64,000 nucleotides of DNA from Streptomyces sp. H27-H1 (GTDB taxonomy: Bacteria > Actinomycetota > Actinomycetes > Streptomycetales > Streptomycetaceae). How positions within the stretch are numbered: the stretch's first letter is position 1; each line of letters starts with the position of its first letter. This document shows, piece by piece, positions 1 through 64,000 of this stretch. A model generated the notes under the pieces. It did not search any database and was not told the DNA's origin. It saw nothing but the letters and a program-made list of their open reading frames with translations. The stretch lies in assembly GCF_026627445.1 (NCBI RefSeq), contig NZ_JAPNLJ010000001.1, positions 124,001 through 188,000 of the forward strand, read 5' to 3'. The translations under genes were made by a program, and so were the position numbers.

Positions 1-4
1 GCGA

Positions 5-20
5 TGTTTCACGTGAAACA
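5..20. other. parS: parS site 1 (ParB binding)
   Basis: Perfect TGTTTCACGTGAAACA. The 14-base core GTTTCACGTGAAAC is the established Streptomyces ParB site. Intergenic, left arm of the edge inverted repeat. Confidence 0.95.
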
Positions 21-40
21 GAGGCCCGGCTCGGCGGCCC

Positions 41-56
41 TGTTTCACGTGAAACA
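41..56. other. parS: parS site 2 (ParB binding)
   Basis: Perfect TGTTTCACGTGAAACA, 36 bases from site 1. The close pairing could favour ParB nucleation; that effect is inferred. Confidence 0.95.
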
Positions 57-76
57 TCGCCTGCAGGCGCTTGGCT

Positions 77-1414
77 CTACCGGGTGGCTCCGGCGACCAG
101 CCAGCGGCCCGAGCGGGCGCGCAGCTGGAGGGTGACCATCCGGACCACCATCATCAGCGTCATGGCGCACCACAGGGCCGTCAGCCCGCCGCCCAGGGCC
201 GGTACGAGCAGTGCGGCCGGGGCGAAGACGGCGAGGGTCAGCAGCATGGCCCAGGCCAGGTAGCGGCCGTCGCCCGCGCCCATCAGGACACCATCGAGGA
301 TGAAGACGATGCCCGAGACGGGCTGCGAGAAGGCCACCACGAGCAGGGCCGGCAGCAGGGCGTCCTCGACGACCGGGTCGCTCGTGAAGAGCGGGATGAA
401 CACGGGGCGGGCCGCGATCACGAGGAGGCCCAGGACGATGCCGGAGACGATCCCCCACTGCACCATGCGGCGGCAGGCGGCCTTGGCCCCCTCGGTGTCG
501 CCCGCGCCGAGGTAGCGGCCGATGATGGCCTGCCCGGCGATGGCGATCGCGTCGAGGGCGAAGGCGAGCAGGCTCCACAGCGAGAGCAGGATCTGGTGGG
601 CCGCGATGTCGGCGTCCCCGAGGCGTGCGGCCACGGCGGTCGCGATCAGCAGGACGGCCCGCAGGGACAGGGTGCGGACCAGCAGGGGTGCACCGGCCTG
701 TGCGCAGGCCCGGATCCCCTCGATGTCGGGGCGCAGGGAGGCGCCGTGCCGGCGCGCGCCCCGGACGACCACGACCAGGTAGGCGGCGGCCATGGCGCAC
801 TGGGCGATCACGGTGCCCCAGGCGGAGCCGGCGATGCCGAGGCCGGCCCCGTAGACGAGGGCGACGTTCAGGCCGCCGTTGAGGGCGAAACCGCCGATCG
901 CCACGTAGAGCGGGGTCCGGGTGTCCTGGAGGCCGCGGATGACACCGGTGGCGGCGAGCACCACGAGCATCGCGGGGATGCCGAAGGCGGAGATCCGCAG
1001 GTAGGTGATCGCGTACGGGGCGACGGTGTCGGAGGCTCCGAAGAGGGAGATCAGGGAGGGCGCCGTGGGGAGCACGACGGCGACGACGACCGCGCCGAGC
1101 AGCAGGGCGAGCCAGATGCCGTCCATGCCCTGCCGGATGGCAGCCTGGAGGTCGCCGGCGCCGACACGGCGGGCCACGGCCGCGGTGGTGGCATAGGCCA
1201 GGAAGACGAAGATGCTCACGGCCGTGGTGAGCAGTGCGGCCGCGATGCCGAGACCGGCCAGCTGGGGTGTGCCGAGGTGGCCCACGATGGCACTGTCGGC
1301 CATCACGAAGAGGGGTTCGGCGACGAGGGCACCGAAGGCGGGGACGGCGAGTGCGAGGATCTCGCGGTCGTGCCGTCTCGGGGCAGCCTTCGGTGCTGTG
1401 GGGGCCTGTCTCAT
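77..1414 (-). CDS. MATE family multidrug/Na+ antiporter
   Basis: The 445-residue protein is an integral membrane exporter of the MATE/DinF family, which expels cationic compounds or metabolites in exchange for Na+ or H+. The opening PAFGALVAEPLFVMADSAIVG segment is the typical first MATE helix, and it is followed by about twelve hydrophobic segments arranged as two similar halves, with a second family-like stretch near residue 245 (RTLSLRAVLLIATAVAARLG). Length is normal for the family. It stands alone, divergent from dnaB, with only a weak ribosome site before the ATG. The substrate cannot be read from sequence. Family assignment is firm; physiological role is unknown. Confidence 0.9.
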   Translation of the reverse strand: MRQAPTAPKAAPRRHDREILALAVPAFGALVAEPLFVMADSAIVGHLGTPQLAGLGIAAALLTTAVSIFVFLAYATTAAVARRVGAGDLQAAIRQGMDGIWLALLLGAVVVAVVLPTAPSLISLFGASDTVAPYAITYLRISAFGIPAMLVVLAATGVIRGLQDTRTPLYVAIGGFALNGGLNVALVYGAGLGIAGSAWGTVIAQCAMAAAYLVVVVRGARRHGASLRPDIEGIRACAQAGAPLLVRTLSLRAVLLIATAVAARLGDADIAAHQILLSLWSLLAFALDAIAIAGQAIIGRYLGAGDTEGAKAACRRMVQWGIVSGIVLGLLVIAARPVFIPLFTSDPVVEDALLPALLVVAFSQPVSGIVFILDGVLMGAGDGRYLAWAMLLTLAVFAPAALLVPALGGGLTALWCAMTLMMVVRMVTLQLRARSGRWLVAGATR

Positions 1415-1838
1415 GTGCTCAATCTAATCTTCCACAGGTAATAGACGCAAGGGGGCTGGACTCCTTACGAATCCACCGATTCGAGCGTTCGCCCCACCTC
1501 GTTGGAGGCGATCTCGAGACAGTGGCCAAGAATTTTCTCCCCCACAGCCCGTGGAGGGAGAAACCCCAGGTCAGATAAGGTGCATGGGTGGGCCAGGTGA
1601 TTTTGTCCACAGCGCCGTCCCCCGGTCCGTGCACAGCTTCCGGGGAGTTACCCACAGCATTGGCGCCGTCATCCACACACCCTGTGGATAACAAGATTGG
1701 CTGACGTCGCTCCCGGCCCTACCGTTGGTTCGTTGTCCGACTCGCCGAGAGCCGATTCGGGTGCCCCAAATGTCAGAGCTGTGTCGTAGAAAGAGTGACA
1801 CGGCAAGGTCCGCGTTGCGGACGGGAGGAGGCGGCCCG
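1415..1838. other. 424-base intergenic region upstream of dnaB
   Basis: There is no credible gene here. The region holds an imperfect hairpin at 1534-1563 (a TTTCTCCC arm against GGGAGAAA) and the DnaA-box cluster at 1603-1691. It must contain promoters for both the MATE gene and dnaB, but no confident -35/-10 pair was identified. Confidence 0.6.
1603..1691. promoter_or_regulatory. Cluster of four DnaA-box-like sites upstream of dnaB
   Basis: Nine-base matches to the Streptomyces DnaA box (consensus near TTGTCCACA) are TTGTCCACA at 1603-1611, TTACCCACA at 1648-1656, TCATCCACA at 1669-1677 and, on the minus strand, TTATCCACA at 1683-1691. Two are perfect and two differ at one position. Their position before dnaB suggests DnaA control of helicase expression or DnaA titration; both roles are inferred. 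Confidence 0.75.
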
Positions 1839-3320
1839 GTGAGCATGTCCGAGCCCATGGACGACCCCTGGGCCGACAGCGGTCCAGGTGACCGTCTGCC
1901 CGCCCGCCCGCGTCGAGGCGGCGAAGGCCGTGGCCGCGGGGACGAACAGAGCGACAGGGGCCGCGAGGGCGGCTCCTGGGACGGTGGTGGCGGCGGCTTC
2001 GAGCGGGTCCCGCCCCAGGACCTCGACGCCGAGCAGTCCGTCCTCGGCGGCATGCTGCTGTCGAAGGACGCCATCGCCGACGTGGTCGAGGTGCTCAAGG
2101 GCCACGACTTCTACCGTCCGTCGCACGAGACGATCTACCAGGCCATCCTCGACCTGTACGCCAAGGGAGAGCCGGCCGACCCGATCACCGTCAGCGCGGA
2201 GCTGACCCGGCGCGGTGAGATCAGCAAGGTCGGCGGGGCCCCCTACCTGCATACCCTGGTCCAGTCGGTACCCACGGCGGCGAACGCCGAGTACTACGCG
2301 GAGATCGTCCACGAGCGGGCGGTCCTGCGTCGGCTGGTCGCCGCCGGTACGAAGATCACGCAGATGGGTTATGCCGCTGACGGCGACGTGGACGAGATCG
2401 TCAACAGCGCCCAGGCCGAGATCTACGCCGTCACTGAGCAGCGGACCTCCGAGGACTACCTGCCGCTCGGCGACATCATGGAAGGCGCCCTCGACGAGAT
2501 CGAGGCGATCGGTTCGCGCAGCGGCCAGATGTCGGGTGTCCCGACCGGCTTCACGGACCTGGACTCGCTGACCAACGGTCTGCACCCGGGCCAGATGATC
2601 GTGATCGCGGCCCGTCCCGCCATGGGCAAGTCCACCCTCGCGCTGGACTTCGCCCGTGCCTGCTCCATCAAGGCCAACCTGCCCAGCGTCATCTTCTCCC
2701 TCGAAATGGGGCGCAATGAGATCGCGATGCGCCTGCTCTCGGCGGAGGCCCGGGTGGCGCTGCACCACATGCGCTCCGGCACGATGACGGACGACGACTG
2801 GACCCGGCTGGCCCGCCGGATGCCGGACGTCTCCGCCGCCCCGCTCTACATCGACGACTCCCCGAACCTGTCGATGATGGAGATCCGGGCCAAGTGCCGT
2901 CGGCTCAAGCAGCGCAGCGACCTGTCGCTCGTCGTCATCGACTACCTCCAGCTGATGCAGTCCGGTGGCTCGCGCCGGCCCGAGAGCCGCCAGCAGGAGG
3001 TCTCGGACATGTCCCGAAACCTCAAGCTGCTGGCGAAGGAGCTGGAGGTCCCGGTGATCGCGCTGTCCCAGCTGAACCGTGGTCCCGAGCAGCGCACCGA
3101 CAAGAAGCCGATGGTCTCCGACCTGCGTGAATCCGGATCGATCGAGCAGGACGCCGACATGGTGATCCTGCTGCACCGAGAGGACGCGTACGAGAAGGAG
3201 TCCCCCCGCGCGGGCGAGGCGGACCTGATCGTGGCGAAGCACCGTAACGGTCCGACGGCCACCATCACGGTGGCCTTCCAGGGCCATTATTCGCGGTTCG
3301 TGGACATGGCCAACACGTAG
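1839..3320 (+). CDS. dnaB: Replicative DNA helicase DnaB
   Basis: This is the hexameric 5'-3' helicase that unwinds DNA at the chromosomal fork and recruits primase. After a disordered, Arg/Gly-rich N-terminal extension of about 60 residues comes the DnaB N-terminal helical domain, then a RecA-like ATPase with Walker A ARPAMGKST near residues 257-265 and Walker B LVVIDYLQLM. The SQLNRGPEQR segment and the C-terminal KHRNGPT arginine-finger region are present. No intein interrupts it. The start chosen is GTG 1839 because GGGAGGAG lies just upstream at about 1822-1829; ATG 1845 is a possible alternative. The result is 493 residues, normal for the family. Confidence 0.97.
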   Translation: MSMSEPMDDPWADSGPGDRLPARPRRGGEGRGRGDEQSDRGREGGSWDGGGGGFERVPPQDLDAEQSVLGGMLLSKDAIADVVEVLKGHDFYRPSHETIYQAILDLYAKGEPADPITVSAELTRRGEISKVGGAPYLHTLVQSVPTAANAEYYAEIVHERAVLRRLVAAGTKITQMGYAADGDVDEIVNSAQAEIYAVTEQRTSEDYLPLGDIMEGALDEIEAIGSRSGQMSGVPTGFTDLDSLTNGLHPGQMIVIAARPAMGKSTLALDFARACSIKANLPSVIFSLEMGRNEIAMRLLSAEARVALHHMRSGTMTDDDWTRLARRMPDVSAAPLYIDDSPNLSMMEIRAKCRRLKQRSDLSLVVIDYLQLMQSGGSRRPESRQQEVSDMSRNLKLLAKELEVPVIALSQLNRGPEQRTDKKPMVSDLRESGSIEQDADMVILLHREDAYEKESPRAGEADLIVAKHRNGPTATITVAFQGHYSRFVDMANT

Positions 3321-3330
3321 CATCCGCCCC

Positions 3331-4716
3331 ATGGATGCCGTGATCGAAAACCTTGTCCTCCTTCCCGCGACCCGGCGTGCGCTCGCCCACCGGATCGCGG
3401 TCGCGCAGCGCGAAGGCCGGGCGCCGTCCCTGGTGGCGGCCGTGGTGCGGGGCGGAGAGGTGATCTGGGAGGGGTCCCGGACCATGGTGGAGGGGCACGG
3501 TCCCGACGGGAACGTGCAGTACCGGATCGGGTCGATCACCAAGACCTTCACCGCCGTGCTCGTGATGCGGCTGCGGGACGAGGGCCTGCTGGAACTCGGG
3601 GACCCGATCGAGAAGTTCCTTCCGGGTACGGGAGCCGGCGAGGTGACCGTGGGTCAACTGCTGTCCCATACGGCCGGGCTGGCGGCGGAAACGCCCGGCG
3701 AGTGGTGGGAGCGGACGGCGGGCACGCTACGTCCGGAGCTCTCGGACGTCCTGGGCGAGCACCCCTTCCGTTTCGCGCCGGGACAGCGCCACCACTACTC
3801 CAACCCGGGCTACACGCTGCTCGGTTCGCTCGTGGAGGCCGTCCGCGCGATGCCGTGGGAGGAGGCACTCCGCACCGAGGTGCTGGAACCGCTGGGGCTG
3901 GAGCGTACGACGGCGCAGCCGGTGGCTCCGCACGCCGGAGGCTGGGCGGTGCACCCGTGGGCGGACGTGATGATGCCGGAACCCCTGGAGGACCTCGGGC
4001 TCATGGCCCCGGCCGGCCAGCTGTGGTCCACCACCGGCGATCTGGCGAAGTTCGCGGCCTTCCTCGTACGGGGTGACGCGCGGGTACTGAGCGCCGAGAC
4101 GGTACGGGAGATGCGGACGCCGGCCACTCCCCCGGAGCCGGGCATCGCCGAGCTCGGATACGGGCTCGGGACGCAACTGACGCTGAGCGGCGGGCGCCGT
4201 CTCGCGGGCCACAGCGGCTCGCTGCCGGGCTTCCTCGCCGGGCTGTGGCTGAGCGAGGCGGACGACGTGGCCGCCGTGGTGCTGGCCAACTGCACCTCGG
4301 GACTTCCGGCTTCGACGCTTGCGGCCGAACTGGTGGGGATCGTCGCGGACGCCGAGCCGCGGATCCCCGAGCCGTGGCGGCCGCTGCGGGAGGCCGATCC
4401 CGTCGCACTGGAGCTGTGCGGCCCCTGGCACTGGGGCACGTCGGCCCAGGCCGTACGGCTGACCTACGACGGATTCCTGGAGCTGGGCCCGGTGGGCGGA
4501 GGCGGTCGGGCCGCCCGTTTCCGGCCGGAGCCGGACGGCAGTTGGACGGGACTGGGCGGCTACTACGCGGGCGAGACCCTGCGGGCCGTACGGCGGGCGG
4601 ACGGGTCGGTGAGCCACCTCGACCTCGGCTCGTTCGTGTTCACCCGCGAGGCGTACGACCCGGCATCCCCGGTGCCCGGCGGGGTCGACCCGCAGGGCTG
4701 GCGGGGCATCGGCTAG
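3331..4716 (+). CDS. Serine hydrolase, class C beta-lactamase/PBP4* family
   Basis: A 461-residue penicillin-binding-protein-like serine hydrolase. Three catalytic motifs are visible: SITK (the SxxK nucleophile, near residue 70), YSN (YxN, near residue 156) and HSG (replacing KTG, near residue 292). A C-terminal lipocalin-like extension of about 100 residues follows, as in many PBP4*/Pab87-type esterases or peptidases. No signal peptide is seen, so it is probably cytoplasmic. The start lies 10 bases after the dnaB stop without a recognisable ribosome site, so translation may be coupled to dnaB. The substrate (D-amino peptide, ester or lactone) is unknown. Confidence 0.85.
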   Translation: MDAVIENLVLLPATRRALAHRIAVAQREGRAPSLVAAVVRGGEVIWEGSRTMVEGHGPDGNVQYRIGSITKTFTAVLVMRLRDEGLLELGDPIEKFLPGTGAGEVTVGQLLSHTAGLAAETPGEWWERTAGTLRPELSDVLGEHPFRFAPGQRHHYSNPGYTLLGSLVEAVRAMPWEEALRTEVLEPLGLERTTAQPVAPHAGGWAVHPWADVMMPEPLEDLGLMAPAGQLWSTTGDLAKFAAFLVRGDARVLSAETVREMRTPATPPEPGIAELGYGLGTQLTLSGGRRLAGHSGSLPGFLAGLWLSEADDVAAVVLANCTSGLPASTLAAELVGIVADAEPRIPEPWRPLREADPVALELCGPWHWGTSAQAVRLTYDGFLELGPVGGGGRAARFRPEPDGSWTGLGGYYAGETLRAVRRADGSVSHLDLGSFVFTREAYDPASPVPGGVDPQGWRGIG

Positions 4717-4814
4717 CCGATGCGCCCCAAGGCTCCGCCGCCCCGCGATGCTCCCGCTGGAGTGCGCGCGGACGGGCGACGTGTGCCTCAGCCGGGGCGA
4801 TGGCGTCCAGGGCC

Positions 4815-4841
4815 GGCCGGACCGTCGACAGAGGTCCGGCC
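4815..4841. terminator. Hairpin between convergent genes
   Basis: A perfect 9-base stem (GGCCGGACC against GGTCCGGCC) with a 9-base loop lies between the converging serine hydrolase and acetyltransferase genes. There is no T-tract, which is usual for GC-rich actinobacterial terminators. Confidence 0.6.
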
Positions 4842-4854
4842 CACACCTGGCGGA

Positions 4855-5319
4855 TCAGAGCTGGAGCTTGAACCCGACGTGGGAAGCGGTGAAGCCGAGC
4901 CGCTCGTAGAAGCGGTGGGCGTCGACGCGGGTCACGTCCGAGGTGAGCTGGACGAGCCGGCAGCTCTCGGCGCGGGATCGCTCGATCGCCCATTCGATGA
5001 AGCGGGTGCCCAGTCCGCTGCCGCGTTCGTCGGCGTGGACACGCACGCCCTCGATGATCGAACGGGTACTCCCCATGCGGGAGAGCCCGGGGACGATCGT
5101 CAGCTGGAGGGTGCCGACGACGCGCCCCCCGCGGACGGCGACGACCACGTGCTGGTGGGGATCGTCCGTGAGCCGCTTGAGCGCCGCCACGTACGGGGTG
5201 AGGTCGTCCGTGGACTCCCGTGCCGCGCCGAGCGGATCATCGGCGAGGAGTGCGACGATCGCGGTCAGATCCCCCTCGTTGGCAGGGCGGATGAGCAGGT
5301 CGGAGCTGGTTTCGGTCAT
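4855..5319 (-). CDS. GNAT family N-acetyltransferase
   Basis: A 154-residue single-domain GNAT protein. The acetyl-CoA binding signature appears as VHADERGSGLGTRFIEWA (R/Q-x-x-G-x-G/A type), and the C-terminal RFYERLGF segment is typical of the fold. The ATG at 5319 is preceded by a strong GAGGAGG ribosome site. It follows the next acetyltransferase gene by 17 bases, so the two probably form an operon. The acceptor substrate is not predictable; small-molecule amines and protein N-termini are both used by this family. Confidence 0.85.
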   Translation of the reverse strand: MTETSSDLLIRPANEGDLTAIVALLADDPLGAARESTDDLTPYVAALKRLTDDPHQHVVVAVRGGRVVGTLQLTIVPGLSRMGSTRSIIEGVRVHADERGSGLGTRFIEWAIERSRAESCRLVQLTSDVTRVDAHRFYERLGFTASHVGFKLQL

Positions 5320-5336
5320 GGTCGGATCCTCCTCGC

Positions 5337-6242
5337 TCAGCCGGCCGCCACGGTGAGCGGGGCCCACCGGCGGGTCCAGTCCCCGGGCAGACCGGGGATG
5401 TTCCGGGTCATGACGGTGTTGAAGGCCACGGAGTCGAGACCGCGGGCCTTGAGCCAGCCGAGCAGCTCTTCGTGGCGTACGTCGACATCGGTGCGCAAGG
5501 GCCGGTCCGTGGCCGCCGCGAGGGCGGTGACGAGCGCCCGGGCCGCGCCGGTGTCCAGGGCCACCAGGGGCCCGATGACATGGGTCTCCATGTTCGGCCA
5601 GATGGCTCCGTAGCCGATCAGGTCACCGGACGGGTCCTCGGCGACGAGCAGCCGGTCGGTGAAGGCGGGCAGCCGGGTGATCAGGTGGGTCCGGTCGGTG
5701 CCGAAGACCTCGGCGTCCAGCCCGAGGATCCTCACGATGTCCTCGGCGCCGGCGGGCCGGACGCGGACGGTGTCCTGCGCGGGCGCGGTGGCATCCGGGC
5801 TGAAGGTGCCCCGGAGCATCTCGGCGCGGCCGGTGGTGTCGAAGCCGAGCTCTTCGTAGAGCGGGCGCCCGTACGGGGTGGAGTGCAGGGTGAGCGGAAC
5901 GCCCTTGAGGAGGTCGTCGCAGATGTACGTCATCAGGCGCCGGCCCAGCCCCTGGCGAGCGTAGCGCTCGGCGACGAGGACCATTCCGATGGCGGCGAGT
6001 TCGGGATCGTCCTGCACGGCCCCGTACCGGGTGACCACGCAGGCCGCGGCGAGTCCTCGGCCGTCGGGGGCGTCGATGCCGTAGCCGTGTCCGGCTGCGA
6101 GCAGCAGCCCCCACTTGTGGTCCTCGCGGGGCCAGCCGCGGTCTTCGGAGAGATCGGCGCAGTGGCGGAGGTCGTCCACGGTCAGTGCGCGGATCGTCAG
6201 GGCGGTGAGATGGGGTGGTGTCACGGCCCCAGACTCGTTCAT
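5337..6242 (-). CDS. GNAT family N-acetyltransferase (two-domain)
   Basis: The 301-residue protein has an N-terminal GNAT domain with VLVAERYARQGLGRRLMTYI as acetyl-CoA loop and LYEELGFDTTGRAEM as C-terminal strand. A second, divergent GNAT-like half carries another YGAIWPN / HVIGPLVALD core, the two-domain layout of several actinobacterial acetyltransferases. The start was placed at ATG 6242, because the frame farther upstream runs through a parS site and is poor coding sequence. It is cotranscribed with the downstream acetyltransferase. The substrate is unknown. Confidence 0.8.
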   Translation of the reverse strand: MNESGAVTPPHLTALTIRALTVDDLRHCADLSEDRGWPREDHKWGLLLAAGHGYGIDAPDGRGLAAACVVTRYGAVQDDPELAAIGMVLVAERYARQGLGRRLMTYICDDLLKGVPLTLHSTPYGRPLYEELGFDTTGRAEMLRGTFSPDATAPAQDTVRVRPAGAEDIVRILGLDAEVFGTDRTHLITRLPAFTDRLLVAEDPSGDLIGYGAIWPNMETHVIGPLVALDTGAARALVTALAAATDRPLRTDVDVRHEELLGWLKARGLDSVAFNTVMTRNIPGLPGDWTRRWAPLTVAAG

Positions 6243-6288
6243 CGACCAGGACCCGGTCCAGGGGATTTGGGGCGGGATCTGCGGCGGA

Positions 6289-6304
6289 TGTTTCACGTGA
6301 AACA
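6289..6304. other. parS: parS site 3, in a 28-base palindrome
   Basis: Perfect TGTTTCACGTGAAACA in the divergent gap between an acetyltransferase and a HAD gene. The symmetry extends to 6283-6310 with GGCGGA/TCCGCC flanks, more than ParB needs. Confidence 0.95.
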
Positions 6305-6354
6305 TCCGCCTGCCGGCCGGCTGCGGTCCGTGCGTCCTCTTTGAGCGTCGCCAC

Positions 6355-6370
6355 TGTTTCACGTGAAACG
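6355..6370. other. parS: parS site 4
   Basis: TGTTTCACGTGAAACG, with a perfect 14-base core at 6356-6369, lying 66 bases from site 3 and about 22 bases before the HAD start codon. Confidence 0.95.
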
Positions 6371-6391
6371 GAGGTACTAGCCTCGGTGGTT

Positions 6392-7042
6392 ATGACTCTC
6401 CTCCACCTGTTCGACCTCGATGGCACGCTGATGTACGGCTCGGGTTCGCCGATCGAGATCTCCCGGCAGCTCGGGCTCTCCGACGAGATCGACGCACTGG
6501 AGCGGGCCTTTGGCGCGCGGGAGATGCAGCCGCACCAGTTCGCGCTGGCGGCGCAGAAGCTCTGGACGGATCTGACTCCGGCACACGTCCGGGCGGCGTT
6601 CGACGGAGCTCCGTGGCTGTTGGGTATCCAGGAGGTCTGGCAGGAGATCCGTGGGCGCGGGGACTACTGCGCGGTGATCTCGCTGTCGCCGTCGTTCTTC
6701 GTGGAACTCCTGCTGGAGTGGGGCGCGCACGCCGCACACGGCTCGGTCTTCCCTCAAGTGCCCTTCACCCAGCTGGTGGACGTGGCAGGGATCCTGACGC
6801 CGGCAGGCAAGGTGACGGTCGCCGACCGGCTGTGCGAGCAGTTCGGTGTGACCCGGGCCGACTGCATCGCGTACGGGGACTCGAGCACCGACGTGGAGCT
6901 CTTCGCGGCGGTGCCGGTCTCGGTCGCGGTGAACGCCCGTCCCTACCTGGTGGAGCGGGCGACGTACGTCTACGAGGGCCGGGACCTGCGCGAGGCATAC
7001 CAGCTCACAGGGGTGGTACGCACGGGAGTTGAGGCATCCTAA
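6392..7042 (+). CDS. HAD superfamily phosphatase (PSP-like)
   Basis: A 216-residue haloacid dehalogenase-type hydrolase. Motif I is FDLDGTL at residues 6-12 (catalytic aspartates), motif II the threonine/serine of VISLSPSF, and motif III/IV the IAYGDSSTDVELF region near residue 160. The small cap domain resembles phosphoserine phosphatase-like enzymes. Upstream in-frame sequence crosses two parS sites and is not credible coding, so ATG 6392 is used; a GTG six bases earlier is possible. It stands alone after the parS pair. The substrate is undetermined. Confidence 0.82.
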   Translation: MTLLHLFDLDGTLMYGSGSPIEISRQLGLSDEIDALERAFGAREMQPHQFALAAQKLWTDLTPAHVRAAFDGAPWLLGIQEVWQEIRGRGDYCAVISLSPSFFVELLLEWGAHAAHGSVFPQVPFTQLVDVAGILTPAGKVTVADRLCEQFGVTRADCIAYGDSSTDVELFAAVPVSVAVNARPYLVERATYVYEGRDLREAYQLTGVVRTGVEAS

Positions 7043-7184
7043 GGGGGAAGTGGGTTCGAAACGCGGAATTCCCGCATTTCCCCGCAAGCCCATGGGCGGA
7101 CTGGCACGCTGTGAAACCCGGAACCACGGATTCGAAGGCCGTGGCGTGTGCAGACCTACCGAGATGCTCGAAGCGAGGCACCGC

Positions 7185-8372
7185 ATGGACGCTCCGCCCA
7201 CCAGATCGGCAAGACGGGGGCCGTCCCGGATACCGTCCGGGGACGGTGCGCCTGAGCCCTCCCCCGATGCCGCACTCATCCGCCGGACCCTCGCGGAGAT
7301 CGAACCCGTCGCCGACAAGGTGACCTCCTACTTCTACGCCCTCGTGTTCACGGGACACCCGGAGCTCCGGGGGATGTTCCCCGCCGCGATGGACGTGCAG
7401 CGCGACCGGCTGCTGAAGGCACTGCTGACGGCCGCCGAGCACATCGACAACCCTGAGGTGCTCACCGCCTACCTGCGCCGGCTGGGCAGGGGCCACCGCA
7501 AGTACGGCACCCAGCCCGCGCACTATCCGCTGGTGGGAGAGGCCCTCATCGGGGCATTGGCCAGGTACGCGTCGACCTGGGGGCCGGAGGCCGAGGCCGC
7601 CTGGGTGCGGGCGTACACCGCGATCTCCCAGATCATGATCGACGCGGCGGCCGAGGACGAGCCCAAGGCGCCGCCGTGGTGGCATGCGGAAGTGGTCTCC
7701 CACGATCTGCGCACCTCCGACATCGCGGTGCTCACCGTCCGCCCGGACCAGCCCTACCCCTTCCTCGCGGGCCAGTACACGAGCTTGGAGACCCCGTGGT
7801 GGCCGCGAGTGTGGCGGCACTATTCCTTCGCCTCGGCACCGCGCGCGGACGGACTGCTGTCCTTCCACGTCAAGGCCGTTCCGGCGGGATGGGTCTCCAA
7901 TGCGCTGGTCCGGCACGCCCGGCCCGGTGATGTGCTGCGGCTCGGGCCCCCGGCGGGGTCGATGGTGGTCGACCACAGCACCGACAACGGAATGCTGTGC
8001 CTGGGCGGCGGCACGGGCATCGCGCCGATCAGGGCGCTGATCGAGGACGTGGCCGAGCACGGAGAGCGCCGTCCGGTGGAAGTGTTCTTCGGGGCTCGCA
8101 GTGACGACGACCTGTACGACAAGGACACGCTGCTGGGGCTGCAGCGCTCGCACCCCTGGCTGTCGGTCCGCCCGGTGGTCTGCGACGAGGGGCTGGCCGG
8201 GCAACTGCCGCAGGCCGTCGGCACCCACGGGCCCTGGAGCTCGTACGACGCGTTCGTCTCGGGGCCGGCCGCGATGATCCGCAGCGGGGTGGACGCGCTG
8301 AAGAGGATCGGGATCCCCGCTGAGCGGATCCGCCACGACGAGGTGGAGGAACTGGCGGGCGTCGCCGGCTGA
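7185..8372 (+). CDS. Globin-FAD/NAD reductase (flavohaemoglobin-like)
   Basis: A 395-residue fusion of an N-terminal globin domain (about residues 25-155) and a ferredoxin-NADP reductase-type domain. The globin part has the YFYALVF...HPELRGMFP helices of flavohaemoglobins and a probable proximal-histidine region in RGHRKYGTQPAHY. The reductase part shows RHYSFAS (FAD binding, RxYS), GPPAG and LGGGTGIAPIRAL (NAD pyrophosphate binding). Such enzymes oxidise nitric oxide to nitrate or reduce other ligands. ATG 7185 was chosen because codons before it lack G/C third-position bias; ATG 7164 is the alternative. It is probably monocistronic. Confidence 0.85.
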   Translation: MDAPPTRSARRGPSRIPSGDGAPEPSPDAALIRRTLAEIEPVADKVTSYFYALVFTGHPELRGMFPAAMDVQRDRLLKALLTAAEHIDNPEVLTAYLRRLGRGHRKYGTQPAHYPLVGEALIGALARYASTWGPEAEAAWVRAYTAISQIMIDAAAEDEPKAPPWWHAEVVSHDLRTSDIAVLTVRPDQPYPFLAGQYTSLETPWWPRVWRHYSFASAPRADGLLSFHVKAVPAGWVSNALVRHARPGDVLRLGPPAGSMVVDHSTDNGMLCLGGGTGIAPIRALIEDVAEHGERRPVEVFFGARSDDDLYDKDTLLGLQRSHPWLSVRPVVCDEGLAGQLPQAVGTHGPWSSYDAFVSGPAAMIRSGVDALKRIGIPAERIRHDEVEELAGVAG

Positions 8373-8400
8373 TCCCGGAGCGGCGCCCGCGTCCGGTGGG

Positions 8401-8880
8401 TCAGCCCAGGTCCGGGGCGTGCATCGCGCGCACGCCTTCGATGTTGCCGTCAAGGTAGTGGCGCAGGGACAGCGGGACGAGATGTACCGCGGCGATGCCG
8501 ACGCGGCTGAAGGGCACGCGGACGATCTCGTACTCGCCCGCGGGCTCGTCGATTTCGGGGCCGTGCCGCTGGCTGGGGTCCATGGATTCGAGATGGCAGA
8601 CGAAGAAGTGCTGCACCTTGACGCCGGTCACTCCCTTGTCGGCGATGTGCTCGATGGTATCGACGAAGCAGGGCACGACATCGGTGATCTTCGCGCCGAG
8701 TTCCTCGTGGAGCTCTCGGTGGAGGGCGTCGACGACGGTGAGGTCCGAGGTCTCCACCCCGCCGCCGGGGGTGAGCCAGTACGGGTCGACGCCGGGTTTG
8801 GTCCGCTTGATGAGGATCAGGTCGCCACCGTCGAGCAGGATCGCGCGGGCGGTGCGTTTGACCACTGGACGTTCGGTCAT
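8401..8880 (-). CDS. Nudix hydrolase
   Basis: A 159-residue Nudix enzyme, which cleaves nucleoside diphosphates linked to another moiety. The Nudix box runs from GGGVETSDL through RELHEELGA, keeping the REXXEE metal-binding core. The N-terminal strand ARAILLDGGDLILIKRT is typical. It has its own start at ATG 8880, and a strong terminator separates it from the upstream lyase operon, so it is probably transcribed alone. The substrate cannot be deduced from sequence. Confidence 0.88.
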   Translation of the reverse strand: MTERPVVKRTARAILLDGGDLILIKRTKPGVDPYWLTPGGGVETSDLTVVDALHRELHEELGAKITDVVPCFVDTIEHIADKGVTGVKVQHFFVCHLESMDPSQRHGPEIDEPAGEYEIVRVPFSRVGIAAVHLVPLSLRHYLDGNIEGVRAMHAPDLG

Positions 8881-8948
8881 GGTGGAAGAGTGGCCCAGAC
8901 TTCCGCTTCTGAAACGCGTCCCCGGGAAACCCGCCGGGCGGGGGTCCC

Positions 8949-8985
8949 GGCGGTCCGAGCCGCGGTACGGCGTGCTCGGACCGCC
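8949..8985 (-). terminator. Strong hairpin terminator after the PLP-lyase operon
   Basis: A perfect 12-base stem (GGCGGTCCGAGC against GCTCGGACCGCC) with a 13-base loop lies 13 bases beyond the stop of the minus-strand lyase gene. Confidence 0.8.
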
Positions 8986-8998
8986 TTCGGACGGCCGG

Positions 8999-10162
8999 TC
9001 AGCTCTCGGCGGCCGCCAGGTCCAGTGCCCGCAGGACGTCCGTGACCAGGTCCTCGGTGTCCTCGGCCCCCGCCGAGAAGCGGATGAACCCCTCCGACAC
9101 GGCGTCGCCGCCCCACCGTCGGCGACGCTCAGCGGTGGACCGCACCCCGCCGAAACTGGTGGCGTCCTCGACGAGCCGCAGGGCGGCCATGAACCGTTCC
9201 GCGTGAGCGCGGTCGGCCAGGGTGAAGGAGACCACGGAGCCGAAGCCCCGCATCTGCCGCACGGCAGTCTTGTGGGACGGGTCCGCAGGCAGGCCCGGGT
9301 AGCGCAGCCCGGTGACGTCGGCGCGGCCGGCGAGGGCCTCGGCGACGGCGAGCGCGTTGGCCCACTGGCGCTGGGCGCGCAGTTGGATGGTGGACAGGGA
9401 CCGGTGGGCGAGCCAGGCCTCCATGGGGCCGGGGATCGCGCCGACCACCTTGCGCCAGCGGCGGATGCCCGCGGCGAGCTCGGCGTTGCGGCAGACGACG
9501 TAGCCGAGCAGCAGGTCGCCGTGGCCGGTCAGGCCCTTGGTGCCGCTGGCCACCGAGAAGTCGGCACCCAGTTCGAGGGGGCGTTGGCCGAGCGGGGTCG
9601 CGAGGGTGTTGTCGACGGCGACCAGGGTTTCGCCGGCGCGAGCCGCGTCCACGAGGCGTCGTACGTCGCAGACGTCGAGACCCGGGTTGGACGGGGTCTC
9701 CAGCCACAGCAGCCGGGCCCCGTCGAGGACCTCGAGCTGGGCGTCCTCGCCGGTGGGGGCGGTGCGCACGTGGATCCCGTACGCCTCCAGCTGCTCCCGT
9801 ACGAGGGGCAGTACCTGGTAGCCGTCGTCGGGCAGGACGACGGTGTCGCCGGCGCGCGCCTGGGAGAGCAGGACGGCGGACACCGCGGCCATGCCTGAGG
9901 CGAAGACGACCGTGTCCACCCCGTCCAGGCCGGGGGCCTCCAGCTCTCCGATGGCCTGCTCCAGCAGGGTCCAGGTGGGGTTGGTGTCGCGGCCGTAGGT
10001 GTAGGGACCGTCGACGTCGCCGGGCAGGTGGAAGTGGGCGGCGAAGACGGGGCCGGGCAGCGGTGGCTCGTTCTTGACGGGCTCCGGCAGGCCGGCGCGG
10101 ACGGCGACGGTGCCGTCGCCGAGCCGGTCCGTCTTCGCAGGCACGGGGTCGGGGGCGCTCAT
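8999..10162 (-). CDS. Cystathionine gamma-lyase/synthase-family PLP enzyme
   Basis: A 387-residue Cys/Met-metabolism PLP-dependent enzyme. The pyridoxal lysine is in SGTKGLTGHGD, after the conserved LVAVDNTLATPLGQRPLELGAD strand; the cofactor phosphate region is FASGMAAVSA. Family members make or cleave cystathionine and related thioethers; this one is closest in style to cystathionine gamma-lyases, but specificity is not certain. The ATG at 10162 has a GAAGGAG site and overlaps the stop of the phosphatase gene as ATGA, so translation is coupled. Third gene of the operon from 11043. Confidence 0.87.
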   Translation of the reverse strand: MSAPDPVPAKTDRLGDGTVAVRAGLPEPVKNEPPLPGPVFAAHFHLPGDVDGPYTYGRDTNPTWTLLEQAIGELEAPGLDGVDTVVFASGMAAVSAVLLSQARAGDTVVLPDDGYQVLPLVREQLEAYGIHVRTAPTGEDAQLEVLDGARLLWLETPSNPGLDVCDVRRLVDAARAGETLVAVDNTLATPLGQRPLELGADFSVASGTKGLTGHGDLLLGYVVCRNAELAAGIRRWRKVVGAIPGPMEAWLAHRSLSTIQLRAQRQWANALAVAEALAGRADVTGLRYPGLPADPSHKTAVRQMRGFGSVVSFTLADRAHAERFMAALRLVEDATSFGGVRSTAERRRRWGGDAVSEGFIRFSAGAEDTEDLVTDVLRALDLAAAES

Positions 10163-10650
10163 GGGGTGTGCTCCTTCACGGCTTCGCTGACGGCGGCCAG
10201 CAGGCCGGGGCTCGCCGCCTCGACCAGGTGCAGGCACTCCTCGAATCCGTCGAGGGGGCCGTAGTAGGGGTCCGGGACGTCGGTCTGCGCGGCGGTGGCC
10301 GAAGGGTCGTAGGACCGCAGCACCCGGACCTTGGCGGCGTCCTCCGGGGTGGGCGCGAGCGCCCTCAGGTCACGCAGGTGGCCGGCATCGAGCGCGATGA
10401 CGAGGTCGAGGCCGGCGAACCAGGAGGCCCGGAAGCGCCGGGCCCGGTGGCCCGGCTCGTACCCGGCGGCCTCCAGGACGGCGATGGTGCGCGGGTCGGC
10501 CCCGTCCCCTTCGTGCCAGCCACCCGTGCCGGCGCTGTCGACCTCGACCAGGTCCGCGAGCCCGGCGTCGGCCACGTGGGAGCGGAAGACCGACTCGGCC
10601 ATGGGCGAGCGGCAGATGTTGCCGGTGCAGACGAAGCACACGCGGTACAT
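10159..10650 (-). CDS. ptpA: Low-molecular-weight protein tyrosine phosphatase
   Basis: A 163-residue LMW-PTP. The active-site loop CTGNICRS (CX5R-S) is at residues 8-15 and the general-acid aspartate lies in the DPYYGP motif near residue 128. The enzyme removes phosphate from phosphotyrosine proteins; Streptomyces PtpA has been linked to secondary metabolism. It sits 12 bases after the upstream membrane-protein gene and overlaps the downstream lyase by four bases. The symbol rests on family and neighbourhood (near ssgR-ssgA) and was not verified by alignment. Confidence 0.9.
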   Translation of the reverse strand: MYRVCFVCTGNICRSPMAESVFRSHVADAGLADLVEVDSAGTGGWHEGDGADPRTIAVLEAAGYEPGHRARRFRASWFAGLDLVIALDAGHLRDLRALAPTPEDAAKVRVLRSYDPSATAAQTDVPDPYYGPLDGFEECLHLVEAASPGLLAAVSEAVKEHTP

Positions 10651-10662
10651 GGGCAGCCGGCT

Positions 10663-11043
10663 TCAGTTCTTGTCGGGCAGGACCATGTTCACGGCCCAGG
10701 AGACGATGGAGATGATCAGGGCGCCGACGACCGCGGTCCAGAAACCGTCGACGTGGAAGCTGAGGTCGAACTGGGTCGCCAGCCACGAGGTCAGCAGCAG
10801 CATCGCCGCGTTCACGACGAGGGTGAACAGACCGAGGGTGAGGACGAAGAGGGGCAGCGAGAGCAGCTTCACCACGGGCTTGACGATGAAGTTGACCAGG
10901 CCGAAGATCAGCGCGACCAGGATCAGGGAGAGCACCCGGCGGCCCATGCTGCTGCCGTCGTCCAGCGTGATGCCCGCGAGGAGCCAGATGGCGACGGCGA
11001 GGGCGGCCGCGTTGGCGAGGGTCTTGACTACGAAATTCGTCAT
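10663..11043 (-). CDS. Phage-holin-family-4-like small membrane protein
   Basis: A 126-residue protein with four hydrophobic segments, matching the widespread bacterial family labelled phage holin 4_2 (the NFIVKPVVKLLSLPLFVLTLG segment is its hallmark). Despite the name it is a chromosomal housekeeping-type membrane protein of unknown function, and no other phage genes are nearby. It is the first gene of the operon with ptpA and the PLP lyase. Confidence 0.82.
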   Translation of the reverse strand: MTNFVVKTLANAAALAVAIWLLAGITLDDGSSMGRRVLSLILVALIFGLVNFIVKPVVKLLSLPLFVLTLGLFTLVVNAAMLLLTSWLATQFDLSFHVDGFWTAVVGALIISIVSWAVNMVLPDKN

Positions 11044-11133
11044 GTGTCTGATCGTTGCAGAGATGATCCCGGTGGAACATCAGCTGATCTGCGGATGCTT
11101 GCCGTACGTGAGAGGACGAGAGGTGCGAAGAAG

Positions 11134-11451
11134 ATGAAGGCCTTCCGGCTGGACGAGCTAGAGGCCGAGCGGGCCGCGAACAAGGGCGCCTACCTGCAGT
11201 TCCTGCGCGAGCGGAACATGTCGGTCGGCCTGTACGCGCTGGACGCCGGGCAGAGCGATCCCCAACAGCCGCACGGCCAGGACGAGGTGTACTACGTAGT
11301 GAGCGGCCGGGCCTCGATCACCGTCGGGGAGGAGACGACGATGGTCGCGAACGGGAGCGTGGTCTACGTGCCGGCCGGGGTGCCGCACAAGTTCCACCAC
11401 ATCACCGAGAACCTGAAAGTAATGGTCGTCTTCTCGCCGCCGGAAGGGTGA
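11134..11451 (+). CDS. Cupin domain protein
   Basis: A 105-residue single-domain cupin. The metal-binding motif 1 is read as PHGQDEVYYVVSG and motif 2 as VYVPAGVPHKFH, so histidines and a glutamate for a bound metal are present. Single-domain cupins act as dioxygenases, isomerases or ligand sensors; no specific role can be assigned. Start ATG 11134 follows AGAGGTG. It is divergent from the ptpA operon. Confidence 0.8.
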   Translation: MKAFRLDELEAERAANKGAYLQFLRERNMSVGLYALDAGQSDPQQPHGQDEVYYVVSGRASITVGEETTMVANGSVVYVPAGVPHKFHHITENLKVMVVFSPPEG

Positions 11452-11495
11452 ACGGACCACGGGACCGACGCGGGGACTGAGGGTCCGGGGCGCCG

Positions 11496-11542
11496 GCCCC
11501 CTAGGGGGCGGATCAGGGGACTCCGGGGGCTCGCGGGCCCCC
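11496..11542 (+). terminator. GC-rich hairpins after the cupin gene
   Basis: A perfect 14-base palindrome GCCCCCTAGGGGGC (11496-11509) is followed by a second GGGGGC/GCCCCC stem (11525-11542). It is probably a terminator separating the cupin gene from the small membrane protein. Confidence 0.5.
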
Positions 11543-11609
11543 ACCGGGGGCCGTGGCCTCCTAGCATCGAGAGCAGGAAGTCACGGACTAGGAAGAAGAG
11601 GTCGAGGAC

Positions 11610-11837
11610 ATGGAAGGCATCCGAGGGATATTCGAGGGCATGCCCTGGTGGGTCAAGTGGGTCGCGGTTCCGCTGCTGGTCCTGTTCGTCTTCGGCGGCG
11701 TGATCACCAGCATCCTCGGCGCGCTGATCGGCTTCGTCTTCAAGGCGCTGCTCCTCGTGGCCCTCGTCGGTGGCCTGATCTTCGTGGTCAAGAAGTTCAA
11801 GGGCACGGAGTCGAAGTCCTCCGCTGGAGAGTGGTAG
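11610..11837 (+). CDS. Small membrane protein, DUF5326-like
   Basis: A 75-residue protein with an amphipathic N-terminus (MEGIRGIFEGMPWWVKW) and two closely spaced hydrophobic segments, ending in a charged tail. It matches the small Streptomyces family annotated DUF5326. The preceding GGAAGAAGAGG is an adequate ribosome site. Function is unknown. It precedes ssgR, separated by a 258-base leader region. Confidence 0.75.
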   Translation: MEGIRGIFEGMPWWVKWVAVPLLVLFVFGGVITSILGALIGFVFKALLLVALVGGLIFVVKKFKGTESKSSAGEW

Positions 11838-12060
11838 AACTGGCACAACCCGGGCGACAGCGGGATTAACCCAGCTGAGGGAACGTGAACCGCTAAACCG
11901 CTCACAGCTCGTGAATCGGCGGATAGAGTGGCAATCTGTGCCGTTTCCTGGGCACCATAAGCCGGTACTGCCCGCTCTGACCTGCGGTTCTTTCATACAG
12001 CCACCGAGCACGACCCCCAGGAGTCACGGCATACGCGGGGGCGGCCCCCGCAGGGCGGGC

Positions 12061-12089
12061 CCCCCAAGGCTCGCCGCCACGCCTGGGGG
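12061..12089 (+). promoter_or_regulatory. Hairpin that can sequester the ssgR ribosome site
   Basis: CCCCCA-A-GGC at 12061-12070 pairs with GCC-TGGGGG at 12081-12089, with one bulged A. The G-run is the only plausible Shine-Dalgarno for the TTG start at 12096. Folding of this leader would hide it, a possible translational control; this is inferred. Confidence 0.45.
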
Positions 12090-12095
12090 TGAGCT

Positions 12096-12866
12096 TTGTC
12101 TTCGGTTCACAATGCCGGTGTGCCGACCCTGATCGGTTCGGTGCAGCGGGCACTGAGGCTGCTCGAAGCGGTGGGTTCCCATAGCGAGGGAGCCCCGGCG
12201 AAACAACTGGCGCGCGAGGCCGGGCTCCCGCTTCCCACCGCGTACCACCTGCTGCGCACCCTGACGCACGAGGGCTATCTGCGACGGGAGAGCGGGGTCT
12301 TCGTCCTGGGGGACGCCGCGGGCCGCCTGGCTGGTGGCGGGCTTCAGCAGAAACGTCGCAGCATGATCCTCGACTCCCTCGCGCACTTCCGCGACGCGGT
12401 CGGGGCCCCCGTCTACTTCGCGGTCTACCGCGAGGGTGAAATCGAGGTCGTGGGTGTCTCGGACACCCCGGCGGCCCCGGCCTGCGAAGAGTGGGCCGAT
12501 TTCCGCGCGACCGGCCATGCGCACGCCATCGGGCAGTGCCTGCTCGGCCAGCTCGACGAGAAGACGCGCAAGGACCATTACGACCGTCACCCGGTCGAAC
12601 CCATCACCCCCTACACCGTGCGGGATCTGCGGGCTCTGGAGCAGCGGATCGGCTCCATGGAGCGGATGCAGCCGGTCACTGAGCGTCAGGAATACGCCCT
12701 GGGCACTGTGTGTGCGGCCATCCCCATCACCGCCGGCGACACCGCCGCGACGATGGCGATTTCCCTCCCCCTGCACCAGGAGCAACGATTGCTCTATGTG
12801 GTCGATCGGCTACGGAGTGAAGTAGGCGCGCTGTTGAGCACCCTCTCGTTCTCTATCAGTATCTGA
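12096..12866 (+). CDS. ssgR: IclR-family regulator SsgR
   Basis: A 256-residue IclR-type transcription factor: an N-terminal winged helix-turn-helix (residues about 10-70; KQLAREAGLPLPTAYHLLRTL) and a C-terminal ligand-binding domain. Its place immediately upstream of ssgA identifies it as SsgR, the activator of ssgA needed for sporulation-specific septation. The TTG start at 12096 is supported by GGGGGTGAG; the alternative GTG 12120 has no ribosome site. Family assignment is firm; naming rests on synteny. Confidence 0.88.
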   Translation: MSSVHNAGVPTLIGSVQRALRLLEAVGSHSEGAPAKQLAREAGLPLPTAYHLLRTLTHEGYLRRESGVFVLGDAAGRLAGGGLQQKRRSMILDSLAHFRDAVGAPVYFAVYREGEIEVVGVSDTPAAPACEEWADFRATGHAHAIGQCLLGQLDEKTRKDHYDRHPVEPITPYTVRDLRALEQRIGSMERMQPVTERQEYALGTVCAAIPITAGDTAATMAISLPLHQEQRLLYVVDRLRSEVGALLSTLSFSISI

Positions 12867-12902
12867 AAACTCACTCCTTGTGATCTGCTAGCGCTTCCAC
12901 CA

Positions 12903-12915
12903 CTCTTGTCAAGAG
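12903..12915. promoter_or_regulatory. Dyad in the ssgR-ssgA gap, candidate SsgR operator
   Basis: CTCTTG-T-CAAGAG is a perfect 6-base inverted repeat around one base, 49 bases before the ssgA start and 36 bases after the ssgR stop. IclR-type proteins bind short palindromes of this size. Assignment to SsgR is inferred. Confidence 0.4.
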
Positions 12916-12963
12916 GGCCCTGGGGGATCATTCCTGGCCACTTCCACTACAGCGGGGTAGGCA

Positions 12964-13413
12964 ATGCGCGAGTCGGTACAGGCAGAGGTCATGATGAGCT
13001 TCCTCGTTTCCGAGGAGCTCTCGTTCCGGATTCCGGTGGAACTCCGGTACGACGCTCGTGACCCCTACGCAGTCCGCCTGACATTCCATCTTCCCGGAGA
13101 TGCGCCCGTGACCTGGGCGTTCGGCCGGGAACTCCTTCTGGACGGCATCAACAAGCCATGCGGAGACGGCGATGTCCACATCGCCCCGACCGATCCGGAG
13201 GACCTGTCCGATGTCCACATCCGGCTGCAGGTAGGCGCAGACCGGGCTCTCTTCCGCGCGAGTGCGGCGCCACTCGTCGCGTTCCTCGACCGGACCGACC
13301 GGATCGTTCCGCTCGGACAGGAGCGCAACCTCGGCGACTTCGAGGAGAACCTCGACGAGGCGCTCGACAAGATCCTCGCGGAATCGCAGCAGAACGAGCA
13401 GAACGCGGGCTGA
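12964..13413 (+). CDS. ssgA: Sporulation septation regulator SsgA
   Basis: A 149-residue SsgA-like protein (SALP). SALPs control septum localisation and morphogenesis in sporulating actinomycetes; SsgA itself promotes septation and branching and recruits SsgB ahead of FtsZ. Hallmark segments are VSEELSFRIPVELRYD, DPYAVRLTFHLPGDAPVTWAFGRELLLDGI and the FLDRTDRIVPLG strand. Ribosome site GGGGTAG lies close to ATG 12964. Its own promoter region probably lies in the 97-base gap after ssgR. Length and sequence agree with SsgA rather than the shorter SsgB. Confidence 0.95.
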   Translation: MRESVQAEVMMSFLVSEELSFRIPVELRYDARDPYAVRLTFHLPGDAPVTWAFGRELLLDGINKPCGDGDVHIAPTDPEDLSDVHIRLQVGADRALFRASAAPLVAFLDRTDRIVPLGQERNLGDFEENLDEALDKILAESQQNEQNAG

Positions 13414-13529
13414 CCGAAGCCCGGTAGAACGCCCGCCGGCCACGTCGCGCCGGCAAACGCCACCACATCACCGGCATCACCTGCGTCACGACACCACCGC
13501 ACCACCGCACGTACTACTACGCACCACGG

Positions 13530-13551
13530 CTCAGCGTGCCGACGCGCTGAG
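13530..13551. terminator. Hairpin between convergent ssgA and YibE/F gene
   Basis: CTCAGCG and CGCTGAG form a 7-base stem around 8 bases in a 209-base convergent gap. The rest of the gap is CAC/ACC-rich with no other feature seen. Confidence 0.5.
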
Positions 13552-13622
13552 TGCTCCACCCCGCCGTTCCTCACGACCGGCCGTGCGCGCGAACTGACCT
13601 GTCGCGCCCGCCGGTCCGCCAT

Positions 13623-15020
13623 TCAGTGCTTGCGCCGCCGGCCCCGGCCGCCGCCGAGCGGCCCCGAGGCCGCTGTGGCCGCCGGGGATCCCGCGCGGTC
13701 GGCGGACACGACCAGAGCGGCCAGCGCCGTCGTCACGGGTACCGAGGCGACCAGTCCGATCGAGCCCACGAGGGTCCGTACGATCTCCTCCGCGACCAGC
13801 TCGCTATTGGCCACCGAACCCATACTGCTGTTCGCGATCGAGAACAGCAGGAGGAGTGGCAACGCCGCGCCCGCGTAGGCCAGTACCAGGGTGTTCACCA
13901 CCGACGCGATGTGGTCCCGCCCGATGCGGATGCCCGCCCGGTACAGCCCGCGCGGGCCCATCGACGGGTCTGCCTGGTGGAGTTCCCAGACCGCCGAGGT
14001 CTGAGTGACGGTCACGTCGTCGAGTACGCCGAGCGATCCGATGATGACACCCGCAAGCAGCAAACCGCTCATGTCGATCTCCGGGTAGAGCCCGTGGATC
14101 AGCCCGGTGTTGTCGTCCGTATTGCCGCTGAGGAATGCCCAGTCGATGAACAGCGAGCCCAACAGGCCGATCAGCAGCAGGGAGACGATCGTGCCGAGGA
14201 CCGCGACCGAGGTGCGGGCCGTCAGCCCGTGGCACATGTAGAGCGCGATCAGCATGATCGCGCTCGCTCCGACCACGGCCACGACCAGCGGATTCGACCC
14301 CTGCAGGATCGCGGGGAGGATGAAGAGGGTCAGGATCGCGAAGCTGACGGCGAGGGCGATGAGCGCGAACAGCCCGCGCATCCGCCCGACGAGCACGACC
14401 GCGAGGGCGAAGATGCCCGCGAGCAGGGTCATCGGCAGCTTGCGGTTCACGTCGATCACGGAGTATTGGAGGTCCTGGGGCGCATCCGGGGCGTAGGCGA
14501 CCACCACTTCCTGACCGCCCGCCAGTTGTCGTGGTGCGCCCGGCTGGACGATCTCGAAGAACTTCCTGCCCTTGTCGGGGCCGGTGCCGACTTCGATGGT
14601 GACCTTCTTGCACTCACCGGTCTGCGAGGCGAGGGCCTCGCGGCCCTCGGGGGTGGAGGTGTCGCCGGTGGCGGGTACCTGCGCGGCGTTCACTGATTTG
14701 CAGTCGACGTACTGGAGCGCGATGACCTTGCCCTGCTGGGTCTGGCGGTCGAAGCCCACCCCGGTGCGCTCGTGGCCCGGTGCGCCGCCGGGCCAGAGCA
14801 CCGCCATGCCGATCACGACGGCGGTGGCGAAGGGGATCAGGACGGCCGCGATCACCTTCCGCAGGTGCTTCGAGACGGGGGCCGCCGGGCCATGGCTGTG
14901 CGAATGTCCATGGGAGTGGCCGGGAGACCGGTCGGGCGGGGGGCCGGGGTCCGCGTGCGCGTGGCCGGCGTGACCAGCGGGATCAGTGGGCTCGGTGGGG
15001 GGCTGCGGCGAGGACGTCAC
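13623..15020 (-). CDS. YibE/F family membrane protein with His-rich N-terminus
   Basis: A 465-residue YibE/F-type integral membrane protein (about eight transmembrane helices; DDVTVTQTSAVWEL and the GREHIASVVNTLVLAYAG-like region are family signatures). The first 45 residues are cytosolic and rich in His (HSHGHSHSHG), suggesting metal binding. An extracytoplasmic domain follows the first helix. Function of the family is unknown. GTG 15020 was preferred over GTG 15053 because the extra codons lack coding bias. It is divergent from thiC. Confidence 0.8.
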   Translation of the reverse strand: MTSSPQPPTEPTDPAGHAGHAHADPGPPPDRSPGHSHGHSHSHGPAAPVSKHLRKVIAAVLIPFATAVVIGMAVLWPGGAPGHERTGVGFDRQTQQGKVIALQYVDCKSVNAAQVPATGDTSTPEGREALASQTGECKKVTIEVGTGPDKGRKFFEIVQPGAPRQLAGGQEVVVAYAPDAPQDLQYSVIDVNRKLPMTLLAGIFALAVVLVGRMRGLFALIALAVSFAILTLFILPAILQGSNPLVVAVVGASAIMLIALYMCHGLTARTSVAVLGTIVSLLLIGLLGSLFIDWAFLSGNTDDNTGLIHGLYPEIDMSGLLLAGVIIGSLGVLDDVTVTQTSAVWELHQADPSMGPRGLYRAGIRIGRDHIASVVNTLVLAYAGAALPLLLLFSIANSSMGSVANSELVAEEIVRTLVGSIGLVASVPVTTALAALVVSADRAGSPAATAASGPLGGGRGRRRKH

Positions 15021-15101
15021 TGGCAGATCATCGCAACAGATGAGGGGGCCCACTGTTCAGCACGCCACAGATGACGCTAGCGTGGGGGCTACTTTGCACA
15101 A

Positions 15102-17019
<1,918 letters not shown>

Positions 17020-17062
17020 CCGGTCGTAGAGGGCAGCCCGCCAGTAGGGCGGAGACCATGGC

Positions 17063-17103
17063 AGGGCGGACCCGTGACCCGGGGGGAGTCACGGGCCCGC
17101 CCT
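17063..17103 (+). terminator. thiC terminator
   Basis: A 16-base stem with one mismatch (17063-17078 against 17088-17103) and a 9-base G-rich loop, followed by GTTGT, 43 bases beyond the thiC stop. Confidence 0.8.
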
Positions 17104-17272
17104 GTTGTGCGGACGTGCGCTGCGTGTCGACGAACAGGATGTCCTCCGGGTAGGGCATCCGTTCTGCCTGCCGGAGGAACCCGTCCGGGGCGGTATGCGG
17201 CATCGCCGGCGACGAGCACGCCAACGGAGCCAACATCGAGGTGTCGACCTGGAGCGGCCGGGCGTTTCGGCC

Positions 17273-17312
17273 TTGTGCTGGAGTGCGCTCCAGCTCCTAC
17301 AGTGCGCGCTCA
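17273..17312 (+). promoter_or_regulatory. MerR-type promoter with 19-base spacer, leaderless start
   Basis: TTGTGC (17273-17278) and TACAGT (17298-17303) are separated by 19 bases, and the spacer region carries the dyad GCTGGAG-TGCG-CTCCAGC (17277-17294). Long spacer plus spacer-centred dyad is the hallmark of MerR-family activation. The predicted start point falls at or next to ATG 17312, which has no ribosome site, implying a leaderless mRNA. Confidence 0.65.
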
Positions 17313-18367
17313 TGAGCATGCGATACCGAATTCTGGGTGGGACCGGCATCGAGGTCAGTGCGCACTGCCTCGGCACGATGATGTTCGGGGCGGTGGGCAA
17401 TCCGGATCACGAGGAGTGCGCGCGGATCATTCACGCCGCGCTCGATCACGGGATCAACTTCGTGGACACCGCGGACATGTACTCCGCCGGGGAGTCCGAG
17501 ACGATCGTGGGCAAGGCCCTCAAGGGCCGGCGTGACGAAGTCGTGCTCGCGACCAAGGTGCACTTCCAGATGGGCGAGGGCCGCAACCGCAGCGGGAACT
17601 CCCGGCGGTGGATCGTGCGCGCGGTCGAGGACAGCCTGCGGCGGCTGGACACCGAGTGGATCGACCTCTACCAGGTGCACCGGCCGGACCACGGGACGGA
17701 CGTCGAGGAGACCCTGGCGGTTCTCGGCGATCTGGTCCGAGCCGGCAAGATACGGGCCTTCGGCTGCTCCACTTTCCCGGCCGAGGAGATCGTCGAGGCG
17801 CACCACGTCGCCGAACGGCGGGCTCTGCCGAGGTTCCGGACCGAGCAGCCGCCGTACTCGATCCTCGCGCGCGGGATCGAAGCCGGTGTGCTGCCGGTGG
17901 CCAGGCGGTACGGGATGGGCGTTCTGACCTGGAGCCCGCTCGCATCCGGCTTCCTGAGCGGGAAATACCGGCTCGGGGGCGCCGTCGACCTGACCTCGGG
18001 GCGTGCGGCGCTGACTCCCGCCCGCTTCGATCCCGCGATTCCGGGCAATGTCGCGAAGCTGGAGGCCGTGGAGAAGCTGGTGGAGCTCGCCGACTCCATC
18101 GGCTGCACCCTGCCCGAGCTGGCCGTGGCCTTCCCGCTGGCGCATCCCGCCGTCACGTCGGTGATCATCGGGCCGCGGACCATGGAACAGCTGGAATCAC
18201 TGGTGAAGGGTGCCGGGCTGGTCCTCGACGACGCCGCCCTCGACCGGATCGACGAGATCGTGGAGCCGGGACGGAACCTGTACCACCCGGATGGGGTCTG
18301 GCGCCCGCCGGCGCTGGCGGATGTCGCGCAGCGGAGGCGGGCGCCGGGAGACCGGTCCGCCGGTTAG
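17312..18367 (+). CDS. Aldo/keto reductase
   Basis: A 351-residue NADPH-dependent oxidoreductase with a TIM-barrel fold. The catalytic tetrad is visible: D in FVDTADMYSAG with its Y, K in VVLATKVHF and H in DLYQVHRPD. The C-terminal cofactor motif VTSVIIGPRTMEQLE is present. It probably reduces carbonyl compounds; the physiological substrate is unknown. Starts at 17312 and 17318 are both possible; neither has a ribosome site, fitting the leaderless promoter described upstream. Stands alone. Confidence 0.88.
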   Translation: MSMRYRILGGTGIEVSAHCLGTMMFGAVGNPDHEECARIIHAALDHGINFVDTADMYSAGESETIVGKALKGRRDEVVLATKVHFQMGEGRNRSGNSRRWIVRAVEDSLRRLDTEWIDLYQVHRPDHGTDVEETLAVLGDLVRAGKIRAFGCSTFPAEEIVEAHHVAERRALPRFRTEQPPYSILARGIEAGVLPVARRYGMGVLTWSPLASGFLSGKYRLGGAVDLTSGRAALTPARFDPAIPGNVAKLEAVEKLVELADSIGCTLPELAVAFPLAHPAVTSVIIGPRTMEQLESLVKGAGLVLDDAALDRIDEIVEPGRNLYHPDGVWRPPALADVAQRRRAPGDRSAG

Positions 18368-19500
18368 ACGGACGAGCGCTCCGATGTTTCACGTGAAACA
18401 GGAACCGATGTTTCACGTGAAACATGGCTCGCGGCGAAGCCGCGGTTGGTCTCGGTCTGGCGACGGTAGGCCTCGGGCAGGTCGGGCAGGGACAGCAGGC
18501 GGTCGCAGGCCTGCAGCGAGGCGTCCATGTCCCCCACCCAGTACGCGGTGATGGAGTGCTCGAAGAGCAGCCCCCACCGGTACACCCACGGCTGGACGAA
18601 GAGCAGGTCGTCGGGGACCGGCCGGTCCAGGACCGCCCCGGTGATGGCGTGCGCCGTGTGGTGGCGGCCCAGGAGGCGCAGCCTGGAGGCGAGTTCGTAG
18701 CTCGCCTCCAGACGGCCCGGCCGGGATTCCCAGGCGCGAGTGAGGGCGTCGAGGGCAGCGGGTTGGTCTCCGCTCTCGCCGTTCAGGACGCCTGCTTGGA
18801 GCAGCGCGTAGTAGACCTCCTCGTTCCAGCCGCCCATGGCCGCACGGCGCTCGTAGAGCCGGATGGCGGCGGCCGTGTCGCCCATGTCGCGCATCGTCTG
18901 GGCGAGGTAGAAGACGGTGCGGGGGTTCGACGGGTCCCGCTGGAGCTCGGCACCGAGCAGGCGTGCGTCCCGCTCGAACTTGTCGTGCCGGGAGCCGCCG
19001 TCCGCGTAGTCCTCGATCACCAGTGCGTCCAGGTTCTCCTGGAGTCCGGGGCGCTGGTCGTTCTCGTCGCGCCGGTCGCAGGTGAGGTACTCGTGGGTGA
19101 CGCCTTCGTACCGCCAGGGGAGATCGGCGCGGACCAGGCGTTTGATCCGGTACTCGGTCGTGCCCTCGTGGCGCAGCATGTACGAGTCCGCGGTGAGCGG
19201 GGGCAGCTGGCCCGTGGGGCGTAGGACGAGGTCGGCGTCGAGGAGCAGCAGGTAGTCGGCCTTGCCCTGGGCGTGGCCGATGTTGAGGCTCCGGTTGTGC
19301 CCGAAGTTCTCCCAGGGCTCTTCGTGGAGCTCTCCCGGAATCCCGCGCAGGGCTTCGCGGATGAGGTCCTGGGTGCCGTCTGTGGAACCCGTGTCGGAGA
19401 TGACCCAGGTGTCGATGAGGTCCCGTACGGAGTCGAGACAGCGCTCGATGACGGAGGATTCGTTCTTCACGATCATGCAGAGGCAAATGGTCGGCTTCAC
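18364..19500 (-). CDS. GT2 glycosyltransferase with TPR-like C-terminus
   Basis: A 378-residue cytosolic protein. Residues 4-200 form a GT-A glycosyltransferase family 2 domain (ICLCMIVKNESSVIERCLDS, ISDTGSTDGT, and LLLLDADLVL as DxD metal motif), the type found in SPBc2/TPR glycosyltransferases. The remainder consists of helical TPR-like repeats. GTG 19500 follows AGGG weakly. The last codons cross two parS sites, giving a tail with two copies of VSRET. It is divergent from the collagen-like gene, a possible substrate. Sugar and acceptor are unknown. Confidence 0.8.
   Translation of the reverse strand: MKPTICLCMIVKNESSVIERCLDSVRDLIDTWVISDTGSTDGTQDLIREALRGIPGELHEEPWENFGHNRSLNIGHAQGKADYLLLLDADLVLRPTGQLPPLTADSYMLRHEGTTEYRIKRLVRADLPWRYEGVTHEYLTCDRRDENDQRPGLQENLDALVIEDYADGGSRHDKFERDARLLGAELQRDPSNPRTVFYLAQTMRDMGDTAAAIRLYERRAAMGGWNEEVYYALLQAGVLNGESGDQPAALDALTRAWESRPGRLEASYELASRLRLLGRHHTAHAITGAVLDRPVPDDLLFVQPWVYRWGLLFEHSITAYWVGDMDASLQACDRLLSLPDLPEAYRRQTETNRGFAASHVSRETSVPVSRETSERSSV
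18385..18400. other. parS: parS site 5, inside glycosyltransferase 3' end
   Basis: Perfect TGTTTCACGTGAAACA. On the minus strand it is translated as part of the glycosyltransferase C-terminus (VSRET). Confidence 0.95.
18409..18424. other. parS: parS site 6, inside glycosyltransferase 3' end
   Basis: Perfect TGTTTCACGTGAAACA, in direct tandem 24 bases from site 5, also coding. Confidence 0.95.
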
Positions 19501-19733
19501 GGCGGCTGACCCTAGGGACGGCTCTTGGGCCGGCGGGTGCGGCACGCCGGTGCGCGTACCCGAGTGGCTGTGTCGGAGGCCGCCAGGTGGCCGTTCCCAC
19601 TGGGCCGTTCCGATGAACGATGGGCGTGCCGGTCTGACTCGCGGGGGCCAGGTCTTCAAGATGACCCGCGGAGTCCGGTCGTACTTCCGGACTTCGGAGT
19701 TCCATTCGATCCGGTGTGTGCGAGGAGCGGTAC

Positions 19734-20492
19734 ATGAGTTCTGAGAACAAGGCCCGTACCTACCTGGGGCCGTTGCCCCGACGGGCCGGTTGGCTGACGG
19801 GCGGCACGCTCGCCTCGGTGGCGCTGGTGCTGGCAGGCATGGCGTCCCCGGCAGTGGCCCTGACCGCGGTGCCGACGAATTCGGGCGACTGCAAGACCGA
19901 ACAGCGCAGCCAGGACACCGGGACCCAGGAGACGGCAGACCTGATCGGGCAGCAGGCCCACGGCGACGACGACTGCAACGTGGGCCCGACGGGCCCGCGG
20001 GGACCGCGCGGACCGAAGGGCCAGACCGGCCCCCGGGGCGCGACGGGTCCGACGGGTCCGCGGGGCTACACCGGCCCGACGGGTCCGAAGGGCGCCACCG
20101 GCCCCTGCAATGACATCGACAGCTACTCGCCCTCGAACACCGAGGACTTCCACGCCGCACTCGTGGGTGGGGTCGCCTACGCGGGCCGGGCAACCGTACC
20201 CGGCGGTGCCCCGGTCTGGCAGAACATCAGCAACGCCGACAACCCGGGCTTCCCGGGGCGCCTCGCCTGCGGCATCTCCATCGCGGCCCAGGGCGGCGAC
20301 GCCTTCATCAAGGTGCTGACCACGACCGGCCAGGTGTACCAGACGCACGGTGACGTGGCCGGCATGACCTTCGTCTGGGACGAGGCCTGGACCCAGCTCC
20401 TGCCGGCTCCGAACCCGATGCTCGGCCTCCGTAGCAAGGGCGTCGAGTGGAAGGGAGACATGTCCTACTCCGGTGCGCCGAACGGCCTCTAG
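19734..20492 (+). CDS. Secreted collagen-like protein
   Basis: A 252-residue protein. Residues 20-45 form a signal peptide-like hydrophobic stretch ending in ASPAVA. A short linker with two cysteines precedes 13 uninterrupted Gly-X-Y triplets (about residues 86-124), mostly GPT, GPR, GPK and GAT, closed by GPC. The C-terminal globular domain of about 125 residues is unrecognised and could act as trimerisation head. Thr in the Y position is typical of bacterial collagens that are O-glycosylated. GAGGAG precedes ATG 19734. It ends three bases from the convergent neighbour. Confidence 0.82.
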
Positions 20493-20495
20493 CAC

Positions 20496-21308
20496 TCACT
20501 CCAGGTCGGTCTCCGGGCCGCCGAAGTCCGGGCTGGTGAAGTCCGGAGACGTGTAGCCGTGACGGGGCCGCTCAGCGGGGGCCCCAGGACTGGTGAAATC
20601 GGGCCGGGTGTATCCCAGATTGGGGATGCGCCCGGCTCCCGGCTTTCGGGGGGCCGGAAACCCGGTGCCCGAGCTGGGATCGGCCAGTGCGTCCCGGAGG
20701 AACGGCATGATGCCGCGCTCGAGGAGGGCGTGGCGCCAGGCTTCCCGGGCTCGTGACACCTCGTCGGGTGCCGCCTCGGTCTCGTTCGCCGCCACCTCGG
20801 TGGAACTGTTGCGGACAGCCGTCACGAGCAGCCCGATCACGGCGAAGAGCAGGGCGGCGGCTGTGAGCCCGCCGAAGAGCCAGCCTGCCGTCAGCATCGT
20901 GTCGGCGAAGGCCGGTTCGGGTTCGATCATCTTCAGGATGTAGCCCACCAGCAGGAAGATCAGCATGGCGGTGCCGGCCAGGACCGGTGCGAGGACCGCG
21001 ACCACGGCGCTGACGCCCGCGCCACCGCCCGTGCCCTGCCCGTCGCCCTCCGCCCCCGTCGTTCCGGGGGTGGACAGGATCTCGTCCTGCCGTTCCTTGC
21101 GGACCTGCACGTAATGGTCGTACTCGGCTGCGGCCGCAGCCGTCAGCAGTGCGGTGGCCCCCATGGCCATGGTGCGCAACTGTTCGGCGTTCAGCCGTTC
21201 GCCGATGGTGGCGAGCTCGGGCCGGTCGTTCGCCGTGCGCAGCGCCTCGTCGAGGAGCCGATCGAACTCCGGTCGGTCTTCGGTGAGCAGGTGCGGAGCG
21301 CTGGTCAT
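20496..21308 (-). CDS. Two-helix membrane protein with SPDFTSP repeats
   Basis: A 270-residue protein of unknown function. An alpha-helical N-terminal region of about 95 residues is followed by a Gly-rich linker, two transmembrane segments (about 100-125 and 140-165), a charged cytosolic helix and a low-complexity C-terminus with repeated GYTRPDFTSP / GYTSPDFTSP units. ATG 21308 is chosen because GGGGG lies six bases upstream; ATG 21314 abuts that G-run. No family was recognised. It stands alone. Confidence 0.7.
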   Translation of the reverse strand: MTSAPHLLTEDRPEFDRLLDEALRTANDRPELATIGERLNAEQLRTMAMGATALLTAAAAAEYDHYVQVRKERQDEILSTPGTTGAEGDGQGTGGGAGVSAVVAVLAPVLAGTAMLIFLLVGYILKMIEPEPAFADTMLTAGWLFGGLTAAALLFAVIGLLVTAVRNSSTEVAANETEAAPDEVSRAREAWRHALLERGIMPFLRDALADPSSGTGFPAPRKPGAGRIPNLGYTRPDFTSPGAPAERPRHGYTSPDFTSPDFGGPETDLE

Positions 21309-21430
21309 GTGCATCCCCCGATGCTCCGTAGGGTCCGGTTTGCCCGTGTAGAACGGGGCGCCGGCACAAACGGAGGAGAGCCTGCTACGGATAGAGCGAT
21401 GGTAGAGCGCCCAAGCCGTACGTTGACAGG

Positions 21431-21462
21431 GGCTTTCCGGAAATACCCAGCTCCGGGAAGCC
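21431..21462 (-). terminator. Hairpin after metallophosphoesterase gene
   Basis: GGCTTTCCGGA and TCCGGGAAGCC pair over 11 bases with one G-U type mismatch, immediately beyond the minus-strand stop codon at 21463. Confidence 0.65.
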
Positions 21463-22695
21463 TCAGTCGTTCAGCGGGAGTTGTACGACGAGCAACTTGC
21501 CCGCCATCGTCACGCCGCCGTCCATTGCGATGGCCAGGCCCTCCGCGTAGACGTGCGGGCCGACCACGGCGTCCGGACCGTGCGAATTGTCGCCGTCCTC
21601 GGTGCCCACCTCGCCCAGCAAATACGGGATGGGGCTGTGGCCGTGCACGACGCGACTGCCACCGTAGGTGCCGATGAGCTCGCGGACGGCCTGGGGGCCG
21701 GTTCCTTCGTCGCGGAAGGCGAAGCGCTTGGTGAACTTGCGGAACAGGTCCCAGGTGATGTCTGCGTCGTTGCGGTTGAGCAGCTCGTGGATGGTGTCGT
21801 TGACGTCCTCGACCGAGTCGCCGTAGTCGAGGTAGGCGGTGGTGTCGGAGTGCAGGAGCAGGTGGTCATCCACCAGGACCGCCGCGTCCAGCCGGGACAT
21901 CCACTGGAGGTGGACGTCCTGCAGCCTGTCCATGTCGGTGCGCTGGCCGCCGTTGAGGAGCCAGGCGGCCTGGAAGGTGGCGGTGCCGGCGCCGGAGACG
22001 ACGGGGGTGTCCCCGAACCGCTTGGCGCCGATGAGCAGCAGCTCGTGGTTGCCCATGAGGGCCTTGCAGTAGCCGCCCGCGGCGGCGGCTTCGGCGGAGA
22101 GCCGCATGACGAGGTCGATGACCCCGATGCCGTCGGGTCCTCGGTCGGTGAAGTCGCCGAGGAACCAGAGCCGGGCGTTGCCGGCGGACCAGTTGCGGTC
22201 CTCGTCGATGAGTCCCTGGAACTGCAGTTCGGAGACGAGTTCGTCGATGTAGCCGTGGACGTCGCCTACGACGTAGAGCGGGCCGGGGCCCTCTCCAGGG
22301 GTCTCCTGGGGGACGTACTGGATCTGGACGGTGTCGCCGGGGCCGCCGAGGGCCCCGCGCCCGATGACGGGGAGGTCGCGCTGCGTCGGGGTGTACCCCT
22401 CGGGGTCGCTCTCCTCGGGGGCGTGGCCCATCGGCCGGCCGGGCTCGTCGGCGCCGCCGTACGGGGCTGCGTGGCCGTACCCGTGCTGCGCGGGGACGGG
22501 AGCCCGGCTCGCGTCGTAGTACGCGGGGTACTCGCCGTAGACGGGAGCGTCCGCCACAAGCCCCGCGGAGTTTCCGGATACGGCTGCTGCGGCCCCCGCG
22601 GAAACGGTATGCGAGGCGGGTTCGACGACCGGCAACCGGAAGTCCCGCTCGGTGTCCGTCCGCACCGCGGGTCCCTGACCGGCCCCCTGAGTCAT
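21463..22695 (-). CDS. Metallophosphoesterase (Ser/Thr phosphatase-like)
   Basis: A 410-residue calcineurin-type phosphatase. The first 140 residues are disordered and rich in Pro, Gly and Tyr. The catalytic domain shows GDVHGY (near residue 145), FLGDFTDRGPD, and MGNHELLL, the three classic PPP metal-binding motifs, plus HGHSPIPY near the end. It resembles bacterial protein serine/threonine phosphatases and diadenosine tetraphosphatases. ATG 22695 is preceded by GGAGGGG; upstream starts lack one. It is apparently monocistronic. Confidence 0.87.
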   Translation of the reverse strand: MTQGAGQGPAVRTDTERDFRLPVVEPASHTVSAGAAAAVSGNSAGLVADAPVYGEYPAYYDASRAPVPAQHGYGHAAPYGGADEPGRPMGHAPEESDPEGYTPTQRDLPVIGRGALGGPGDTVQIQYVPQETPGEGPGPLYVVGDVHGYIDELVSELQFQGLIDEDRNWSAGNARLWFLGDFTDRGPDGIGVIDLVMRLSAEAAAAGGYCKALMGNHELLLIGAKRFGDTPVVSGAGTATFQAAWLLNGGQRTDMDRLQDVHLQWMSRLDAAVLVDDHLLLHSDTTAYLDYGDSVEDVNDTIHELLNRNDADITWDLFRKFTKRFAFRDEGTGPQAVRELIGTYGGSRVVHGHSPIPYLLGEVGTEDGDNSHGPDAVVGPHVYAEGLAIAMDGGVTMAGKLLVVQLPLND

Positions 22696-22886
22696 CGACC
22701 CCTCCACCACCATCGCGCTGCCGTACACCTGAGGACCCTCCTGCCTTCGGGCCGGGGGGTCCGTGATGTCGTGCGCCCATCATAGGAATGCAGCTCGCGC
22801 TCTGTGACGCACCAGGGGTGGTGAATCCTGGTTGGAGTGGGAGCTTCCTACCGCTTTCTACCGATATCGGTGTTGCGGAAATCTTT

Positions 22887-22907
22887 GGCGGGGCCGGTGG
22901 CCCCGCC
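22887..22907 (-). terminator. Hairpin after LacI-type gene
   Basis: A perfect 9-base stem GGCGGGGCC/GGCCCCGCC with a 3-base loop lies 18 bases beyond the LacI-family stop. A separate 12-base palindrome, ACCGATATCGGT, lies at 22860-22871. Confidence 0.65.
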
Positions 22908-22925
22908 GGTGGGCCTGAGTGGTGG

Positions 22926-24041
22926 TCAGTCCTGCGCCGGGGATCGGGGCGGACTGACGGTCGTACGGGGCTGCCTGCGCTGGGACGAGGTACGGATGAT
23001 CAGCTCGGTCGGGATGACCTGTTCGACGGGTCCGCCCGTGTCGACGCCCTCGATGGCGTCGATGAGCAGCTGGACGACGGCGGTGCCGATGCGGCGCGGT
23101 TTGAGGGACAGGGTGGTGATGGGCGGTTCGGTGGCGGCGTACACGGTGGATTCACTGCAGCACACGAGCAGGAGGTCCTCGGGAACGCGCAGGCCGTAGC
23201 GCCGGGCGGCGGCGAGCAGGTCGGTGCCGTTGGGGTCGAACAGACCGTAGACGGCGTCGGGCCGGTCGGGCCGGGCGAGCAGCCGGTCGGCGGCGACGGC
23301 GCCGGCGCACGGATCATGGGCGGGGTAGGACTCATAGACGGGGTCCTGGCCCACGCGCTCGCACCAGCTGAGGTAGGCCGTGGTGGAGAGCCGGGTGTAG
23401 GTGTCGGTGGTGGTGCCGGTCAGGAGCCCGATACGGCGGGCTCCGGCGGCGGCGAGGTGGTCGAGGAGGCCCAGTACGGCGGCCTCGTGGTCGTTGTCGA
23501 CCCAGGCGGTGACGGGGAGTGAGCCGGCCGGGCGTCCGTCGGATACGACGGGCAGACCCTGGCGGACCAGCTCGGTGACGACGGGATCGTGGTCGGAGGG
23601 GTCGATGACGACGGTGCCGTCGAGGGCCACGTTGGACCAGACGTCGTGTCGGGAGGTGGCGGGGAGGATGACGAGGGCGTAGCCGCGAGCGAGCGCGGCT
23701 GAGGTGGCGGCTCTTGCCATCTCGGCGAAGTAGGCGAATTCGGTGAAGGTGAAAGGTTCATCCCCGTACGTGGTCACGGTCAGGCCGATGAGGCCCGACT
23801 TGCCGGTACGGAGGGTGCGGGCGGCCGCGGAAGGGCGATAGCCCAGCCGGTCTGCGACCTCGCGAACGTGGCGGCGGGTGGCGTCCGGCAGCCGTCCCTT
23901 GCCATTGAGGGCGTCGGAGACGGTCGTGATCGAGACGCCCGCCGCGGCGGCCACGTCCCTGATGCCGGCCCGGCCTTGTCGGCCGGCGGCCCGCCGGGTG
24001 GTCTCGGTCCGGCTCACCTGATGCTTCCCTGCTGCTGTCAT
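22926..24041 (-). CDS. LacI/GalR-family transcriptional regulator
   Basis: A 371-residue repressor-type protein. The N-terminal HTH and hinge helix ([23 protein letters not shown] then [21 protein letters not shown]) are classic LacI features, followed by a periplasmic-binding-protein-like effector domain. An Arg-rich extension of about 35 residues precedes the HTH. ATG 24041 is chosen since the upstream frame lacks coding character. No sugar operon is adjacent; the neighbouring aminotransferase is divergent, so the regulator may act there or elsewhere. Confidence 0.88.
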
Positions 24042-24404
24042 GGCGAGCCGATAGTAGGGCTCGGCGGGCAGGGTGGTCCGGATGCATATGCACGCGTTGA
24101 CAGGCACGTTTCTGCACGGTTCGCCACCCCAAATGACCTTGGAAATGAAGGAATTTGGTCGCGAAGGGTGCCTGGTGTCCGTGCCGACGGGACCGTGCAT
24201 GCCAAAACGGGGCGCTCTGGGGCTCTTCTCAACTCACCTGTACGAGGGACGCGCGCCACGGCGCAGGCCACCGGCGCACGCATATATGCGTGCGCTCTCC
24301 CGCATTCCTGGCGCATGCCGTTCTCGGATGGACGGAATCCTCATAAGGTGAGGAGTATTGAGTCGGCGGCGACGTCGTACGGGATGGTCGAGGAGGACCC
24401 TGCG
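24042..24404. other. 363-base divergent promoter region between LacI-type gene and hisC
   Basis: No gene is seen. It holds a 10-base palindrome TGCATATGCA (24083-24092) near the regulator start and a 22-base palindrome at 24274-24295, which are the only distinctive structures noted. Confidence 0.55.
24274..24295. promoter_or_regulatory. Perfect 22-base palindrome upstream of hisC
   Basis: The half-site GCGCACGCATA is followed at once by its exact reverse complement. It lies 109 bases before the GTG start of the aminotransferase. The length and AT core suggest a protein operator; which protein binds is unknown. Confidence 0.5.
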
Positions 24405-25487
24405 GTGAGCGAGAAGAGCCCGAGGCTGCGCGCCGAGCTGGACGGCATCCCCACTTACAAGCCCGGGAAGCCCGCGGCAGCGGGCGGTCCCGTCGCGTTC
24501 AAGCTGTCCTCGAACGAGAACCCGTACCCGCCCCTGCCAGGGGTGCTGGAGAGCGTGGTCGCGGCGGCCGGCCACTTCAACCGGTACCCGGACATGGCGT
24601 GCACGGGCCTGGTGAACGAGCTCGCCGAGCGGTTCGGGGTCCCGGTCGAGCACATTGCCACCGGTACCGGTTCGGTCGGGGTCGCCCAGTCGCTGATCCA
24701 GTCGACGGCGGGTCCGGGCGACGAGGTCATCTACGCCTGGCGGTCTTTCGAGGCTTATCCGATCATCGTTCAGATCTCGGGTGCGACGCCGGTCCAGGTC
24801 CCGCTGACCGACGGCGACGTGCACGACCTGGACGCGATGTTCGAGGCGATCACCGAGCGGACCCGGCTGATCTTCGTCTGCAACCCCAACAACCCCACCG
24901 GCACGGCGGTGCGCCGCGCCGAGCTGGAGCGTTTCCTGGACCGGGTGCCCTCCGACGTCCTCGTCGTTCTCGACGAGGCGTACAAGGAGTTCGTCCGCGA
25001 CCTCGAGATCCCGGACGGTATCGAGCTCTACCGCAACCGCCCGAACGTCGCGGTGCTGCGTACGTTCTCCAAGGCGTACGGGCTCGCGGGCCTGCGGGTC
25101 GGCTTCGCCGTGGCGCACGAGCCGGTGGCGGCGGCGCTGCGCAAGACCGCGGTGCCCTTCGGCGTCAGCCAGCTCGCCCAGGACGCGGCGGTCGCCTCGC
25201 TGCGGGCCGAGGACGAGCTGATGGGCCGGGTCGGCTCGCTGGTGGGCGAGCGCGCCCGGGTCTACGGGACGCTGCTGGCCCAGGGCTGGACGGTGGTGCC
25301 CGAGACGCAGGCCAACTTCGTGTGGATGCGGCTCGGAGAGCGGACCGCCGACTTCGCGGCGGCCTGCGAGAAGGCCGGCGTGGTGGTCCGGCCCTTCGCG
25401 GGCGAGGGCCTGCGGGTCACGATCGGCGAACCCGAGGCGAACGACCTCTTCCTGCACACGGCGGAGGCGTTCTTCAAGGAGCTCTAG
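24405..25487 (+). CDS. hisC: Histidinol-phosphate aminotransferase-type enzyme
   Basis: A 360-residue fold-type I PLP aminotransferase. The core is [16 protein letters not shown] at the N-terminus, NPNNPTGT, the [10 protein letters not shown] aspartate and [16 protein letters not shown] with the PLP lysine. It transfers the amino group to imidazole-acetol phosphate, or to aromatic keto acids in hisC paralogues. There are no other his genes nearby, so this may be a second, aromatic-specific copy. GTG 24405 is fixed by AGGAGGACCC directly upstream. Confidence 0.88.
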
Positions 25488-25508
25488 AGCTCCCTGATTC
25501 GAAGAGAC

Positions 25509-25536
25509 CTGGAGCTCTTGTTCTAGGGAGCTCCAG
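25509..25536. terminator. Hairpin between convergent hisC and cyclophilin-like gene
   Basis: CTGGAGCTC and GAGCTCCAG form a perfect 9-base stem with a 10-base loop. Additional GGAGCTC copies on either side allow alternative pairings. Confidence 0.65.
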
Positions 25537-25570
25537 GAGCTCCAGGACCTCCATGGCTCCGGTGAACTGG

Positions 25571-25939
25571 TCAGGCCAGTTCCACGCGGATGGGGTCGCC
25601 GTCGCGAACGGTGGCCAGCAGGCGGGGGTCGCCGTCGAACGAACCGAGGACGTTGCACGGGCTCGCCAGGCGGCTCTCGCCCCCGCGGGAGATCGGGGTG
25701 GGGCCGTAGGGCAGCGCGAGCGCGTCGCCCTCGGTCCAGAACGCGACCGTGCCGGGCTCGACGACCTGCTGGGCGTCGTGCTCCAGCGTCACGGAGACGC
25801 CGGTGTCGAAGTAGACCTCCTCGCCCCAGGTGTTGGCGGAGGCGGAAATGGGGAGGGCGTCGGCGAGGGCCTTGGTGGTCGGGGTCTCGTCGAGCGTCGC
25901 GGTGAGCTGGCCGGCGGGCCAGAGGAATCGAATCTTCAT
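25571..25939 (-). CDS. Cyclophilin-like fold protein
   Basis: A 122-residue protein of the TM1367-like cyclophilin-like family (PF04126 type), recognised by the ALPISASANTWGEEVYFDTG and FWTEGDALALPYGPTPIS strands. Members share the cyclophilin barrel but their activity is not established. Start ATG 25939 was chosen; the frame extends three codons further to 25948, inside the upstream dyad. A GntR-like operator overlaps its promoter region. Confidence 0.8.
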   Translation of the reverse strand: MKIRFLWPAGQLTATLDETPTTKALADALPISASANTWGEEVYFDTGVSVTLEHDAQQVVEPGTVAFWTEGDALALPYGPTPISRGGESRLASPCNVLGSFDGDPRLLATVRDGDPIRVELA

Positions 25940-25946
25940 GGATCGC

Positions 25947-25965
25947 ATTCAACAATCTGTTGAAT
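25947..25965. promoter_or_regulatory. GntR-like operator dyad upstream of cyclophilin-like gene
   Basis: ATTCAACA-ATC-TGTTGAAT: 8-base perfect arms with a 3-base centre, ending 8 bases before the start codon of the minus-strand gene. Arm sequence and spacing resemble GntR-family sites. No GntR gene lies nearby, so the regulator would be encoded elsewhere. Confidence 0.55.
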
Positions 25966-26011
25966 TTATTCGCTAGGGGTACCCCCCTGAAAGATGCCGA
26001 CGGCAGTACGA

Positions 26012-26042
26012 CATAATGCTTGTGAATGTGAACGCGTTCACA
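26012..26042 (+). promoter_or_regulatory. cyd promoter with Rex operator
   Basis: TGTGAACGCGTTCACA (26027-26042) is a perfect 16-base palindrome identical to the Rex operator consensus known from Streptomyces cydA. A CATAAT hexamer at 26012-26017 lies 9 bases upstream, so the operator covers the likely transcription start. Rex represses at low NADH/NAD+, so cyd would be derepressed on oxygen limitation. Confidence 0.93.
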
Positions 26043-26126
26043 AGCGTGCCTGCTTCCTCCCGGATTGAGTGGGATACAAGAGGCAAACTGCGGCTGTGAC
26101 CACGGCGAAACGAAGGAGACGACGAC

Positions 26127-27632
26127 GTGGACCTAGCTTTGGCACCAGAGACCCTGGCGCGATGGCAGTTCGGCATTACGACCGTCTATCACTTCCTCTT
26201 CGTTCCCTTGACGATCTCCCTGGCCGCGCTCGTCGCGATCTTGCAGACCGCCTGGGTGCGTTCGGAAAAGGAGAAGTACCTCAAGGCCACCAAGTTCTGG
26301 GGCAAGCTCTTCCTGATCAACATCGCGATGGGCGTCGTCACCGGCATCGTCCAGGAGTTCCAGTTCGGGATGAACTGGTCCGACTACTCGCGGTTCGTCG
26401 GTGACATCTTCGGAGCCCCGCTGGCCTTCGAGGCGCTCATCGCCTTCTTCTTCGAATCCACCTTCATCGGCCTGTGGATCTTCGGCTGGGACAAGCTGCC
26501 GAAGAAGATCCACCTGGCCTGCATCTGGATGGTTTCGATCGGCACCATCCTGTCCGCGTACTTCATCCTCGCGGCGAACTCCTGGATGCAGCATCCGGTC
26601 GGCTACCGGATGAACCCCGAGCGCGGCCGGGCCGAGCTCACCGACTTCTGGCTGGTGCTCACGCAGAACACCGCGCTGACCCAGTTCTTCCACACCATGA
26701 CAGCGGCCTTCCTGGTCGGCGGCGCGTTCATGGTCGGCATCGCGGCCTTCCACCTCGCCCGCAAGAAGCACATCCCCGTCATGCGGACCTCACTGCGACT
26801 CGGCCTGGTCGTCATGATCATCGCCGGTCTGGGCACCGCCATCAGCGGTGACCTGCTCGGCAAGGTGATGTTCAAGCAGCAGCCGATGAAGATGGCCGCA
26901 GCAGAGGCGCTCTGGGACGGCGAGGCGCCGGCACCCTTCTCCGTCTTCGCCTACGGCGACGTCGAAAAGGGCCACAACATGGTCGCCATAGAGATTCCGG
27001 GCCTGCTGTCCTTCCTGGCCAACGACGACTTCACCTCGTTCGTCCCGGGCATCAACGACGTCAACAAGGCCGAGCAGGAGAAGTTCGGGCCCGGTGACTA
27101 CCGGCCCAACATCCCGGTCGCCTACTGGGGCTTCCGCTGGATGATCGGCTTCGGCATGGCCTCGCTCGGCGTCGGCATGCTGGGGCTCTGGCTGACCCGC
27201 AGGAAGTTCATGCTGCCGCCGGGCCTGCGCACCAACGACGAGGAGGTCCCGCACCTGGTCCTCTTCAAGAAGGCGCTGAGCCCCAAGCACACCAACTGGT
27301 ACTGGATCATCGCGCTCTGGACCATGGGCTTCCCGCTGATCGCCAACTCCTGGGGCTGGATCTTCACCGAGATGGGCCGCCAGCCCTGGGTGGTCTACGG
27401 GGTCCTGCGCACCAGGGACGCGGTCTCGCCGAACGTCTCCCAGGGCGAGGTGCTCACCTCGATGATCGGCTTCACGCTGCTCTACGCCGTGCTCGCCGTG
27501 ATCGAGGTCAAGCTCCTCGTCAAGTACGTCAAGGCCGGCCCGCCCGAGCTCACCGAGGCCGACCTCAACCCGCCCACCAAGATCGGCGGGGACGACAAGA
27601 ACCCCGACCGGCCCATGGCCTTCTCGTACTGA
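26127..27632 (+). CDS. cydA: Cytochrome bd oxidase subunit I
   Basis: A 501-residue multi-helix membrane protein, the haem-bearing quinol oxidase subunit reducing O2 to water in a high-affinity terminal oxidase. Family motifs include ARWQFGITTVYHFLFVPLTI (haem ligand His), FGMNWSDYSRFVGDIFGAPLAFE with proton-path Glu residues, and GWIFTEMGRQPWVVYGVLRT. The Q-loop is short, as in actinobacteria. GTG 26127 follows GAAGGAG. It heads the Rex-controlled cydA-cydB-cydDC operon. Confidence 0.96.
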   Translation: MDLALAPETLARWQFGITTVYHFLFVPLTISLAALVAILQTAWVRSEKEKYLKATKFWGKLFLINIAMGVVTGIVQEFQFGMNWSDYSRFVGDIFGAPLAFEALIAFFFESTFIGLWIFGWDKLPKKIHLACIWMVSIGTILSAYFILAANSWMQHPVGYRMNPERGRAELTDFWLVLTQNTALTQFFHTMTAAFLVGGAFMVGIAAFHLARKKHIPVMRTSLRLGLVVMIIAGLGTAISGDLLGKVMFKQQPMKMAAAEALWDGEAPAPFSVFAYGDVEKGHNMVAIEIPGLLSFLANDDFTSFVPGINDVNKAEQEKFGPGDYRPNIPVAYWGFRWMIGFGMASLGVGMLGLWLTRRKFMLPPGLRTNDEEVPHLVLFKKALSPKHTNWYWIIALWTMGFPLIANSWGWIFTEMGRQPWVVYGVLRTRDAVSPNVSQGEVLTSMIGFTLLYAVLAVIEVKLLVKYVKAGPPELTEADLNPPTKIGGDDKNPDRPMAFSY

Positions 27633-27650
27633 GGCTGAGGAGACGACACC

Positions 27651-28652
27651 ATGCAACTCCACGACGTCTGGTTCGTGCTCATCGCCGTTCTGTGGATCGG
27701 CTACTTCTTCCTGGAGGGCTTCGACTTCGGAGTCGGCGTCCTGACCAAGCTGCTGGCCCGCAATCGCACGGAGAAGCGGGTCCTGATCAACACGATCGGC
27801 CCCGTGTGGGACGGCAACGAGGTCTGGCTCCTCACGGCCGGCGGTGCGACCTTCGCGGCCTTCCCGGAGTGGTACGCCACCCTCTTCTCCGGTTTCTACC
27901 TCCCGCTGCTCCTCATCCTGGTCTGCCTCATCATCCGCGGGGTGGCCTTCGAGTACCGGCACAAGCGGCCCGAGGACAAGTGGCAGACCAACTGGGAACA
28001 CGCGATCTTCTGGACCTCGCTGATTCCCGCGTTCATGTGGGGCGTGGCCTTCGCCAACATCGTGCGCGGCGTGAAGATCGACCAGGACATGGAGTACGTC
28101 GGCAACTTCTTCGACCTGCTCAACGTCTACTCGATCCTCGGTGGCCTGGTCACCCTGACCCTGTTCACCTTCCACGGCGCGGTGTTCACCTCGCTCAAGA
28201 CGGTCGGCGACATCCGGGACCGCTCGCGCAAGCTGGCCACTCAGCTCGGGGTGGTGACCGCCGTCCTGGCGCTCGCCTTCCTGATCTGGACCCAGGTCTC
28301 GCGCGGTGACGGCTGGAGCCTGATCGCCATGATCGTGGCGGTACTGGCCCTGGTCGGGGCCCTCGGCTTCAACCTCATGGGCCGGGAGGGCTGGTCCTTC
28401 GGCCTGTCGGGAGTCACCATCGCGGCGGCCGTCGCGATGCTCTTCCTGACGCTGTTCCCGAACGTCATGCCGTCCTCGCTGAACGACGCCTGGAACCTCA
28501 CGGTCACCAACGCCTCGTCCAGCCCGTACACCCTGAAGATCATGACCTGGTGCGCGGCGGTGGCGACCCCGCTCGTCCTGCTCTACCAGGCATGGACGTA
28601 CTGGGTGTTCCGCAAGCGCATCGGCACGCAGCACATCGTCGACGTGCACTGA
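27651..28652 (+). CDS. cydB: Cytochrome bd oxidase subunit II
   Basis: A 333-residue membrane protein with about eight helices, the structural partner of CydA. The N-terminal LHDVWFVLIAVLWIGYFFLEGFDFGVG and the NTIGPVWDGNEVWLLTAGG motif are diagnostic. It begins 18 bases after cydA with a GAGGAG ribosome site. It ends 33 bases before the cydDC start, and that gap contains the beginning of a parS site. Confidence 0.95.
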   Translation: MQLHDVWFVLIAVLWIGYFFLEGFDFGVGVLTKLLARNRTEKRVLINTIGPVWDGNEVWLLTAGGATFAAFPEWYATLFSGFYLPLLLILVCLIIRGVAFEYRHKRPEDKWQTNWEHAIFWTSLIPAFMWGVAFANIVRGVKIDQDMEYVGNFFDLLNVYSILGGLVTLTLFTFHGAVFTSLKTVGDIRDRSRKLATQLGVVTAVLALAFLIWTQVSRGDGWSLIAMIVAVLALVGALGFNLMGREGWSFGLSGVTIAAAVAMLFLTLFPNVMPSSLNDAWNLTVTNASSSPYTLKIMTWCAAVATPLVLLYQAWTYWVFRKRIGTQHIVDVH

Positions 28653-28685
28653 ACCCGCTCCGCTCCGCCCGATCCTGCCTGGGGG

Positions 28686-31600
28686 ATGTTTCACGTGAAA
28701 CCGATCGACCCGCGCCTGCTTCGGTACGCCCGGTCCACCCGCATCTTCCTGGGGGCGGTGGCGGCTCTCGGGCTCGTCGGGGCGGGGCTGGTCGTCGGCC
28801 AGGCCATGCTGATCGCCGAGATCGTGGTCGGGGCCTTCGAGGACGGACTGGACGGCGGAGCCCTGCGGACGCCCCTGCTGCTACTCGCGGCGGTGGCGCT
28901 CGGCCGGGGTCTGGTCGCCTGGCTGACCGAGCTGGCCGCGCACCGGGCGAGCGCGGCGGTCAAGTCGGAACTGCGCGGCCGACTGCTGGAGCGTGCGGCG
29001 GACCTGGGACCGGGCTGGCTGAGCGGACAGCGGACCGGCTCCCTGGTGGCCCTGGCCACGCGGGGAGTGGACGCGCTCGACGACTACTTCTCCCGGTACC
29101 TGCCCCAGTTGGGGCTCGCGATCGTCGTCCCCGTGGCGGTGCTCGCGCGGATCGTCACCGAAGACTGGGTGTCAGCGGCCATCATCGTGGTCACGCTGCC
29201 GCTGATCCCCCTCTTCATGATCCTGATCGGCATGGCCACCCAGTCCCGCATGGACCGCCAGTGGCGGCTGCTGTCCCGGCTGTCGGGGCACTTCCTGGAC
29301 GTGGTGGCCGGCCTGCCGACCCTCAAGGTCTTCGGCCGCGCGAAGGCGCAGGCGGAGTCCATCCGCAAGATCACCGACGACTACCGGCAGGCGACGATGC
29401 GCACGCTGCGCATCGCGTTCCTGTCCTCCTTCGCGCTCGAACTGCTGGCGACCCTGTCGGTGGCGCTGGTCGCCGTGACCATCGGCATGCGACTCGTCCA
29501 CGGGGAGCTGGACCTTTACACCGGGCTGGTCATCCTGGTCCTGGCACCCGAGGCGTACCTGCCGCTGCGCCAGGTCGGGGCGCAGTACCACGCGGCGGCG
29601 GAGGGACTGGCCGCGGCGGAAGAGATCTTCGAGGTGCTGGAAACCCCCGTCACCGCGTCGGCGGGAAGGGCCGCGGTCCCGGTCTCCGGGCTGCGGATCG
29701 AGCTCGACGGGGTGACGGTCCGCTACGAGGGCCGGGGCGAGGACTCCCCCGGGCCCGTCTCGTTGACCGTGAGGCCGGGCGAATGCGTGGCCCTCACCGG
29801 GCCGAGCGGCGCCGGCAAGTCCACGCTGCTGCAGGTGCTGCTGGGCTTCGTGACGCCGAGCGCGGGCCGGGTCCGGGTCGGGGGCGTGGACCTGGCAGAG
29901 CTGGCGCCCGAGCAGTGGCGTGAGCGGATCGCGTGGGTGCCGCAGCGGCCGCACCTGTTCGCGGGGACGATCGCGGAGAACGTACGCCTGGCGCGGCCCG
30001 GCGCCACCGCGGATGAGGTGACCGCCGCGCTGGTGGACGCCGGGGCGTGGGAGTTCGTACGGGCCCTGCCGAGCGGGGCCGACACCGTCCTCGGTGAGGG
30101 CGGTGTCGGTCTGTCCGCCGGACAGCGCCAGCGGCTCGCGCTGGCGCGGGCGTTCCTGGCGGACCGGCCGGTGCTGCTGCTCGACGAGCCGACGGCGGCG
30201 CTCGACGGCGACACCGAGGCGGCCGTCGTGGAGGCGGTACGCCGGCTCGCGGTCGGGCGGACCGTCCTGCTGGTGGTGCACCGCCCGGCGCTCCTGGCCC
30301 TGGCCGACCGGATCGTGCGGATCGGGGCGGGCCCGGCCGTTGCCTCCACCGCGGAGCCCCTTCCCGCTGTGCGGGCGGGGCGTGCGACGCCGGGACCGAC
30401 GCCGCGCGATCCCGGCGAATGGATCCTCGGGGACGCTGCGGAGCGGGCGGATGCTGCGGCCGGAGCCGATGCCGGCGGGGGCGATCCGCTCAGGCGGGTA
30501 CGGGGGGTGGCCAAGGCCTGGCAGGGACGGTTCAGGCTCGGGCTGTTCCTCGGGGCGCTCGCCGTCGGGTGCAGCGTCGGGCTGATGGCTGTCTCCGGCT
30601 GGCTGATCTCGCGCGCCTCCGAACAGCCGCCCGTGCTGTACCTGATGGTGGCCGTCACCGCGACGCGGGCCTTCGGCATGGGACGGGCCGTCTTTCGCTA
30701 CGCGGAGCGGCTCGTGTCCCACGACGCGGTCCTGCGGATGCTCGCCGATCTGCGCGTTTCGGTGTTCCGGCGGCTGGAGCGCATCGCGCCCGCCGGGCTG
30801 CGCACCCAGCGGCGCGGGGATCTGCTGACCCGGCTGGTGGCCGACGCCGACGCACTGCAGGACTACTGGCTGCGCTGGCTGCTGCCCGTAGGCACCGCGC
30901 TGCTCGTGGCCACCGGCTCGGTGGCGTTCACCGCCTGGCTGCTGCCCGGAGCCGGGGCGGTACTCGCCGTCGGGCTGCTGACCGCCGGCATCGGCGTACC
31001 GCTCATCAGCGCGGTCTGCGCCCGCCGGACGGAACGCCGGCTCGCGCCCGCCCGGGGAGAGCTCGCCACCCGTGTGGCCGATCTGCTCACCGGAACCGCC
31101 GAGCTCACGGTCGCCGGAGCGCTCGGCGGCCGCAAGGCCGCTGCGAAGGAAAGCGACCGCACGCTGACCGGGATCGCGGCCCGCGCGGCCGCCGTCACCG
31201 GACTCGGGAGCGGGCTGTCGGCCTTCGTGAGCGGACTGACCGTGGTGTGCGCGGCCGCCGTCGGGGCGAACGCCGTCGCCGGAGGCCGGCTGTCCGGGGT
31301 CGCCATGGCCGTGGTCGTACTGACGCCGCTGGCCGCCTTCGAGGCCGTCAGCGGGCTTCCGCAGGCCGTCCAGTACCGCCAGCGGGTCCGGCGCAGCGCC
31401 GAGCGGGTCTACGAAGTCATCGACGCCCCCGTCCCGGTCACCGAGCCGGAGCGGCCCGAGGCCCTGCCCGCCTCGCCCTTCCCGCTGCGGCTGGCGGGGC
31501 TCGCCGTACGCCACCCCGGGCAGGAGAAGGACGCGCTGAGCGGGCTCGACCTGACCCTGGAGGCGGGCCGCCGGATCGCGGTCGTCGGGCCCTCGGGGGC

Positions 31601-32264
31601 CGGCAAGACCACGCTGGCACAGGTCCTGCTGCGCTTCCTGGACCAGCACGAAGGCTCGTACACCCTGGGCGGGACCGACGCGCGCGCCCTCGACGGGGAC
31701 GACGTGCGTCGGCTCGTGGGCCTGTGTGCCCAGGACGCGCACATCTTCGACAGCTCCGTACGGGAGAACCTGCGCCTGGCCCGCCCGGGTGCGAGCGAGG
31801 CTCGGCTGCGGGAGGCGCTCGCCGCGGCCCGGCTGCTGGAGTGGGCCGAGGGACTCCCGGACGGGCTGGACACCCTGGTCGGCGAGCACGGGGAGCGGAT
31901 CTCCGGTGGTCAGCGCCAGCGTCTCGCCCTGGCGCGGGCGTTGCTCGCGGATTTCCCGGTCCTCGTCCTGGACGAGCCGGCCGAGCACCTGGACCTGGCC
32001 ACCGCCGACGCACTGACCGCGGACCTGCTGGCCGCGACCGAGGGCCGCACCACCGTGCTGATCACGCACCGGCTGGCCGGTCTGGAAGAGGTCGACGAGG
32101 TGCTCGTACTGGACTCCGGTGCGGTGGTCCAGCGCGGTGCGTACGCGGAGCTGGCGGCGGTCCCGGGTCCACTGCGCCGACTGCTGGAGCGGGAGAGGGA
32201 AGCGGACGGTACTGCGGGAGGCCTTGCACAGGCTCGACTTTCCTCGCTAAAGGGGACTAACTAG
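28686..32264 (+). CDS. cydDC: CydDC fused cysteine/glutathione ABC exporter
   Basis: A 1,192-residue protein joining both halves of the heterodimeric ABC exporter needed for cytochrome bd assembly, each a six-helix domain plus ATPase. First half: Walker A GPSGAGKST near residue 373 and signature LSAGQRQRLALARAFL. Second half: GPSGAGKTT near residue 969 and ISGGQRQRLALARALL. The C-half has VLDEPAEHLD with a Glu after the Walker B Asp. Two starts are possible: ATG 28686, inside parS, or GTG 28695, better spaced from GGGGG at 28681. Fusion is common in actinobacteria. Confidence 0.93.
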   Translation: MFHVKPIDPRLLRYARSTRIFLGAVAALGLVGAGLVVGQAMLIAEIVVGAFEDGLDGGALRTPLLLLAAVALGRGLVAWLTELAAHRASAAVKSELRGRLLERAADLGPGWLSGQRTGSLVALATRGVDALDDYFSRYLPQLGLAIVVPVAVLARIVTEDWVSAAIIVVTLPLIPLFMILIGMATQSRMDRQWRLLSRLSGHFLDVVAGLPTLKVFGRAKAQAESIRKITDDYRQATMRTLRIAFLSSFALELLATLSVALVAVTIGMRLVHGELDLYTGLVILVLAPEAYLPLRQVGAQYHAAAEGLAAAEEIFEVLETPVTASAGRAAVPVSGLRIELDGVTVRYEGRGEDSPGPVSLTVRPGECVALTGPSGAGKSTLLQVLLGFVTPSAGRVRVGGVDLAELAPEQWRERIAWVPQRPHLFAGTIAENVRLARPGATADEVTAALVDAGAWEFVRALPSGADTVLGEGGVGLSAGQRQRLALARAFLADRPVLLLDEPTAALDGDTEAAVVEAVRRLAVGRTVLLVVHRPALLALADRIVRIGAGPAVASTAEPLPAVRAGRATPGPTPRDPGEWILGDAAERADAAAGADAGGGDPLRRVRGVAKAWQGRFRLGLFLGALAVGCSVGLMAVSGWLISRASEQPPVLYLMVAVTATRAFGMGRAVFRYAERLVSHDAVLRMLADLRVSVFRRLERIAPAGLRTQRRGDLLTRLVADADALQDYWLRWLLPVGTALLVATGSVAFTAWLLPGAGAVLAVGLLTAGIGVPLISAVCARRTERRLAPARGELATRVADLLTGTAELTVAGALGGRKAAAKESDRTLTGIAARAAAVTGLGSGLSAFVSGLTVVCAAAVGANAVAGGRLSGVAMAVVVLTPLAAFEAVSGLPQAVQYRQRVRRSAERVYEVIDAPVPVTEPERPEALPASPFPLRLAGLAVRHPGQEKDALSGLDLTLEAGRRIAVVGPSGAGKTTLAQVLLRFLDQHEGSYTLGGTDARALDGDDVRRLVGLCAQDAHIFDSSVRENLRLARPGASEARLREALAAARLLEWAEGLPDGLDTLVGEHGERISGGQRQRLALARALLADFPVLVLDEPAEHLDLATADALTADLLAATEGRTTVLITHRLAGLEEVDEVLVLDSGAVVQRGAYAELAAVPGPLRRLLEREREADGTAGGLAQARLSSLKGTN
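28687..28702. other. parS: parS site 7, over the cydDC start
   Basis: TGTTTCACGTGAAACC, perfect core at 28688-28701. It overlaps both candidate cydDC start codons and, read in frame, would encode FHVKP. Confidence 0.95.
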
Positions 32265-32274
32265 GCTCAAGGGC

Positions 32275-34023
32275 ATGTCAGCGCAGGAGTCCCAGGAATC
32301 GCCCGAATCCCCCCCGGAGCCCTCACCGGGACCGCCCGACCCGATGGAGGCCGCGACCGCTGCCACCCGGAGTCTCCAGGGGCTGTCCACCGAGCTCACG
32401 GCCCGGGTGCCGCAGCTGCTGGAGGCCATGCGGTCGGTCGGTACCGGCCTCGAACTGCACTCCACGCTGGACCGGATCTGCGAGACTGCCGCCGAGCTCG
32501 CGGACGCCCGCTACGCGGCGATCGGTGTGGTCGACACCGAGGGCCGGGGCCTCTCGGACTTCGTCACCTTCGGGATCAGCAGCGAGCTGGCCAAGAAGAT
32601 CGGGCACCGCCCGGACGGGAAGCGGGGCCTGCTCGGCGCGCTGATCTCACACCCCGACACGGTGTGCCTGCCCGACCTGACCAAGGACCCGCGCTCGGCG
32701 GGTTTCCCCACCCATCACCCGCCCATGAAGACCTTCCTCGGCGTTCCGATCCGGGTCCAGGGTGAGATCTTCGGGAACCTCTACCTCGCGGAGAAGAACA
32801 GCGGCGGCGAGTTCAACGACTACGACGTCCACATGGTCCGGGTGCTGGCGACCGAGGCGGGCATCGCCATCGGCAACGCCCGGCTCTACGAGGCCGCCAC
32901 CCAGCGCGAACGCTGGATCGACGGCTCGGTGGCCGTCACCACGGCCCTGCTGTCGGGCGGAGACGCGGACGACGCGCTCGCGGTGGTCGCCGAGCAGGCC
33001 CGCCGGCTCGCCGATTCGGCCGCCGGGATCGTGATGCTGCCGGCCGAGGACGGCGGGATGGAGATCGTCGCGGTCTCCGCCGAGAACCCCGCGACCTCGC
33101 TCGGCGTCGTCATTCCGCCCGAGAGCCCGGTGGTGGCCAGACTGCTGGAGGGCGAAGCGGTCTTCGTGGACGACGTTTCCTCGGACCCGCGCATGATCAG
33201 CCGTCTGACCAGCCAGTACGGGGCCTGCATGATGCTGCCGCTGCAGAGTGGGGGCCGGGTGCTGGGCGCGCTCGTCACCCCGCGGGCGCGCGGCAAGCGG
33301 CCGTTCACCGAGGCGGAGCGGACTCTGGCCACGCAGTTCGCCTCGCAGGCGGCACTGGCGCTGATGATGGCGGAGGCGCAGCGGGACCGGGAACGCCTCG
33401 CCGTCTTCGAGGACCGCGACCGGATCGCCCGCGACCTGCACGACCTGGTCATCCAGCGGCTCTTCGCCACCGGGATGATGCTGGAGGGTGCCCAGCGCCG
33501 CTCCATCGTCCCGGAGGTCCGCGACGGCGTAGGCAAGGCCGTGGACGAGCTCGACGTGACGATCCAGGAGATCCGGACCGCGATCTTCGCGCTCCAGCAG
33601 GGACCGGCCGAGGCCCCCTCGGGGCTGCGCACCCGAGTGCTGCGGGAGATCAACATGGCTGCCGTACCGCTGGGCTTCAAGCCCGCGCACCGGTTCCTCG
33701 GCCCGATCGACGCGGTGGTCGGCGAGCTCGTCGGCAAGAACCTGATCGCCGCCCTGCGCGAGGCGTTGTCGAACGCGTTCCGGCACGCGGAGGCGTCCCG
33801 GATCGAGGTGGTGCTCGACTCCACCGTCAGCCTGGCCGACGGGCGGCCCGGGGTCCGGCTGGAGGTGGCCGACGACGGGGTGGGCATCCCGGAGGGCGGG
33901 CGGCGCAGCGGGCTGCGGAACCTGCGCCGGCGGGCAGAGTCGCTCGGCGGCTCCAGCTCGTACGGCCCCGGCCTCGGTGAGGACGGCGGCGGGACCACCC
34001 TGCTGTGGGAGGCCCCGCTGTAG
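32275..34023 (+). CDS. GAF-GAF sensor histidine kinase, DevS/DosS-like
   Basis: A 582-residue soluble kinase. Two GAF domains (about residues 60-200 and 220-365) precede a HisKA_3 dimerisation helix with phosphorylated His389 (ARDLHDLVIQRLFATGMMLEG) and a HATPase_c domain (REALSNAFRHAEAS N-box, VADDGVGIP, GLRNLRRRA). The first GAF resembles the haem-binding GAF of mycobacterial DevS/DosS; haem binding is plausible but unverified. It starts 10 bases after cydDC, so it is probably cotranscribed and may sense O2, NO or redox state. No response regulator is adjacent. Confidence 0.88.
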   Translation: MSAQESQESPESPPEPSPGPPDPMEAATAATRSLQGLSTELTARVPQLLEAMRSVGTGLELHSTLDRICETAAELADARYAAIGVVDTEGRGLSDFVTFGISSELAKKIGHRPDGKRGLLGALISHPDTVCLPDLTKDPRSAGFPTHHPPMKTFLGVPIRVQGEIFGNLYLAEKNSGGEFNDYDVHMVRVLATEAGIAIGNARLYEAATQRERWIDGSVAVTTALLSGGDADDALAVVAEQARRLADSAAGIVMLPAEDGGMEIVAVSAENPATSLGVVIPPESPVVARLLEGEAVFVDDVSSDPRMISRLTSQYGACMMLPLQSGGRVLGALVTPRARGKRPFTEAERTLATQFASQAALALMMAEAQRDRERLAVFEDRDRIARDLHDLVIQRLFATGMMLEGAQRRSIVPEVRDGVGKAVDELDVTIQEIRTAIFALQQGPAEAPSGLRTRVLREINMAAVPLGFKPAHRFLGPIDAVVGELVGKNLIAALREALSNAFRHAEASRIEVVLDSTVSLADGRPGVRLEVADDGVGIPEGGRRSGLRNLRRRAESLGGSSSYGPGLGEDGGGTTLLWEAPL

Positions 34024-34050
34024 CTGCCGGCTGTGGGCGGCCCGTTGTGG

Positions 34051-34110
34051 CTACGCCTCGGTGCGGGTGGCCCGCTGTCGTTACGCCTCGGTGCGTGCGG
34101 CCCGTTCGGC
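34051..34110. repeat. Tandem duplication of a gene 3' end
   Basis: Two diverged 30-base units (34051-34080 and 34081-34110) share TACGCCTCGGTGCG and GGCCCG. The second holds the end of the HAD gene, and the first repeats it, including its own stop codon, beyond the true stop. A third partial copy may lie at 34031-34050. Confidence 0.6.
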
Positions 34111-34986
34111 CAGGATGCGCTCGATGACCAGGGCGACGCCGTCCTCGTTGTTGGCGACCGTACGGCCCGACGCGGCCGCGATCACATCCGGATGGGCGTT
34201 GCCCATCGCGTACGAGGTGCCGGCCCAGCCGAGCATCTCCACGTCGTTCGGCATATCGCCGAAGGCGACCACCTCGGACGGGGAGATGCCGCGCTCCTCG
34301 CAGCACAGTGCCAGGGTGCTGGCCTTGGAGACCCCCGGGCCGCTGATCTCCAGCAGGGAGGTCGGGCTGGAGCGGGTGATCGAGGCGTACTCGCCGGCGG
34401 CTGCGCGGGCCAGGGCCAGGAACTCGTCCGGGGCCAGCTCGGAGTGGTGGGCGAGCACCTTGAGGACGGGCGCCGAATCGCCGTCCGAGGTCTCGTGGAG
34501 CAGCTCCTCGGCGATGGCCACGTTGGCGCCCGGGTCCTGGAAGAACGGCGGGTACTGCGGCTCGTAGTTGATGCCGGTGGTCAGCTCGACGGCGAAGGAG
34601 GTGCCGGGGGCGGCGGCCCGCAGGACCTCCACCACCTTGAGCGCGGTGATCCGCGGCAGCGGCCTGACGTGCACGAACTCCCGGCCCGTGGTCTGCCGGC
34701 CGGTGTTGTGCCGCTCGATGGCGTGCAGATCGACGACGGCGGCGCCGTTGGCGCAGATGGCCAGGCCGTGGCCTTGGACGTGGTCGCTGACCACACCCAT
34801 CCAGCGGGCCGGGCGTCCGGTCACGAAGAACACCGCGATGCCGGCCTCTTCGGCGGCGGCGAGTGCGGCGACGGTGCGCTGCGAGACGGATTTGTCGTCG
34901 CGCAGCAGGGTGCCGTCGAGGTCGGTGGCGATGAGCCGGGTCGCGGGGATGGGCCCGTCCGGGCGCTGAGGAGCCGAGGTCACGGC
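34081..34986 (-). CDS. Cof-type HAD phosphatase
   Basis: A 301-residue HAD hydrolase of the Cof/YbiV subfamily: [11 protein letters not shown] near the N-terminus, FFVTGRPARW, and the C-terminal FGDMPNDVEML metal site. Members dephosphorylate sugar phosphates, FMN or other small metabolites; the specific substrate is unknown. Start was set at GTG 34986 by coding bias; ATG 35001 is the alternative. It is paralogous to the HAD gene at 51932. The stop codon lies in a duplicated 30-base unit. Confidence 0.83.
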   Translation of the reverse strand, partial: AVTSAPQRPDGPIPATRLIATDLDGTLLRDDKSVSQRTVAALAAAEEAGIAVFFVTGRPARWMGVVSDHVQGHGLAICANGAAVVDLHAIERHNTGRQTTGREFVHVRPLPRITALKVVEVLRAAAPGTSFAVELTTGINYEPQYPPFFQDPGANVAIAEELLHETSDGDSAPVLKVLAHHSELAPDEFLALARAAAGEYASITRSSPTSLLEISGPGVSKASTLALCCEERGISPSEVVAFGDMPNDVEMLGWAGTSYAMGNAHPDVIAAASGRTVANNEDGVALVIERILAERAARTEA

Positions 34987-35016
34987 TCCATCTTCGCCCA
35001 TGCCGCCGGTCCGCGA

Positions 35017-35032
35017 TGTTTCACGTGAAACA
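35017..35032. other. parS: parS site 8, in a 26-base palindrome
   Basis: Perfect TGTTTCACGTGAAACA upstream of the HAD gene. Symmetry extends over 35012-35037 with CGCGA/TCGCG flanks. Confidence 0.95.
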
Positions 35033-35095
35033 TCGCGCTCGTCCCCTGCGTTTCCCGAGCCCAGCCGGATAGCGCAAGGTCCCGGTTCCTGGGGC

Positions 35096-35998
35096 TCAGC
35101 CCAGCTGTGCGAGCGCCTCGGTGGCGATCCGCTCGAAGACCTGCTGGTCGGTGGCGAAGTCCGAGTCGGGGATCGGCCAGTGGACCACGATTTCCGTGAT
35201 GCCCAATTCCTGGTGCTTGCCCGCGAAGTCGACGAAAGCGTCGAGGGATTCCAGGGGGCGGCCCGGCTCGGGGGTGAAGCCGGTGAGGAGGATCTTGTCC
35301 AGCTCGGCCACGTCCCGGCCGATGTCCGCGCAGGCCTTGCCGAGCTTCCCGATCTGGCCGCGGATGGCCTCCACCGACTGCTCCTGGGTGCCCTCCTCGA
35401 ACAGCTTCGGGTCGCCGGTGGTCACCCACGCCTGGCCGTGCCGGGCGGCGAGCTTCATGCCGCGCGGTCCCGTGGCGGCCACGGCGAAGGGCAGGCGGGG
35501 GCGCTGGACGCAGCCGGGGATGTTGCGGGCTTCGTCGGCGGAGTAATGGGCTCCCCGGTGGCTGACCGATTCCTCGGTGAGCAGCCGGTCGAGCAGCGGG
35601 AGGAACTCGCCGAAGTGGTCGGCGCGCTCCTTCGGGGTCCAGGCCTCCTGGCCGAGGGCAGTGGCGTCGAAGCCATTGCCGCCGGCGCCGATGCCCAGGG
35701 TGATCCGGCCGCCCGAGATGTCGTCCAGCGACATCAGATCCTTCGCGAGCGTCACCGGGTGCCGGAAGTTCGGCGAGGTGACGAGTGTGCCCAGGCGCAG
35801 GCGCTCCGTGGCCGTCGCGGCGGCCGTGAGGGTGGGCAGGGCGCCGAACCACGGACCGTCCCGGAAGGTCCGCCAGGACAGGTGGTCGTAGGTGTACGCG
35901 GTGTGGAAGCCCAACTCCTCGGCCCGCTGCCAGCGCTCACGACCCCCCTCGTGCCAGCGGTTGACGGGCAGGATCACGGTGCTCAGGCGCAGGGTCAT
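35096..35998 (-). CDS. Luciferase-like (LLM) flavin or F420-dependent oxidoreductase
   Basis: A 300-residue TIM-barrel enzyme of the bacterial-luciferase-like family. Conserved stretches include AEELGFHTAYTYDHLSW, RLRLGTLVTSPNFRHPVTLAKDL, and ITLGIGAGGNGFD, the usual cofactor-binding loop. Actinobacterial members often use F420 rather than FMN; the sequence alone does not decide. Substrate unknown. ATG 35998 has a weak ribosome site. It is monocistronic between parS site 8 and the TPR gene. Confidence 0.85.
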   Translation of the reverse strand: MTLRLSTVILPVNRWHEGGRERWQRAEELGFHTAYTYDHLSWRTFRDGPWFGALPTLTAAATATERLRLGTLVTSPNFRHPVTLAKDLMSLDDISGGRITLGIGAGGNGFDATALGQEAWTPKERADHFGEFLPLLDRLLTEESVSHRGAHYSADEARNIPGCVQRPRLPFAVAATGPRGMKLAARHGQAWVTTGDPKLFEEGTQEQSVEAIRGQIGKLGKACADIGRDVAELDKILLTGFTPEPGRPLESLDAFVDFAGKHQELGITEIVVHWPIPDSDFATDQQVFERIATEALAQLG

Positions 35999-36092
35999 GG
36001 CTACGAGCCTACGGCCGTCCCTCGAGGGTGAGTGAGACGAGCCCCGGCAGACCGCGGCCCCACCTTCCGCCTGCTGGAGCTGGAACCGGCCC

Positions 36093-36127
36093 GCTGCCGC
36101 CGTCCCGGACTCCGGAGCGGCGGCAGC
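36093..36127 (-). terminator. Terminator of the HSP90-TPR operon
   Basis: A perfect 10-base stem GCTGCCGCCG/CGGCGGCAGC with a 15-base loop lies 8 bases beyond the TPR gene stop at 36135. Confidence 0.75.
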
Positions 36128-36134
36128 GCCGGGC

Positions 36135-39100
36135 TCAGGCCGAGGCGCGCAGCAGGTGTTCCGCGGTGCGCTCGGCGCTCTCCAGCAGCCACGCCGGGGC
36201 CGCGCCCTCGGGCAGCGCGCGGACCTCGGCCGCCAGTGCCTCGACCCGGGCGGCGCCGGCTGCGGGCCGACCCAGCTCGCGTTCGGTCCAGGCGGCGTTG
36301 TTCACGCACTGGAAGCGGGCCTCCAGGTGGTCCGGGCCGAGCTCCGCGTGCAGGGCGGCGGCCCGCTCCCAGAGCAGGATCTCCTCCAGCCGCAGGGCTT
36401 CCAGCTCTGCCGAACCCAGCGGTTCGGCGGACGATTTCAGGTCCTGGCTCTGCGGCTGTCCCTCCCCTTCCTCTTCCCCTTCTTCGTCCAGCTCCTCGTC
36501 GGCGCGGACCCGGCGGTCGAGGATCTGGGCGAGCTGGTTCCAGGTCTCGGCGAGTTCGGCCCGCGCCTCGGCGTCGTCGGGAGCGTCCGCGAGCGCGGCG
36601 GTCAGCACCTCGGCCGCCTCGTCCATCCGGAGCCGGGCCCCCGCCACCGCCGCGTCGCTGACCTCTTCGCGCAGCCCCAGCCAGGCCAGCGAGCGCAGGA
36701 TCCGCACCTCGGCGACCGGTGCGTCCTTCGATCGCCGGCGCAGTTCGAGGGCCCGCTCGTAAGCGGCGACCGCCTCCGGCACGAGCCGGGCCTCGGAGAG
36801 CTGATCGGCGGCGGCCTGGGCGAAGTTCGCCTGCGGACGCGGGTCCTCCCAGTCCTCGGCGACCTCCGCCGCCAGCAGGTACTGCTCGGCCGCGCCCCGG
36901 GGGTCGTGCAGCTCGCGCAGCAGGTCGCCCAAAAACTCGCGTACGGAAACGGCCTGGCCCTCGCCGTGCTCCAGCAGGTCCGGCAGTGTCGACTGCAGCA
37001 CCTCGGCCGCCTCGGCGGTGTGCCCCTCGCGGGCGCGGCACCGGGCGAGCAGCAGCCGGGCCTGGGCTCCGCCATCGGCGGTGAGTCCGGCCTGGTCGAA
37101 CCAGTGCGCCGCCTCCAGGGCGTGCAGTGCGGCCTCGGCGTCGGCCTCGCCCCGTCCCAGCAGGATGTCGGCGAGGGTGAGCCGTACGACGCCCTGCGCC
37201 TCGGCGTCGGTCACTTCGGCGGCGTGCGCCAGCCCCGCACGGGCCGACTCCTCGGCCTCCGCCACGCGCTCCAGTGACATCAGCACCCCGGCCCGCAGCA
37301 CGAGCGGGTCCACGGCGAGCCATGGCCGGCCCGCGGTGGCCGAGCGGGCGGCCGAGTCGGCGAGCAGGCTCACGGCATGTTCGGGGTCACCCTGCGAGAG
37401 GGCGAGCCGGCCCAGCATCTCCTCGGCCTCCGCCACCACGTCGGGCAGGGCTTGGACGTAGGCGTCGGCGAAGGCGGCGAGCTCGGTGGCCAGCTCGCCG
37501 TGCCCGTGCTCCGGGCCGCGCCCATGGCCGTGCCCGTGCCCATGCCCGTGTTCGGGGTCCTCGGCGGCCTCGACCGAGCGCAGGTACGACTCCACCCGGA
37601 TCCCGGTCAGTTCCGCGAACGCGATCCGGCGGGTCCGCAGCGGGTCGTTCGCGTCCAGCGCCTCGGCGGCGCGCAGGGCCACGGCCAGCAGCTCACGCAG
37701 CTCCCCCGCCTCGGTGCCCGACTGCGCGGCCACGGTCGCCAGCCGCAGCTCGGCCAGTGCGGCGCGCTCCGCGAGTCCCAGCTCCCGGTACCGCTCGCGT
37801 ACGCCGGCCAGCAGCTGCGCGGCGTCCGCGGAGCCGGCCCGCGCCGCCGCCAGGGCCCGGTGATCCGCCACATCGGCGGCGACCAGCGGGTCGGCCCCGG
37901 CGCCGGGACGCAGGGCCACCTCGTCCCAGAGCGTGTCCGCGCCGGGGTGCCCGAGGTCCCGTGCCTCCCGGGCCCGTTCCACGAGCTCCGCGAAGCCCTC
38001 GGCCGGGGCCGCCGCGGGCACCTGGGTCCGGTCCGGGACGGGGGCCGCCTCGGGGAGCGCCGCGAGCGCCGAGCTTCGTACGCCCAGCGGCAGGATCGTG
38101 GTCAGCGGGGCCCGGTCGATCCGGGCGAGGAACCGCTCCGAGACCCGGGGGGCGCCATTGCGCGCGTCGAACCGCCGGGCGATGTCGAGCGAGCTCGCGC
38201 GCAGCACCTCGTGCAGCTCGGACACGGTGCGCGGGCTGCCCTCGTAGCGGATGGCGGGGCTCTGTCCGTGTCCCAGTTCCGTCAGCCGGCGCAGCAGGAC
38301 GAGGATCCCGCCGTGGAAGGCCAGCTGGTCGGAGAGGTTGGCGAGCGGGGTCACGTGCGCCGCGTGCTCGGCCAGGATCTCCAGGCCCCGGGACTCGTTG
38401 CCGGTGAGCGCGCAGAACTCGATGTGCCGTCCCACCGAGGGCAGCAGGCTCTCCTTGCCCCGGGCCAGGCGGTACCCGCGCAGATGGGCCGAGCGGGCCT
38501 CGTCGGCCCGGCCGAGCCGTACCAGCGGCAACAGCGAGGTGGCCAGGACGCGGTGGGGCTCTTCGGCGCAGGTCCGCTCGCCGGACAGCACCGGCTGCCA
38601 GAGCTCCAGGGCCTCGGCGTCGTTGCCGCGCAGCATGGCGTACTGGCCCTGGCTGTTGAGTTCGCAGGCGTGGCAGTCGCTCATGTCGTCGCGGTCGGCG
38701 GCCTGCCAGCGCGCGTACGCCCGCCCGGCCCGCTCGTCGTCGCCGGTCGCGTCGGCGAGCCACAGCTCGGCCTCGCGCACGGGGCGCTCGCTGTAGCCGG
38801 CGATCCGGTAGCGGCGCTCCATCTCGTCCAGCCAGCCGGCGGCCGATTCGAGGGGGATCTCGGGGGAGTTGCCGATGGCGCTGGCGATCCACTTGAACTG
38901 CCAGAACAGCGAGTGGGAGTCCCACTCGTCGAAGGCCCCGGGGTCCTTGTCGTACTCCTGGAGCAGCCGGGCGAAGGGGACGAGCATCTTCGGCGACTCG
39001 GAGCTGTAGAGGTAGGCGTTGATCAGGTTGTCCAGTGCCTGGCGGAACAGCGCTCGGTCCCCGGTCGCTTCGGCGGCGGCTGACAGCACCTCGGCGTGGG

Positions 39101-39170
39101 CATTGCGTGCCGTTCCGCCCGGAGCCTGGCGGTTCTCGGCCAGTTCGCGCTCGACTTCCTCGCGTGTCAT
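36135..39170 (-). CDS. Giant TPR-repeat protein partner of HSP90
   Basis: A 1,011-residue, almost wholly alpha-helical protein with many tetratricopeptide-like repeats from about residue 40 to the C-terminus; clear units are visible in residues 600-820 (ALE, EAVAAYERALELRRR patterns). No enzymatic domain was recognised. Near residues 537-558 is a His/Gly run (HGHGHGHGHG), and near 890-903 a stretch of Glu. It begins 5 bases after the HSP90 stop without its own well-spaced ribosome site, so translation is coupled. A co-chaperone or scaffold role is inferred. Confidence 0.83.
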   Translation of the reverse strand: MTREEVERELAENRQAPGGTARNAHAEVLSAAAEATGDRALFRQALDNLINAYLYSSESPKMLVPFARLLQEYDKDPGAFDEWDSHSLFWQFKWIASAIGNSPEIPLESAAGWLDEMERRYRIAGYSERPVREAELWLADATGDDERAGRAYARWQAADRDDMSDCHACELNSQGQYAMLRGNDAEALELWQPVLSGERTCAEEPHRVLATSLLPLVRLGRADEARSAHLRGYRLARGKESLLPSVGRHIEFCALTGNESRGLEILAEHAAHVTPLANLSDQLAFHGGILVLLRRLTELGHGQSPAIRYEGSPRTVSELHEVLRASSLDIARRFDARNGAPRVSERFLARIDRAPLTTILPLGVRSSALAALPEAAPVPDRTQVPAAAPAEGFAELVERAREARDLGHPGADTLWDEVALRPGAGADPLVAADVADHRALAAARAGSADAAQLLAGVRERYRELGLAERAALAELRLATVAAQSGTEAGELRELLAVALRAAEALDANDPLRTRRIAFAELTGIRVESYLRSVEAAEDPEHGHGHGHGHGRGPEHGHGELATELAAFADAYVQALPDVVAEAEEMLGRLALSQGDPEHAVSLLADSAARSATAGRPWLAVDPLVLRAGVLMSLERVAEAEESARAGLAHAAEVTDAEAQGVVRLTLADILLGRGEADAEAALHALEAAHWFDQAGLTADGGAQARLLLARCRAREGHTAEAAEVLQSTLPDLLEHGEGQAVSVREFLGDLLRELHDPRGAAEQYLLAAEVAEDWEDPRPQANFAQAAADQLSEARLVPEAVAAYERALELRRRSKDAPVAEVRILRSLAWLGLREEVSDAAVAGARLRMDEAAEVLTAALADAPDDAEARAELAETWNQLAQILDRRVRADEELDEEGEEEGEGQPQSQDLKSSAEPLGSAELEALRLEEILLWERAAALHAELGPDHLEARFQCVNNAAWTERELGRPAAGAARVEALAAEVRALPEGAAPAWLLESAERTAEHLLRASA

Positions 39171-39175
39171 CGGGC

Positions 39176-41017
39176 TCACTTCTGCTCCTCCTGGGCGTCG
39201 GCGGGGTGGGTTGCCCATTCCAGAAGCCCGAGGAAGGCCCGGTTGAGCAGGGTGGTGTCGGCTGCGCGCAGCGGCCGCTGCGATCTCAGGAGGGCCTGGC
39301 CGTAGAGGGATTCGACGGCGGTGGCGGTGAGGGCCTCGTCGGGGAGGGCGGCGATCCGGCGGATCAGCGGGTTGTTGTGGTTGAGCACGAGGCGGGCGCG
39401 CGGAGCGGAGCCGCGCAGCGAACCGAGGATGCCGCTCCACAGCGAGTCCGCGGTGTCGAGGGCGGCGGTGCGCTCGCGTTCCTGACGGGCCTGGCGGTCG
39501 TCGAGGTAGAGCGCGGGGACGGCGGCGGGCTGGAAGGCGCGCAGGACGACGTCGCAGCTCTGGGGTTCCAGCCTGGTGCGGGCATTGGCCAGGAACGGGG
39601 CCAGGGCCAGTTCGGCGGAGGTCGGTACGGGATCTAGGCGTTCGGTGACGGCTCCCGCGTCGAGCTCGGTGACCTTGAGCTCCGGCCGTACGGCGGGCAG
39701 CAGGGCCAGCAGGTCGGCGTCGTAGGTGTAGCCGGCGTTGATGACTCCGAGGCCGTGGGCCGCTGCGATCGGGGCGATCTGGCGGAACTCCTCGACGGTC
39801 CGGGTGAAGTGGATCTCGGTGTGCGCGGCGGCGAACTGCTCCAGGTTCATCGAACCGTCGCTGGTCTCGAACGGCAGCCAGGGCAGCATCAGGCCGAGCA
39901 GCTCGGCATCGTGCCGGGCCAGTGACTTCACGCCCAGGTGGTGGACGCTCAGGAAGGCCGCCAGCCGCTCGGGTTCGCTCGCGGCGAGCTCGGAGAGCCA
40001 GGCGCGGACGCGGGCGCCGAGGGCCTCGCGCACGGCGGCCAGGGTCTCGTCGTCGTACAGGTTCTCGCGGGAGGCGGTGGGCCGCAGCGTGTCGGTGTCG
40101 AGGACGGCGCGGACGAAGAACGCCCAGTCGGGCAGCAGGTTGTCGGCGTTGTCGGTCAGCAGCATGCCCTTGAGGTGGACTCGGTGTCCGGACCGGTGGG
40201 CGGGGCTGGTCGGCTCGGGCAGGACGTACGCGACTCCGCGCACTCCGGCCACGGGCAGGTCGAGGTCGATGCTGTCGAGCGGGGTGAAACCGAAGAGCTG
40301 CGCGCAGTGCCCGGCGAGGGCGACGCGGCGGGCCGCGGGGGTGGGGAAGGGCCGGTCCCAGACGGGGGGCCGGTCGGTGACCGGGCGGGGCCCGGTGTCG
40401 GAGCCGTCGTCGAAGGTGATGTCGTAGGGCAGCAGGGAGCCGTAGTCGCGGGCCAGCTGCTCGACCTTGGCCGGGACGGTCCACTCCTCGGCGCCGGGGC
40501 GGACCTCCAGGACGACGGTGGTGCCGGGCTCCGGGCGGGCGTCGTGGGGCAGTTCGCGGACGGTGTACGAGCCGTCGTCCGTGGCCAGCCATTCGACGGG
40601 GGCGGCCAGGGGGTCGCGTGCGGAGCGGGTGATCACGCGGATCCGGCGGGCGACGACGAAGCAGGCGAGCAGGCCGATGCCGAACTGGCCGAGGAACTCC
40701 TGCCGGGTGGTCTCCAGGCCGTGCGGGCCTCCGCGCTTGGAGCTGCGGCCGATGGTGGCGAGGAGGGAGTGGGCCTCGTCGGCGGTCAGGCCGATGCCGC
40801 TGTCCTCGATGGTCACGCGGTTCCCGGTTGCCGACAGGCGGATGCTGATCTCGGCTTCGCGATCCAGGGCGTGGCGGGCGGTGACCGCGTCGACGGCGTT
40901 CTGGAGGAGCTCGCGGACGTAGACGCGCGGGCTGGAGTAGAGGTGGTGGGAGAGCAGGTCGACCAGGCCGCGCAGATCGACCTGGAAGGTGTTCGCATGG
41001 GGCTCTTCGGACATCAT
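39176..41017 (-). CDS. HSP90-family (HtpG-like) ATP-dependent chaperone
   Basis: A 613-residue HSP90. The GHKL ATP pocket is intact: ELLQNAVDA at 36-44 (catalytic Glu36, Mg-binding Asn40), DSGIGL at 72-77 and GQFGIGL at 110-116. The middle domain has the catalytic arginine in TASREN (Arg317, equivalent to E. coli HtpG Arg336). A C-terminal dimerisation region follows. Length is near HtpG. It ends in EEQK rather than MEEVD. A GAGGTG site precedes ATG 41017. The downstream TPR gene is translationally coupled. Chaperone activity is expected; clients are unknown. Confidence 0.9.
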   Translation of the reverse strand: MMSEEPHANTFQVDLRGLVDLLSHHLYSSPRVYVRELLQNAVDAVTARHALDREAEISIRLSATGNRVTIEDSGIGLTADEAHSLLATIGRSSKRGGPHGLETTRQEFLGQFGIGLLACFVVARRIRVITRSARDPLAAPVEWLATDDGSYTVRELPHDARPEPGTTVVLEVRPGAEEWTVPAKVEQLARDYGSLLPYDITFDDGSDTGPRPVTDRPPVWDRPFPTPAARRVALAGHCAQLFGFTPLDSIDLDLPVAGVRGVAYVLPEPTSPAHRSGHRVHLKGMLLTDNADNLLPDWAFFVRAVLDTDTLRPTASRENLYDDETLAAVREALGARVRAWLSELAASEPERLAAFLSVHHLGVKSLARHDAELLGLMLPWLPFETSDGSMNLEQFAAAHTEIHFTRTVEEFRQIAPIAAAHGLGVINAGYTYDADLLALLPAVRPELKVTELDAGAVTERLDPVPTSAELALAPFLANARTRLEPQSCDVVLRAFQPAAVPALYLDDRQARQERERTAALDTADSLWSGILGSLRGSAPRARLVLNHNNPLIRRIAALPDEALTATAVESLYGQALLRSQRPLRAADTTLLNRAFLGLLEWATHPADAQEEQK

Positions 41018-41156
41018 GGGGCGTCACCTCGGGTGCTGGTACAGGCTGTTCGGCAACCGCGAGGTACCCCCCTCACAGATCCCGGAGTGAGCAACAGAGT
41101 AGGGGGATGATCTGACAATCCCTCCGTGAATTCCGGGCCCGCGGGACTTCTCCGGG

Positions 41157-41696
41157 TTATTGGAACCGCAGGAATTGCGGCGGCACGGAGTCCACCAGCC
41201 ACACCCCGTTGGCGCTGATCCGAAAGACGTGTCCGGCGGCCCGCATCGCCCCCGCGTCCACGGCGAGGACGATCGGCCGGCCGCGCCGTGCGCCGACGCG
41301 GGTCGCGGTCTCGCGGTCCGGGGACAGGTGGACGTGGTGGCGGGCCATCGGGCGCAGCCCTTCGGCACGGATCGGGTCCAGGGCGGCCGCGACGGTGCCG
41401 TGGTAGAGGTACGCGGGCGGTTCGGCCTCCGGCAGGTCCAGGTCCACGGGGACGGTGTGTCCCTGGCTGGCGCGGATCCGGCTGCCGTCGACGGCGAAGC
41501 GCTGCTTGTCGTTGGCGGCGACCACGTGGTCGAGCTCGGCCCGGCTGATGGGGAAGTTGTGGGCGGCCGCCGCGTTCAGGAGGTCCTCGATCTCCACCCA
41601 GCCTTGTGGGTCGAGCACCAGTCCGATGCGTTCCGGCTGATGGCGGAGGTGTTTCGAGACGTATTTGGACACCTTCACGGTGCGGTTGTCGTTCAT
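41157..41696 (-). CDS. kptA: RNA 2'-phosphotransferase (Tpt1/KptA)
   Basis: A 179-residue enzyme that transfers an RNA 2'-phosphate to NAD+, giving ADP-ribose cyclic phosphate. The catalytic residues are in place: Arg18-His19 in HLRHQPE, Arg75 in IRASQGH, followed by LYHGT and HVHLS of the ADP-ribosyltransferase fold. Eukaryotic Tpt1 finishes tRNA splicing, but bacteria lack that pathway and the bacterial substrate is unknown. ATG 41696; divergent from the aquaporin gene. Confidence 0.93.
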   Translation of the reverse strand: MNDNRTVKVSKYVSKHLRHQPERIGLVLDPQGWVEIEDLLNAAAAHNFPISRAELDHVVAANDKQRFAVDGSRIRASQGHTVPVDLDLPEAEPPAYLYHGTVAAALDPIRAEGLRPMARHHVHLSPDRETATRVGARRGRPIVLAVDAGAMRAAGHVFRISANGVWLVDSVPPQFLRFQ

Positions 41697-41830
41697 TTGC
41701 CCAGGGTGACGGCTCGGCCGGTCCGGCGCAGCGAATTTCTGACGCTCTGCCCTACCGGGACGCCCTCTATCGCGTTTCCGGGATACGGAATACATTTTCC
41801 GATGAACCGCCAGTCAAGAGGAAGAAAACC

Positions 41831-42622
41831 ATGACAAACAGTGCGTCTCTGGTGCGGCGTGCGACCGCCGAGTTCGTCGGCACCGCCGCCCTCCTCGTGG
41901 TCGTCATCGGATCCGGAATCCAGGCCGCCGCGCTCAGCGCGGATACCGGCGTGGCCCTCGTCGCCAACTCCCTTGCCTCGGCCATCGGGCTCGGGCTGAT
42001 CATCACGCTGTTCGGGCCGCTCTCGGGCGCCCACCTCAACCCGGTGGTCACCCTCACGTCCTGGTGGGGCCGGCGCACCGGTGGCGAAGGACTCGAAGGC
42101 CGGGAGGCCCTGGTCTACGCGGTGGTCCAGACGGCCGGCGCCATAACCGGCGCCGTCCTCGCGGAGACGATGTTCGGCCGTGTCCCCGGCACCTTCTCCA
42201 CCCAGGTCCGTGACGGCGGACACCTGCTCGTCGGGGAGGTCGTGGCCACCGCCGGACTGATCCTGGTGATCCAGGGGCTCGGCCGTATCGGCCGCTCGAA
42301 GCTGATCCCGGGCGCGGTCGCCGCGTACATCGCCGCCGCGATCTGGTTCACCTCCTCCGGGTCCTTCGCGAACCCGGCCGGCACCATCGGGCGCAGCTTC
42401 AGCGACTCCTTCACCGGCATCGCCCCGCAGTCGCTGCCGGGGTTCGTCGCCGCCCAGCTCGTCGGCGGGATCCTCGGCCTGGTCCTCGCGGCCGTGCTCT
42501 ACGGGAGCACCCGCGGGGCAGCCGTCGACACTGTCGATGCCGTCGGCCCGGTGGCCGTCGAAACCGTCGGGCCGGTGGCCGAAACCAGCACGGCCCAAAC
42601 GGCGTACCAGACCGTCGGATGA
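41831..42622 (+). CDS. Aquaporin/MIP family channel
   Basis: A 263-residue six-helix membrane channel. The second NPA box is intact (FANPAGT, near residue 180); the first reads NPV (GAHLNPVVTL). This change is seen in several actinobacterial MIPs. The residue after the second box suggests water, glycerol or metalloid transport rather than a clear subtype. The C-terminal 30 residues are repetitive (VDTVDAVGPVAVETVGPVAET). A purine-rich AGAGGAAG precedes ATG 41831. Confidence 0.87.
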   Translation: MTNSASLVRRATAEFVGTAALLVVVIGSGIQAAALSADTGVALVANSLASAIGLGLIITLFGPLSGAHLNPVVTLTSWWGRRTGGEGLEGREALVYAVVQTAGAITGAVLAETMFGRVPGTFSTQVRDGGHLLVGEVVATAGLILVIQGLGRIGRSKLIPGAVAAYIAAAIWFTSSGSFANPAGTIGRSFSDSFTGIAPQSLPGFVAAQLVGGILGLVLAAVLYGSTRGAAVDTVDAVGPVAVETVGPVAETSTAQTAYQTVG

Positions 42623-42636
42623 CCCCACGGGGACGG

Positions 42637-42716
42637 TTCCCCACAGGCCGGTCGGAGTTGTCCACAGCCCTTTGTGCCGGTTTCGGCGGCAAAAGCGTGA
42701 TCCGGCCTGTGGACTA
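42637..42716. promoter_or_regulatory. DnaA-box-like sites between convergent genes
   Basis: A perfect TTGTCCACA at 42658-42666 is flanked by TTCCCCACA at 42637-42645 and, on the minus strand, TAGTCCACA at 42708-42716, each one base off. The 105-base gap is convergent, so promoter control is unlikely; DnaA binding or titration is inferred. Confidence 0.6.
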
Positions 42717-42727
42717 CTGAGCGAGCA

Positions 42728-43642
42728 CTACCGGCCGCCCCGACTGGCCAGATCGTTCATCGTCCGGGCCTGCAACTCCCGCTCCGTGGCAGCCCGCACG
42801 AACTCCGCCACATGGTCGGCCCCCACCAGCTCCTGCACCGCTCGCACGGTCTCCGCGGGCAGTGCCACCAGGGCGGGCCCGGCCGGCTGCGGGGTCCCGA
42901 CGGCCCCGAGGTGCCGCTGCAGGTGCCGGGTCGCGAAGAGGCGCATCGCCCGCGCCAGTTCCGCGTCCACCGTCTGCTGCGCCAGTGGCCGCAGCCTTCG
43001 TACCATCGTGGCCGCCTCGGCCGCGTCGGAGTCCGTCGGGGGGACGGCCCCCAGGTACCGGGCGAAGACGTGCTCCGTGGTGAACTCCAGGAAGCGCGAG
43101 GCGATGAGCTCCACCTGACCGCGCAGCTCCCGCAGATGACCGGTGATCGCGGGCAGCGGGACCCCGGCGGCATACAGCTCGGCCGCCACGGCCAGCTCCT
43201 GCGGCGACGGTACGAGGAACTGGTCCGGGCGCCCCGGTATCCGCTCCAGCACGCCCAGTTCGCACGCCTCGCCGACCGCGTCGTCGTCGGGTGTGCCTCC
43301 GAACCGGTCGTTCAGCTCGTCCCGGCTTATCCGGGCCGCTTCCTCGTCCGTCCACGGCCCGTGCACCTCTGCCACCAGCCCGAGGACTCCGCCGAGCCCG
43401 CGGCCCGCGTCCCAGGCCTCCAGCAGTTCCTTGATGGAGGCCAGGGTGTACCCGCGGTCCAGCAGGTCGGCGATCTGGCGCAGCCGCGCCAGATGCGTGT
43501 CCCGGTAGACATTGGAACGGCCCCGCCGCTCCGGCTTCGGCAGCAGACCGCGGTCCTGGTACGCCCGGATCGTGCGGACGGTCGCACCGCTGTGGTGCGC
43601 CAGATCCTCGATCCGGTACTCGGCTACTGCCTGATCGGACAA
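42728..43642 (-). CDS. MerR-family transcriptional regulator
   Basis: A 304-residue regulator with an N-terminal MerR winged helix (YRIEDLAHHSGATVRTIRAYQDRGLLPKP) and a long, uncharacterised helical C-terminal domain without the cysteine pattern of metal sensors, so a small-molecule ligand is more likely. TTG 43642 is the start, supported by TAGGGAG; it lies 10 bases after the upstream gene. Last gene of a four-gene operon, so autoregulation at the dyad near 47270 is plausible. Confidence 0.85.
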   Translation of the reverse strand: MSDQAVAEYRIEDLAHHSGATVRTIRAYQDRGLLPKPERRGRSNVYRDTHLARLRQIADLLDRGYTLASIKELLEAWDAGRGLGGVLGLVAEVHGPWTDEEAARISRDELNDRFGGTPDDDAVGEACELGVLERIPGRPDQFLVPSPQELAVAAELYAAGVPLPAITGHLRELRGQVELIASRFLEFTTEHVFARYLGAVPPTDSDAAEAATMVRRLRPLAQQTVDAELARAMRLFATRHLQRHLGAVGTPQPAGPALVALPAETVRAVQELVGADHVAEFVRAATERELQARTMNDLASRGGR

Positions 43643-43652
43643 TCCCGGCTCC

Positions 43653-44558
43653 CTACGACATGGCGGCTCGGCCGACCGCGCCCACGGCTGACCGGGCGGC
43701 AGGTGAAGCCGCGAGGTACTCGACCGCCCTGCGCAGCGAGCCCTCCTGCGAGGGATGGTACGACCGCCGCAGGTAGCGTGGTATGGCCATGCCGAGCTCT
43801 CTCCAAGTGGGCAGCAGCCCCTTGGCCACGGCGCGGTTGTGCTCGCGCAGCGAGTAGCGCGTCCGTCCGCGCAGTTCCGGGTCGCTGCGCAGGAGGTAGG
43901 AGGCCCCCAGGATCCACAGCCAGCCCAGGACCGGCGCGACCACCGCCATCCCCTCGATGCGGCGCACGTAGCGGGGCAGGCCCGCGCCGCCGCAGTGCTG
44001 GTACATGTCGAAGGCGACGGAGCGGTGCTCCACCTCCTCCGCGCCGTGCCAGCGCAGCAGATCGAGCATGCTCTCGTCCGCTCCGGCCGCGTCCAGTCCC
44101 TCGGCGCTCAGCACCCAGTCCCCGAGGACCGCCGTGAACTGCTCGATCGCGGCGACCAGCGAGAGCCGGAAGCGCAGCCACTCCTGGGCCGTGATCGGGG
44201 CACCGAACGGCGGGGTCTCCCCCAGCAGCTTCTCGAAGAGGAAGTCCACGTGCTTCGTGTAGGCCTCGGTGGGCAGCCGCTGTTCGGCCAGGTGGTCCAG
44301 GACGTAGGAGTGCTGCACGCTGTGTGTGGCCTCCTGCCCCATGAACCCCTTCACGTCGCTGCGCAGCTTAGGGTCCGTGACCAGGGGCAGGCCCTCTTTG
44401 AAGACCTTCACGAACCACCGCTCACCGGCCGGCAGCAGCAGGTGCAGCACATTGATGACGTGGGTGGCCGTGGGCTCGTCCGGTATCCAGTGCAGCGGGG
44501 TGGTCTTCCAGTCGAAGGCCACCCTCCGCGGTGCGATCACATGCGCCGCCCCGCTCAC
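43653..44558 (-). CDS. Metal-dependent hydrolase family, di-iron-like (PF10118 type)
   Basis: A 301-residue protein annotated in relatives as metal-dependent hydrolase. Candidate metal ligands are QEATHSVQH (near residue 75) and EEVEHRSVAFD (near residue 175), an E-x-x-H pair pattern resembling ferritin-like di-iron proteins. No experimental activity is known to me. Start GTG 44558 overlaps the previous stop as GTGA, showing translational coupling. The upstream hydrolase-SDR suggests lipid or hydrophobic substrate processing; this is inferred. Confidence 0.8.
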   Translation of the reverse strand: MSGAAHVIAPRRVAFDWKTTPLHWIPDEPTATHVINVLHLLLPAGERWFVKVFKEGLPLVTDPKLRSDVKGFMGQEATHSVQHSYVLDHLAEQRLPTEAYTKHVDFLFEKLLGETPPFGAPITAQEWLRFRLSLVAAIEQFTAVLGDWVLSAEGLDAAGADESMLDLLRWHGAEEVEHRSVAFDMYQHCGGAGLPRYVRRIEGMAVVAPVLGWLWILGASYLLRSDPELRGRTRYSLREHNRAVAKGLLPTWRELGMAIPRYLRRSYHPSQEGSLRRAVEYLAASPAARSAVGAVGRAAMS

Positions 44559-46336
44559 AACTTGGGTTCCAGTTTCGCGAATCGCCGCAGCGTCCCCGGC
44601 GCGAACCGGGACATCCACAGGGCGCCCTTGGACTCGGGGGTCACCGGCACCACGGCCTGGTTCTTCACGACCGCGAGCAGGATCGCGTCCGCGACCTTCT
44701 CCGGCGGGAAGTTGCGCAGACCGTAGAGCCGGGAGGACTTCTGCTGGCGCCGCTTCTCCTCGGCCTCGTCCACTCCGGCGAAGCGGGAGGTGGCGGTGAT
44801 GTTGGTGTTGACGATGCCGGGGCAGATCGCCGAGACCCCGATCGACTTCGATGCCAGCTCGGCCCGGAGGCACTCGCTGAGCATCAGCACCGCCGCCTTG
44901 GAGGTGCTGTAGGCCGGCAGGGTCCTGGACGGCAGGTAGGCAGCCGCGGAGGCGGTGTTGACGATGTGTCCGCCCTGTCCACGCTCGGCCATCTGCTTGC
45001 CGAAGAGCCGGCAGCCGTGGATGACGCCCCACAGGTTGACGTCGAGGACCTTCTTCCAGTCCTCGGCGCTCGTCTCCAGGAAGGGACCCGACAGACCTAT
45101 CCCGGCGTTGTTGACCAGGACGTCCACGATCCCGTACTCGGCGGCGACCTTCGCGGCGAGCTTCTCCATGGCCTGCTCGTCGCTGACGTCTACGCACTCG
45201 CCCCAGGCCTGCGGCGACCCGACCAGGCGCGCCATGTCGGCAGTCCGGGCCGCGCCTTCGCCGTCCCGGTCCACGCACACCACGCGGGCGCCGGCCTCGG
45301 CGAACGCGAAGGCGGTGGCCCGGCCGATGCCGCTGGCGGCTCCGGTCACCAGGACCAGCTGGCCGCCGAAGCGGTCCGCGTACCTGCCCGGAGCCTTCTG
45401 CTCCGGCACCCTCGTGGCGGGCTCCTCCCGGGAGGTGACGAACTCGGTGATCCATGCGGCCAGCTGGTCGGGCCGGGTCCGCGGCACCCAGTGCTTGGCC
45501 GGCAGGGTGCGCCGCACCAGGTCCGGGGCCCACAGCTCCAGCTCGTCGTAGAGCCGCTCGGAGAGGAAGGAGTCCCCGGTGGGGGTGATGAGCTGGACGG
45601 GTACGTGGGCGTACGCGTCGGCGCGCGGCCGGCGCAGCCGCGCCCGGACGTTGTCCCGGTAGAGCCAGGCGCCGTGCGCGGCGTCGGAAGGCAGCGAGGC
45701 CGTCGGGTAGTCCCCGGCCGGGACCTTCTCCATCCGCTGGAGGATCTTCGGCCACTGCTTGCCGAGCGGCCCGCGCCAGGCGAGCTCCGGCAGTACAGGG
45801 GTGTGCAGCATGTAGACGTACCAGGACTTCGCGCCCTGGCTCAGCAGTTGGGCGGCCCGGCGCGGGGTGGGCCGGGCCATGCGCTTCTTGATCCAGTGCC
45901 CGAAGTGGTCGAGGGAAGGCCCCGACATCGAGGTGAAGGAGGCGATCCGGCCCTCGGTACGGGCGACCGTCGCGAACTCCCAGCCCTGCACGGAGCCCCA
46001 GTCGTGGCCGACCAGGTGGACCGGGCGGTCGGGGCTGACCGCGTCCACGACCGCGAGGAAGTCGTCGGTCAGCTTCTCCAGGGTGAAGCCGCCGCGCAGC
46101 GGCTGCGGGGCGGTGGAGCGCCCGTGGCCCCGTACGTCGTAGAGCACGACGTGGAAGTGGGAGGCCAGCCGCTCGGCGACCTGCGACCAGACCTCCTTGC
46201 TGTCCGGGTACCCGTGCACCAGGACCACGGTCGGCCGGTCGGTGTCGCCGAGTTCGACGACGCACAGCTCGACTCCGCCGGTGCTCACCCAGCGCTCGCG
46301 CGCGCCCGCCTGGCCCGCGTCCGTCATTGCGCTCAT
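44555..46336 (-). CDS. Alpha/beta hydrolase-SDR fusion (EphD-like)
   Basis: A 593-residue fusion. Residues 10-300 are an epoxide-hydrolase-type alpha/beta hydrolase (HGYPDSKE oxyanion region, VGHDWGS nucleophile Asp in HDWG). Residues 325-590 form a short-chain dehydrogenase with TGAASGIGRA, NNAG and YSTSK catalytic Tyr-Lys. The same order occurs in mycobacterial EphD, which is linked to mycolic acid metabolism, although Streptomyces makes none. ATG 46336 overlaps the previous stop as ATGA. Substrate unknown. Confidence 0.87.
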   Translation of the reverse strand: MSAMTDAGQAGARERWVSTGGVELCVVELGDTDRPTVVLVHGYPDSKEVWSQVAERLASHFHVVLYDVRGHGRSTAPQPLRGGFTLEKLTDDFLAVVDAVSPDRPVHLVGHDWGSVQGWEFATVARTEGRIASFTSMSGPSLDHFGHWIKKRMARPTPRRAAQLLSQGAKSWYVYMLHTPVLPELAWRGPLGKQWPKILQRMEKVPAGDYPTASLPSDAAHGAWLYRDNVRARLRRPRADAYAHVPVQLITPTGDSFLSERLYDELELWAPDLVRRTLPAKHWVPRTRPDQLAAWITEFVTSREEPATRVPEQKAPGRYADRFGGQLVLVTGAASGIGRATAFAFAEAGARVVCVDRDGEGAARTADMARLVGSPQAWGECVDVSDEQAMEKLAAKVAAEYGIVDVLVNNAGIGLSGPFLETSAEDWKKVLDVNLWGVIHGCRLFGKQMAERGQGGHIVNTASAAAYLPSRTLPAYSTSKAAVLMLSECLRAELASKSIGVSAICPGIVNTNITATSRFAGVDEAEEKRRQQKSSRLYGLRNFPPEKVADAILLAVVKNQAVVPVTPESKGALWMSRFAPGTLRRFAKLEPKL

Positions 46337-47202
46337 GCCGCCTTCTCCTCAGCCCAGCGCCGCACGTGCGGCAGATCGTCGTCCAGCCAGTACGCGCTCT
46401 CCTCGGGGTCCCGGGAGTCGGTCACGACCAGGATCTCCTCGAACTTCGCGCCGGTGCCCCGGAAGCCCAGGTGCGGCTCCACCGCCCACAGACCGGGCTG
46501 CGGCGCGTGGTCGGAGAAGTGGTAGGGGCTCCACAGCGGGGACCAGCCCTCGCGGTGGCCGCGCAGGGCGTCGGAGGCCAGCCCCTTCAGGGCTTGGGTG
46601 CCGAACCCGAACGCCGTCGGTGACCAGCTCCGCTCCTTGACCCGGTCTATTTTGTGCGCGATGACGCCGAAGGGGTAGGCCCGGTGCCGGTTCGTGTACC
46701 CCTGCCGGATCATCAGCCGCTCCACCTCCTCGTAGATGTCGCGCAGGGAGCGGCGCTCGCGCACCTGGTCGAGGATCAGCGCGCGGTGGTCCTTCAGATC
46801 GGACATGAGCCGGTCCTGCACCGGGTTGAGGCCGAGGCTGCCCGAATATCCGATGTCCGCGGTGTAGCCCTTGTAGACCGGGGCCATGTCGAGGATGAAC
46901 GGCATCCCCGGCTCCAGGGCCCGGTTCGTCGGGAAGAACTGCAGGGGGATCTTGAAGTTGGTGAAGGCGGTCCGGTCTCCGAACCAGGCGAACGGCATGT
47001 GGAACCAGTCCCTCACCCCCCGCTCGCGCAGCCACTCGCGCTGCATGCGCGCGGCCTCGCGCTCGGTCACTCCGGGGCGCAGCTGCGCCGCGACGGCCTC
47101 CGCGCACTCGTAGGAGAGGCGCTGCACTTCCCTGAACCCGCGCAGCTCGGCGGAGAGTTCCGTGGTGCGTCGCTTCGTGCGTTGCTTGGTGTCCCCAGCC
47201 AT
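46333..47202 (-). CDS. M24 family (Xaa-Pro/Met aminopeptidase fold) protein
   Basis: A 289-residue M24-fold protein without the N-terminal domain of prolidases. Recognisable metal-site elements are FILDMAPVYKGYTADIGYS (Asp pair), and the late glutamate in WAVEPHLGFRGTGAKFEE. The expected histidine region is less clear (YPFGVIAHKIDR), so catalytic competence is uncertain; some M24-fold members are creatinase-like or non-peptidase. ATG 47202 chosen. It heads the operon with the EphD-like, di-iron-like and MerR genes. Confidence 0.8.
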   Translation of the reverse strand: MAGDTKQRTKRRTTELSAELRGFREVQRLSYECAEAVAAQLRPGVTEREAARMQREWLRERGVRDWFHMPFAWFGDRTAFTNFKIPLQFFPTNRALEPGMPFILDMAPVYKGYTADIGYSGSLGLNPVQDRLMSDLKDHRALILDQVRERRSLRDIYEEVERLMIRQGYTNRHRAYPFGVIAHKIDRVKERSWSPTAFGFGTQALKGLASDALRGHREGWSPLWSPYHFSDHAPQPGLWAVEPHLGFRGTGAKFEEILVVTDSRDPEESAYWLDDDLPHVRRWAEEKAA

Positions 47203-47262
47203 GCCAGCCGTCCGTCCGTGTAGCCGTACGCGCCCGTAACTTGACACTGATGAATGTGACAA

Positions 47263-47275
47263 TGACCGGAGGTCA
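47263..47275. promoter_or_regulatory. TGACC dyad upstream of the EphD-like operon
   Basis: TGACC-GGA-GGTCA is a perfect 5-base inverted repeat 60 bases before the operon start. A minus-strand TTGACG at 47274-47279 overlaps it, so it sits where a regulator, possibly the operon's own MerR protein, could act. Confidence 0.45.
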
Positions 47276-47297
47276 CGTCAAGGCCCGTGCGTGGACC

Positions 47298-47306
47298 TGT
47301 GGACAA
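47298..47306 (-). promoter_or_regulatory. Single perfect DnaA box
   Basis: TTGTCCACA on the minus strand, in the 227-base gap between the M24 operon and the divergent ABC transporter genes. No second clear box was seen in this gap. Confidence 0.5.
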
Positions 47307-47429
47307 AGTTGTCCGGTACGCATCAGCCGTGAGTCAGCCTCATGTCAGGGTCCGTAGTCCTGAAGGCGGAGAAGAGATCCAGCTCCAGGTCTGACGATCC
47401 GGCCCCGGAGCGCCGCTAACGTCTTCCAC

Positions 47430-48458
47430 GTGACTGTCATCGCGACCGAAAGCCTGAGCAAGCGGTACCCCCGAGTGACCGCCCTCGACCGGCTCTCCCT
47501 GGACATCGGGCCCGGCGTTACCGGGCTCGTGGGCGCCAACGGAGCCGGCAAGTCCACGCTGATCAAGATTCTGCTGGGACTCTCCCCCGCCACCGAGGGC
47601 ACCGCCGCCGTGCTCGGACTCGACGTAGCCACCCATGGCAGCGCGATCCGCGAGCGCGTCGGCTACATGCCCGAACACGACTGCCTGCCCCCCGACGTCT
47701 CGGCCACCGAGTTCGTCGTGCACATGGCGCGCATGTCCGGGCTCCCGCCAACCGCCGCACGTGAGCGCACCGCGGACACGCTGCGCCACGTGGGGCTGTA
47801 CGAGGAGCGCTACCGCCCCATCGGCGGCTACTCCACCGGCATGAAGCAGCGCGTCAAGCTCGCCCAGGCGCTTGTCCACGACCCGCAGCTGGTCCTCCTC
47901 GACGAGCCCACCAACGGCCTCGACCCGGTCGGCCGCGACGAGATGCTGGGCCTGATCCGCCGCGTCTACACCGACTTCGGCATCTCGGTCCTGGTCACCT
48001 CCCACCTGCTCGGTGAGCTGGAGCGGACCTGCGACCACGTCGTGGTCGTCGACGGCGGCAAGCTGCTGCGCTCGAGCTCCACCAGCGACTTCACCCAGAC
48101 CACCACGACCCTCGCGGTCGAGGTCACCGACTCCGACGCCCACCCGGACGGCACCACCGCCCTGCGCAAGGCGCTCACGGAGGCGGGAGTGAAGCTGCAC
48201 GCAGGCGAGGAGGAGGGTCTGCCCGGAGCCGGCCACATCCTCCTCGTCGAGGCCACCGGCGACGCCACCTATGACACCGTCCGCGACACGGTGGCCGATC
48301 TCGGCATCGGCCTGGTCCGCATGGAACAGCGCCGCCACCACATCGCGGAGGTCTTCCGCGACAGCGACGCGGCCGCCGCCCAGTCCGCCGCCCAGTTCGC
48401 CCAGGCCGCTGCCTGGGCGGCCACCCAGCAGAAGGGAGCCGGTTCCGATGGCGCCTGA
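47430..48458 (+). CDS. ABC transporter ATP-binding protein
   Basis: A 342-residue ABC ATPase of the CcmA/DrrA export type. Walker A GANGAGKST near residue 40, signature STGMKQRVKLAQALVH, Walker B LVLLDEPTNGLDP and SHLLGELE switch are complete. The C-terminal extension ends in an Ala/Gln-rich tail. GTG 47430 has no strong ribosome site. It overlaps its permease gene by 11 bases. Part of a four-gene cluster of two ATPases and two permeases; cargo unknown. Confidence 0.9.
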   Translation: MTVIATESLSKRYPRVTALDRLSLDIGPGVTGLVGANGAGKSTLIKILLGLSPATEGTAAVLGLDVATHGSAIRERVGYMPEHDCLPPDVSATEFVVHMARMSGLPPTAARERTADTLRHVGLYEERYRPIGGYSTGMKQRVKLAQALVHDPQLVLLDEPTNGLDPVGRDEMLGLIRRVYTDFGISVLVTSHLLGELERTCDHVVVVDGGKLLRSSSTSDFTQTTTTLAVEVTDSDAHPDGTTALRKALTEAGVKLHAGEEEGLPGAGHILLVEATGDATYDTVRDTVADLGIGLVRMEQRRHHIAEVFRDSDAAAAQSAAQFAQAAAWAATQQKGAGSDGA

Positions 48459-49331
48459 CACCTCGACCCAGATCCACAACATCGGCTACCGGTCCTACGA
48501 CGGCCCCCGGCTCGGCCGCGCCTACGCCCGCACGTCGCTGTTCTCGCAGTCCCTGCGCGGGGCCTACGGACTGGGCCGCTCGGCCAAGTCCAAGGTGCTG
48601 CCGATGCTGCTCTTCGCGGTGATGTGCGTTCCCGCGCTGATCCTCGTCGCGGTGGCCATCGCCGTACCCGGCTCCACCGACCTGCCGATCAAGTACACGA
48701 CGTACGCCCTGACCACCCAGGTGATCATCGGCCTCTACCTCGCGTCGCAGGCGCCCCAGTCGGTCTCCCGCGACCTGCGCTTCAAGACGGTGCCGCTGTA
48801 CTTCTCGCGGCCGATCGAGCGCGTCGACTACGTGCTCGCCAAGTTCGCTGCCATGGCCTCGGCGCTGTTCATCCTCACCGTGACCCCGCTGGTGATCATG
48901 TACGTCGGCTCGCTGCTCGCGAAGTTCGACTTCGGTGACCAGACCAAGGGATTCGGACAGGCACTGGTGTCGGTACTCCTGCTGTCGCTCCTCTTCTCCG
49001 GCCTCGGCCTGGTCATGGCCGCGCTCACCCCGCGCCGCGGTTTCGGCGTCGCCGCCATCATCGCCGTGCTCCTGATCCCCTACGGCGCGGTGACCGCGGT
49101 CCAGGGCATCGCCTTCAGCACCGGCTCGACCGGAGTCGTCGAGTGGCTGGGGCTGTTCTCCCCGATCACCCTCATCGACGGGTTCCAGGCCGCGTTCCTC
49201 GGTGCGACCTCCGCCTTCCCCGGCCAGGAGGCCCCCTCGGCCGCCGCCGGCTGCGTCTACCTGCTCGTCATCCTCGGCCTCATCGCCGGCTCCTACGCCG
49301 CCCTGATGGCCCGCTACCGGAAGGCCGGGCT

Positions 49332-49335
<4 letters not shown>
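48448..49335 (+). CDS. ABC transporter permease
   Basis: A 295-residue ABC-2 type permease with six hydrophobic segments after an N-terminal cytosolic region of about 45 residues (IGYRSYDGPRLGRAYART, a segment shared by this family). It begins within the upstream ATPase gene; a GAAGGGAG site precedes ATG 48448. Its stop overlaps the GTG of the next ATPase as GTGA. Together with the flanking ATPases it forms an exporter of unidentified cargo. Confidence 0.87.
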
Positions 49336-50243
<908 letters not shown>

Positions 50244-50257
50244 AGGAGCTGGCACTG

Positions 50258-50977
50258 ATGTACAACCCCACCGTTGCCCGGCTCACCTACCGGGCCCTGC
50301 TCGGCCGCCGCCGCGCGCTGATCCTCTGCGCGCTGCCCGTCCTGCTGATCGCCATCTCCATCGCCGTCCGTGCCTTCACCGGCCTCGACGACAAGGTCGC
50401 CGCCGATCTCCTCGGAGGCTTCGCCCTGGCCACGATGGTCCCGCTGATCGGCGTCATCGCCGGCACCGGAGCCATCGGGCCGGAGATCGACGACGGCTCG
50501 ATCGTCTACCTGCTCTCCAAGCCGGTGAAGCGCCCGACGATCATCATGACGAAGCTGACCGTCGCGATCGCCGTCACCATGGTCTTCTCCGCGATCCCCA
50601 CCCTGATCGCCGGCTTCATCCTCAACGGCAACGGCCAGCAGATCGCCGTCGCCTACACCGTCGCGGCCCTCGTCGCCTCGGTCGCCTACAGCGCCCTGTT
50701 CCTGCTGCTGGGCACCGTCAGCCGGCACGCGGTCGTCTTCGGCCTGGTCTACGCCTTGATCTGGGAGTCGCTCTTCGGCAGCCTCGTCGACGGCGCCAAG
50801 ACCCTCAGCGTCCAGCAGTGGTCGCTGGCCCTCGCCCAGAAGGTCGCGGGCGAGGGGTACGTGGACGCCACCGTCGGGCTGCCCACCGCGGCGATCCTGC
50901 TCGTCACGGTCACCGTCGGCGCCACCTTCTACGCCGGACAGAAGCTGCGCCGTCTGACCCTGGCGGGCGAGGAGTAA
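50258..50977 (+). CDS. ABC transporter permease
   Basis: A 239-residue permease with six hydrophobic segments, resembling ABC-2 family members (YRALLGRRRALILCALPVLLIAI at the first helix, IGPEIDDGSIVYLLSKPV cytosolic loop). AAGGAG precedes ATG 50258 by a proper spacing. Last gene of the transporter cluster, followed by parS site 9 and a very strong hairpin. Confidence 0.87.
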   Translation: MYNPTVARLTYRALLGRRRALILCALPVLLIAISIAVRAFTGLDDKVAADLLGGFALATMVPLIGVIAGTGAIGPEIDDGSIVYLLSKPVKRPTIIMTKLTVAIAVTMVFSAIPTLIAGFILNGNGQQIAVAYTVAALVASVAYSALFLLLGTVSRHAVVFGLVYALIWESLFGSLVDGAKTLSVQQWSLALAQKVAGEGYVDATVGLPTAAILLVTVTVGATFYAGQKLRRLTLAGEE

Positions 50978-51002
50978 ACCTCCCGCACCGGCGTCCACCG
51001 GA

Positions 51003-51018
51003 TGTTTCACGTGAAACT
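51003..51018. other. parS: parS site 9, abutting a terminator
   Basis: TGTTTCACGTGAAACT with perfect core at 51004-51017, 26 bases after the ABC cluster. The last core bases (AAAC, 51014-51017) also form the base of the following hairpin. Confidence 0.95.
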
Positions 51019-51057
51019 GTGCCCCGCCCGGCCCACCGGCCGGGCGGGGCACAGTTT
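51014..51057 (+). terminator. Terminator of ABC transporter cluster
   Basis: A perfect 20-base stem (51014-51033 against 51038-51057) with a 4-base CACC loop and a TTTT tail, just after the last permease gene. It shares four bases with parS site 9. Confidence 0.92.
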
Positions 51058-51076
51058 TGCGCGAGATGCTCGGTGC

Positions 51077-51727
51077 ATGATCGAGTACTCCGAGCCCGAG
51101 CCGTCCAGGCCAGTGCGGTCCTGGATACGCTCCGCGCCCGGCACCCACATCTGGCTGCTGATCATCATCGTCACCAGCCTCGTGGTCGTGATCGTGCCCG
51201 ACCATCTCGAACACGTGCTGCTCCACCGCAACAGCAGCAACATCCACGAGCTCGCCCAGCACCCCATAAGGGCACTGCTCAGCAGCGCGTTCTGGATCGC
51301 GGATCCGGCCTCGCTCCCGCTCTACCTCGTCCTCTTCGAGATCTTCCAGGCCAACGTCGAACGCTGGCTCGGCACCCTGCGCTGGCTCTTCATCATCGCG
51401 ACCGGACACATCACGGCGACCCTGATAAGCCAGAAACTGGTCCTGATGGCGATCGAGGACCACCGCGCCCCGCGCAGCATGGTCCACGTCGTCGACATCG
51501 GTGTCAGCTACGGACTCGCGACCGCCGTCGGGGTGCTGACGTACCGCCTGCCCGGCCCCTGGCGCTGGTTCTACCTGGCCGGATCGGTGGCGTTCTTCGG
51601 ACTCCCGCTCGCCACCGGCGGCACCTTCACGGACCTCGGCCACGCCATCGCACTCGCCGTCGGCCTCCTTGCCTGGCCCCTGACCCGGCACCCGCATCCC
51701 AAGCACCCGCAGCGCACGGCCCCGTAG
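51077..51727 (+). CDS. Rhomboid-like membrane protein
   Basis: A 216-residue protein with six predicted helices, in the actinobacterial rhomboid-like family. The GxSx-type serine lies in VDIGVSYGLAT and a helix-6 histidine in LGHAIALAVG, the positions expected for a rhomboid Ser-His dyad, but the usual GxSG becomes GVSY. Protease activity is therefore uncertain. ATG 51077 is chosen because the upstream frame runs through the terminator and parS site 9. Function unknown. Confidence 0.75.
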   Translation: MIEYSEPEPSRPVRSWIRSAPGTHIWLLIIIVTSLVVVIVPDHLEHVLLHRNSSNIHELAQHPIRALLSSAFWIADPASLPLYLVLFEIFQANVERWLGTLRWLFIIATGHITATLISQKLVLMAIEDHRAPRSMVHVVDIGVSYGLATAVGVLTYRLPGPWRWFYLAGSVAFFGLPLATGGTFTDLGHAIALAVGLLAWPLTRHPHPKHPQRTAP

Positions 51728-51742
51728 ACCGCGCCGCACCGA

Positions 51743-51758
51743 TGTTTCACGTGAAACA
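51743..51758. other. parS: parS site 10
   Basis: Perfect TGTTTCACGTGAAACA, 15 bases beyond the rhomboid-like gene stop, 740 bases from site 9; symmetry extends to 51742-51759. Confidence 0.95.
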
Positions 51759-51854
51759 TGATCAGGAGCGCTCGGATCTCACGTCTCAGCCACGGAAATT
51801 GACTGGTACGAGGCGTGCGGCAGGGGCAGAGTGAGCCGTGCGGGGAGCAACAAA

Positions 51855-51912
51855 AAGGGTCCGGAACAGCCACTTCGAGCGCGCCTCGCGGCGCGGGCCG
51901 TTCCGGACCCTT
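51855..51912 (-). terminator. Terminator of serS-HAD operon
   Basis: AAGGGTCCGGAAC (51855-51867) pairs with GTTCCGGACCCTT (51900-51912) over 13 bases; on the minus strand the hairpin is followed by a T-run, a canonical intrinsic terminator 19 bases after the HAD stop codon. The loop carries a smaller GCGCG hairpin. Confidence 0.88.
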
Positions 51913-51931
51913 CCCTACGTCGTGCGCGTCG

Positions 51932-52744
51932 TTAAGTGGCGCCCAGCAGACGCTCCAGGACCACGGCGATGCCGTCCTCCTCGTTGGAGGTGGTGACCTC
52001 GTCGGCCACCGCCTTGAGCTCCACGTGGGCGTTGGCCATCGCGACCCCGTGCGCGGCCCAGCCGAACATCGGGATGTCGTTGGGCATGTCGCCGAAGGCG
52101 ATCGTGTCGGCCGCCTTCACCCCCAGCCGGCGCGCGGCCAGCGAGAGGCCGGTGGCCTTGCTCAGGCCCAGCGGCAGGATCTCCACGACACCCGGACCGG
52201 CCATGACGATGCCGACCAGACTGCCCACGGTCTCCCGGGCCACCTGGACGAGAGCGTCCTCGTCCAGCTCGGGGTGCTGGATGTACAGCTTGTTCAGCGG
52301 AGCCGACCACACCTGCGAGGTGTCCTCCAGGTAGAGCGCCGGAAGGTCCCCCTGGACCTTGTACCCGGGGCCGAAGAGCACCTCGCCCTCGACTCCGTCC
52401 CGGCTGGCCGCGATCGCCAGCGGGCCCACTTCGGCCTCGAGCTTCTCCAGCGCCAGCGCGGCCAGCTTCCGGTCGAGCGTCACCGAGGTCAGCAGCCGGT
52501 GCGCGCCCGCGTCGTAGACCTGCGCGCCCTGTCCGCAGACCGCGATGCCCTTGTAGCCGAGGTCGTCCAGGATGTGCCGGGTCCACGGCACGGCGCGGCC
52601 GGTGACGATGATGTGCGCTGCGCCCGCCGCGGTGGCGGCGAGGAGCGCCTCACGCGTGCGTTCCGAGACGGTGTCGTCGCCGCGCAGCAGCGTCCCGTCG
52701 AGATCGGTCGCGACGAGCTTGTACGGGAACGGGGCCGTGCTCAC
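51932..52744 (-). CDS. Cof-type HAD phosphatase
   Basis: A 270-residue HAD hydrolase with [11 protein letters not shown] at the N-terminus, [14 protein letters not shown], and [11 protein letters not shown] at the C-terminus, so both catalytic and metal-binding motifs are intact. It is a paralogue of the gene at 34081. GTG 52744 overlaps the serS stop as GTGA, showing coupling to serine tRNA charging; a role linked to serS is not established. Substrate unknown. Confidence 0.86.
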
Positions 52745-54018
52745 TTGGCGATCGGCTCCAGGATTTCCCGGCCGCCCAGGTAGGGGCGGAGCATCGGGGG
52801 AACTCGGACCGTACCGTCGGCCTGCTGGTGGTTCTCCAGGATCGCGACGATCGTGCGCGGGACCGCGCACAGCGTTCCGTTCAGCGTGGCCAGCGGCGCG
52901 GTCTTCTTGCCGTCGCGGTAGCGGATCGACAGGCGGCGGGCCTGGAAGCCGTCACAGTTCGAGGCGGAGGTCAGCTCGCGGTACTTGCCCTGGGTGGGGA
53001 TCCACGCCTCGCAGTCGAACTTGCGGGAAGCGGAGGAACCCAGGTCGCCGGTGGCGACGTCGATCACCTGGAACGGCAGCTCGAGGGCGGTCAGCCACTG
53101 CTTCTCCCAGTCCAGGAGCCGCTGGTGCTCGGCCTCGGCGTCCTCCGGCGCGACGTAGGAGAACATCTCGACCTTGTCGAACTGGTGGACGCGGAAGATG
53201 CCGCGGGTGTCCTTGCCGTACGTGCCGGCCTCGCGGCGGAAGCACGGGGAGAAGCCGGCGTAGCGCAGCGGCAGCTTGTCCGCGTCGATGATCTCGTCCA
53301 TGTGGTACGCGGCGAGCGCGACCTCGGAGGTGCCGACCAGGTAGTAGTCGTCCTTCTCCAGGTGGTACACGTTCTCCGCGGCCTGGCCGAGGAAGCCGGT
53401 GCCCTCCATGGCGCGCGGGCGGACCAGCGCGGGGGTGAGCATCGGGATGAAGCCGGCCTCGGTGGCCTGTGCGATGGCCGCGTTGACGAGGGCGAGCTCC
53501 AGCAGGGCGCCGATACCGGTGAGGTAGTAGAAGCGCGAGCCGGAGACCTTGGCGCCGCGCTCGACGTCGATGGCGCCCAGGGACTCGCCGAGCTCCAGGT
53601 GGTCCTTGGGCTTGAAGCCCTCGGCGCCGAAGTCGCGGATGGTGCCGTGCGTCTCCAGGACGACGAAGTCTTCCTCGCCGCCGACGGGCACGTCCGTGTG
53701 GACGATGTTGCCGAGGCGCAGGAGCAGCTGCTTGGCGGCTTCGTCCGCCTCGTTCTGCTCGGCTTCTGCCGCCTTGACGTCCTGCTTGAGCTGATCGGCC
53801 TTCTTCAGCAGCTCTGCCCGTTCCTCCGGAGAGGCCTTGGGGATGAGCTTGCCGAGCGACTTCTGCTCGCTGCGGAGTTCGTCGAATCGCATGCCGGAAG
53901 ACCTGCGGCGCTCGTCGGCGGAGAGCAGCGCGTCGACGAGGGCGACGTCCTCTCCACGGGCGCGCTGCGAGGCGCGGACACGGTCAGGGTCTTCACGGAG
54001 CAGCCGGAGGTCAATCAC
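52741..54018 (-). CDS. serS: Seryl-tRNA synthetase
   Basis: A 425-residue class II aminoacyl-tRNA synthetase that charges tRNA-Ser (and tRNA-Sec). The N-terminal long coiled-coil arm spans about residues 30-105. Motif 2 is [25 protein letters not shown] and motif 3 is the [18 protein letters not shown] region. All active-site blocks and length agree with the family. It is the first gene of an operon with the HAD phosphatase. Confidence 0.97.
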
Positions 54019-54545
54019 CCCACCAGGCTACCGGGCCGTGCTTCCCGGGAGAGCACCGATATCACGCTGCGTGTCGCTTTGTCTCAATTGCCGCGAATGG
54101 AAAACTTCCGGCCGGGGACTGGAACCGATCCTTCCGCCGGGGCCGATAAAACAGGCCCCATTCGTCGAAAAGGGGCAGGGTGGCAGCGATCGGGCGGCCT
54201 CTGAGCAGGACGGGAGGGCCTTCCTTGTCCACAGGAATTCCCCGGAGAACCGGCTTATCCACAGGCTGTGCGCCAGATCTGTGGACACAGGAATAGATCC
54301 ATCTCGACTGTGGAGCGAGCGAGCTCAATCAGGGTTCAAACCACCCTCACACACTCATTCGGGTGGGAATGACTCGCCCCAAAGAGTTGATCGGTGATAC
54401 ACGGGTGACGCCGTTCACCTCCCGCTCGTCAGCGCGAAAGCTGCGCCCCCCGACCGATTTGTCGACCTTGTCGTGCCACTCTGTCGACTTATCCCCAGGC
54501 CCGCATCCGCCCCTGTGGATAACTCTGTGGACAGTGGACAGAGCG
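54019..54545. other. 527-base intergenic region with no gene
   Basis: No credible coding sequence is visible. The region holds two groups of DnaA boxes (54225-54288 and 54489-54541) and the serS promoter region. A T-arm-like GGTTCAAACC at 54333-54342 is not part of a tRNA. Confidence 0.6.
54225..54541. promoter_or_regulatory. Large DnaA-box cluster between serS and pheA
   Basis: Boxes found: TTGTCCACA 54225-54233; TTATCCACA 54255-54263; GTGTCCACA (minus) 54280-54288; TTATCCCCA 54489-54497; TTATCCACA (minus) 54514-54522; CTGTCCACA (minus) 54526-54534; CTGTCCACT (minus) 54533-54541. Some are one mismatch from consensus. It is the densest DnaA-box set in the window and is away from oriC, so a titration or timing role is inferred. 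Confidence 0.75.
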
Positions 54546-55481
54546 TTAGGGGCGCCCGTCGAGGCAGCGCGACAGCCAGTCCGAGGCCGCGGTGAACTCG
54601 CCGTCCGAGGTGCCGGCCCGGGCGGCCTGAACGTCACCCTGAGCGACACCGGCGCGCGGGTAGGAGCCGAGGAACCGGATCTGGGGGCAGGTGCGCTTGA
54701 GGCCCATCAGCGCCTCGCCGACCCGGCGGTCGGAGATGTGCCCCTCCGCGTCGACGGCGAAGCAGTAGTTGCCGATGCCCGCACCCGTCGGCCGGGACTG
54801 GATCAGCATCAGGTTCACCCCGCGGACGGCGAACTCCTGGAGCAGCTCCAGGAGCGCACCGGGGTGGTCGTCGTCCATCCACAGCACGACGGAGGTCTTG
54901 TCCGCGCCGGTCGGCGCGGCCGGCCGGGCAGGACGCCCGACGAGCACGAAGCGGGTCTCCGCGTTCTGCGCGTCGTGGATCTCGGTCACGAGCGGGACCA
55001 GCCCGTAGGTGGCGGCCGCGAACTCGCCCGCGAAGGCGGCGTCGAAACGGCCCTCCTGGACCAGCCGGGCACCGTCGGCATTGGACGCCGCCGACTCCCA
55101 CAGGGCGTCTGGAAGGTTCGACCGCAGCCAGTTGCGCACCTGCGGCTGGGCGACCGGGTGCCCCGTGACGGTTTTGACGTCCGACAGCTTGGTCCCGGGC
55201 CGCACCAGCAGCGCGAACGCGATGGGGAGGAGCACCTCGCGGTAGATCATCAGCGGTACGCCGGCGGCCAGCTCGTCCAGGGTCGAGGTGACCCCGCCCT
55301 CCACCGAGTTCTCGATCGGGACCAAGGCCGCCGCGGCCTCGCCGTTGCGCACGGCGTCCAGGGCGGCCGGCACCGAAACCATCGGGACGAGCTCCCGGGT
55401 CGCGGCTTCGGGGAGGGTTCGAAGGGCGGCTTCGGTGAACGTGCCCTCGGGACCGAGATAGGTGAAGCGGGTGGCCGACAT
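54546..55481 (-). CDS. pheA: Prephenate dehydratase
   Basis: A 311-residue stand-alone prephenate dehydratase, converting prephenate to phenylpyruvate for phenylalanine synthesis. The catalytic domain (residues 1-185) contains GPEGTFTEAAL, PIENSVEGGVTSTLDEL and the TRF motif in AETRFVLVG. A C-terminal ACT domain (about 195-280; DDHPGALLELLQEFAVRGVNLMLIQSRP) gives feedback inhibition by phenylalanine. There is no chorismate mutase fusion. ATG 55481. Downstream is the DnaA-box region. Confidence 0.95.
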   Translation of the reverse strand: MSATRFTYLGPEGTFTEAALRTLPEAATRELVPMVSVPAALDAVRNGEAAAALVPIENSVEGGVTSTLDELAAGVPLMIYREVLLPIAFALLVRPGTKLSDVKTVTGHPVAQPQVRNWLRSNLPDALWESAASNADGARLVQEGRFDAAFAGEFAAATYGLVPLVTEIHDAQNAETRFVLVGRPARPAAPTGADKTSVVLWMDDDHPGALLELLQEFAVRGVNLMLIQSRPTGAGIGNYCFAVDAEGHISDRRVGEALMGLKRTCPQIRFLGSYPRAGVAQGDVQAARAGTSDGEFTAASDWLSRCLDGRP

Positions 55482-55523
55482 GCGATCAGCCTAATGCCGG
55501 GGCCCGGACGCCACCCGGGCTGT

Positions 55524-56813
55524 TCACCCTTCGAGCAGCCGCTGGCCCACGTACTCCCCCGCGCTCGCACCGGGCGGCACCGCGTACAGGCCGCTCGACT
55601 CGTGCCGGATGAATTGCGACAGGGCGTCGCCGCGGTCGAGCTTGCGCTGGACGGGGACGAAGCCGCGCGTCGGATCGGCCTGCCAGCAGATGAAGAGCAG
55701 TCCCGCGTCGGGTGTTCCGTCCGCGGCGATCCCGTCGTGGAAGGAGAAGGGGCGCCGGAGCATGGCCGCCCCGCCGTTCTGTGCGGGCGCGGAGATCCGG
55801 GCGTGCGCGTTGGAGGCGATGACCGGCTTTCCGTCGGAGCCGATCTTGTCGAGGGCCATGGCGGTGGTCTCGCCGCCTCCGGTCAGCGGGGCACCGGTGG
55901 CCTTCGTACGGCCGATGACCTGCTCCTGCTGGGCGAGCGACTGCTGGTCCCAGTCGTCGAGGAGCATGCGGATACGGCGTACGACGGCGTACGAGCCCCC
56001 GACCATCCAGGCGTGCTCCGGGGGCACCGTCCCCTGGACGAAGATCCGCTTGTCGAAGTCGGCCTCGGTGGGCTTCGGATTGTTGGTGCCGTCGACCTGG
56101 CCCATGAGGTTACGGGCCGTCATGGGTGCCGCGGTGGCACCCGGAGAGCGGTTGAAGCCGTTCATCTGCCAGCGCGGCCGGGCCGCCTCTCCGGCGTCCT
56201 TCTGCAGTGCGCGCAGCGCGTGGAAGGCGACCAGCGCGTCGTCGGACCCGATCTGCACCCACAGGTCGCCGTTGCTGCGCTGGGCATCGAGCCGGTCTGA
56301 GGAGAAGCCCGGCAGCGGGTCGAGGGCGGCGGGGCGGCGGCCGGTGAGGCCGGTGCGTTCGAAGAAGGAGTAGCCGAAACCGAAGGTGACGCTGAGGGAC
56401 GAGGGGCCGGAGCCGAGGGCGATGCCGGTGTCGGCGACCGGCGCCGTCCCGCCCGCCATGAGCCGGCGCGCGGTATCGGACCACCGCCGCATCAGGGCGG
56501 CGGCCTCGGTACGCCCGGCGCCGGGCGCCAGGTCGAAGGCGAGTACGTGCCCCTTTGCCTGAAGAGGTGTGGTGATGCCGGACTGGTGATCACCTTGGAA
56601 GGCGACCTGTGTGGCGCCGAGGCTGCCGGGAGCGCCGCCGGAGCCCGTCGTCCCGGACCCGGGCCCCTCGGACTGGACCAGGGCCGCGCCGGCGGCGCCG
56701 AGTGCGAGCCCGGCGGCGCTCGCGGCGCCCACCGTGCCCAGCAGGCGGCGCCGGGAGATCTCGATGCCGGGGAGCCCTGTGGTGGTCTCGGTGGTGTCGC
56801 TGTTCTGGGTCAT
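55524..56813 (-). CDS. dtpA: Tat-exported dye-decolorizing peroxidase
   Basis: A 429-residue haem peroxidase of the DyP family. The N-terminus has a twin-arginine signal (SRRRLLGTVGAASAAG, residues about 20-50), so it is exported folded. The DyP motif GQVDGTNNP provides the distal Asp, and the proximal haem histidine is probably in NAHARISAPA. In S. lividans the equivalent, DtpA, acts with the copper enzyme GlxA in development. ATG 56813, 5 bases after copCD. Symbol by neighbourhood and family. Confidence 0.9.
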   Translation of the reverse strand: MTQNSDTTETTTGLPGIEISRRRLLGTVGAASAAGLALGAAGAALVQSEGPGSGTTGSGGAPGSLGATQVAFQGDHQSGITTPLQAKGHVLAFDLAPGAGRTEAAALMRRWSDTARRLMAGGTAPVADTGIALGSGPSSLSVTFGFGYSFFERTGLTGRRPAALDPLPGFSSDRLDAQRSNGDLWVQIGSDDALVAFHALRALQKDAGEAARPRWQMNGFNRSPGATAAPMTARNLMGQVDGTNNPKPTEADFDKRIFVQGTVPPEHAWMVGGSYAVVRRIRMLLDDWDQQSLAQQEQVIGRTKATGAPLTGGGETTAMALDKIGSDGKPVIASNAHARISAPAQNGGAAMLRRPFSFHDGIAADGTPDAGLLFICWQADPTRGFVPVQRKLDRGDALSQFIRHESSGLYAVPPGASAGEYVGQRLLEG

Positions 56814-56818
56814 GCTGG

Positions 56819-58816
56819 TCAGCCGATCTTCACGTTCTTCTGGACGGTCGTCTGGTCGATGTCGGAGGTGCGGACGGTGACGTCGATCCGCCAGTCGCCG
56901 GCCAGCGGAAGCTGGACACCCGACGCGCTCCAGTGCCCCGGAACGGCGCGCTCGGGGAGGACGGGAAGCGGGCCGATCTCCTTGGCCTCCAAGGTGAAGG
57001 ACACCTTGAGCTCGGGCAGATCGAGCGGCTTGCCGTCGGGGGTCTCGGCCCAAACGTGGAGCGTGTTCGCTCCGACGCGGCCCGGGTCCAGCTGAAGCCT
57101 GACCGAACCCTTGCCGTTCTGACCGCCGGTGTCGAAGGGCAGCGTGACCTTGACCGCGCGGTCCGGAACGGCGGTCGCGGTGGAGCCGCGGCCGGCCTCC
57201 AGCTCCGCGGCGCGGCCGGGCTCGGTGCTGGTGAGGATGGTGGTGACGGCCAGCAGGACCACGGCGACACCGGCCTCGGCGAGGACGGACCGGCGCAGGC
57301 CGGAGCGGCCCGGGTCGGCGTCGCGCGCCTGCTTCTCCCGCGCGGTGCGCCGGGCGGCACTCTGGCGGGCGAGCTGCGCGGCTCGCCGGGGGTTGGAGGC
57401 GCCGCTGTCGGGGACGGCGGTGGCAACCGGGGTGACGGTCGATGTTTCACGTGAAACATCGGAGGCGCCCTCAGCCTCAGCCTCGGTCTCGGCCGCTCCC
57501 TCACCCTCGGCCGCTCCCTCGCTCCCGGCCAGCCGCGAGGTCCACTTCCGGGAGGTGTAGGCGATGGCTACGACGGTGCCGACGAGGCCGATCTTGATGA
57601 GCAGCAGCCGGCCGTAGTCGGTCCCCGTCAGTGCGGACCAGCTGCCGACCTGGCGCCAGGCCTGATAGGTGCCGGTGCAGGCCAGGACGAGGACGCTGGT
57701 GAAGGCGACGGTGGAGAAGCGCCGGATGGCTGCCCGCTCGATCCCGGGCACCTTGTGGAGCGCGACGAGCAATGCAGTGAGTCCGCCGAGCCAGGTGGCG
57801 ACGGCCAGCAGGTGCAGGATGTCGACGGGCATGGCCAGGCCGGGCTGGATACCGGTGGACGCGTGCTCGGACAACGCCCAGGTGGCGGCGATACCTCCTG
57901 CGACGACGGTTCCGCCGATACCGAGCCCGAAGACGAGGTCGCTCTCCGCCTTAACGTCCTCTTCGGGGCTGTCGGAAGCCGCGTCCGAGGTGTGGCGCCG
58001 GGCATAGGAGCCGAACAGGACGGTGATGAACAGCGCGGCGGCGCCGAGGAGAAGGAGTCGCGAGACGAGCGAGGCCCCGGACTTGGTCTCCAGGACGGCC
58101 TTCAGCCCGGTGAGGTCGAAGGCGTCGGCGAAGTTCCCCGACCCCGTGTAGGGGTTGCGGAGCAGCAGCATCACGAGGGTGGCCGCGGTGAGCGCGACCC
58201 AGGCCCGTACGACCAGCTTCTGCATGGGCCGTTCGGCGGCGCCCCGGCGCCAGCACAGGAGGATGAAGGCGGCGCCGCCGACGAGCACCGCGAACCCGGC
58301 GTAGGCCACGTAGCGTGCGATGCCGTAGGCGATGGCGACGGGCCCGTCGCCCGCCGTGCGCGAGGGCAGTGAGAAGGCGGTCTCGGAGGGGGCCCCGATG
58401 GAGAAGGTGAAGGCGCCGGAGACCGGATGGCTGTCGGCGGATATGGCCTGCCAGGCGACGGTGTAGGTGCCGTCCGGCAACCCCGGGCGCAGGGCGGTGC
58501 CGTACTGGATGGTGTTCCCGCTGCAGAGGTCGCGCAGCTCACCGGTGTCGATGCGTTTGCCCTGGGGATCCAGGACGCGGATGGAGTCGCCGTTCATGGC
58601 GACCCCCTCCGAGAAGGTGAGGGTGACCTGGGCGGGCGCCGTGGCGACCACCGCCCCGTCCGTGGGGTCGCTCGCGGTCAGGGCGGCATGGGCCGAGGCC
58701 GGGCCGGCCGCGGCGAAGAACGCCGTCAGCAGGGCCGCGAGGACCAGCGTGAGCCGCGGCAGGAGAGCCGTGGCACGGACGCGGGCCGTGGATGGGGTCG
58801 GGGCGGTGGCCGTCAT
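56819..58816 (-). CDS. CopC-CopD fusion copper resistance/transport protein
   Basis: A 665-residue protein: signal peptide (residues about 1-42), then a CopC domain starting HAALTASDP, where the mature N-terminal His is a copper ligand, with DSHPVSG further on. A CopD-type eight-helix membrane domain follows (about 170-440), then an unusual Glu/Ala-rich loop and a C-terminal helix plus extracellular YtkA-like domain (about 550-665). parS site 11 lies in the loop, encoding DVSRETS. Copper import or delivery is the expected role. Confidence 0.9.
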   Translation of the reverse strand: MTATAPTPSTARVRATALLPRLTLVLAALLTAFFAAAGPASAHAALTASDPTDGAVVATAPAQVTLTFSEGVAMNGDSIRVLDPQGKRIDTGELRDLCSGNTIQYGTALRPGLPDGTYTVAWQAISADSHPVSGAFTFSIGAPSETAFSLPSRTAGDGPVAIAYGIARYVAYAGFAVLVGGAAFILLCWRRGAAERPMQKLVVRAWVALTAATLVMLLLRNPYTGSGNFADAFDLTGLKAVLETKSGASLVSRLLLLGAAALFITVLFGSYARRHTSDAASDSPEEDVKAESDLVFGLGIGGTVVAGGIAATWALSEHASTGIQPGLAMPVDILHLLAVATWLGGLTALLVALHKVPGIERAAIRRFSTVAFTSVLVLACTGTYQAWRQVGSWSALTGTDYGRLLLIKIGLVGTVVAIAYTSRKWTSRLAGSEGAAEGEGAAETEAEAEGASDVSRETSTVTPVATAVPDSGASNPRRAAQLARQSAARRTAREKQARDADPGRSGLRRSVLAEAGVAVVLLAVTTILTSTEPGRAAELEAGRGSTATAVPDRAVKVTLPFDTGGQNGKGSVRLQLDPGRVGANTLHVWAETPDGKPLDLPELKVSFTLEAKEIGPLPVLPERAVPGHWSASGVQLPLAGDWRIDVTVRTSDIDQTTVQKNVKIG
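57443..57458. other. parS: parS site 11, inside copCD
   Basis: Perfect TGTTTCACGTGAAACA, symmetry 57440-57461. It lies in the disordered linker of the CopCD protein, read on the minus strand as VSRET. Confidence 0.95.
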
Positions 58817-58838
58817 GGCGTTTCAGTCCCTCGGTCCG

Positions 58839-59339
58839 TCAGTGGGAGGTGCCATCGGTGGATGCCGGAGCCTTGTACGTCCGCTCCTTGACGTCCAGCT
58901 CGACCTTGACCGGGCCGGACTTCTCGAAGCGCAGTTCGACGGTGACCTTGTCGCCGACCTTGGGGGTGTTCTTGAGCCCCATGAACATGACGTGGCTGCC
59001 ACCGCGCGCCAGCCGCAGCTCGCCCTTCGCGGGCACGTCCAGGGACTGCACCTGCTGCATCTTCTGATCCTTGGTCTCGTGGACCTGCAGATCGTCGGAG
59101 AGCGGGCTCGTGACTCCGGTCAGCTTGTCGGCCGTCTTGGAGTCGTTCTTGATGACCATGAACGCGCCGGCCATCTTGTCGTTCACGGGCTCCGGCATGT
59201 AGCCGCCGCTGACCGTCAGCTTCGGCTGGTCGCCGGAGCCGGACGCCGAGTCCTTGGTGTCCGCGGAGCAGCCGGATATGGCGAGCGCAGCCGTCAGGGA
59301 GAGGGCGACGGCGAGGGTGCGGGTGGTGCGGGCGGTCAC
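58839..59339 (-). CDS. Periplasmic-type copper chaperone PCu(A)C lipoprotein
   Basis: A 166-residue lipoprotein (lipobox LAISGC, cysteine near residue 24). The PCuAC copper site is present as VHETKDQKM and SHVMFMGL (His and Met ligands). It transfers Cu(I) to cuproenzymes such as cytochrome oxidase, together with Sco. GTG 59339 overlaps the Sco stop as GTGA, so translation is coupled. S. lividans ECuC is the named equivalent. Confidence 0.93.
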   Translation of the reverse strand: MTARTTRTLAVALSLTAALAISGCSADTKDSASGSGDQPKLTVSGGYMPEPVNDKMAGAFMVIKNDSKTADKLTGVTSPLSDDLQVHETKDQKMQQVQSLDVPAKGELRLARGGSHVMFMGLKNTPKVGDKVTVELRFEKSGPVKVELDVKERTYKAPASTDGTSH

Positions 59340-59989
59340 GGGTTCTCTCCCTTGACGATCTTCGGCAGATCCTTGGTGTAGTCATCGACGGTGGTGCTCT
59401 CGCCGTAGAGGAGGTAGCCCTCGTCGGTCTTGGGCGAGAAGGCGATGACCTGGGCGCCGTGCATGGAGACGACGTTGCCGTTGGCATCCTTCTTGGCGGC
59501 CTCGATACCGATGCCGAGCGTGCGCGCGGCCGCCTGGATGGTTGCGAAGTCCCCGGTCAGCCCGGTGAACGCCGGGTCCTGGCCCTTGAGCCACGCGCCG
59601 AGGGACTCGGGATTGTCCCGTTCCGGGTCGGTGGTGATGAAGACGACCTGGAGCTTGTCCTGGTCGGCCTTGGGAAGTGCCTTCTTGGCAACGGCGATGT
59701 TGCTCATCGTCAGGGGGCACACGTCGGGGCAGAGGGTGTAGCCGAAGTAGATGAGCGTCGCCTTGCCCTTGGTCTGCTCGCGCAGGTTCCACGGCTTGCC
59801 GGTGGTGTCCGTCAGGACGACGTCCGGCTTGTCGAAGGGGCGGTCGAGCACGGTGGCGGGGCCGGCTTTCGCCTGGCCCTCGCTGATCTGGGTGACCTGG
59901 CCGGTCTTGGCCGGTTCACCACCGCAGGCGGTGAGGGTGAGGGCGGCCGCCGCCACGAGGGCGGCGAGCGTCACACGTGTGGTGCGCAT
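59336..59989 (-). CDS. sco: Sco1/SenC copper chaperone
   Basis: A 217-residue lipoprotein with lipobox LTAC and a thioredoxin-like fold. The copper site is TLCPDVCP (CxxxC, near residue 88) with a distal His in SMHGAQ (near residue 180). Sco inserts copper into the CuA site of cytochrome oxidase and related enzymes. It precedes PCuAC directly and follows the YcnI gene by 69 bases that may form a hairpin (60024-60052). Confidence 0.94.
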   Translation of the reverse strand: MRTTRVTLAALVAAAALTLTACGGEPAKTGQVTQISEGQAKAGPATVLDRPFDKPDVVLTDTTGKPWNLREQTKGKATLIYFGYTLCPDVCPLTMSNIAVAKKALPKADQDKLQVVFITTDPERDNPESLGAWLKGQDPAFTGLTGDFATIQAAARTLGIGIEAAKKDANGNVVSMHGAQVIAFSPKTDEGYLLYGESTTVDDYTKDLPKIVKGENP

Positions 59990-60058
59990 GGGAAAGTCCC
60001 TGAGATCGGGGGTTGTACGGGTGGATCCGCAGCCGGCCGGCTGTGCGGGATCGGCAGG

Positions 60059-60778
60059 TCAGGAGGTGCGGCGGCGCGAGGCGATACCGAAGGCCACGCC
60101 ACCGAGTCCGATGACGATGCCGGCGACGCCGAGCGCGCGTGCGGTGGTGTCGGAGCCGGTCTTGGCAGCCGCCTCGTCGTGGCTGTCCTTGGGGTCGGCG
60201 GCGGCGTTCTTGTCGCCGTCCGTCTTCGCGTCGTGGTGGTCGCCCTCCGCCGGGGCGGCGTTCAGCTTGAGGACGGGGGCCGGGTTCTGCGGTTCCGCAG
60301 CGCCTTCCTTGGCCTCCTCGATCCAGCGGACGACCTCGCCGTTGTCGTAGGTCTGGATCGCCTTGAAGACCATCTTGTCGGCGTTGTCGGGGAGCTTGCC
60401 GATGGAGAGCGGGAACTGCTGGAACTTGCCGGACTCGATCTTGCCGCCTGTCCAGGTGACCTTGGTGACGGCTTCGTTGATCTGCTTGCCGTGCACGGTG
60501 AGCGGCTTGTCGAGCTTGGTCTTCTCGACGTTCACGATCCAGCCGGGAACGTCCTGCGGCATGACGGAGGAGAGCGGCTGGTCGACGGGGAAGTTGACTT
60601 CCAGCTGGGTCGTCGCGGCGCCGTCCCGCTCGTTGGGGACCTTGAAGTTGATCGTGGCGTAGCCGCCCTTGGTGGCCTCGCCGGGCTGCACGCCGACATG
60701 GGCGAAGGCGGTGCCGGACAGGAGGAGGACGGAACCGGCGGCGAGGGCGGCGGCGAAGGAGACGCGAGAGGTCTTCAC
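60059..60778 (-). CDS. YcnI-like copper-binding protein (DUF1775)
   Basis: A 239-residue secreted protein: signal peptide, then mature N-terminus AHVGVQPGEA, whose histidine after cleavage is a probable copper ligand, a YcnI domain (about residues 27-165; LEVNFPVDQPLSSVMPQDVPGW), a charged His/Asp-rich linker, and a C-terminal membrane helix with RRR anchor. GTG 60778 has GGAG about 11 bases upstream. It begins the copper operon. Confidence 0.88.
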   Translation of the reverse strand: MKTSRVSFAAALAAGSVLLLSGTAFAHVGVQPGEATKGGYATINFKVPNERDGAATTQLEVNFPVDQPLSSVMPQDVPGWIVNVEKTKLDKPLTVHGKQINEAVTKVTWTGGKIESGKFQQFPLSIGKLPDNADKMVFKAIQTYDNGEVVRWIEEAKEGAAEPQNPAPVLKLNAAPAEGDHHDAKTDGDKNAAADPKDSHDEAAAKTGSDTTARALGVAGIVIGLGGVAFGIASRRRTS

Positions 60779-60888
60779 GGCAGAAACACTCCACGGAAGC
60801 GGTGGTGACGGCGGCTCCGCACGCGGCGCGCACGGAGTTCGCGGCACCGGTACTCCCGATGTGAGTCCCGGGGAGAACAGATGCCGCT

Positions 60889-61704
60889 TCAGGCTGCGAG
60901 GGCGAATGCCGTCGGCGGCCCGCGCCTGATCACCGTGTGCTGGAGTGCGTCCCGGCCCGTGAAGAGCGCGGGACCGGTCCCGGCTCCCGCGGCCCGCGGG
61001 GTACGGGCAGGCCTGCCCGCGAGCCCCGCGCCGAGGGCCCGTACGTAGGCCAGCGCGGCGCGCAGCGGGCGCACCGGTCCGGCTCCGGCGGAGAGCCTGG
61101 ACAGTTCGAGGAGGCGGAACAGCGCGGCGTCGCCGCGCCCGAGCAGCCAGCCGGCGGCGAGTGCGGCCAGCAGGTGCCCGATCAGCATGGCCGGGCTGAG
61201 CAGGCCGACGAGTCCGGTGGCCGGCTCCACGAGGCCCTGCCCCATGGAGGCGTGGGCCATGTGGCCCTGAGCCTCGGCCTGCGCGGCCACGGCGTCCGGG
61301 TCCAGCCCGGCGCTCTCCACGATCCGCCGGGCATCCGCCGGGTTGAGCGGGACGGAGTTGCCCCCGCACACCAACTGGGCGGCCAGTGCCGCGAGCGAGG
61401 TCTCCGAAGAAGTACCGCCGCCCGCCGGGGCCTTGTGCTGGCCGAGGCCGAAGAGGGTGTGCAGCGCGAGCTGTCCGCCGGCCAGCGCCGCGGCGATGCC
61501 GGGCAGCGACCGGCGGCGTCCCGCGAGCGGGGCCGCGACCGCGAAAACGGAGAGGAAGCCGGCGCACAGGGACCACCAGGGCACCGTCGCGCAGGAGGCC
61601 AGGGCGTGCCCGACCGCGGACAGCACGACACAGACCGCGGTGAACACCGCGGCCCGGATCAGCCTGAGGCCGAGTCCGGCCTGCGTCGCGTGGGGGGCAG
61701 TCAT
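60889..61704 (-). CDS. Integral membrane protein in the copper locus
   Basis: A 271-residue protein with about four hydrophobic segments and a long C-terminal cytosolic region ending in Ala/Arg-rich sequence. A central Met/His run (GHMAHASMGQG) could bind copper. No family was recognised. It lies 110 bases upstream of the YcnI gene on the same strand, so it probably belongs to the operon. Role inferred from context only. Confidence 0.6.
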   Translation of the reverse strand: MTAPHATQAGLGLRLIRAAVFTAVCVVLSAVGHALASCATVPWWSLCAGFLSVFAVAAPLAGRRRSLPGIAAALAGGQLALHTLFGLGQHKAPAGGGTSSETSLAALAAQLVCGGNSVPLNPADARRIVESAGLDPDAVAAQAEAQGHMAHASMGQGLVEPATGLVGLLSPAMLIGHLLAALAAGWLLGRGDAALFRLLELSRLSAGAGPVRPLRAALAYVRALGAGLAGRPARTPRAAGAGTGPALFTGRDALQHTVIRRGPPTAFALAA

Positions 61705-62004
61705 GGCTGGGCCATCATCGCACTGGGCTCAGGCGCCTCATACGGCAGGTGCGACAGATAGTTGCATCCCCGCGCACGGATGCCTCGTACGCGTTCCGTG
61801 TACGGATGCCCCCCGCACCTCTCCCCGTGGATGCCCGTACTCACTTCTCGCGGATGCTTGTGCGCGCCCCCGTACGCGCTCCCGCGCACTCCCCCATGCG
61901 CAGCCCCGCATACACCGCCGCCCGGGAGAGCCGCATCGGCCGAATGAGGGCTCTGTCGCCCCTGGGGGGCTTAGCCCCGGCGCGGGGAGGCAATACGTAA
62001 CCCT
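61705..62004. other. 300-base gap with GGATGC repeats
   Basis: Divergent region between the membrane protein and the anti-sigma-type gene. GGATGC occurs at 61778, 61804, 61829 and 61852 (spacing 26, 25 and 23 bases), and GCATCC, its inverse, at 61764. No gene is visible. Confidence 0.5.
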
Positions 62005-62475
62005 ATGAGCATCTGGTGGTCTCTCCACTTGAGGCGCGAAGCAGCGAGTGTGCCCCTCGCGAGGCGGCTGCTGTTGGGGACGATGGAGACGGCGGGGGTG
62101 GACCCGGACATCTCCTTCGACCTGTCGGTGGCGTTGAGCGAGGCGTGCGCGAACGCGGTGGAGCACGGTGGCCGCGAAGCCCCGTGCTCGGGATTCACGG
62201 ACGGCGAATCTCCGGAAGGGACCGGGGCGTACCACGTCACGGCCTACCTGGACGGGGACCGCTGCCGCATCGAGGTGAGCGACTCGGGTCCGGGGTTCCC
62301 GGCCGCGACGGTGTCCCGGCGCAGACCCTCGCTGTCCGAGCACGGCCGGGGCCTGCACCTGATCGAGGAACTCGCCGACCACGTCCGGTTCCGCAACCGG
62401 CCGGGCCGGGGCGCGGTGGTCAGCTTCGACAAGATGCTGAAGTGGCGCGACGGCGCACTGCTGAAGGTGTCGTAG
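62005..62475 (+). CDS. Anti-sigma-type ATP-binding protein (HATPase_c)
   Basis: A 156-residue GHKL ATPase of the RsbW/SpoIIAB type: N-box ALSEACANAVEHG, G1 box DSGPGF, and GRGLHLIEEL. Such proteins phosphorylate anti-anti-sigma factors or bind sigma factors. No sigma or STAS gene is adjacent, so the partner is unknown. ATG 62005 has no strong ribosome site. It is monocistronic, with a strong hairpin downstream. Confidence 0.87.
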   Translation: MSIWWSLHLRREAASVPLARRLLLGTMETAGVDPDISFDLSVALSEACANAVEHGGREAPCSGFTDGESPEGTGAYHVTAYLDGDRCRIEVSDSGPGFPAATVSRRRPSLSEHGRGLHLIEELADHVRFRNRPGRGAVVSFDKMLKWRDGALLKVS

Positions 62476-62522
62476 ACGCGCCGATGGGCGGAACCCGACG
62501 AGGGTTCCGCCCATCGGCGCGT
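62476..62522. terminator. Bidirectional terminator between convergent genes
   Basis: A perfect 21-base stem (62476-62496 against 62502-62522) with 5-base loop starts on the base after the HATPase gene stop. Confidence 0.9.
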
Positions 62523-62531
62523 ACGGGGGCG

Positions 62532-63998
62532 TCAGCTCTTGAGCCGCGCCATCCACGCCTCGACCTCGTCCGAGGTGCGGGGCAGCCCGGCCGACAGGTT
62601 CCGGTTGCCGTCCTCCGTGACGAGGATGTCGTCCTCGATCCGGACGCCGATGCCGCGGTACTCCTGCGGCACCGTCAGATCGTCGGCCTGGAAGTACAGA
62701 CCGGGCTCGACGGTCAGGCACATGCCCGGCTCCAGCGTGCCCTCGACGTACGCCTCGGTGCGCGCGGCGGCGCAGTCGTGGACGTCCATGCCGAGCATGT
62801 GGCCGGTGCCGTGCAGGGTCCAGCGGCGCTGCAGACCGAGCTCCAGGACCCGCTCGGCCGGTCCCTCCACCAGGCCCCACTCGACGAGCTTCTCGGCGAG
62901 CACGTGCTGCGAGGCGTCGTGGAAGTCGCGGAACTTCGCACCAGGCTTGACGGCGGCGATGCCGGCTTCCTGGGAGGCGTAGACCGCGTCGTAGATCTTG
63001 CGCTGGATGTCGGTGTACGTGCCGCTGATCGGCAGCGTGCGCGTGACGTCGGCGGTGTAGAGGGAGTGGGTCTCCACACCGGCGTCGAGCAGCAGCAGGT
63101 CGCCGGAGCGGACGTCGCCGTCGTTGCGGACCCAGTGCAGGGTGCAGGCGTGCGGGCCGGCGGCGCAGATGGAGCCGTAGCCGATGTCGTTGCCCTCGAC
63201 GCGGGCACGCAGGAAGAAGGTGCCCTCGATGTAGCGCTCGGAGGTGGCCTCGGCCTTGTCGAGCACCTTCACGACGTCCTCGAAGCCGCGGACGGTGGAG
63301 TCGACGGCCTTCTGCAGCTCGCCGATCTCGAACGCGTCCTTCACGGCGCGGGCCTCGGAGAGGTAGACGCGCAGCTCCTCGTCGCGCTCCTTGGTGACCT
63401 TGTCGGTCAGGGCGGTCTCGATGACGGAGTCGTGGGCGCGCACGGTGCGGACCGGGCCCTCGGCCTCGGCCAGCTCCTCGGGGAGCTTGCGGACGTCCTT
63501 GGCCGGCATGCCCAGGAGCTGCTCGGCCTCCGTGAGGGAGTGGCGGCGGCCGACCCACAGCTCGCCGCTGCCGGAGAGCCAGAACTCGCCGTTCTCGCGG
63601 TCGGAGCGGGGCAGCAGGTAGACGGTGGCGGTGTGGCCGGTCTCCCCCGTGGGCTCCAGGACCAGGACGCCGTTCTCGGTCTGGTCGCCGGTGAGGTACG
63701 CGTACTCGGTCGAGGCGCGGAAGGGGTACTCGGTGTCGTTCGAGCGCGTCTTCAGCCGGCCGGCGGGGACGACGGGGCGCTCACCGGGGAAGCGCCGGGA
63801 CAGCGCGGAGCGGCGGGCGGCGGTGTGCACGGCCTGAGCGATCGGCTCCAGTCCACGCAGCTCGGTGTCTGCCCAGCCGGTGCGCATGCTTGCCGCGAGT
63901 TCCTCGCTGACACCCGGGTACAGCCCGTTCTTGCGCTGCTTGTGCTTCTTCTTGGGCTGCTCTTCTTCCGGGGTCTCCGGGGTGAGCTCGTCAGCCAC
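62532..63998 (-). CDS. Aminopeptidase P family metallopeptidase
   Basis: A 488-residue M24B enzyme removing N-terminal residues before proline. A basic N-terminus of about 20 residues (KKKHKQRKN) precedes an N-terminal creatinase-like domain and the pita-bread catalytic domain. Metal ligands: Asp in LLLDAG, Asp in YTADVTR, His in GTGHMLG, Glu in TVEPGL and Glu in VRIEDDI. GTG 63998 starts two bases from the window edge; upstream control is not visible. Confidence 0.93.
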   Translation of the reverse strand: MADELTPETPEEEQPKKKHKQRKNGLYPGVSEELAASMRTGWADTELRGLEPIAQAVHTAARRSALSRRFPGERPVVPAGRLKTRSNDTEYPFRASTEYAYLTGDQTENGVLVLEPTGETGHTATVYLLPRSDRENGEFWLSGSGELWVGRRHSLTEAEQLLGMPAKDVRKLPEELAEAEGPVRTVRAHDSVIETALTDKVTKERDEELRVYLSEARAVKDAFEIGELQKAVDSTVRGFEDVVKVLDKAEATSERYIEGTFFLRARVEGNDIGYGSICAAGPHACTLHWVRNDGDVRSGDLLLLDAGVETHSLYTADVTRTLPISGTYTDIQRKIYDAVYASQEAGIAAVKPGAKFRDFHDASQHVLAEKLVEWGLVEGPAERVLELGLQRRWTLHGTGHMLGMDVHDCAAARTEAYVEGTLEPGMCLTVEPGLYFQADDLTVPQEYRGIGVRIEDDILVTEDGNRNLSAGLPRTSDEVEAWMARLKS

Positions 63999-64000
63999 GT

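Follow-up and report, generated by a model that had tools for sequence, protein, structure and literature searches.

Bacterial Hsp90 proteins are usually described as partner-free. In the available text of one article, bacterial Hsp90 is said to have no identified co-chaperones taking part in protein remodeling (PMC7926864), and an excerpt of another says the same of Escherichia coli HtpG (PMC4428384). For streptomycetes, the accessible portion of a 2012 review finds no evidence for a specific HtpG function (PMC3603443). The same portion cites a biochemical study of an 'HtpG' from S. hygroscopicus (Millson 2011), a protein that by motif comparison may or may not belong to the family considered here. 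Chen et al. (2006; PMC1525184) reported, in the sections available, that S. coelicolor has two HTPGs of different groups, of which HTPG2 comprises 615 aa. This size matches the family catalogued as NF010683 / PRK14083 'HSP90 family protein', and HTPG Group C as presented in those sections is probably the same family. These sections do not mention 'TPR', and the NF010683 / PRK14083 entry names the Hsp90 alone, with no partner.

In eukaryotes, Hsp90 is likewise associated with TPR proteins, namely co-chaperones such as Hop/Sti1 and Cpr6, which differ in length and domain make-up from the protein described below. The eukaryotic pairing relies on a shared binding motif, the MEEVD tail, whereas the bacterial pairing reported here is a genetic linkage.

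The window that we analysed is a stretch of 64,000 nucleotides from Streptomyces sp. H27-H1. A first-pass annotation of this DNA had proposed an undescribed chaperone/co-chaperone module in which an HSP90 gene is followed after 5 bases by a gene for a giant TPR partner and ended by one terminator. The coordinates bear out both genes, their shared strand and the 5-base gap (39171-39175) between the Hsp90 stop and the TPR start (Table 1). The codons for the EEQK tail of the window Hsp90 include a Shine-Dalgarno-like run, AGGAGG. A hairpin does follow the TPR gene, but it has no T-run and was not called by an intrinsic-terminator scan; we regard it as a possible terminator. As to novelty, our literature search found no description of the pair, but its Hsp90 belongs to a family with an existing entry, NF010683.

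Table 1. Features of the Hsp90-TPR locus (window coordinates)
Feature	Position	Strand	Details
Hsp90 gene, NF010683 family	39176..41017	-	613 aa, ATG start
TPR partner gene	36135..39170	-	1,011 aa, ATG start; start 5 bases past Hsp90 stop
Partner N-terminal domain, residues 1-370	38061..39170	-	predicted all-helical, pLDDT 95.3
Cys166-x-x-Cys169 (DCxxC), putative metal site	38664..38675	-	from alignment
Cys201 of C-x-x-[EQ]-P, third residue of putative metal site	38568..38570	-	from alignment
C-terminal TPR superhelix, residues 391-1011	36138..38000	-	from predicted structure
His-Gly-rich tract of partner	37500..37559 (approximate)	-	in or beside low-confidence loop, not conserved
Glu-rich tract of partner	36463..36503 (approximate)	-	in or beside low-confidence loop, not conserved
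Hairpin after TPR stop	36092..36128	-	18-nt arms, 89% complementary, no T-run
Upstream region of pair	41018..41120	-	conserved in window and 7 close relatives

We refer to Hsp90 proteins of the window type (NF010683 family) as Hsp90-C. The window protein is a full-length member of this family, scoring 821.2 bits (cut-off 455) against NCBIfam NF010683, with residues 6-609 aligned to positions 3-602 of the 604-position model. Its score against the HtpG model NF003555 is 183.2 bits, below the curated cut-off of 371. In our tree, which includes none of the Group C sequences of PMC1525184, it belongs to a group of 29 with 100/100 support, separate from 12 HtpGs, including that of E. coli K-12. The HSP90 label thus holds for the family, but the protein is not a canonical HtpG. 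Canonical HtpG and Hsp90-C have in common a Bergerat-type ATP site, the middle-domain Arg and a C-terminal LYxQA-like motif, yet identity to two HtpGs is 21-23% and the clades are separate.

Glu36, Asn40 and Arg317, which the first-pass annotation had reported as intact, are invariant along with Asp72, Gly74 and Gly76 in a 14-row alignment of 12 Hsp90-C family members and 2 HtpG-type proteins. These sequences all carry, without variation, the hallmarks of Hsp90 proteins: the Glu and Asn of the ATP site, DxGxG, GQFGxG and the middle-domain Arg. Leu571-Tyr572 is invariant in the C-terminal region. We infer that Hsp90-C, as part of the HtpG superfamily, works as a dimeric clamp driven by ATP, with both ATPase activity and dimerization presumed. 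The earlier view that the tail is unfit for MEEVD-type docking stands, but the EEQK ending is not conserved across the NF010683 family. Hsp90-C tails vary, MEEVD does not close any of the listed ones, and MEEVD-like docking is rejected because of this variability.

The pairing with the partner, detected through its N-terminal domain (N-domain), was assessed in several samples. Among 61 Streptomyces genomes, 38 carry both genes and 22 carry neither; the remaining genome (G028) was set aside, having only an Hsp90 fragment at a contig edge and a weak N-domain fragment on another contig. The 43 Hsp90-C loci and 43 N-domain loci of this genus sample match one to one and are all adjacent, with 8-104 nt between the two matches. 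This count treats an Hsp90 in two pieces (G010) as one locus; it excludes an Hsp90 fragment of 68 residues in G012, along with every Hsp90 match at or below 36% identity. In a phylum sample of 396 genomes, 11 have both genes, 1 has only Hsp90-C, 2 have only the N-domain and 382 have neither, where the N-domain counts are lower bounds (the 5 best candidates per genome were scored) and leave out 4 weak partial matches (E 8e-6 to 3e-4). Of 80 named loci, two stop at contig edges and the remaining 78 have both genes on one strand; the 80 are the best of 564 relatives and are biased toward Actinomycetota because the query was actinobacterial. A larger set of 89 loci consists of these 80, the window and L162, L163, L165, L243, L246, L248, L255 and L256, without L244, L245, L247 and L200. 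Within it, all 87 pairs share a strand, and the N-domain lies 0-250 nt after the Hsp90 match in 81. The N-domain is also found beside Hsp90-C in Listeria, Paenibacillus and three of the six assessable genomes of a planctomycete survey. It was found at none of 18 canonical-type HtpG loci, which were hand-chosen from phylum-sample Hsp90 matches under the NF010683 cut-off and 11 of which are in the tree. Hsp90 homologues mostly standing without the TPR gene, the pattern named at the outset as counting against a module, is not what these samples contain.

Some loci depart from this arrangement. Hsp90-C has no N-domain neighbor in G383, where a different TPR protein adjoins it, nor in L244, L245 and L247 of the planctomycete survey. 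Conversely, N-domain proteins occur with no Hsp90-C alongside in G229, G262 and Actinomyces oris. In one Dermabacter locus (L117), an NAD synthase gene separates Hsp90 from its partner; in L121, the match covers just the latter half of the N-domain, at a distance of 565 nt; and in L248 the partner gene lies upstream of Hsp90.

The two proteins also change together. Their distance matrices correlate with r=0.934, a value that includes shared descent and was reached in 0 of 999 permutations. In six genomes with two pairs, each partner sorts by clade with its own Hsp90 type; a Nocardia genome with two pairs exhibits no clear sorting by type. No third conserved gene was found among ORFs of at least 100 aa at 36 chosen loci, which carry 30 labels (25 genera or higher groups, the rest being subgroups of Streptomyces, Microbacterium and Nocardia). 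Among the 14 largest ORF clusters, the two present in all 30 labels are Hsp90 and its partner; example ORFs of the next four (27, 21, 6 and 5 labels) overlap the pair in other frames, and the remainder reach 3 labels. Flanking genes vary across loci while Hsp90-partner adjacency persists, although they are stable among close relatives of the window. One neighbor, KptA (RNA 2'-phosphotransferase), was rejected as a functional associate because its matches in the loci are confined to the vicinity of window-like pairs in close relatives. Hsp90-C and its N-domain partner are therefore a conserved unit, in which Hsp90-C evolves together with the large helical-repeat protein encoded beside it.

These observations bear on whether the locus is simply an ordinary HtpG gene with an unrelated neighbor. 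The 183-bit match to the HtpG model would suit that reading, as would the lack of any further Pfam HSP90 match in the window genome. We find it hardly credible, however, given a score under the HtpG cut-off and far over that of NF010683, the well-supported grouping apart from HtpGs, and the retention of adjacency where flanking genes are not kept. Furthermore, at least 13 of the 38 genus genomes with the pair have another Hsp90 match besides, with an identity of 28-31%. An ordinary HtpG operon is likewise rejected on the basis of the one-to-one pairing, its absence from the chosen HtpG loci, the separate clade and the lack of a third gene.

The partner is predicted to be all-helical (pLDDT 92.5), with the N-domain followed by a TPR superhelix. 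The TPR assignment made earlier is clear from this predicted structure, in which helix-turn-helix repeats build a superhelix, but it is weak from sequence, where the best Pfam match (TPR_19, E=0.006) is under the cut-off. Searches of NCBIfam, PADLOC and PDB sequences gave no match for this protein. In fold comparisons, its best-covered part is residues 391-884, and its matches include LGN (6hc2_E; Z 24.6, rmsd 6.7, 338 aligned) and O-GlcNAc transferase (1w3b_A; Z 20.7, rmsd 9.6, 387 aligned). The predicted N-domain fold resembles TPR superhelices at 9-12% identity: 4ui9_O, chain O (APC5) of the anaphase-promoting complex (Z 21.1, rmsd 5.0, 324 aligned), MalT domain III (Z 20.0, rmsd 5.0, 319 aligned), NprR (Z 18.7, rmsd 4.5, 299 aligned) and Rap (Z 17.3, rmsd 5.8, 301 aligned). 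Such predicted likeness is of a common helical-repeat type and establishes neither descent nor function. A functional assignment of the partner from these matches was rejected because the repeat type is too common.

The N-domain is the portion of the partner that is retained in Actinomycetota, in two Bacillota and in some planctomycete-survey genomes. Cys166, Cys169 and Cys201 are each kept in 26 of 27 aligned rows, with a single row (L157) lacking all three, and this three-Cys site is a putative metal site, with zinc the likely ion. The His and Glu tracts noted in the first pass are present but not general, and we interpret them as lineage-specific inserts because they are absent or different in relatives and lie in or beside low-confidence loops. 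The window partner is giant, as claimed, but its size is dispensable: two Listeria partners have 324 and 320 aa, and one from Paenibacillus has 353 aa. These short forms indicate that the N-terminal domain is the core partner. In 6 of 7 comparisons, evolution is faster in the C-region than in the N-domain. Purifying selection acts on both Hsp90 and its partner, as dN/dS is below 1 for Hsp90, N-domain and C-region in 7 of 7 comparisons, and diversifying selection is rejected for the same reason.

The co-occurrence data support a dedicated pairing, as first proposed; the co-chaperone role is a putative one. We judge it slightly better than an even bet that the locus is a two-gene module in which Hsp90-C has its own co-chaperone or adaptor. 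In this proposal, the Hsp90-C clamp would work with one obligate partner, and both proteins would probably be made from one transcript. The N-domain, stabilized by its three-Cys (probably zinc) site, might dock directly on Hsp90-C, presumably via the body of the chaperone because a MEEVD tail is unavailable. Where present, the variable C-terminal superhelix could act as an adaptor that captures clients or regulatory ligands and hands them to the clamp.

A conserved operon could also mirror a chaperone and its client. Perhaps Hsp90-C mainly folds or stabilizes a long superhelix that has a separate job, which would fit the one-to-one pairing, the chaperone-first gene order and the length and repetitiveness of the partner. 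This seems to us quite improbable. The short Listeria and Paenibacillus partners are paired too, so size is not the reason for the pairing; related N-domain proteins occur with no Hsp90-C beside them; and the N-domain, not the long repeat part, is most conserved.

Another proposal arises from a separate, divergent Hsp90 clade. One member (L249) ends in a TIR domain (PF13676, E=1.1e-19), and behind it stand three genes in tandem, each of 383 aa, the first of which, when scanned, proved to encode a TPR protein. In Pseudanabaena (L168), the TIR match of the Hsp90 is weaker (PF10137, E=0.001), and the second gene downstream encodes a TPR protein. For two other divergent Hsp90s, no TPR neighbor was found: the next ORF after L251 (644 aa) has no Pfam match, and that after L250 was read as a carboxyltransferase, probably in the wrong frame. 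It is conceivable that the Hsp90-C pair is of a sensor-effector or immune type, in which the superhelix senses a trigger (a phage product, stress ligand or foreign protein), with Hsp90-C keeping hold of an effector or letting it go; in other Hsp90 lineages that effector is the fused TIR domain. MalT, NprR and Rap are ligand sensors, and the N-domain resembles them in predicted fold. Also consistent with this possibility are the patchy distribution of the pair (38 of 61 genus genomes), the type I restriction-like gene near the Hsp90-C copy of G383, and the presence of some copies on plasmid-labelled records, several of these chromosome-sized.

Nevertheless, we think that such an immune function is unlikely for the window pair, which has no effector domain. 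Its loci share no effector gene, its neighbors are stable in close relatives, and the dN/dS values do not point to diversifying selection. A known anti-phage system was rejected because neither gene has a full-length match in PADLOC-DB 2.0.0, where Hsp90 yields only partial matches of its N-terminal ATPase (to TmtA at 1.9e-7 and to a type II restriction enzyme at 2.3e-6), while the partner has none. The TIR-bearing clade lies outside that of the window, on the HtpG side of the midpoint-rooted drawing, and we give the immune proposal, as well as the broader speculation below, less weight because the tree does not show this TIR-bearing clade as sister to the Hsp90-C clade. TPR neighbors of the divergent Hsp90s have a CxxC at a place similar to that in the N-domain, but homology between them is unsupported (hhalign probability 6.6%; no N-domain HMM match in L166, L167, L254 and L257).

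A broader speculation, which we consider quite unlikely, is that bacteria long ago evolved, independently of eukaryotic co-chaperones, an Hsp90 with a TPR partner of its own, and that this device serves as a chassis for several systems. The Hsp90-C clade with its Cys-site N-domain partner would be a house-keeping or regulatory form, and the divergent clade, with its own TIR effector and TPR genes that can multiply, would supply immune-type forms. In plants, Hsp90-SGT1-RAR1 supports TIR-type immune receptors, and the parallel would be one of convergence if this reading were true. The Hsp90-TIR fusions near TPR genes make a connection between chaperones and immunity in bacteria testable, and a signalling or immune role for the Hsp90-C pair may exist.

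The linkage suggests that some bacterial Hsp90s, against the usual description, own a dedicated partner, and a lineage of this kind would alter the picture of bacterial Hsp90 as lacking co-chaperones. The pair would also offer a two-protein system for Hsp90-partner coupling, free of the twenty or more co-chaperones of eukaryotes, and it would make the role of Hsp90 in streptomycetes a question to address. Finally, an RNA thermometer in the leader was considered and rejected (no Rfam match; folding z -0.69); the conserved upstream region includes arms capable of pairing with the ribosome-binding site.

The conserved unit is the pair formed by an Hsp90 family gene and the gene for its TPR partner. 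The first-pass annotation had placed a gene for a 1,011-residue TPR protein 5 bases past the Hsp90 gene, and this arrangement agrees with our coordinates (see the table). A 37-base hairpin without a T-run lies 3′ of the partner gene. In the genus sample of 61 genomes, the Hsp90 occurs in 38 (43 loci) and the N-domain of the partner (residues 1-370) in the same 38 (43 full loci), and the two are adjacent at all 43 loci, with 8-104 nt between matches; 22 genomes carry neither gene, and one (G028) carries fragments alone. Among 396 genomes of the phylum, 12 have the Hsp90 over cut-off, at least 13 a strong N-domain, and at least 11 both (Fisher p ~1e-18, uncorrected for relatedness). The named loci, which are the best 80 of 564 relatives, hold both genes in 78 cases, and at the other two (L115 and L138) the sequence stops no more than 200 bases from the match. 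These counts bear out the co-occurrence that the annotation had proposed to measure.

When the 80 named loci are combined with the window and 8 others, 87 of the 89 have both genes, always on the same strand (87/87), and the N-domain starts 0-250 nt past the Hsp90 match in 81 of the 87 pairs. Elsewhere the matches overlap by 1 nt (L153) or lie 296 nt (L139), 565 nt (L121, half of the N-domain matched) or 945 nt apart (L117, Dermabacter hominis, with an NAD synthase gene between), and at L248 the partner is upstream of the Hsp90. The Listeria distance also falls outside this range, the measurement having used the second, higher-scoring partner copy. ORF clustering (2,038 ORFs of at least 100 aa, 36 chosen loci, 30 labels) recovered the Hsp90 and the partner each in 30/30 labels; every other gene family was limited to 3/30 or fewer, once clusters with example ORFs that overlap the pair in a different frame had been set aside. 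The window's flanking genes were matched in close relatives alone, bar a few single distant matches.

Coordinates of features in the window and at the compared loci
Locus	Feature	Coordinates	Strand	Remarks
Window	Hsp90 gene	39176-41017	-	613 aa
Window	Partner gene	36135-39170	-	1,011 aa; starts 5 bases past Hsp90 gene
Window	Leader of the pair	41018-41120
Window	Upstream gene	41157-41795	-	Same strand as pair; ~140 bases from Hsp90 start
L117	NAD synthase gene	9969-10805
L162	Two tandem partners	9815-11783		324 and 320 aa
L164	Lone N-domain protein	6172-10889
L198	Lone N-domain protein	6957-8609
L199	Lone N-domain protein	5802-9014
L168	Divergent Hsp90	5944-8574	+	Weak TIR match
L249	Hsp90-TIR fusion	6990-9608	-	Divergent clade
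L244	DUF2225 and HEAT-repeat protein	8885-10945		686 aa

The window's Hsp90 does not belong to HtpG: against the family model NF010683 it reaches 821 bits (cut-off 455), and against the HtpG model 183 bits (cut-off 371). The closest named relatives of the window genome are Streptomyces (for example Streptomyces sp. TBY4, L122, with 94.5% identity in the Hsp90). A maximum-likelihood tree of 50 proteins places 29 NF010683-type proteins, 12 canonical HtpGs including that of E. coli K-12, and 9 divergent Hsp90s each on one side of a branch (support 100/100, 100/100 and 97/84, respectively), with a long-branch warning from the program and a midpoint root that draws the divergent group on the HtpG side. 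The distinction from canonical HtpG, which the annotation had proposed to draw, also shows in gene content: an N-domain was found beside canonical-type HtpG at 0 of 18 chosen loci (~14 kb each). Because ATP-site and middle-domain residues are invariant in an alignment of 12 family members and 2 HtpGs, ATP hydrolysis by the protein is likely. The window genome has one Pfam HSP90 match; at least 13 of the 38 pair-carrying genus genomes have a second Hsp90 match (28-31% identity), and therefore the pair is not simply replacing HtpG.

Distances among the Hsp90s and among the partners are strongly correlated (r=0.934; 0/999 permutations as high). Vertical inheritance alone could yield this value, and paralogues are thus a better control. 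Six genus genomes carry two pairs each, and the second-type Hsp90 adjoins the second-type partner in 6/6, never crossed; second-type partners share 52-91% identity with one another and 40-45% with first-type partners. In a Nocardia genome that likewise holds two pairs, neither could be clearly assigned to a type.

The partner is hardly recognised by sequence (Pfam TPR_19, E=0.006), and sequence searches of NCBIfam, PADLOC and PDB gave no match. Its predicted structure (pLDDT 92.5, pTM 0.86) has an all-helical N-domain (pLDDT 95.3 when modelled alone) and, behind it, a TPR superhelix. The predicted N-domain resembles anaphase-promoting complex chain O (Z 21.1, rmsd 5.0, 324 aligned), which we take to be APC5, as well as MalT domain III (Z 20.0, rmsd 5.0, 319 aligned), NprR (Z 18.7, rmsd 4.5, 299 aligned) and Rap (Z 17.3, rmsd 5.8, 301 aligned). 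The best structural matches to the modelled superhelix, where residues 391-884 are the part most covered, are to LGN (Z 24.6, rmsd 6.7, 338 aligned) and to O-GlcNAc transferase (Z 20.7, rmsd 9.6, 387 aligned). Cys166, Cys169 and Cys201 are each kept in 26 of 27 aligned N-domains, and their joint loss in the one exception, L157 (Murinocardiopsis), suggests a putative metal site. The His and Glu tracts noted earlier are present, but they fall in or beside low-confidence loops and differ between species.

We lean modestly toward a dedicated chaperone/co-chaperone module, as first suggested in the annotation. The N-domain would dock onto the body of the Hsp90 and perhaps couple to its ATPase cycle, and the partner would serve as an adaptor whose TPR superhelix, the variable part, binds client or ligand. 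Docking is assigned to the N-domain because the partner can be just 320 aa, as in Listeria monocytogenes (L162), where two tandem N-domain partners follow an NF010683 Hsp90; Paenibacillus cellulosilyticus, also from outside Actinomycetota, has one partner of 353 aa. Two N-domain partner genes likewise occur in G504 (L243). Ratios of dN/dS are lowest in the Hsp90 (0.14-0.23, 7 comparisons), and the region behind the N-domain evolves faster (0.35-0.66) than the N-domain (0.22-0.49) in 6/7 comparisons, the exception being L136. The annotation had argued that the EEQK tail of the Hsp90, not being of the MEEVD type, implied binding by another route; C-terminal tails vary in the family, so EEQK is indeed unlikely to be a docking motif. 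Translation may shape this tail, since its codons include AGGAGG, 16 bases ahead of the partner start codon.

That the partner is instead a client of the Hsp90 seems quite improbable, because short partners exist and because N-domain proteins occur without an adjoining Hsp90 in G262, G229 and Actinomyces oris. YbjN domains are near or fused to two of these three lone proteins: one is fused to and beside a YbjN domain, and another has a YbjN gene ~1.2 kb upstream. The N-domain may also work with partners of other kinds.

A sensor or immune role for the pair draws on the divergent clade and is, in our judgment, unlikely. At L249 (planctomycete survey) an Hsp90 is fused to a TIR domain (TIR_2, E=1.1e-19), and three 383-aa genes lie in tandem behind it; the first, which is the one scanned, encodes a clear TPR protein. 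At L168, on a Pseudanabaena plasmid, a TPR gene lies two genes downstream of an Hsp90 whose TIR match is weak (E=0.001). However, the window pair lacks an effector, defence models give just partial ATPase-domain matches to it, and its neighbours are stable in close relatives. At L166 (Xanthomonas), L167 (P. aeruginosa), L254 and L257, the divergent Hsp90 precedes a 764-946-aa protein that contains a CxxC motif and has TPR matches (for L166 and L167 these fall short of the Pfam cut-off); homology of these proteins to the N-domain was not detectable. Of the loci scanned in this clade, L250 and L251 gave no TPR match in the next ORF.

In Planctomycetota, the phylum of G454 (locus titled Schlesneria MAG), the NF010683 family is over cut-off in 7 of 199 genomes. 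An N-domain is beside the Hsp90 in three (one twice, one upstream) and absent there in three (L245 checked ~2.8 kb downstream), and for G454 itself the locus is cut off by a contig edge. At L244, an Hsp90 without an N-domain is followed 2.7 kb on by a DUF2225 and HEAT-repeat protein with CxxC motifs, a possible substitute partner. A divergent NF010683 Hsp90 in G383 (L200) neighbours a different, 297-aa TPR protein, in a stretch also holding a type I restriction-like gene and an exonuclease gene.

The association between this known Hsp90 family and a partner that is TPR-like in structure is real and conserved, and it is apparently undescribed. Titles and abstract openings in the open-access literature, mostly outside subscription journals, yielded no paper describing a TPR protein as the operon partner of a bacterial Hsp90. 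In the portions consulted, HTPG is split into groups A, B and C with two copies in S. coelicolor, and the term "TPR" is absent (PMC1525184); no co-chaperones are identified for bacterial Hsp90 (PMC7926864) or E. coli HtpG (PMC4428384); and the geldanamycin producer encodes a single Hsp90 family protein, with no evidence of a specific function for streptomycete HtpG (PMC3603443). The pairing is simple to test and is at odds with the common description of bacterial Hsp90 as lacking co-chaperones.

Across the window and 7 close relatives, the pair's leader shows strong conservation; it has neither an Rfam match nor an unusual folding energy, and its CCTCG/CGAGG arms could hide the ribosome-binding site. 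The upstream gene, presumably an RNA 2′-phosphotransferase (KptA/Tpt1), was matched solely near window-like pairs of close relatives.
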